From a virus: a DNA stretch of 23,722 bases. The DNA lies in the IMG/VR virus record IMGVR_UViG_3300020472_000167, positions 1 to 23,722 of that record. One strand, written 5' to 3'. The notes under the pieces are model-generated. The model did not search any database and was not told where the DNA came from. It saw only the letters and a list, made by a program, of their open reading frames with translations. Made by a program: the position numbers and the translations under genes. Positions 1 to 23,722 of the stretch are shown here, one piece after another (positions within the stretch are counted from its first letter, which is position 1; every line of letters starts with the position of its first letter).

Positions 1-2
1 CC

Positions 3-98
3 TTCATTGGCATTAGCCCTTACGAGGATACCTTTTGCCGTCTAGACGGTGGGAAAGACCACAAACAAATTGATCAACAATTTCACGTGAGAAAATAA
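3..98 (+). CDS. 3' end of an upstream gene (partial), possibly the scaffolding protein
   Basis: From the left edge one frame is open for 31 codons and stops with TAA 23 bases before the capsid gene. The other two forward frames stop by positions 17 and 45. The peptide is mixed and protein-like (it contains PYEDTFCRLDGG and ends in HVRK). In T7-like phages the gene just before the major capsid gene encodes the scaffolding (capsid assembly) protein, so that identity is inferred from position only; I cannot match these residues to the family. The stretch also contains the 12-base perfect palindrome CCGTCTAGACGG at 38-49. Confidence 0.5.
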   Translation, partial: FIGISPYEDTFCRLDGGKDHKQIDQQFHVRK

Positions 99-121
99 AC
101 AATACATTTATTTAAGTAACA

Positions 122-1294
122 ATGGCTCAACAACAATCAGATGCCTCTGCCTCCCTTACAAGGGCGGGGCAATCTAATGCAACCGGCAACGAAAGGGCCC
201 TATATCTCAAGCTCTTTTCAGGCGAGATGTTTAAAGGGTTCCAGCACAACGCCATCGCTCGTGACCTAGTCATGAAGCGTACGTTGAAGAACGGCAAATC
301 TTTACAGTTCATTTATACGGGGCACACCAAAGCTGAGTACCATACTCCAGGAAATTCCATTCTTGGTAACAGTGATGGTGCACCGCCAGTAGCTGAGAAG
401 ACTATCACCTGTGATGATCTCCTCATTTCTAGCGCCTTCGTATACGAACTCGATGAGACACTTGCTCACTATGAGCTTCGCGGAGAAATCTCCAAGAAGA
501 TCGGGTATGCTCTTGCAGAAAAGTATGACCGTTTGATCTTCCGTGCTGTAACACAAGCTGCACGTAAGGCTAGCCCTATCACTAAAGCTGGTTTTGTAGA
601 ACCAGGCGGAACACAGATCCGTGTTGGTAGTGCTAATACCCCAGCTCAATCAGAAGCATTTAATGCTGATAACTTAATTGCTGCATTCTATGATGCTGCT
701 GCTGCCCTCGATGAGAAGGGTGTAAGTTCTGATGGACGTTGTGGTGTACTAAACCCACGTCAGTACTACGAACTAATCCAGAAAGTCGGAGACGGTGGAC
801 TGGTTAACCGTGACGTACAGGGTAAAGCACTTCAAAGCGGCCAGGGTGTTATCGAGATCGCCGGCATTAAAATCTACAAGTCGATGAACATCCCATTCTT
901 CGATAGGTATGGTGTTAAGTACGGTATCACTGATGGACCTGCTGATCCTGGTAATACTGGATCATTCGTGAACCCACAGATTGAATCCGCTAAGACTACT
1001 GATGGTGGTATTAACACCGAATCAGGTTATGGTCAAGGTGCTCAGCAATCTGATGGCACCGCCACTGGTGGAGATGGTAACTTCAACCACTCCTGCGGCT
1101 TGATCTTCCAGAAAGAAGCTGCTGGTGTTGTCGAAGCGATCGGCCCACAAGTACAAGTTACTAGTGGAGACATCAGCGTAGTTTATCAGGGTGACGTAAT
1201 CCTTGGCCGTCTGGCTATGGGTGCTGATTACCTGAATCCTGCTGCTGCTGTTGAACTGTTTGCAGGTAATGCAACAGGCAACTCTGCTTGGTAA
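122..1294 (+). CDS. Major capsid protein (T7 gp10A-like)
   Basis: Forms the icosahedral head shell. The 390-residue product has the N-terminal pattern of T7-type capsid proteins (residues about 25-75, with ERALYLKLFSGEM followed by TLKNGKSLQFIYTG). It also shows the helix-rich middle and the C-terminal GDVILGRLAMGADYLNPAAAVEL typical of this HK97-fold subfamily. T7 gp10A is 345 residues; the extra length sits mainly in a Gly/Thr/Ser/Gln-rich stretch at about residues 270-320, probably a surface loop. Start chosen as the first ATG after an AT-rich leader; no Shine-Dalgarno is visible. C-ending codons are commoner here than in neighbouring genes, as expected of a highly expressed gene. An intrinsic terminator follows. 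I see no second reading frame resembling T7 10B. Confidence 0.95.
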   Translation: MAQQQSDASASLTRAGQSNATGNERALYLKLFSGEMFKGFQHNAIARDLVMKRTLKNGKSLQFIYTGHTKAEYHTPGNSILGNSDGAPPVAEKTITCDDLLISSAFVYELDETLAHYELRGEISKKIGYALAEKYDRLIFRAVTQAARKASPITKAGFVEPGGTQIRVGSANTPAQSEAFNADNLIAAFYDAAAALDEKGVSSDGRCGVLNPRQYYELIQKVGDGGLVNRDVQGKALQSGQGVIEIAGIKIYKSMNIPFFDRYGVKYGITDGPADPGNTGSFVNPQIESAKTTDGGINTESGYGQGAQQSDGTATGGDGNFNHSCGLIFQKEAAGVVEAIGPQVQVTSGDISVVYQGDVILGRLAMGADYLNPAAAVELFAGNATGNSAW

Positions 1295-1313
1295 TTTTAT
1301 TACATTATACATG

Positions 1314-1337
1314 GGGACCTTCGGGTCCCTTTTTTTT
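1314..1337 (+). terminator. Intrinsic terminator after the capsid gene
   Basis: The stem GGGACC (1314-1319), the tetraloop TTCG (1320-1323), the complementary GGTCCC (1324-1329) and eight T residues form a textbook rho-independent terminator with a stable UUCG loop. It lies 19 bases after the capsid stop codon and just before the next start. T7 has its T-phi terminator at exactly this place, after gene 10, where it lets some transcripts pass so that capsid message exceeds that of downstream genes. The same role here is inferred. Confidence 0.93.
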
Positions 1338-1348
1338 ATTTATTTATT

Positions 1349-1993
1349 ATGCCTTTTCCTACCACTAACGCTACAGAAGAACTACCCGCTATTAATGAAG
1401 TCCTGGCGTCAGTTGGTCAGGCTCCTGTCACCACGCTCGATCAAACCAACCCGGACGTTGCGATTGTATACAACACACTACTTACAGTGTCACGAGAAGT
1501 ACAGGCAGAAGGTTGGACATTTAACAAAGAGTTCGATGTACCTAAAACTACAGATGAAAACAAAGAATTCAAAATACCAAACAATTATCTACAAGTCGAT
1601 TTAACTCATAACAGTACTAACTATAATAAACATGTAGTTAGACGTAGAAAACCTGGAGAAGAAAGTACTAAACTATACGACGCATATAACCATACATATG
1701 AGATAACATCTGAAGCATCTGGAGATATTAGATTAGACATCACCTTCCACTATGATTGGATCGACTTACCTATACCTATACAAGATTACATTGTAGCTAG
1801 AACAGCTGCAGTTGTATCCAGTAGAATTGTAGGTGATACAGATCAGTATCAAATACTTCAAAATAAAGAAGTACAAGCTAGAGCTACCGCCTTAGAGTAT
1901 GAAACCAATCAAGGAGATTATACCTTTTTCGGTCATCCTGAAGGCCAGAACTACTACAACAGCTATCAACCTTATCAAGCACTTTATAGATAA
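1349..1993 (+). CDS. Tail tubular protein A (gp11-like)
   Basis: Adaptor/gatekeeper ring between the portal and the tail nozzle. The 214-residue protein (T7 gp11 is 196) shows the family's N-terminal signature at residues about 14-60 (INEVLASVGQAPVTTLD, then the NPDVAIVYNTLL and EGWTFN patterns). It also has the C-terminal helix RTAAVVSSRIVGDTDQ. It starts 11 bases after the T-run of the terminator, without a Shine-Dalgarno but in an A/T-only leader. It shares one base with the next gene (TAATG), matching the fixed gp11-gp12 pairing in T7-like phages. Confidence 0.93.
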   Translation: MPFPTTNATEELPAINEVLASVGQAPVTTLDQTNPDVAIVYNTLLTVSREVQAEGWTFNKEFDVPKTTDENKEFKIPNNYLQVDLTHNSTNYNKHVVRRRKPGEESTKLYDAYNHTYEITSEASGDIRLDITFHYDWIDLPIPIQDYIVARTAAVVSSRIVGDTDQYQILQNKEVQARATALEYETNQGDYTFFGHPEGQNYYNSYQPYQALYR

Positions 1994-4900
1994 TGGCAGC
2001 AGTAACGCAAATGATACCTACTTACTTAGGCGGTATCTCAAAACAGATAGACAGTAAAAAGAAACCAGGTCAAGTTAGGGAATGTTTGAACGCTTACCCT
2101 GACCCTACATTAGGACTAATTAAAAGACCTGGTACTAAATATATTAAGACACTAGCTACTACAGCGCTGGCTGATGCTAAGTGGTTTTACATACACAGAG
2201 ATGGTGATGAGCAGTATATAGGACGTATTAGTAAAGGTACTCCAGGAAACATAGAAATATGGAACGCTCTCACAGGTGCTGAATGTACGGTAAATGATCA
2301 TACATTCACTATGGCAGTGGATGATCCTGCCACCGTTTACAACTTAACAGTCACCTCACAAACCACAACAGATTGGGAGATTGACAGTGGTGGAGTTGCA
2401 GGTGATAGAACTGGTACAATTTTTGTCACGACCGATGACCCTACACTGGCAATTAATATAGGAGATTCGATTCATTTTACCAACAACACTGGTGCAGAGC
2501 CATTTTGGATAAAGACTGTAGAAGGACCTGGTACAGTTAATCCAGTACCTGAAGAATGGCTAGAGGGATCAAATGGGATAACGACTGGTACACTTGTTTT
2601 TACTCCTAGAGCTGCAGGTACTTATTATTACAACCACCAGACCAATGTCGGAATGGGTGGTATTATTAACGTAACAGGTGAGGGGTATAGTAAAAGGAAT
2701 GTACCTATATATGCTGGAGCTGGTCAAGGTACTACTGGTACCGGAATGACAGTTAACATTGTTTCAACACATGGTAAGATTACAGATGTATACACATGTA
2801 CACCTGGCTCCGGTTATCTCGTTAATGACACCTTAAAGGTATTAGCAGCTGATGCTGGTGTACCGGAAGATGTAACTTTTACTATTACCGCTATAGGTAC
2901 TCATTACTTACAAGCATCAGGAAGTACAGCAGATAATCCTCAACAAAACTACGATGTACTAACAGTACAAGATACTACAATAATAACTAATAAGACAACA
3001 CTAATAAAACCTGAAGATCCACAAGCTTACACCGCTAATAAAAAAGCAACTGTACGATTAAAGCAGGTTAGATACGGTTCAAAGTATAATGTTAAAATAA
3101 ACGGTAGTGAAACGGTAGACATCATTACCATCATGTCGGACCCGGCAAACGCCAACTCAGTGTTGAATTCAGATGATATACTTGATCAGCTAATAACAAA
3201 TATCGGCACCCTCGGCATAGCAGGAATGAACGTACAGAGACTACCATCTTCTCTAGAGTTAAATTGTTCATCTCCTTTCACTATTGAAGCTGTTGATGAT
3301 GCTGGCCAAGAGCACTTAGAAACATTTCAAGAACAGGTGAATCTAATTTCCGATCTACCTAACCAATGCGCTCATGGTAGATTAATTAAAGTCATTAATA
3401 CAGAGAAGACTGACGAGGCTGCTTATTGGGCTAAGTTTAAAACAGAGCCTGATACTAATGGAGTACATCCAGCTACTGGTCCTGGATTCTGGGAAGAGGC
3501 CGTAGATCCTAATGTATCTACTGGACTACTTAATAGTACAATGCCTCATGAACTATTTAACCCATCAGCAAATGTATTCGACTACCAGGGTATCAATTGG
3601 AAAGATAGGTTAGTAGGTGATGATACAACTAATGAACATCCTTCATTCTGTAATACTGTTGAACCAACAACCATTCAACAATGCTTTCTATATAATACAA
3701 GGTTAGGTTTTCTAACTAAGGATAATGTATCACTCAGCCAAGCGCAGGATTATTATAACTTTTACTTCACTACAGCTTTAACTAGTTTACCTTCAGACCC
3801 TATCGATCTAAGCTGTTCTAGTGTTAGGCCAGCAGTACTACATGGTGTAGTGCCTACTGCACAAGGTTTAGTACTTTTTAGTAAGAATCAACAGTTCATA
3901 ATGTTTGCAGCTGATGGACCTCTTACACCAGCTACAGCAATCATTCGTTCTATCTCTAACTATGAGATGGATACAAAGATAGATCCTGTAGACGTTGGAA
4001 CTAACATAAACTTTGTCAGTAAGACACCTAGTTACTCACGTATCTTCGGTATGCAGACACGGGGGTATGAAGAGAGCCCAATCATTCAAGATATTAGTAG
4101 GGCTGTAACACAGTGGATTCCTGAAGCTATTGATTCTATGTTATCTAGCCCACAGAACTCACTAACTGGAGTTTACGGTAAAACATTAGATAAACTTTAT
4201 TTATATAGAGTTTATGCTTTAGGTAAGGAAGAGTTAATGCAATCCTGGTTTGAATGGAAACTACCAGGAAAAATACAATACTGCATAATCGACAACGATA
4301 CTATGTGGACAGTTGTATTAAACGATACAAGGACGATTCTACTAAAATCTAGTATCAGTAAATCTACAACAGAAGATGTTATTGTTACTGATAGTGGGTT
4401 ACAGGTTAATCCACATATGGATATGTTTAATGCTGCTAGTTCAGTTAGATATAAAGATGTAAAGGAGATTATATCGGTTGGAGCATCACAAGCACAACCT
4501 GGTTACACATCTATACCTCCAGTAAGTATATCACCACCAAATGATCCTGATGGAGTAACGGCTACAGCAGTCGCTGTGCTTGGACCTCCTCCATACACTA
4601 CTGGAAATGCAGTGCTGGATTCACGCTGCCCTGTGACAGGTTTCACTATTACCAATCCAGGTAGCGGTTATACGGGAACACCTGTTGTTACTGTTGGTAC
4701 TGAATGGCAGACAAATACAGCATATAACGTCGGTGATCAAGTAAGGGCCGGCCCCAGCCCCACCCAAGGCCACATGATATACACATGTCATAATGCGGGC
4801 ACCTCAGGTCCTGATAAACCTGTCCACACTGCCATGACGACCGTGGTCAATGATAACATCGCAACCGGGCTCGGAGTTGATTGGATGGCTATGGGTTTTT

Positions 4901-6339
4901 ATGCGTTCAACTACGCGACCATAAATGAATATGACGGCTCAAGATGTTATCTACCTTATACAGATATAGAAGAACTCAACCCTGTTATAGTACTTAAAGG
5001 TTCTGGTGTAACTGAATCAGGTTTTACAATTAAGCCTTTTAGAGAAGTTGATGAGAATGGAGATGTATTCCTAGGAGTACCTAGACTGAACTTCTCTGAC
5101 CAGGCTTCAGATGTTTATGTCGGCTATGAATATAACTATGATGTAGAGCTACCTAAGACGTACTTCAAACTACAAGATGAGACTGTTGACTATGCGGCTA
5201 ATTTAACTATTGCACGTATGAAGTTTGCAGTAGGGTTATCTAGTGGTGTTGGGTTTAAACTTAAGAGTAAAGGTTACAGAGGAGAATCTTACTCATTCTC
5301 AGGAACCGCTAATTTACCAACAGATACAGAGGCTACACACACTACCTTCACTGTACCATTCCCACTAAAAGAGGAAAACGGTGTAGTAGTTAAAGTAGAT
5401 AATGCGAAACAACTTGCTAGCACCGCTTACTCATTTACAACTGATAGTAATAATAACGGTGTAGTTACTTTTAAATCCGGTTACGTGCCTACAGGTCATA
5501 CACCTAAACACTTAAATGGCGCGTCTGGATATGAAGGCCATGATAATATCAGTGGCGGCGTTGTAGTTGGATCATTAAATGTACCTACTCTAACAAACAG
5601 TATTGAAGGAACTGGGATGACAGTTGATACTTTAGTCGATTCAAGTACTGGAGAAGTTACAGAAGTAAAAGTTGCAGATCAAGGATCTGGGTATAGACCG
5701 AATGATGTAATGACAGTTACTGGAGGACATATAAATGCATTTACTTACGACTGGGATCCTCCCAGCCCTTTTTATAACTGGAATACCACTGGCAATTTCG
5801 GCGGTAACCCGTACACTATCGTAGAAGATTGTGATACCTCAAACCTTTCATGCAATAAATATACTACTACCTCAGTTAACGGTAAAGGAGCTGAATTTTT
5901 AGTAACAATCACAGCTGGTTCAGGGGTTGTACAAAGTGTCAGCCTAGTAAAGAGAGGTAGGGGTTTTGTAGTAGGTGATACAATTACTATAAATGGGTAT
6001 GACTTAGGGTACGCTAAATATGGATTAAGTGGAAGTAATCCTAATGACATCATAATAACAGTTACACAGGTTAATCCAGATGCTACATTCGTAATCGATA
6101 CCTTACCTGCAGATATAACTATAACTACAGACACTTGGTATGATGTACAACCAGTGCAAGAGGCTAACCAATACTTAGCAGACGATGTACCGTTAGTAGA
6201 GGAGAATATGTTTACTATCCCCATACACCAACGTACAGATAATTTTAACTTACGAGTTTTCAGTAACTCACCATTTCCAGTATCACTTAACTCAATGATG
6301 TGGGAAGGAAACTATTCACGTTATTATAGGAGGACTTAA
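1993..6339 (+). CDS. Tail tubular protein B / nozzle protein (gp12-like), with inserted modules
   Basis: Builds the tail nozzle to which the fibres attach. The N terminus (residues 1-60, IPTYLGGISKQIDSKKKPGQ, then ECLNAYPDP and KRPGTKYI) is characteristic of cyanophage gp12 homologues. T7 gp12 is 794 residues; this protein is 1448. The excess looks like inserted beta modules. One is cupredoxin-like at about 133-230 with altered copper ligands (E169, H215, N218, M221). GSGY/GRGF-type repeats lie near 271, 888, 1229 and 1320. A segment at about 904-966 (W-x-TNTAY-x-VGD ... YTCHNAGTSG ... VDWMAMG) resembles small carbohydrate-binding modules. Parts of the inserts are much richer in G+C than the surrounding gene. 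The start overlaps the preceding stop by one base. The family call is firm; the functions of the inserts are inferred. Confidence 0.92.
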   Translation: MAAVTQMIPTYLGGISKQIDSKKKPGQVRECLNAYPDPTLGLIKRPGTKYIKTLATTALADAKWFYIHRDGDEQYIGRISKGTPGNIEIWNALTGAECTVNDHTFTMAVDDPATVYNLTVTSQTTTDWEIDSGGVAGDRTGTIFVTTDDPTLAINIGDSIHFTNNTGAEPFWIKTVEGPGTVNPVPEEWLEGSNGITTGTLVFTPRAAGTYYYNHQTNVGMGGIINVTGEGYSKRNVPIYAGAGQGTTGTGMTVNIVSTHGKITDVYTCTPGSGYLVNDTLKVLAADAGVPEDVTFTITAIGTHYLQASGSTADNPQQNYDVLTVQDTTIITNKTTLIKPEDPQAYTANKKATVRLKQVRYGSKYNVKINGSETVDIITIMSDPANANSVLNSDDILDQLITNIGTLGIAGMNVQRLPSSLELNCSSPFTIEAVDDAGQEHLETFQEQVNLISDLPNQCAHGRLIKVINTEKTDEAAYWAKFKTEPDTNGVHPATGPGFWEEAVDPNVSTGLLNSTMPHELFNPSANVFDYQGINWKDRLVGDDTTNEHPSFCNTVEPTTIQQCFLYNTRLGFLTKDNVSLSQAQDYYNFYFTTALTSLPSDPIDLSCSSVRPAVLHGVVPTAQGLVLFSKNQQFIMFAADGPLTPATAIIRSISNYEMDTKIDPVDVGTNINFVSKTPSYSRIFGMQTRGYEESPIIQDISRAVTQWIPEAIDSMLSSPQNSLTGVYGKTLDKLYLYRVYALGKEELMQSWFEWKLPGKIQYCIIDNDTMWTVVLNDTRTILLKSSISKSTTEDVIVTDSGLQVNPHMDMFNAASSVRYKDVKEIISVGASQAQPGYTSIPPVSISPPNDPDGVTATAVAVLGPPPYTTGNAVLDSRCPVTGFTITNPGSGYTGTPVVTVGTEWQTNTAYNVGDQVRAGPSPTQGHMIYTCHNAGTSGPDKPVHTAMTTVVNDNIATGLGVDWMAMGFYAFNYATINEYDGSRCYLPYTDIEELNPVIVLKGSGVTESGFTIKPFREVDENGDVFLGVPRLNFSDQASDVYVGYEYNYDVELPKTYFKLQDETVDYAANLTIARMKFAVGLSSGVGFKLKSKGYRGESYSFSGTANLPTDTEATHTTFTVPFPLKEENGVVVKVDNAKQLASTAYSFTTDSNNNGVVTFKSGYVPTGHTPKHLNGASGYEGHDNISGGVVVGSLNVPTLTNSIEGTGMTVDTLVDSSTGEVTEVKVADQGSGYRPNDVMTVTGGHINAFTYDWDPPSPFYNWNTTGNFGGNPYTIVEDCDTSNLSCNKYTTTSVNGKGAEFLVTITAGSGVVQSVSLVKRGRGFVVGDTITINGYDLGYAKYGLSGSNPNDIIITVTQVNPDATFVIDTLPADITITTDTWYDVQPVQEANQYLADDVPLVEENMFTIPIHQRTDNFNLRVFSNSPFPVSLNSMMWEGNYSRYYRRT
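6328..6334 (+). promoter_or_regulatory. Strong Shine-Dalgarno for the gp14-like gene
   Basis: AGGAGGA lies eight bases before the ATG at 6343 and inside the last codons of the nozzle gene. It is one of only two clear Shine-Dalgarno sequences I see in the window and it fixes the start of the gp14-like gene. Confidence 0.85.
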
Positions 6340-6342
6340 GAT

Positions 6343-7437
6343 ATGGCATGGGGAGCGGTAATAGCCGGAGTAGGAGCAGTTGTAGGTGCTATTGGTCAAA
6401 ACCAGCAGCGAAATGCAGCTCAAAAAAATGCTAATAAGCAGTCCAAACATGCTAAAGAGATGGCTGAATGGAGCTGGAAGGAGACTAAAAGAAAGGAATC
6501 CTATGCTCAATATCAGTTAGATCTTAACAGATTAAATGAAGAAAATGTAAGAATCCTCACTGATCAATCTGCACTTGATAAGTATGAGAGGGCCTTATAT
6601 ATCAGAGATTATGATTATAGAAGTAAGGTAGAAGCTTATAATGCCTCTGAAGCTCAGTATGCTAAGCAGCTGGACTACAACAGAATGGGATCTCAGCTTG
6701 CTAAAGATGAGCAACGCTTATGGCTGGAAGAGCAGCATAAGATGTTACAATTCCAGTATGAAGACATTGCTTTAAATGAAGCAAAATCGAGAGATGGTTT
6801 CGATATCAACAGACATGGTCTTACACTAGAGCATAGAGGTAAACGTGCTGAAGCTTCTATTAAATCCGTAGAAGCTTGGCTGAAAGGTTTAGATGCTAAC
6901 GCTAAAGCTAGGGTAATAGGTCAATCTGGTAGAACAAGACGGAAGAACTTACAGAGTGTTGCTATGTCATCTGGTATGACTCAAGCATTCTTAAATGATA
7001 TGGTTACTAGATCTGATCAAGCATTTGCAGTACAGCAGCAGAAGAACTATAATACGTATATAGAGTCTCGTAGACAAGCTGAATTGGATAAGAGGAAGAC
7101 AGCAGCTTCTTGGGAAAGCGCTGTGGCACAGAATAAGGCTAAACTTCTTAGAATTGAATACGATCAGTATGGAGCAGATATGGCAGCAGATAGTAGGCGT
7201 ATAGCACGTCCACCAAACTACAGAGATCTACCACCGATTACTGCACCTTACTTCGCACCTCAAACACACATCCCAGATATATACAAGAGCACTAAACCAC
7301 CTGGTCCTGTAGGAGCACCTAACTTAACAGCAGGATCTGGTCTGATGATGGCAGGCTCATTTATAAATGCGGCAGCAGGTGTAGCAGCAGCTTATGATCC
7401 TGGTGGTGCACATAATCCACATAAACAGCAAGGATAA
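6343..7437 (+). CDS. Internal virion protein (gp14-like ejection protein)
   Basis: Predicted inner-core protein that leaves the head during infection; in T7, gp14 forms the pore in the outer membrane. Position between gp12 and gp15 plus architecture support this. There is a short Gly/Ala/Val-rich hydrophobic segment at residues 3-17 (GAVIAGVGAVVGAI). A long charged, Gln/Lys/Glu-rich helical region with coiled-coil character follows (about 20-290). A second Ala/Gly/Met-rich hydrophobic stretch lies near the C terminus (about 325-352). At 364 residues it is almost twice T7 gp14 (196), as is common in marine relatives. The assignment rests on context and composition rather than on a sharp motif. 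Confidence 0.8.
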   Translation: MAWGAVIAGVGAVVGAIGQNQQRNAAQKNANKQSKHAKEMAEWSWKETKRKESYAQYQLDLNRLNEENVRILTDQSALDKYERALYIRDYDYRSKVEAYNASEAQYAKQLDYNRMGSQLAKDEQRLWLEEQHKMLQFQYEDIALNEAKSRDGFDINRHGLTLEHRGKRAEASIKSVEAWLKGLDANAKARVIGQSGRTRRKNLQSVAMSSGMTQAFLNDMVTRSDQAFAVQQQKNYNTYIESRRQAELDKRKTAASWESAVAQNKAKLLRIEYDQYGADMAADSRRIARPPNYRDLPPITAPYFAPQTHIPDIYKSTKPPGPVGAPNLTAGSGLMMAGSFINAAAGVAAAYDPGGAHNPHKQQG

Positions 7438-7482
7438 TAACTAAATCCACCCACCCAACACAAACATACCATTATTAAATAA
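7438..7482 (+). promoter_or_regulatory. G-free untranslated spacer before the gp15-like gene
   Basis: The largest intergenic gap after the capsid region. Together with the preceding stop codon and the first two bases of the start codon it makes a 51-base run (7434-7484) without a single G on the + strand. It contains CCACCCACCC and A/T runs and cannot hold a Shine-Dalgarno. An unstructured leader bound by ribosomal protein S1 is one reading; no promoter consensus is recognisable. Confidence 0.4.
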
Positions 7483-10389
7483 ATGGCACAATACCGTTCG
7501 TACGCGAGCCCAGGTCAATTTGTTGGAGGAATTAAGGTCCCGGATAAGGCTACGGCCAAAAGACAAGAGGACAAAGAATTCGTCCAAGAATTAAAGCAAC
7601 AAGATAAAGATTTAAGTGAACGTGATGCAACACTATTAGCAGCTTTAAAGAGAAAGTATGAGAAAGAATCATCAGCTAGAAACTTAGTAGAAAAAACTAG
7701 GCGTGAAGGTGTTGCAGCGGAAAAAGCTCAGCGGGAGAAAAACGCTAAGTTGGAAGCTGATTTCGCTGAAATGGAGATGAAAGCCAATGCCCAAGTTTGG
7801 GAAACTATGGCTGAGTTGATACCTTCTATAGGTAATAACATTATACAAGCGAAAGAGAATAGGAAGAAATATAATGCAGACCAAGCTTATGCTGCTTTAG
7901 ATAGAGCTGGGATGGATACTGAACAGTGGAAAGAGTTTGAAAGTATAACACTTACATCAGATCAGTTCTCCAGTGGTAAGCAGGGTTGGTTAGTTTACCT
8001 TAGAGACGTTGAGGAGATCAAGTACCCTCAGTATCTGGACATGATGAATGGGGTCGGGGGTTGGGGACTCGGCACAAAACGCGGCAAGTTAGTCCATTTA
8101 GCCAGAAACTTCCCTGCATGGTTAATTGCTAATGGTAATAACCCTCTTGACGATCATGGTACGACTCTAAATCAAGCTTTAACTTCTACAGAAATCACTG
8201 ATAACAAAGGTCGATCAGGTCTAGTTGAAGCTGAGATAGCTAGATATAAAAGGGAGGTACTTGGCGATTTTAACAAAGCCTTCATCAATGACACGGTTCC
8301 AGATCTTGAGGGTGAATTCAACCGATTACGTAATCAGGCTGCTAAAGTAGGCCTTAAACAGAGTGAAGAGTTAGGGAATGAGCTGGATGAACAGGCGGTA
8401 TTTGGCGACATGAATGCTGGAGCAGTCCCAAGAAAATACGCATCAATTACGGATCCCATCGCTCAGTTTGCTTACCTTAGACTTGTACATGAAAAGGCAG
8501 GGGTTCTACTGGAAGCTGGTAAGATTACAGAAGAGCAGATGGGGCAACTCTTTAGTATGCCTGTATATACTAAAGCTAAGCCTGGCGTTCCTCAATCTCT
8601 GGAAAAGGCGTTCCCTGGTAGATATAATGAGTTAATGAATGCCATTACTGCTCGCCAAAAGAGTCTAAATGAAAGGTACCGTGTGCAAGATACGGAACAG
8701 AAATATGAAGATAATGCACTATTAGAGGCAAAGTTGGAGTACATTGGCAGTTTACCTCTAGATCAGCAGGCCGAAGCAATTGAAAAAGAGCTTATGGATC
8801 CTAATAACCCACAAGCTGTAAAAGCTGGTCTTAATACCTTCGTAAATAACGGCGAGACAATTAGGAATGATGTGCAAATACGACAGCTGCAGAGACTGGA
8901 GGCTGCTGGTATCCCTTTCACCAGGGAGATGGCTGAACGGATGAATTTGAAAGGGAAAGCAGCTCGATACGGGGCAGATCTTCTTAAAAGAAATCTACCT
9001 TCAGTTGAGTTCGAGAAAACAGCTAAAAGCTCAATACGTAATTGGGTTAATAGAGCCACAGGAAGGGAAAGTGAGTTTGATAATGGACACGATCAGTCGC
9101 CAGAGTTACAACGGAAAATGCTGCGTGACTATAGAGAAAGGCGCCAGGCATATATCAAAACAGGTAATTTAGGGCCAGAAGCAGCTCATCAGAAAGCTTT
9201 AGAAGATCTACAGGAATCCTTTAAAGCTGGTATAGATGAAGATAAACCTGCACCAAACGATCATCCTTACAAATTCAGACCGGATCCAAACAACCCACTT
9301 GCAGGTAAGTTTATAAATATATCTGGGTCTGGGTATAATGTTGAAAGGACACCTCTTAAATCAATCGCCAAACTTCATGATAAGCATGGAGATAATCTTG
9401 ATAAAGTTCCTAATACCATATTCACTAACACTGACGAAATGTCAAGAACGTGGATACATTCAAAGACAGTAACTCAGAAGGATTGGAATAGGGCTATCGC
9501 AGTTTCAGAAGCAACTGGTACTGAAACGGATACCCATGTAACCGTCATGTTAAACCAATGGAAAGCTAATATGGATCAAGCACCACCAGCATGGCTTGTT
9601 AAAGCTGAGGAAGCACATAAACAAGCACTAAACTTAGGAGTAAGTAAGAGTACACTTAATAAAACCAGATTACCTGGTGAAGATCCAGAAATACTTAGAC
9701 TGCGGGCGTTTAGTGATATTGAATCATCTTCCCTCCCAACCTATACAGGAGACCGTGATGGATATGACTTAGGAACTGATGTATCGTTACCTGAAGGCAC
9801 TCCTATCACATTACCAGTAGATGTAACAATCGGACAGTCTGTAGACGGATTTCCACACGCTCACACCGAACCTCCAGGTACTAAGTCATTTGGTCATTCT
9901 ATCGGTAACTTAATAACAGATCCAGATGAAAATGGTGCGAAAGTAGCACTAATGTTTGGACATTTACAAGACGTATCACCTTTAGCTGCTTACCCAGTTG
10001 GCACAAGAATACCAGCTGGAACTATTATTGGTTATTCAGGAAACACTGGTAGTACTTCCCCTGGTGGCCCTGGACTGAGTGTTCTAACTGCACACGGCAC
10101 TATTTTAAGTGGAGCAAGGTTTACTCCAAATGATTTTATGAATAAGATTATAAAACCTATGTACAAAATGTCAACAGTAGTACAACAACAGCCTAATAAA
10201 CTAGACACACCTCTAACAGTAAATGAAACATCAGTAACTGGTCCTGCCGGTACTACAGTTGATATGGTACCAGTAGGTAATGCACCACCCGTCGATGCAA
10301 TACAAACAATGCTGGACTTCGGTAAGACGAAAGCTGGAAGTGATTACCTTAAGACTTTTAAAAACCATTATCAAAATCAGAAGGGGTAA
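7483..10389 (+). CDS. Internal virion protein (gp15-like) with a degenerate M23/LytM-type domain
   Basis: Inner-core/ejection protein by position between the gp14- and gp16-like genes; 968 residues against 747 in T7 gp15. Residues about 20-130 are strongly charged and coiled-coil-like. The C-terminal part (about 745-885) follows the M23 (LytM-like) metallopeptidase layout. DLGTD at 762-766 matches H-x-G-x-D with the first His replaced by Asp762. GTP lies just after it, GHL at 826-828 matches the catalytic-His strand, and IIGYSGNTGSTS leads into GPGLSVL at 862-868, where HLHFE is expected. Asp766 and His827 remain, but both His of H-x-H are Gly864 and Ser866. It is therefore probably a structural or peptidoglycan-binding relic rather than a classic zinc hydrolase. 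Start is the first ATG after a G-free leader. Confidence 0.85.
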   Translation: MAQYRSYASPGQFVGGIKVPDKATAKRQEDKEFVQELKQQDKDLSERDATLLAALKRKYEKESSARNLVEKTRREGVAAEKAQREKNAKLEADFAEMEMKANAQVWETMAELIPSIGNNIIQAKENRKKYNADQAYAALDRAGMDTEQWKEFESITLTSDQFSSGKQGWLVYLRDVEEIKYPQYLDMMNGVGGWGLGTKRGKLVHLARNFPAWLIANGNNPLDDHGTTLNQALTSTEITDNKGRSGLVEAEIARYKREVLGDFNKAFINDTVPDLEGEFNRLRNQAAKVGLKQSEELGNELDEQAVFGDMNAGAVPRKYASITDPIAQFAYLRLVHEKAGVLLEAGKITEEQMGQLFSMPVYTKAKPGVPQSLEKAFPGRYNELMNAITARQKSLNERYRVQDTEQKYEDNALLEAKLEYIGSLPLDQQAEAIEKELMDPNNPQAVKAGLNTFVNNGETIRNDVQIRQLQRLEAAGIPFTREMAERMNLKGKAARYGADLLKRNLPSVEFEKTAKSSIRNWVNRATGRESEFDNGHDQSPELQRKMLRDYRERRQAYIKTGNLGPEAAHQKALEDLQESFKAGIDEDKPAPNDHPYKFRPDPNNPLAGKFINISGSGYNVERTPLKSIAKLHDKHGDNLDKVPNTIFTNTDEMSRTWIHSKTVTQKDWNRAIAVSEATGTETDTHVTVMLNQWKANMDQAPPAWLVKAEEAHKQALNLGVSKSTLNKTRLPGEDPEILRLRAFSDIESSSLPTYTGDRDGYDLGTDVSLPEGTPITLPVDVTIGQSVDGFPHAHTEPPGTKSFGHSIGNLITDPDENGAKVALMFGHLQDVSPLAAYPVGTRIPAGTIIGYSGNTGSTSPGGPGLSVLTAHGTILSGARFTPNDFMNKIIKPMYKMSTVVQQQPNKLDTPLTVNETSVTGPAGTTVDMVPVGNAPPVDAIQTMLDFGKTKAGSDYLKTFKNHYQNQKG

Positions 10390-10392
10390 TTA

Positions 10393-13300
10393 ATGACAGA
10401 TTCATATAACCCTGGCTTAGAAGCACTAAGAGCCCAGGAAAATCTAATACAAGAACAGTATGATGAAGAGCTGCGTGAAGAGCAAGCAGCTGCTCAAGAA
10501 AGAAATATGCAGCAAAAGGAAGAAGCGTTAGCAGAGAACCTAGCTGAAGCTCAGGAGAATGAACCAAGTTTCGTGGTGGAAAGCATTGACAGGCAGCAAG
10601 ACTCAATAGAAATGAAGCAAGCTGCTATAGCTGGTGTCGTTGATACTGCCCTTGGTCTTGGCACCATGATGGATAAGGCTAACCCATTCGGAGACCCATT
10701 AACAGCTGTAAAGAATGTATGGGATAAGGCTAACCCTATATCCGAAGAAGAACCAATGCACAAAATGGTTCGTAAGATATCTGGAGTAGCTATACCTTCA
10801 TTATATGGAGGAGGCCTACTTTCAGGAGCAGTTAAATCCACAGCTATGTGGGGACAATTAGGTGGTAAAGGTAAACTACTAACTGATATTGCTTCCCACT
10901 TAAGTGCAGATCTAGCTATTACAACAGCTAGTACTTCTGCTACAGATGAAACATTAGGAACAGTACTAAATGAGAACTTTGGTTGGCATGTACCTTGGGG
11001 CACTAAATCAACAGATAGCCCTAATGTTAAGTACTGGAAGCAGATGTTCGAGACTGCGGGATTATCGGTAGCAGGAGACTTAATTGGTGTACTGTTCGGA
11101 TTCGCTAAGAATACAGGTAAAGGTACTAAGTATGTATCTCAAGGATTAGAAGGGGAAGAGCTACTAGCTAAGCGAGATGTTAGAGAAGCTATTGTAACTC
11201 AAGAAGCTACGATGACTCCTGAGATGCAAGTACTTATGGATCAAGTAGAAGAGTTAGGACCTTTAGGCGAGGAATTAACATCTGAAGGTGAAGCAGTATT
11301 AGTAGATATACTTAGACAGATGAAGCAGTTAGAAGTAGATGAACTGCCGTTTAAAGAAATAGATGAGTTAATAGATACAAGGGTAAATAAGAATCTAACT
11401 GAACAACTGCAAGCAGAGGAAGGTATTCGTCGCTTAGAAGCAGATCCACAAGGTGTTAGAGGATACGATCCATTTACTCAGCAGCCGTCTTCTGCTATCA
11501 ACAAAGCTATGCCTCACCCTAAAGCAGATCCTATTGAAGCTGCCGCTGATCTTGCAGAAATAAATAAGTATCCAACACTTAACCCAAGACCAGCGCCATT
11601 TGTAACTGAACACTTTCAGAAAGATTTCATGCAGGCTGCTGATGGGACTGAAAGAGCATTAGCACTGAATGATTTATTCTCTAGTATGCCTAAACAGATA
11701 GACGCTATTAGAGAAGGTAAGGTGTTATCTGCAGATGATATGAAGAAAGCAATTGATAATCTAACTTCTAACATCTTAGGTTCTGATGTAAAAAGCTTTG
11801 CTAAAGATCTCAACTCACTAAAGACAAACATCCAGAATGGTCAGAAGTTCTTAGATGACGAAAGCTTCATCGTATTATCTCAAGCATTCAGACAAGCATT
11901 TGATGATGTTTATAACCCTAATAATATAAGAGCAGCTGCAGTAATGATGCAGCAGGCAGGTCACACTGTCTCAGACGCATCTAGAGTTGCTAATAGTATG
12001 AGTGATTTCTTCGATGTATCTCGTCAAACAGAAATTGCTTTTGATAACTTAGAACTAGTAGCTACTGAACTCAGAGCTAATCAGTACATCGCTGGTTTCT
12101 CTCTAGAAGCTAAGAAACTAGTCAAGAGTACAAAGGATAACCCACGTTCTGCAATTATACTACAGGAGCACAGAGAAGCCTTTGAAGAGGGATTACGTCT
12201 CAACAAGGAGAAAGCTAGAGCTACTATCGCTACACTTAAAGATATCACTGAGAAGCACCCTCACTACCGTAAAGCGTTCACTATGGCATTTGATGCTACT
12301 AATGGTGACGTTAATACTTTATCGAAGATGTTCGCTTGGGCAGATGAGAATCTAGGTATAATTCAGAAGGGTATTTACGATAGAAACCCACATATCCCGA
12401 GTCTTATTTTAAAGGGATTAAATGGTGTTAGATACAACTCAGTGTTAAGCGGACTATCTGCTATTAGAGCAGCTTGGGGTAACGCTACTGTAATGATGAC
12501 TAAACCAATATCAGTTCTAGCAGGTTCAGCCGTTTCTGGTGATTCATATCAATTTAAACGTGCTTTAGCTAGTTATGGTGGCTTCATGGAAGCTGTAACA
12601 AGAGCTAGAAAAGTAATGGCTAATGATTGGGGACTAGCTGTTAGTAACCCTCAAGAAGCTATGAGAAGAGGACGAGCAGACTTAAACTTTGAAGCTGATC
12701 AGAATCTCGAAATCCTAAATTCAATGAAGGAAGGATTCAGAGAAGATGGTAAATTAGGTAAAGTAGCTTTAATTAATATCGCGCAACAGCTTTCTAATTT
12801 TAACAATAATCCTGTTGTTAGATATGGTGTTAATGCGATGTTTGCTATTGATGGATTCACGAATTCAATGATGGCAAGTGTTAGCGCTAGAGCTAAAGCT
12901 TATGATGAGTTGTTTGAAGCCACTAATGGTGCCTTTAAACGGTCTGATTTTAATAAGCTTCAGGACAAGTTATACAGTGAGGCATTCGATTCTAACGGTG
13001 TTTTAACAGATAAAGCAGCTAAACATGCATCTAGTGAGATTGCGTTAAACCTTGATAATGAGCTTGTTAATAAGTTTCAAGGTTGGATGGATCATGTTCC
13101 AGCATCTAAAGCCTTATTCATGTTCATGAGGACAGGTCTCAATGCAGTTGAGTTAACATTCTCTTACACACCAGTAAGTAACCTACCAATAGGTATAACG
13201 AAGGCTCAACGTCTATTTAAAGCTAGAACAAATGATGAGATACTAGAAGTATTAGCTGAACATGGTATCGATAAAATGGATCCATTAGCGTTAAAAGCGC

Positions 13301-14412
13301 TTAGATCTGAGCATATCGGACGCCAAATAATGGGCGCAGGTCTCATTACAGGTACTGGTTTAATGGCCCTCAACGGTCAACTTACTGGTAATGGCCCACA
13401 AGATGCCGCTGAAAGACGTAGAATGAAGGAAATGGGTTGGAAACCCTTATCCATTAGGAACCCTTTCACGGGACAATGGCATAGTTATAAAGGTTTTGAA
13501 CCATTCCAGGCAATCATGGGACTTACTGCTGATATGGTTTACCATGCAAATCGTGTAGATCAGGCAGTACTAGAAGATGGATTCGCGAAGTTAAGTCAAG
13601 CGATTCAACTTAATGTCACTAATTCTACTTTCATGAGTGGACTTGAGCCTTTAGTCGCTTTACAAGCAGGTGATGAATCAGCTTGGGCACGATTTACAGC
13701 TAATAATGTAGATTCACTTATTCCATTCTCAGGAGCTAGGGGTTTACTATCTAAGATAATTACCCCACAACTTAAGGATGTAGAGAATGAATGGCTGTAT
13801 CAACTAGCTAATAGGAATAAGTATTTATTCAATCATAATGCTATTCTGAAGGATGCTGTAGATGTCTACACTGGGGAGCCTATAAGGTACTTTGAACCAT
13901 TAACTGCAGCAGCTAACGCATTACTGCCTGCATTTAAAAGCAATGGTGGTATGGAACCTTGGAGGCAATGGCTATTGAATACAGGTTGGGATGGCTTGCA
14001 GATCATGCAAACTAATCCACTTTCAGGAGAACCTGTAGATCCAGCTACACAACAGTGGCTTAATAATTGGATTGGAACTAAATACCCTCTTGTTAAGCGT
14101 ATTGAAGAGATGATGAACCATCCTAAACAATACTGGGACAAGCAGATTGAATCCTATAAGAAGGGTAGAGGTAATCAAGAGCAGAAAGATTTCCCAATTA
14201 AACAGTTAGTCGTCCATCGACATTTAGATCTATTACATAGGAGAGCACGCGCAGCAGCTTGGAAAGCTTATGCTAAGGAGCAAGAAGGTAAAGCAGATCT
14301 ACTACAAGGTGGTTATAAGACAGAAATTAAAGAGCGACTCCGTAGAGGAGACGTTAAAGGAGCTAAGATAAAACAACAACAGTACTTAGACATCATTAAC
14401 ATAGCTAAATAA
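10393..14412 (+). CDS. Internal virion protein (gp16-like ejection protein)
   Basis: The largest ejection protein; with the gp14- and gp15-like proteins it should form the conduit that carries DNA across the envelope. Length (1339) is close to T7 gp16 (1318), and position between the gp15-like and fibre genes is diagnostic. Residues 1-60 are Glu/Gln-rich and coiled-coil-like. Several Gly/Ala/Met-rich hydrophobic segments occur, for example near residues 120-145, 705-720 and 975-995 (IMGAGLITGTGLMALNG). T7 gp16 has an N-terminal lytic transglycosylase domain; I see no such signature here, which fits the cell-wall-type domain sitting in the preceding protein instead. The start is three bases after the previous stop. 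Confidence 0.88.
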   Translation: MTDSYNPGLEALRAQENLIQEQYDEELREEQAAAQERNMQQKEEALAENLAEAQENEPSFVVESIDRQQDSIEMKQAAIAGVVDTALGLGTMMDKANPFGDPLTAVKNVWDKANPISEEEPMHKMVRKISGVAIPSLYGGGLLSGAVKSTAMWGQLGGKGKLLTDIASHLSADLAITTASTSATDETLGTVLNENFGWHVPWGTKSTDSPNVKYWKQMFETAGLSVAGDLIGVLFGFAKNTGKGTKYVSQGLEGEELLAKRDVREAIVTQEATMTPEMQVLMDQVEELGPLGEELTSEGEAVLVDILRQMKQLEVDELPFKEIDELIDTRVNKNLTEQLQAEEGIRRLEADPQGVRGYDPFTQQPSSAINKAMPHPKADPIEAAADLAEINKYPTLNPRPAPFVTEHFQKDFMQAADGTERALALNDLFSSMPKQIDAIREGKVLSADDMKKAIDNLTSNILGSDVKSFAKDLNSLKTNIQNGQKFLDDESFIVLSQAFRQAFDDVYNPNNIRAAAVMMQQAGHTVSDASRVANSMSDFFDVSRQTEIAFDNLELVATELRANQYIAGFSLEAKKLVKSTKDNPRSAIILQEHREAFEEGLRLNKEKARATIATLKDITEKHPHYRKAFTMAFDATNGDVNTLSKMFAWADENLGIIQKGIYDRNPHIPSLILKGLNGVRYNSVLSGLSAIRAAWGNATVMMTKPISVLAGSAVSGDSYQFKRALASYGGFMEAVTRARKVMANDWGLAVSNPQEAMRRGRADLNFEADQNLEILNSMKEGFREDGKLGKVALINIAQQLSNFNNNPVVRYGVNAMFAIDGFTNSMMASVSARAKAYDELFEATNGAFKRSDFNKLQDKLYSEAFDSNGVLTDKAAKHASSEIALNLDNELVNKFQGWMDHVPASKALFMFMRTGLNAVELTFSYTPVSNLPIGITKAQRLFKARTNDEILEVLAEHGIDKMDPLALKALRSEHIGRQIMGAGLITGTGLMALNGQLTGNGPQDAAERRRMKEMGWKPLSIRNPFTGQWHSYKGFEPFQAIMGLTADMVYHANRVDQAVLEDGFAKLSQAIQLNVTNSTFMSGLEPLVALQAGDESAWARFTANNVDSLIPFSGARGLLSKIITPQLKDVENEWLYQLANRNKYLFNHNAILKDAVDVYTGEPIRYFEPLTAAANALLPAFKSNGGMEPWRQWLLNTGWDGLQIMQTNPLSGEPVDPATQQWLNNWIGTKYPLVKRIEEMMNHPKQYWDKQIESYKKGRGNQEQKDFPIKQLVVHRHLDLLHRRARAAAWKAYAKEQEGKADLLQGGYKTEIKERLRRGDVKGAKIKQQQYLDIINIAK

Positions 14413-14417
14413 GCATT

Positions 14418-17400
14418 ATGGCAGTCACATCGAATACAATGACTGGGATTGATGGGAGCAAAAAAGTGTTCCCATTTACATTCCCATACCAAAATATATC
14501 AGACATCAAAATTGAACTCGTCAGAACACCTCATTCAGATAATACAGCTGGTGGTGTAACGAAAACAGTTTTAGATAGTACAAAATTTACTCTTGCCCCT
14601 GATGCTGTAACCGTCACACTATCTGAATTCTACCCAACTTCAACGTTCCAAGAGAACACCGGTGCTCCTAAAGCTGCTACCTCAGGAGCTAATGGATACG
14701 TTGTAACAGGTAAAGTATATAGAGATACAGATTCATCTAAACTAGGTGCAACTTTCTACCCAGGTTCAGCGATCCGTTCTACAGATTTAAACGATAACTT
14801 CACTCAAAACTTATATGTAACACAAGAAGCAGAAGAATCAGTTATTGAATCGAAATCTGAATCAGCTAATGCTGTTGCTGCAGCTGAAGCGTTTGTTGCT
14901 AAAAACATTGGTACAGATGAAGCACCTAATTGGGTGACTCGTGGTAACGCTGGAACTGACTCAACTGGAGCAGCTGACCCTAAAACAGGAGTTGGTAAGG
15001 CTCTATATGATGCAGATCAAGCCTGGCAAAACGCAACTAAACAAGCTGGTGTAACACCTCCTGGTGGAGCTAATGCTGCTATCACTATTGCAGAAGCTAC
15101 TAACGATACAGTCGAACTGTATGTAGCAGATTCAAATGGATTAAGGGGTGGCGGTACTAATGCAACGACTGACCCTCAAGGCGTTCTCTATGCTGTAACT
15201 ACTGCCGATGCTGCCTTACAGACAGATGGCAGTAATAAGATGTCAGGTGATATCATTTTTGAGCCTAGTGCATACCTCTTTGAAACAACGCTAACACCAA
15301 GTAATCAGAACTTGGCCAGCAATCTAACCATTGAATTACCTCAATTAAGTGGTGTATTAGTTGGAACAAGTGATCCTCAAGGTAAGATTCTAGCTGATAA
15401 TATTAATAACGATGCAATTACAACTCCTGCTATTGCAGATGCTGCTATCACTAATCCACTTTATGCTGATCATAGTATAGATTCAGATAAATTGACAGAA
15501 GCAACAGTTGTAACTTCTACTGAACATGCTACGGCTACTGCTAACGATACATCGTTCTATACTACTGCTGCTTCAGATGCTAGGTATTTTAATATAGATA
15601 GTGGTGAGGAGATAAGAGCAGGTGAAACTTGGACTGGTGATGATGCTACAATAGCTACAACTGCTGCTATCGATGATAGAATTAGAGATCTAGTTGACGA
15701 TGTTGGTGGATTTGTACCATTAGCTAGTGAAGCTGATTTCCCAGCAGCTAATCCAGATGTAAATGACCCACCTGGAGGCGGTACTATTGTTTCTATTGGT
15801 GTTTTAGGAGCTTCATATACTCCAACTGCTGGTACTTGTACTATTCCAGATGCCACTCTGACAAACATTACGGGAAGCGATGTTACAATTACAGATTGCG
15901 GAACTACAGTGTTATCTGCAGGCTACGGATGTTTGGTAGAAACGACTAGTACTTTGCATGAATATAAGTTCCATAGGCTAACACCTAAAGCTACTGAAGT
16001 AACTACAGTTGCAGGTCAAAGTGCACAAATAGCTCTACTAGGTACAGCTGATGCTATAGCTGACATGAATACATTAGCTGTGGCAGATGTTATTGCAGAC
16101 ATGAACACACTTGGTACTGCAGATATTGTAGCTGATATGAATCTACTAGCCACTACAGGAACTGTCGCCGATATGGCAACTATTGCTAGTACTGCTGGTT
16201 TAATTGCTGAAATTGGTACAGTAGCAGGTATACATGCGAATGTAACTTCTGTAGCTAATAATGAAGCTAACGTCACCGCTGTAGCGACTAATGAGACTAA
16301 TATTAATGCTGTAGAAAATAATGAAGCTAATATAAATTTAGTTGCAGCTATCGATGGCGATGTCACTACTGTAGCTGCTGTTGACGGTAATGTAACCACT
16401 GTAGCTGATAGTATTAATAGTGTCAATCATTACGCAGATACCTATCAGGTAGCTGCTTCTGCTCCTGCTGCGAGGCCAGATACAACCACACTACAGGAAG
16501 GTGATTTATGGTTCGATACTGCCAACGATCTACTTAAAGTATATACTGGTACTGCTTGGAACACATGCACAGCTAATGCTACAACTCTAGTTGAAAGAGC
16601 TGAATACACAACTAAAGGGGATATACTATTAGGTACTGGTGTTGGTACACTTACAGCCGTAGGTATTTCCGGGAGTGATGGTAAATTCCTTAAAGCAGAT
16701 AGCGGTACAACTAGTGGTGTAACTTGGAGTACTGTAGCTCAAACTGACACTACTTATTCTATATCCTGTGTAGATGGTGATAATACAGATGAAGAGAAGA
16801 TCCGTCTAACTACAGGTGGTAGTGGGTCAGGAACAGACGACATTGTTTTAAAAGCTGGAACTGGTCTAACTATTTCTAGAACAAATGATGTAATTACATT
16901 TACAGGCCAGAATACGTATACACACCCTAATCATGGTGTGTCTGGAGGTGGAGATGCAACATCCTCAGCAGACGGTGATATAACCATCAGGAATGACGCT
17001 ATTACAACAGCTAAGATCATTGATGATGCTGTTACAACAGCTAAGATCGATGATGGCGCTGTAACAGTTACTAAATTAGCTGATGCTGATCTACAAAATC
17101 TTGCTGGTTGTCAAGCTGGTGCATCTGCCGCTCTTGCTCTTCTAACACAAGCAGAAGTAGAAACACTAGATGATCTAACAGCTAGTACAGCAGAGCTTAA
17201 TCTATTAGACGGAGTAACGTCTAGTACAGCAGAACTTAATAAACTAGACGGCTTCACCGGCCAAGCAAGTGATCTTAATTACTGTGATGTAGTAACTGCA
17301 GGTACTGTCCAACTACTTAAAGCAGCTGTTGTAGATGCTAGTAAAAATATCTCTGGTTTCAACGATATAACCATGGTTGGTGATTTAGTATCATCAACTG

Positions 17401-17777
17401 GTGATATAACAGCAACTGCAGGTCGTGTTACTGATGAGGTTGGAGATGTAAGAAAAGCTGGACAGAGAGGTGTAGGTGCTGGATTAGCTACTACACTGAC
17501 TATAGCGGATCGAGGCCATATCATATACATGGAAGGCGGCCAATGTACCATCCCAGCTAACGTTTTCGACTATGGTGATATAGTTACCATTTATAACAAT
17601 GGTACAACTACTACTAACTTACTAATCAACCAAGGTACTAGTTTAACCATGAAATTCCCGCAAGGCGGAACAACAGGTGGGAGGATACTAGCTGGTCAGG
17701 CTAATACTGGTAATATTTGTACTGTTGTATTCCTTGGCCCAACTGTTTGTGTAATTTCTGGAGAGGGCTTATCGTAA
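14418..17777 (+). CDS. Tail fibre protein (T7 gp17-type N-terminal anchor)
   Basis: Host-recognition fibre attached to the nozzle. Residues 1-150 match the T7 tail-fibre N-terminal domain: KVFPFTFPYQNISDIKIELV, a TKFTL/VTVTL strand pair, the GKVYRDT strand, then the AIRSTDLNDNF helix start leading into an Ala/Glu/Ser-rich coiled coil. The shaft has three repeat types: 12-residue ADxxADMNTL units (544-591), 10-residue NVTxVA units (607-666) and 10-residue DAVTTAKIxD units (860-889). A pair of STAELNxLDG units lies near 923-944. A GDLWFDTANDLLKVYTGTAW motif lies near 694. The last 100 residues form a compact beta-rich C-terminal domain. At 1119 residues it is twice T7 gp17 (553). It overlaps the next gene by one base. 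Confidence 0.93.
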   Translation: MAVTSNTMTGIDGSKKVFPFTFPYQNISDIKIELVRTPHSDNTAGGVTKTVLDSTKFTLAPDAVTVTLSEFYPTSTFQENTGAPKAATSGANGYVVTGKVYRDTDSSKLGATFYPGSAIRSTDLNDNFTQNLYVTQEAEESVIESKSESANAVAAAEAFVAKNIGTDEAPNWVTRGNAGTDSTGAADPKTGVGKALYDADQAWQNATKQAGVTPPGGANAAITIAEATNDTVELYVADSNGLRGGGTNATTDPQGVLYAVTTADAALQTDGSNKMSGDIIFEPSAYLFETTLTPSNQNLASNLTIELPQLSGVLVGTSDPQGKILADNINNDAITTPAIADAAITNPLYADHSIDSDKLTEATVVTSTEHATATANDTSFYTTAASDARYFNIDSGEEIRAGETWTGDDATIATTAAIDDRIRDLVDDVGGFVPLASEADFPAANPDVNDPPGGGTIVSIGVLGASYTPTAGTCTIPDATLTNITGSDVTITDCGTTVLSAGYGCLVETTSTLHEYKFHRLTPKATEVTTVAGQSAQIALLGTADAIADMNTLAVADVIADMNTLGTADIVADMNLLATTGTVADMATIASTAGLIAEIGTVAGIHANVTSVANNEANVTAVATNETNINAVENNEANINLVAAIDGDVTTVAAVDGNVTTVADSINSVNHYADTYQVAASAPAARPDTTTLQEGDLWFDTANDLLKVYTGTAWNTCTANATTLVERAEYTTKGDILLGTGVGTLTAVGISGSDGKFLKADSGTTSGVTWSTVAQTDTTYSISCVDGDNTDEEKIRLTTGGSGSGTDDIVLKAGTGLTISRTNDVITFTGQNTYTHPNHGVSGGGDATSSADGDITIRNDAITTAKIIDDAVTTAKIDDGAVTVTKLADADLQNLAGCQAGASAALALLTQAEVETLDDLTASTAELNLLDGVTSSTAELNKLDGFTGQASDLNYCDVVTAGTVQLLKAAVVDASKNISGFNDITMVGDLVSSTGDITATAGRVTDEVGDVRKAGQRGVGAGLATTLTIADRGHIIYMEGGQCTIPANVFDYGDIVTIYNNGTTTTNLLINQGTSLTMKFPQGGTTGGRILAGQANTGNICTVVFLGPTVCVISGEGLS
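16047..16190 (+). repeat. Four 36-base units (12-residue ADMN repeats) in the fibre shaft
   Basis: The fibre encodes ADAIADMNTLAV, ADVIADMNTLGT, ADIVADMNLLAT and TGTVADMATIAS in tandem, each 36 bases. The hydrophobic spacing suggests a trimeric helical or repeat-fold shaft segment. The units differ at many synonymous positions, so they are old protein repeats rather than a fresh DNA duplication. Confidence 0.85.
16236..16415 (+). repeat. Six 30-base units (10-residue NVT/NIN repeats) in the fibre shaft
   Basis: Six successive decapeptides run ANVTSVANNE, ANVTAVATNE, TNINAVENNE, ANINLVAAID, GDVTTVAAVD, GNVTTVADSI. NVTTVA-type decads are frequent in cyanophage fibres. The period-10 pattern with hydrophobic residues at fixed positions fits an elongated trimeric shaft. 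Confidence 0.85.
16995..17084 (+). repeat. Three 30-base units (DAxTTAKIxD repeats) in the fibre shaft
   Basis: The decapeptides DAITTAKIID, DAVTTAKIDD and GAVTVTKLAD are adjacent, and the first two share TTACAACAGCTAAGATC at the DNA level. This AxTxxKIxD repeat is widespread in phage fibres. Confidence 0.8.
17182..17251 (+). repeat. Two imperfect 31-base direct repeats, 39-base period
   Basis: Copies at 17182-17212 and 17221-17251 both begin CTAGTACAGCAGA and end TAGACGG, encoding STAELNLLDG and STAELNKLDG. The high nucleotide identity suggests a more recent duplication, or exchange between copies, than in the other fibre repeats. Confidence 0.8.
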
Positions 17778-18700
17778 TGTTAATATCAATGATAGGCCGT
17801 AGACAACATTCATACTCAGCACGTAATCCACCTCCTACCATAGAATACGCCATGGCAGGTGGTGGCGCCGGTAGCTATGGTGCATGGGGTGGTGGAGGCG
17901 GCGCGGGAGAACTATTGACAGACACTAACTATAGTATAACCCCACTTGCAGTATATTATATGATGATTGGTGGTGGAGGCTTTGGCGAAGGCAACCCTTC
18001 AGGAATTTATAATTACTCGACTGGTTCCTGGGAAGTTTATATACGTGGTGGTAAGCAAGGAACCAGTTATGGTTATACTGGTACGAGTTCCAACGCTAGT
18101 AGATATGGTTACTATGGCTGCGGCGGAGGCGGCGCCATGGCACCTTATTATAATGCCCCAGCCAGTCTAGGTAGACCTCCTGGAGTGCAGCACTTTGGCC
18201 TCACCCCAAGCCCTTTAGTATCTAGCGGTAATACAAACCCTAGGGCTAGTTGGGGTAGGAACGGAGATAGCCCCACAACTATGAATCTAGCTGGAGGTGG
18301 CGGCGGCGCAAGTTTAAAAGGTACAACTACTCAGATTACTAGTCCTGATGGAGTTGATGGAGAAGATATAGCTGGCATACATGGAACTAGCCTTTATTTA
18401 TGTGGCGGTGGCGGTGGAGCCGGTTATAATACAAACGGTGGCGCTGGCGGTAACGGAGGAGGCGGTAGAGCTAATTACGGCCAATACTCTAGCAACGGCA
18501 CTAATGGTACCGCCAATACAGGTGGTGGCGGTAGTGGTAATGGCCAATACGGCGGCTCTGGTGTAATAGTTCTAGCTTATCCGAACACATACGATAAAAT
18601 TAGCTGGTGCAGTAGTTATAGTGCATTAAACTTAAGTACCACCTCAAGAGCTGGTTACTATGTTTATACTATTTTAGGTACAGTAAATCTTACATTCTAG
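17777..18700 (+). CDS. Glycine-rich fibre-tip / adhesin-like protein
   Basis: Probable receptor-binding accessory of the tail fibre. I chose ATG 17777, which shares one base with the fibre stop (TAATG), giving 307 residues. An in-frame ATG at 17717 would extend it 20 residues into the fibre gene and looks less likely. After a short basic N terminus the protein holds repeated Gly runs (MAGGGAGSYGAWGGGGGAGE near 26-45, GGGG blocks near 120, 172, 212 and 260) separated by Tyr/Asn/Ser/Thr loops. It then has the ending GSGVIVLAYPNTY common in Gly-rich phage fibre domains. Such polyglycine sandwiches form the variable tips of adhesins in the style of T-even gp38. Whether it is assembled onto the fibre end or acts as a chaperone-adhesin is not visible. 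Confidence 0.78.
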   Translation: MLISMIGRRQHSYSARNPPPTIEYAMAGGGAGSYGAWGGGGGAGELLTDTNYSITPLAVYYMMIGGGGFGEGNPSGIYNYSTGSWEVYIRGGKQGTSYGYTGTSSNASRYGYYGCGGGGAMAPYYNAPASLGRPPGVQHFGLTPSPLVSSGNTNPRASWGRNGDSPTTMNLAGGGGGASLKGTTTQITSPDGVDGEDIAGIHGTSLYLCGGGGGAGYNTNGGAGGNGGGGRANYGQYSSNGTNGTANTGGGGSGNGQYGGSGVIVLAYPNTYDKISWCSSYSALNLSTTSRAGYYVYTILGTVNLTF

Positions 18701-18709
18701 AAAATAATT

Positions 18710-19099
18710 ATGGGACATTATGCGATTATAGAGGATGATAACTCAGTAGAATTTGTCATTACACATGACGGTGAAGATGGTGAAGAAACGGAAAAAGAAA
18801 TAAGTGACTTCTTCAAGAAAAAAGTACTGAGGACCAGCTATAATACAGAAGGTAATAAACATAGTGTTTCTGGTAAAACCCCATTTAGAGGTAACTATGC
18901 AACCATAGGAGGAACGTATGATCCTGATAAGGATGTATTCATAAGCCCTAAACCTTTTGAATCGTGGGTATTAAACAGTACAAATCATACATGGGAAGCA
19001 CCAGTTCCGCACGGAGATCCGGAGGATGGATTATGGATGTGGTCGGAAGTGGACGAAGATCCAATAAAAAAAGGTTGGAATTTAATGGCCACTGAATAA
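18710..19099 (+). CDS. Conserved fibre-neighbour protein of marine phages, unknown function
   Basis: A 129-residue acidic soluble protein. The N terminus (MGHYAIIEDDNSVEFVI) and the C-terminal half (FRGNYATIGGTYDPDKDVFI, then KPFESWVLN, TWEAPVPHGDP and LWMWSEVDEDP) follow a pattern I recognise from small proteins next to fibre genes in marine cyanophages. These often occur in several copies and are annotated only as hypothetical or structural. Trp and Pro are frequent in the C-terminal part. No Shine-Dalgarno is visible; the start follows the adhesin stop by nine bases, and the stop overlaps the next start (TAATG). A virion or fibre-assembly role is a guess from context. Confidence 0.78.
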   Translation: MGHYAIIEDDNSVEFVITHDGEDGEETEKEISDFFKKKVLRTSYNTEGNKHSVSGKTPFRGNYATIGGTYDPDKDVFISPKPFESWVLNSTNHTWEAPVPHGDPEDGLWMWSEVDEDPIKKGWNLMATE

Positions 19100-19563
19100 T
19101 GGAACCGCCTATCTTTCCTTCTATAAATCTACCAACTCAGATTCTACCTGAACCTCCTAAACTCCCTGAGCCTATCCTAAACGTCCCTACAGCGGACGTT
19201 CCTAGCTATTTACCCATGATACTGCCTCCAGAGGGTTTAACACCTCCTATAGGCGTTCCTAGGGAGGGTGAGGAGGACATAAGGGAGGAGCCAGAGGCAC
19301 AGAAGGAAAACCCTTTACCAGAAGTACGCAAGATAAATATCCCCTGGACAGACGTAGAAATACCAGTTCCAAGAGAGGAGATTGTAGCAACTGCGGCAAC
19401 TACTGCTGCAGTTTCTGTAGTAGCCACTTTAACGGCTACTTCTATGTTTAACTATCTAGTTAAGATATTAAAACCTGTATTTATGCAGGTAGTAAAACGT
19501 ATTCAAAAGAAACTTGGAAAAAACGGAGACACCAAAATCGAAGAACGTCCTAGCGAAACTTAA
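19099..19563 (+). CDS. Proline-rich protein with one membrane segment, unknown function
   Basis: A 154-residue protein in three parts. First comes a Pro-rich region (about residues 1-60, many PP and LPEP steps). An acidic stretch follows, leading to a short strand-like KINIPWTDVEIPVPREEI. Then comes an Ala/Thr/Val hydrophobic helix (about 97-115) followed by a very basic tail (KILKPVFMQVVKRIQKKLGK). The basic residues after the helix suggest the tail is cytoplasmic and the Pro-rich part lies outside. I recall similar proteins in cyanophages without a known role. A lysis accessory or virion membrane component are both possible. It overlaps the preceding gene by one base and the following one by 50. 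Confidence 0.7.
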   Translation: MEPPIFPSINLPTQILPEPPKLPEPILNVPTADVPSYLPMILPPEGLTPPIGVPREGEEDIREEPEAQKENPLPEVRKINIPWTDVEIPVPREEIVATAATTAAVSVVATLTATSMFNYLVKILKPVFMQVVKRIQKKLGKNGDTKIEERPSET

Positions 19564-19789
19564 GGAAGGACTAGATGACAAGGAAGAGCAACTAGAGATC
19601 CTATCTACATTTGTTAGATTAGGTGTAGTTGTATGGGCAGGCTTTATTATCAGCCTTAATTACGTTGAAATACCCGGATTAGGAGAGCAGACACCCAAAG
19701 ATATAACCTTTATAGCCAGTATTTTTACTGGTACACTGGCAACCTTCGGCATTCAACCTTCTAACAGAAATGGCAAAAAAGATGAATAA
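19514..19789 (+). CDS. Small two-helix membrane protein, holin candidate
   Basis: A 91-residue protein with a charged N-terminal region (about 1-28), two hydrophobic segments (about 30-48, VRLGVVVWAGFIISL, and 65-80, FIASIFTGTLATFG) and a polar basic end. Size, two-helix topology and position downstream of the fibre gene match the T7 gene 17.5 (class II holin) slot; no sequence motif proves it. The only plausible start is TTG 19514, which overlaps the previous gene by 50 bases. No ATG or GTG lies in frame before the first helix. The stop overlaps the next gene by up to 20 bases. Confidence 0.65.
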   Translation: MEKTETPKSKNVLAKLKEGLDDKEEQLEILSTFVRLGVVVWAGFIISLNYVEIPGLGEQTPKDITFIASIFTGTLATFGIQPSNRNGKKDE

Positions 19790-20141
19790 ACTATGGCTAA
19801 TTCCACTTCTTCTACTCATTCCTTCAGCAGCAAGGGCAAATCAAGTATCACCTCAGTTCACCCAAGGATCAATGCAAGCTACGACAATTACGACACAAGT
19901 AATAACAGAAGTCGTAGATCAAGAAATATTTGGTGGTACTTACAACAGTTGGTCAGGAACCAACGTAATACCCAGTGGGAACATAGTAGACCCACAAACA
20001 AGTTACACAGTACACACAGCAGGAGAGCAGTTTCAGATAGAGACTGTAACACGTCCAGCAGGTGTAGTAGAGCAGATCGACATCGATCGAAGTATTACAA
20101 CAAACTCCACTACTACCTCGCTTTCAGTCTTCTCGCAGTAA
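19770..20141 (+). CDS. Exported protein with signal peptide, unknown function
   Basis: A 123-residue protein opening with a clear signal peptide (LWLIPLLLLIPSAARA, probable cleavage after ARA at residue 23). The mature part is Thr/Gln/Ser-rich with repeated short strands and ends SLSVFSQ. I recognise this protein type from cyanophage late regions (TRPAGVVEQ, DRSITT), always without a function. An alternative start at ATG 19782 would give 119 residues and keep the signal peptide. No lipobox Cys is present, so it is not an Rz1-type lipoprotein. The -1 frame is open under the whole gene and encodes, in its last 50 bases, the signal peptide-like start of the next protein. Confidence 0.72.
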   Translation: MAKKMNKLWLIPLLLLIPSAARANQVSPQFTQGSMQATTITTQVITEVVDQEIFGGTYNSWSGTNVIPSGNIVDPQTSYTVHTAGEQFQIETVTRPAGVVEQIDIDRSITTNSTTTSLSVFSQ

Positions 20142-20149
20142 ACCCTGTA

Positions 20150-20605
20150 ATGGCTGATGATGTATATAACACAGCAGCTCCTGAGTCGACTGCAACTGGC
20201 AACGTGACGAACCAAGCAGTGCAGTTCCAGAACAACGGTGCTCCTTCTAGGCAGCACTATGGAGGTGGAATCGTTTGTAACGGTTCTACTTTAACTTTAA
20301 CGCCTTTCTACATGGGGAATGATACTATTCCTATGGATCCAGATAGTTACGTAACAAGTAACAACTGGGGAGGGCAACTTAGCTTTATGGTCCCTTTAGA
20401 CTTCTCTACTGTTAGACGTTGTAAATCTATAGCTAAACGGCAAGAAGAGAAGCTAAGATTAGATTATGAATTAGTAAGAGCGCTTAAATGTGCAGAATTA
20501 CAACAGAAAGGGTTTACATTTAGACCTGGTTCTCGTGTAGAGCATCTATGTAATGATGTTGTACCGATAGCATTATTAAACAAACAAACAACACAAACAC
20601 CATGA
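20150..20605 (+). CDS. Probable periplasmic protein with four Cys; true start unclear
   Basis: From ATG 20150 the product is 151 residues (ADDVYNTAAPES near the N terminus). The middle has a YGGGIVCNG strand region, then a helical charged segment (about 93-120, Lys/Arg/Glu-rich, between Cys residues), ending near HLCND. Four Cys in all suggest disulfides outside the cytoplasm. Directly upstream, the same frame encodes YYLAFSLLAVNPVMA, a good signal-peptide core whose Met and Ala are the first two codons of the ORF. Yet there is no NTG or ATN codon before it for many codons; the frame stays open back to ATG 19793, where it is only a Ser/Arg/Asn-rich shadow of the preceding gene. Options are start at 20150 without export, an unusual start codon, a frameshift fusion, or a lost start. 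The stop overlaps the next ATG (ATGA). Confidence 0.68.
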   Translation: MADDVYNTAAPESTATGNVTNQAVQFQNNGAPSRQHYGGGIVCNGSTLTLTPFYMGNDTIPMDPDSYVTSNNWGGQLSFMVPLDFSTVRRCKSIAKRQEEKLRLDYELVRALKCAELQQKGFTFRPGSRVEHLCNDVVPIALLNKQTTQTP

Positions 20606-20721
20606 GTACATTATCTAGACTACGTGAAGAATCAGCTAAGAAAGCGGCCGAAGCGGCTGCTAAGCCTGCTAAGAAAGCGGCACCAAAAGCAACCAAGAAA
20701 ACACCTAAAGAGACTAAGTAA
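20602..20721 (+). CDS. 39-residue Lys/Ala-rich basic peptide (histone H1-tail-like)
   Basis: Short ORF linked by ATGA to the previous gene and by TAATG to the next, which supports translation. The N terminus (MSTLSRLREESAKKAAEAAA) should be helical. The rest is a Lys/Ala/Pro/Thr tail (KPAKKAAPKATKK, then TPKETK) with 11 Lys in total, similar in composition to histone H1 tails and bacterial Hc1-type proteins. It lies shortly before the terminase genes, so a DNA-binding or charge-neutralising role is conceivable but inferred from composition alone. Confidence 0.7.
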   Translation: MSTLSRLREESAKKAAEAAAKPAKKAAPKATKKTPKETK

Positions 20722-20882
20722 TGGAACTATTATTTCTATCCGAGCCCGCATTTTGGGTGATTGTAGCACTAGCATCAGAACTGATTGCTTTATCTCCATT
20801 AAAGGAGAATAGCGTCATCCAAAGTGTACAAACTCTACTCAATAAACTAAAGCCGAGCGATGAGCCGGAACGTAATGACTAA
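20721..20882 (+). CDS. 53-residue one-helix membrane protein
   Basis: Begins on the stop of the preceding ORF (TAATG). Residues about 4-27 form one hydrophobic segment (FWVIVALASELIALSPL) and the rest is polar with a short helix (SVIQSVQTLLNKLKP). I recall near-identical small proteins in cyanophage packaging regions; no function is known to me. A small holin/antiholin or pinholin role is possible because of size and place. The stop overlaps the terminase small subunit start by eight bases. Confidence 0.72.
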   Translation: MELLFLSEPAFWVIVALASELIALSPLKENSVIQSVQTLLNKLKPSDEPERND

Positions 20883-21123
20883 AAAAGCTTCAGAAGAAAC
20901 GTTTAACGAATTACACAATCTAGTCACAGAAGAATTCCTTAAAAGGGTCAAGAGTGGTGAAGCTACGGCTCACGAACTTAAAGCCGCTTGTGATTGGCTA
21001 GTAAAGAATGATATTAGTGGAGTCGCTTACGAGGGAAATCCGCTACACAAACTGGCATCAGTAATGCCAAACGTCGACCCAGAACTTGTCCAACGGAGGC
21101 TGTATGGCAGCAAAGTACGCTAA
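20875..21123 (+). CDS. Terminase small subunit (gp18-like)
   Basis: DNA-recognition subunit of the packaging motor. The 82-residue product from ATG 20875 (87 from the in-frame ATG 20860) is close to T7 gp18 (89). It has the family pattern: a helix with LHNLVTEEFLKRVKSGEAT, then ELKAACDWLVKNDISGV, and a C-terminal segment with NVDPELVQRRLYG that probably contacts the large subunit. I prefer 20875 because it gives the shorter overlap with the preceding gene; neither start has a strong Shine-Dalgarno. Unlike a simple gp18-gp19 pair, about 1.95 kb of other genes lie between it and the large subunit. Confidence 0.87.
   Translation: MTKKASEETFNELHNLVTEEFLKRVKSGEATAHELKAACDWLVKNDISGVAYEGNPLHKLASVMPNVDPELVQRRLYGSKVR
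21095..21099 (+). promoter_or_regulatory. Shine-Dalgarno deciding the start of the basic protein gene
   Basis: GGAGG ends four bases before ATG 21104, inside the terminase small subunit gene. It favours ATG 21104 over the in-frame TTG at 21086. Confidence 0.65.
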
Positions 21124-21358
21124 TGGCAACAACAAATCACAACAAAAAGCCTATAATAAGACGGCCAAAGGGAAAAAGCTTAGGGTCGATGCTAACAGAG
21201 CTAATCGAAAACTTGGTACCTACGGAAACAGAGACGGAAAAGATGCGTCCCATACCGGTCCCGGTAAAGCAAAACTAGAGAGTCCATCTAAGAATAGAGC
21301 ACGCCCACGTAAGGGTAAGAAGTATGCCCCAGGTAATGGGCTTAAGATAAGGGGGTAG
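21104..21358 (+). CDS. Small basic conserved phage protein, unknown function
   Basis: An 84-residue protein, very rich in Lys, Arg, Asn and Gly with almost no hydrophobic core (QKAYNKTAKGKKLRVDANRA, then KLGTYGNRDGKDASHTGPG and SKNRARPRKGKKYAPGN). The pattern, two helices followed by a Gly-Asp-rich loop and a basic tail, is one I have seen repeatedly beside phage packaging genes, annotated as hypothetical or structural. Nucleic-acid binding is plausible from the charge but not shown. The start is supported by GGAGG four bases upstream and overlaps the terminase small subunit by 20 bases. Confidence 0.78.
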   Translation: MAAKYANGNNKSQQKAYNKTAKGKKLRVDANRANRKLGTYGNRDGKDASHTGPGKAKLESPSKNRARPRKGKKYAPGNGLKIRG

Positions 21359-21360
21359 AG

Positions 21361-22533
21361 ATGTCAGATAAGGCTATAGAAACTCTAAGAGAGTACAAGA
21401 GACAAAGTGGTAACACTCCACTTGGTAAGATACCAGCCGTAAATCGTAAATTCCAATTGAATGAGCTAATAGGGCCAGTCATACGTTGGGGTAGGGATTT
21501 AAGTGACGCTAAACTGTGGCCTGAAGGTAAATCTTTAGAGGGCTTTCTTAACTGGATGAAAGACTCATTCAAGCAAGCTCAGACAGCTGCTGCACAGAAG
21601 TCTTCAGAAACTGGCATACCATACGCTGCAGGGCATGGTAGGGGCGCTCAAGCTGATGCAAGTAATGTGCCATCAAATTTAGCACCACAGCCTGCACCAC
21701 GTAGGAATATAGACAACCCACTCAGTTCAACTGGTTATAAAATTCATACAAATGAAGCGCAATTCTTCGGTAGACAGGATGTTGACCATGATATGTACGA
21801 TAACCCTAGAAATCAACTTGCAGCATTCAGAGAGTATCTAACAGAAGATGGTCAATGGCGTAAGATGACGCCTGATCAGCAAGAACGTTTTCTATTTACA
21901 GATGAACGTGCTGATGTATATATGCAGGAGTTTGAAGCCAAAGCACAGGCTGAAGGTATTAAACAACGATATGACGATGAAACCGCTAGAGGACAAGCAG
22001 AGTTAGATCGAGAACAAGCTTTAGATCCTAGAACAGGTTTAATGCCTAGAAGAGGCGGCTTAATAAACAATATAATCGGCCTAATTCCACCTGCAGCCGC
22101 CGCAAGAGATTTGATGATTTTCGGACAGGATGTAAATGAAGCACGTCAAAATGCTAATGCATTAAGTACATTCAACGCTGTTATGAGTGGATTACAGTCA
22201 GCAGCAAGCATTGCTGAGTTGGTTCCACATCCACAAATTAAAGCAGGTGGTAAGTTACTTGGATGGCCATTAGATTTCGTTCAACAAGCAGTAAATGATA
22301 ACTATAATTATCAGCAACTAACAGCGCAACCTGCAGAGCTTCCAGAACCTACTATTACCCAGAATACAGATCGTGGATTTGGTTATATAGGTGATCAGTT
22401 ACAACAAGCCTATGAAAACCTTATATATGGAGATAAAGATACATCAGCATACGATAGACTACTAGATGAGCAGCATAGATCCGCACAGCAAGAAGCACAA
22501 CTACTAAAACAAGGTTACAACGCAGAAGAATGA
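21361..22533 (+). CDS. Unknown 390-residue protein between the terminase genes
   Basis: I do not recognise this gene. It starts two bases after the previous stop and ends in an ATGA overlap. The N-terminal 75 residues look like a helical domain (WGRDLSDAKLWPEGKSLEGF). Residues about 76-118 are low-complexity and Ala/Pro/Asn-rich. Residues about 120-215 are charged (NEAQFFGRQDVDHDMYDNPR, then DERADVYMQEFEAKAQAEG). Residues about 235-255 hold a short hydrophobic stretch (LINNIIGLIPPAAAA). The C terminus is Gln/Glu-rich. The Asp/His cluster near 150-160 is not a known nuclease motif to me. Position suggests a packaging- or virion-linked protein. Confidence 0.8.
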   Translation: MSDKAIETLREYKRQSGNTPLGKIPAVNRKFQLNELIGPVIRWGRDLSDAKLWPEGKSLEGFLNWMKDSFKQAQTAAAQKSSETGIPYAAGHGRGAQADASNVPSNLAPQPAPRRNIDNPLSSTGYKIHTNEAQFFGRQDVDHDMYDNPRNQLAAFREYLTEDGQWRKMTPDQQERFLFTDERADVYMQEFEAKAQAEGIKQRYDDETARGQAELDREQALDPRTGLMPRRGGLINNIIGLIPPAAAARDLMIFGQDVNEARQNANALSTFNAVMSGLQSAASIAELVPHPQIKAGGKLLGWPLDFVQQAVNDNYNYQQLTAQPAELPEPTITQNTDRGFGYIGDQLQQAYENLIYGDKDTSAYDRLLDEQHRSAQQEAQLLKQGYNAEE

Positions 22534-22715
22534 CCATTTCAACCCAAGCAATGACAGCAGCTGGGGAGGGCTTTAGTTACTCCCGTAAGGCTGCACCACC
22601 CAGTTCCTTCGGACCTATGAAGGTGGTAAAATATGAACCATTCACAGATGAAGAGATAGCGCAGTTAGATGCGCTTATCAAGAAGAACTTAAACGAACTA
22701 TTTGAACCATTATGA
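22530..22715 (+). CDS. Small ORF, 61 residues, unknown function
   Basis: Overlaps its neighbours by ATGA at both ends, which supports real translation. The first half is Ser/Ala/Pro-rich and probably disordered. The second half forms an acidic helix (FTDEEIAQLDALIKKNLNEL). No membrane segment or known motif. Codon use resembles that of neighbouring genes. Confidence 0.65.
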   Translation: MTISTQAMTAAGEGFSYSRKAAPPSSFGPMKVVKYEPFTDEEIAQLDALIKKNLNELFEPL

Positions 22716-22876
22716 CAAAACCTAAGATGCCACCGAGGAGAAGTCGTGAAGCTTTCACAACTCTAAAAGGTGGTGAGAAGAAGGATCCTAATAGATCTAT
22801 TAGTAGAGCTTTTGAATCAAGTGCTGGTAAACCCAGCGATGCACCTAGTAGTGGTGCAGTGTTTACATCTGATTAA
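22712..22876 (+). CDS. Small ORF, 54 residues, unknown function
   Basis: Begins with an ATGA overlap on the preceding ORF and ends five bases before the next start. The product has a basic N terminus (MTKPKMPPRRSREAF), is polar and Ser-rich after that, and looks disordered. The tight chain of overlaps is the main support; no family recognised. Confidence 0.6.
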   Translation: MTKPKMPPRRSREAFTTLKGGEKKDPNRSISRAFESSAGKPSDAPSSGAVFTSD

Positions 22877-22881
22877 CAACT

Positions 22882-23073
22882 ATGTACAGTGTACCACAGA
22901 GACCAGCAAAACCAGAAAAGAAAACCTCAGATAAAGAGGATATATTACAATCCTTTGAAGAAGGTATGTTAGGTAAGTTACCAATAATAAGGCAAGCTAT
23001 ACAAGCAGTAAGAGCATATAATGCGAAGTTAAAGGAACAACAAGAAATTATAGATCAAGTGCGGGTTAAATGA
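22882..23073 (+). CDS. Small ORF, 63 residues, unknown function
   Basis: Lies just before the large terminase and overlaps it by ATGA. A Lys/Pro-rich N terminus (RPAKPEKKTSDKE) is followed by an amphipathic helical region (about 22-60, LPIIRQAIQAVRAYNAKLKE) that could form a coiled coil. No known motif. No Shine-Dalgarno precedes its start. Confidence 0.65.
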   Translation: MYSVPQRPAKPEKKTSDKEDILQSFEEGMLGKLPIIRQAIQAVRAYNAKLKEQQEIIDQVRVK

Positions 23074-23722
23074 CAGACGTACTTACCGCCCTACAAGACG
23101 ACTTCAAACTATTCCTACAAGCATTATGGGAACAACTTGACTTACCTAGTCCAACACGAGCACAGTATTCAATTGCTGACTACCTACAGAGTGGTCCGAA
23201 GCGTCTCCAGATCCAAGCCTTCCGTGGTGTTGGTAAATCTTGGATTACTGGAGCGTTTGTGCTTTGGACTCTGTTTAAAGATCCCGAACGAAAGATAATG
23301 ATTATATCCGCCTCTAAAGAACGGGCGGATAACATGTCCATTTTCCTACAGAAACTAATCATCGAAACCCCATGGCTGAATCACTTGCAACCCAAATCGG
23401 ACGAATCCAGATGGTCGCGTATAAGCTTCGACGTAAACTGTTCACCTCACCAGGCTCCAAGCGTAAAGTCGGTGGGCATCACTGGACAGCTCACGGGAAG
23501 TCGGGCAGACCTAATGATTCTGGACGACATCGAAGTTCCTGGTAATTCAATGACAGAGATGATGCGTGAAAAACTACTTCAATTATGTACTGAAGCTGAA
23601 TCCATCCTCACGCCAAAAAATGATAGCCGTATTATGTATCTCGGGACTCCTCAGACTACTTTTACTATTTATCGTAAGCTGGCTGAGCGTAACTATAGAC
23701 CCTTTGTCTGGCCGAGTAGATA
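23070..23722 (+). CDS. Terminase large subunit (gp19-like), 5' part only
   Basis: ATP-driven packaging motor and nuclease. The first 217 codons are present and the frame is open at the right edge; T7 gp19 is 586 residues, so the nuclease half is outside the window. ATPase motifs seen are Walker A FRGVGKSW (residues 51-58), Walker B LMILDDIE (148-155, the final Glu being the catalytic carboxylate) and the coupling motif LGTPQT (191-196). The conserved ITGQLTGSRAD stretch before Walker B is also typical of T7-type terminases. The start at ATG 23070 shares four bases with the preceding stop (ATGA). Codon use here is visibly less A/T-biased than in the small ORFs upstream. Confidence 0.95.
   Translation, partial: MTDVLTALQDDFKLFLQALWEQLDLPSPTRAQYSIADYLQSGPKRLQIQAFRGVGKSWITGAFVLWTLFKDPERKIMIISASKERADNMSIFLQKLIIETPWLNHLQPKSDESRWSRISFDVNCSPHQAPSVKSVGITGQLTGSRADLMILDDIEVPGNSMTEMMREKLLQLCTEAESILTPKNDSRIMYLGTPQTTFTIYRKLAERNYRPFVWPSR

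Follow-up and report, generated by a model that had tools for sequence, protein, structure and literature searches.

A putative cyanophage exported-protein gene that most likely starts deep within its upstream neighbor

The window analyzed here, a stretch of viral DNA 23,722 nucleotides long, poses the question of where a protein begins when its signal peptide seems to have no start codon. Upstream of ATG 20150, the frame of that codon reads KYYNKLHYYLAFSLLAVNPVMA-DD, and this is the -1 frame relative to the preceding open reading frame (19770-20141), whose end reads SLSVFSQ; both points were made in the original prediction and both are present in the sequence. We agree with that prediction that this looks like the signal region of an exported protein with no start nearby, and its question of where the homologues start was an apt one. 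Upstream of the signal core, the frame is free of ATG, GTG, and TTG for 49 codons. The peptide had been described as lacking a start codon in front of it, but this is true for those 49 codons only: beyond them the frame, which is open throughout, contains TTG 19949 and then ATG 19793, 101 codons upstream of the KYYNK stretch. Since the frame is open back to ATG 19793, the second gene (B) most likely occupies 19793-20605, and as a single open reading frame of this extent it would overlap the preceding gene (A) by up to 349 nt, instead of the roughly 50 bases first supposed. The features of the locus, as we read them, are as follows.

19514..19789, plus strand: upstream gene DUF6450 (PF20048), an open reading frame with a Pfam DUF6450 match (E 1.5e-29) and phrog_2714; stop TAA at 19787-19789.
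19782..20141, plus strand: gene A, with an N-terminal signal peptide (MNKLWLIPLLLLIPSAARA) and a beta-rich domain; phrog_650, weak DUF6322.
19793..20605, plus strand: gene B, most likely extent, 270 codons in the -1 frame of A; based on the open reading frame, a clade-wide ATG, and the codon-shuffle test.
19793..20141, plus strand: probable dual-coding region of 349 nt shared by A and B; based on the open reading frames, the start tally, and the codon shuffle.
19793..20095, plus strand: predicted N-terminal extension of B, 101 codons, basic and hydrophilic by composition, in the second frame inside A; it adds hardly any synonymous constraint to A.
19949..19951, plus strand: TTG in the B frame, 63 codons before the A stop; a rival, less likely B start, absent in clade members L003 and L006.
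20096..20155, plus strand: predicted B signal-peptide core (KYYNKLHYYLAFSLLAVNPVMA), with predicted cleavage after Ala121 (VMA-DD); based on hydropathy and the AxA-type site in relatives.
20156..20602, plus strand: predicted mature B, 149 aa; phrog_1755 and phrog_848, four conserved Cys, a long helix near the C terminus.

The product of the upstream gene is presumably holin-like, judging from its hydrophobic profile. In profile searches, gene A matched phrog_650 (E 2.4e-32), and its score against DUF6322 (28.6 bits) was under the Pfam gathering score of 30.6; gene B matched phrog_1755 (E 5.9e-49) and phrog_848 (E 7.5e-43). ATG 19770 is an alternative in-frame start for gene A (giving the open reading frame 19770-20141); the A start common to the window clade is the ATG 8 to 11 nt before the B ATG, hence 19782 in the window. 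Starts and stop follow one another as A ATG 19782, DUF6450 TAA 19787-19789, and B ATG 19793, the last lying 3 nt past the DUF6450 stop and 11 nt past the A ATG. At the other end of the locus, a 39-codon open reading frame at 20602-20721 (plus strand) overlaps the B stop by ATGA; it reads MSTLSRLREESAKKAAEAAAKPAKKAAPK... and is Lys/Ala/Pro rich, with a histone-H1-like composition.

Relatives of B occurred in 450 of 50,697 phage records, nearly all of them from Synechococcus or Prochlorococcus phages, and the A/B pair was present in T7-like as well as T4-like cyanophages. Five scans of viral contigs yielded loci L001-L080 and L089-L379. The B core lay in the -1 frame of A at 340 of 384 loci and differed at 44; ten of the 340 were dropped for a contig edge or N, which left 330. 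A scan of the +1 frame covered 45 loci (the 44 and L210), most of which formed a +1 group; in one of them no A stop was found, and L378, in which B has a separate ATG start and a layout with no A, was excluded. Start counts exclude L378, contig-edge loci, and six window-like loci in which the B frame continued past the contig end. Groups were set by the end of A: group I comprises the window-like podoviruses, group III the S-H38-like phages, and group IV the Syn9-like cyanomyoviruses. A further group, typified by P-SCSP1d, has B in the +1 frame of A with a start 12 to 18 codons before the A stop; such a start was found in 32 of 35 distinct loci (the other three being contig-edge) and was ATG in 28 of the 32. 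The signal region is more than a product of chance, as shown by the number of records with a relative of B and by an AxA-type site 3' of the A stop in 258 of the 259 distinct junctions (all but that of L342).

All 282 distinct relatives (148/148 in group I, 66/66 in group III, and 68/68 in group IV) had an in-frame ATG, GTG, or TTG at least 14 codons before the A stop in an open B frame, a tally that covers loci with a visible upstream B-frame stop. The place of the start varied with the clade. In group III the B ATG was always 20 codons before the A stop (position -20), and in group IV it was at 54 codons (60/68) or 56 codons (6/68). The start classes of group I lay about 115, 63, 36, and 21 codons before the A stop, with candidate starts at both -36 and -21 in the P-SSP7-like group. 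Homologues with an ordinary ATG, which the original prediction named as evidence against its reading, were found in part: other clades have an ATG 16 to 21 codons before the A stop, but the window clade starts further upstream.

We compared these starts with a null in which the synonymous codons of A were permuted within each gene, keeping the A protein and its codon usage, in representatives less than 85% identical. In group I, a mean of 69 of 86 representatives (about 80%; minimum of 62 in 300 shuffles) had no B start after shuffling, compared with 0 observed; the corresponding values were 21/37 in group III and 33/42 in group IV, again with 0 observed in each. An open B frame of 63 codons or more was observed in 78% of cases, compared with 4% after shuffling. 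Because the permutation takes no account of common descent, these figures are not probabilities. The result for the window by itself is modest: in 92 of 5,000 synonymous shuffles of A, the B frame also stayed open as far as a start at this position. The A+1 frame, used as a control, showed no excess of starts; it was poorer in open starts than its shuffles, with 79/86 representatives lacking a start in group I (null, 55) and 33/37 in group III (null, 14), which looks as if competing starts were avoided.

All 22 members of the window clade had a B ATG at the equivalent place, which falls 8 or 11 nt past the A start and 3 to 7 nt past the DUF6450 stop; in the other classes, the A ATG mostly overlaps the DUF6450 stop as ATGA (130/138). 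Residue four or five of A is Trp in this clade (once Cys), in each case preserving the B ATG. On this evidence of conserved starts and open frames, B is very probably an ordinary phage protein, either secreted or anchored in the membrane, with a gene that begins deep within A, in the -1 frame of A, the start in the window being ATG 19793. The main competitor within the same frame is TTG 19949, 63 codons before the A stop, which would shorten the precursor by 52 residues. A large sister group has ATG as its start at the corresponding position (TCA before Trp in 81 of 84 distinct A genes), and the TTG is present in the window. However, the clade does not maintain this site: it holds no start codon in L003 and L006, and the preceding Ser codon reads AGT or AGC in 14 of the 22 members; all 22 keep the ATG equivalent to 19793. 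We therefore regard initiation at the TTG as unlikely.

Selection for the B start left marks on A in several classes. The B ATG is usually formed where A has Trp (TGG) and the codon before it ends in A. For the -63 class, the Ser codon before the conserved Trp was TCA in 81 of 82 cases, against a background share of 0.32 for Ser codons ending in A, while the same Ser site ended in A in 3/17 of the window class and 0/7 of the -36 class, neither of which uses -63. Similarly, the preceding codon was ACA in 59/59 of group III with its -20 start (background, 0.36), and the preceding Ser codons were TCA in 41/41 of group IV. Synonymous change in A fell to an observed/expected ratio of 0.60 at codons 61 to 69 (start -63), 0.66 at codons 55 to 63 (start -54), and 0.47 at codons 19 to 27 (start -20); in the -36 class the ratio lay between 0.58 and 0.90 in the final 39 codons and mostly exceeded 1 further upstream. 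The window clade had a dip of 0.68 at codons 115 to 123, which coincides with A's own start and so cannot be credited to B. The ratio stayed close to 1 within the -63 class extensions and was near expectation in several groups, so the amino acids of the extension would be hardly constrained. The extension is hydrophilic. Its basicity exceeds what A would dictate in the -63 (9.9 versus 7.6), -54, -36, and -20 classes, but not in the window clade (12.4 versus a null of 13.3). Taken at the level of codons and reading frames, these comparisons demonstrate that the open frame is conserved, that the start is conserved at clade-specific positions, and that selection has acted at those positions. The shuffle and the synonymous constraint together point to two genuine coding frames on shared DNA, as in a same-strand, out-of-phase overlapping pair, and an independent start for the second gene was found at 282/282 loci and in 23/23 named records.

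The B start also appears to have moved repeatedly in evolution, at least several times within the family. On a tree of 131 B bodies, in which L078 was placed by hand in the -63 class, the six start classes needed 12 changes, compared with a minimum of 5 and with 74.6 for shuffled labels. Two members of the -63 clade, L128 and L137, have a stop in the B frame between -63 and the signal and an ATG at -36 instead, and they are possible natural start relocations.

A different explanation is a programmed -1 ribosomal frameshift near the end of A that would fuse A to B, with the hydrophobic core inside the fusion. It would fit the position of B in the -1 frame of A, the nearly fixed position of the A stop relative to the core, and the lack of a start near the core in the window. 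However, in distinct sequences scanned from 45 to 7 codons before the A stop, an X XXY YYZ heptamer in the phase of A was found in 0/148 window-like and 0/63 S-H38-like loci, and in 6/66 cyanomyovirus loci, all as GGGTTTA. No such heptamer occurs in the A gene of the window, the original prediction having seen none near the junction, and no fixed conserved slip site was found in the aligned A/B junctions. In addition, every relative has a B start of its own, selected at different places in each clade; two clades have an ATG just before the signal; and in one clade B lies in the +1 frame and has an ATG or TTG of its own. There is also a topological objection. A second hydrophobic segment behind a signal peptide places the downstream part on the wrong side for signal peptidase, and this would be the fate of B in a fusion that begins with the signal peptide of A. 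Hence, with no slippery heptamer and with independent starts, a frameshift is unnecessary; neither a conserved heptamer nor a second frame devoid of its own start, the marks of a -1 frameshift cassette, was found. The frameshift linking two exported proteins, as originally suggested, is very unlikely. The broader idea that the signal is startless in all relatives and is reached by frameshifting was overturned by the tally of open frames and starts.

Alternatively, B could start at ATG 20150 or further downstream and be cytosolic, the signal-like stretch being a by-product of the Ser/Thr-rich end of A. Fourteen of the 23 named records do place B 3' of the A stop, and the hydrophobic residues of B follow in part from the TTSLSVFSQ of A read in the -1 frame. 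However, ATG 20150 is absent in most relatives, and one clade encodes a standard signal with its ATG in another frame. The by-product reading is rejected because the cleavage region after the A stop, where A imposes nothing, is conserved in nearly every junction, and this explanation is highly improbable. Finally, the 49 codons without ATG, GTG, or TTG in the window could suggest non-AUG initiation near the core, or that mutation or a sequencing error removed the start, but the chance of this is negligible, given that the near-core codons vary freely (ATG, ACA, GTG, AAG, AAT, GCG, or GAT at -21 among relatives) and that eight close relatives have the same layout as the window, with the upstream ATG conserved instead. 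A non-AUG start near the core was rejected, as no codon position is common to the relatives. Of the two remaining original suggestions, an unusual start was right as to position and wrong as to codon, which is ATG in the window; for a lost start, sequencing error is excluded by the hundreds of relatives with the same layout, while the evolutionary displacement of a signal-proximal start fits the data.

For B initiated within A, export is suggested by the region that follows the extension. The most hydrophobic 13-residue stretch of the B frame is LAFSLLAVNPVMA (Kyte-Doolittle mean, 1.85), and a hydrophobic core followed by an AxA-type site, the arrangement of a type I signal peptide, was found. 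Downstream of the signal, 327 of 328 sequences have four cysteines, and the remaining one has five. The AxA-type sites and the four cysteines point to export of B. The length from start to cleavage site ranged from 24 to 132 residues, with class medians of 27, 30, 42, 66, 69, and 121; it was 24 to 37 residues in the S-H38-like group, 27 and 42 in the P-SSP7-like group, and had medians of 69 and 121 in two others. The +1-frame clade has a standard signal of 23 to 25 residues, starting with an ATG. Type I signal peptides have a short n-region and total about 20 to 35 residues; one of 121 residues would be extreme, so B may keep the hydrophobic segment as a membrane anchor instead of having it cleaved. 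Extended signal peptides, for example those of autotransporters, have basic residues added N-terminally to a hydrophobic core of the ordinary kind. B resembles them in having a basic extension before the core, but differs in that its presequence varies from 24 to 132 residues among relatives and is dictated largely by gene A.

We propose that ribosomes ending the DUF6450 gene at TAA 19787-19789 would face two starts in two frames, the A ATG at 19782 overlapping that stop and the B ATG 3 nt beyond it. Reinitiation or independent initiation at the B ATG would give a 270-aa precursor consisting of about 101 hydrophilic, basic residues, the signal core, and an AxA-type site; export and cleavage after Ala121 would then leave a 149-aa protein with four cysteines. 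Related phages would reach the same signal core from starts 20, 21, 36, 54, or 63 codons before the A stop or, in one clade, from the other frame of A. Reinitiation, export, and cleavage are what we infer from this arrangement, and our claim goes no further than that B is exported or anchored in the membrane and that it is coexpressed with A and the DUF6450 gene through initiation that is shared or adjacent. A more specific version for the window clade, in which one stop serves two starts in two frames, ribosomes are split between the two genes, and the 121-residue presequence of B is set by gene A rather than by the function of B, is possible but somewhat doubtful.

The arrangement can be compared with known systems. 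The Rz/Rz1 spanins are two exported proteins from overlapping frames, one partner being a lipoprotein with a lipobox Cys. By analogy, A and B would both be exported, their frames overlap, and a lysis-like gene lies nearby. However, A has a signal peptide of the cleavable type, the T4-like cyanophages carry A/B outside any lysis cassette, and no lipobox Cys of the spanin kind was found in A or B, the signal region of A having no Cys and the cysteines of B lying in the mature domain. Structure models were weak (B, pLDDT 59.7 and pTM 0.37; A, pLDDT 78.4 and pTM 0.33). In the model of A (19782-20141), two strands of 23 to 24 residues form a long beta hairpin, and A may oligomerize. Foldseek returned for A a phage tail protein (2.3e-4, with a TM of 0.17) followed by beta-pore proteins, which is not usable, and for B nothing under 0.001. 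In a viral structure library, A matched mainly unnamed or uncharacterized proteins, and a sequence search of solved structures gave no match for A and only chance-level matches for B.

According to the available text of PMC3887535, same-strand (unidirectional) overlapping genes arise when a lost start is replaced by one within the upstream gene. The A/B pair is like the overlaps described there in being on the same strand and out of phase, with the downstream gene starting further upstream, but unlike them in that the overlap spans most of A, the start has shifted several times or more in a single family, and the newly gained N terminus precedes a signal peptide. In the available text of the cyanophage literature on frameshifts, overlaps, signal peptides, and ribosome profiling, the A/B pair or its overlap is not discussed, and neither protein is named in the available text of the virion proteomics studies PMC3037559, PMC13002823, PMC10575957, and PMC4646655.

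All 23 named records fitted the B start proposed here, 12 of them having been examined after the idea was formed. GenBank annotations of B are inconsistent across phages: B is annotated at the proposed start in six of the 23 (S-SM2, Syn9, ACG-2014b, P-GSP1, NATL1A-7, and MED4-213), 3' of the A stop in 14, and is missing in three (S-PRM1, S-WAM2, and MedDCM-S45-C4). GenBank records (Syn9 gp165 / T4-GC 235 and NATL1A-7 gp165) already have B at this start, 54, 96 (S-SM2), and 120 codons before the A stop. The records of NATL1A-7 (L387) and ACG-2014b (L384) give B from a far-upstream start and omit gene A, the mirror image of the usual error. Where B is annotated after the A stop, its signal peptide is cut off, and because the start has apparently moved repeatedly inside A, many genome annotations would place B wrongly.

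These results carry a warning: when no start is found close to a signal peptide, a frameshift does not have to be the cause. The B family also offers a data set on how a start migrates inside a neighboring gene and on how long an N region can be tolerated before a signal core. If the reading proposed for the window clade is true, the family would be a natural series, from 24 to 132 residues, of a start drifting away from its signal peptide with export kept.
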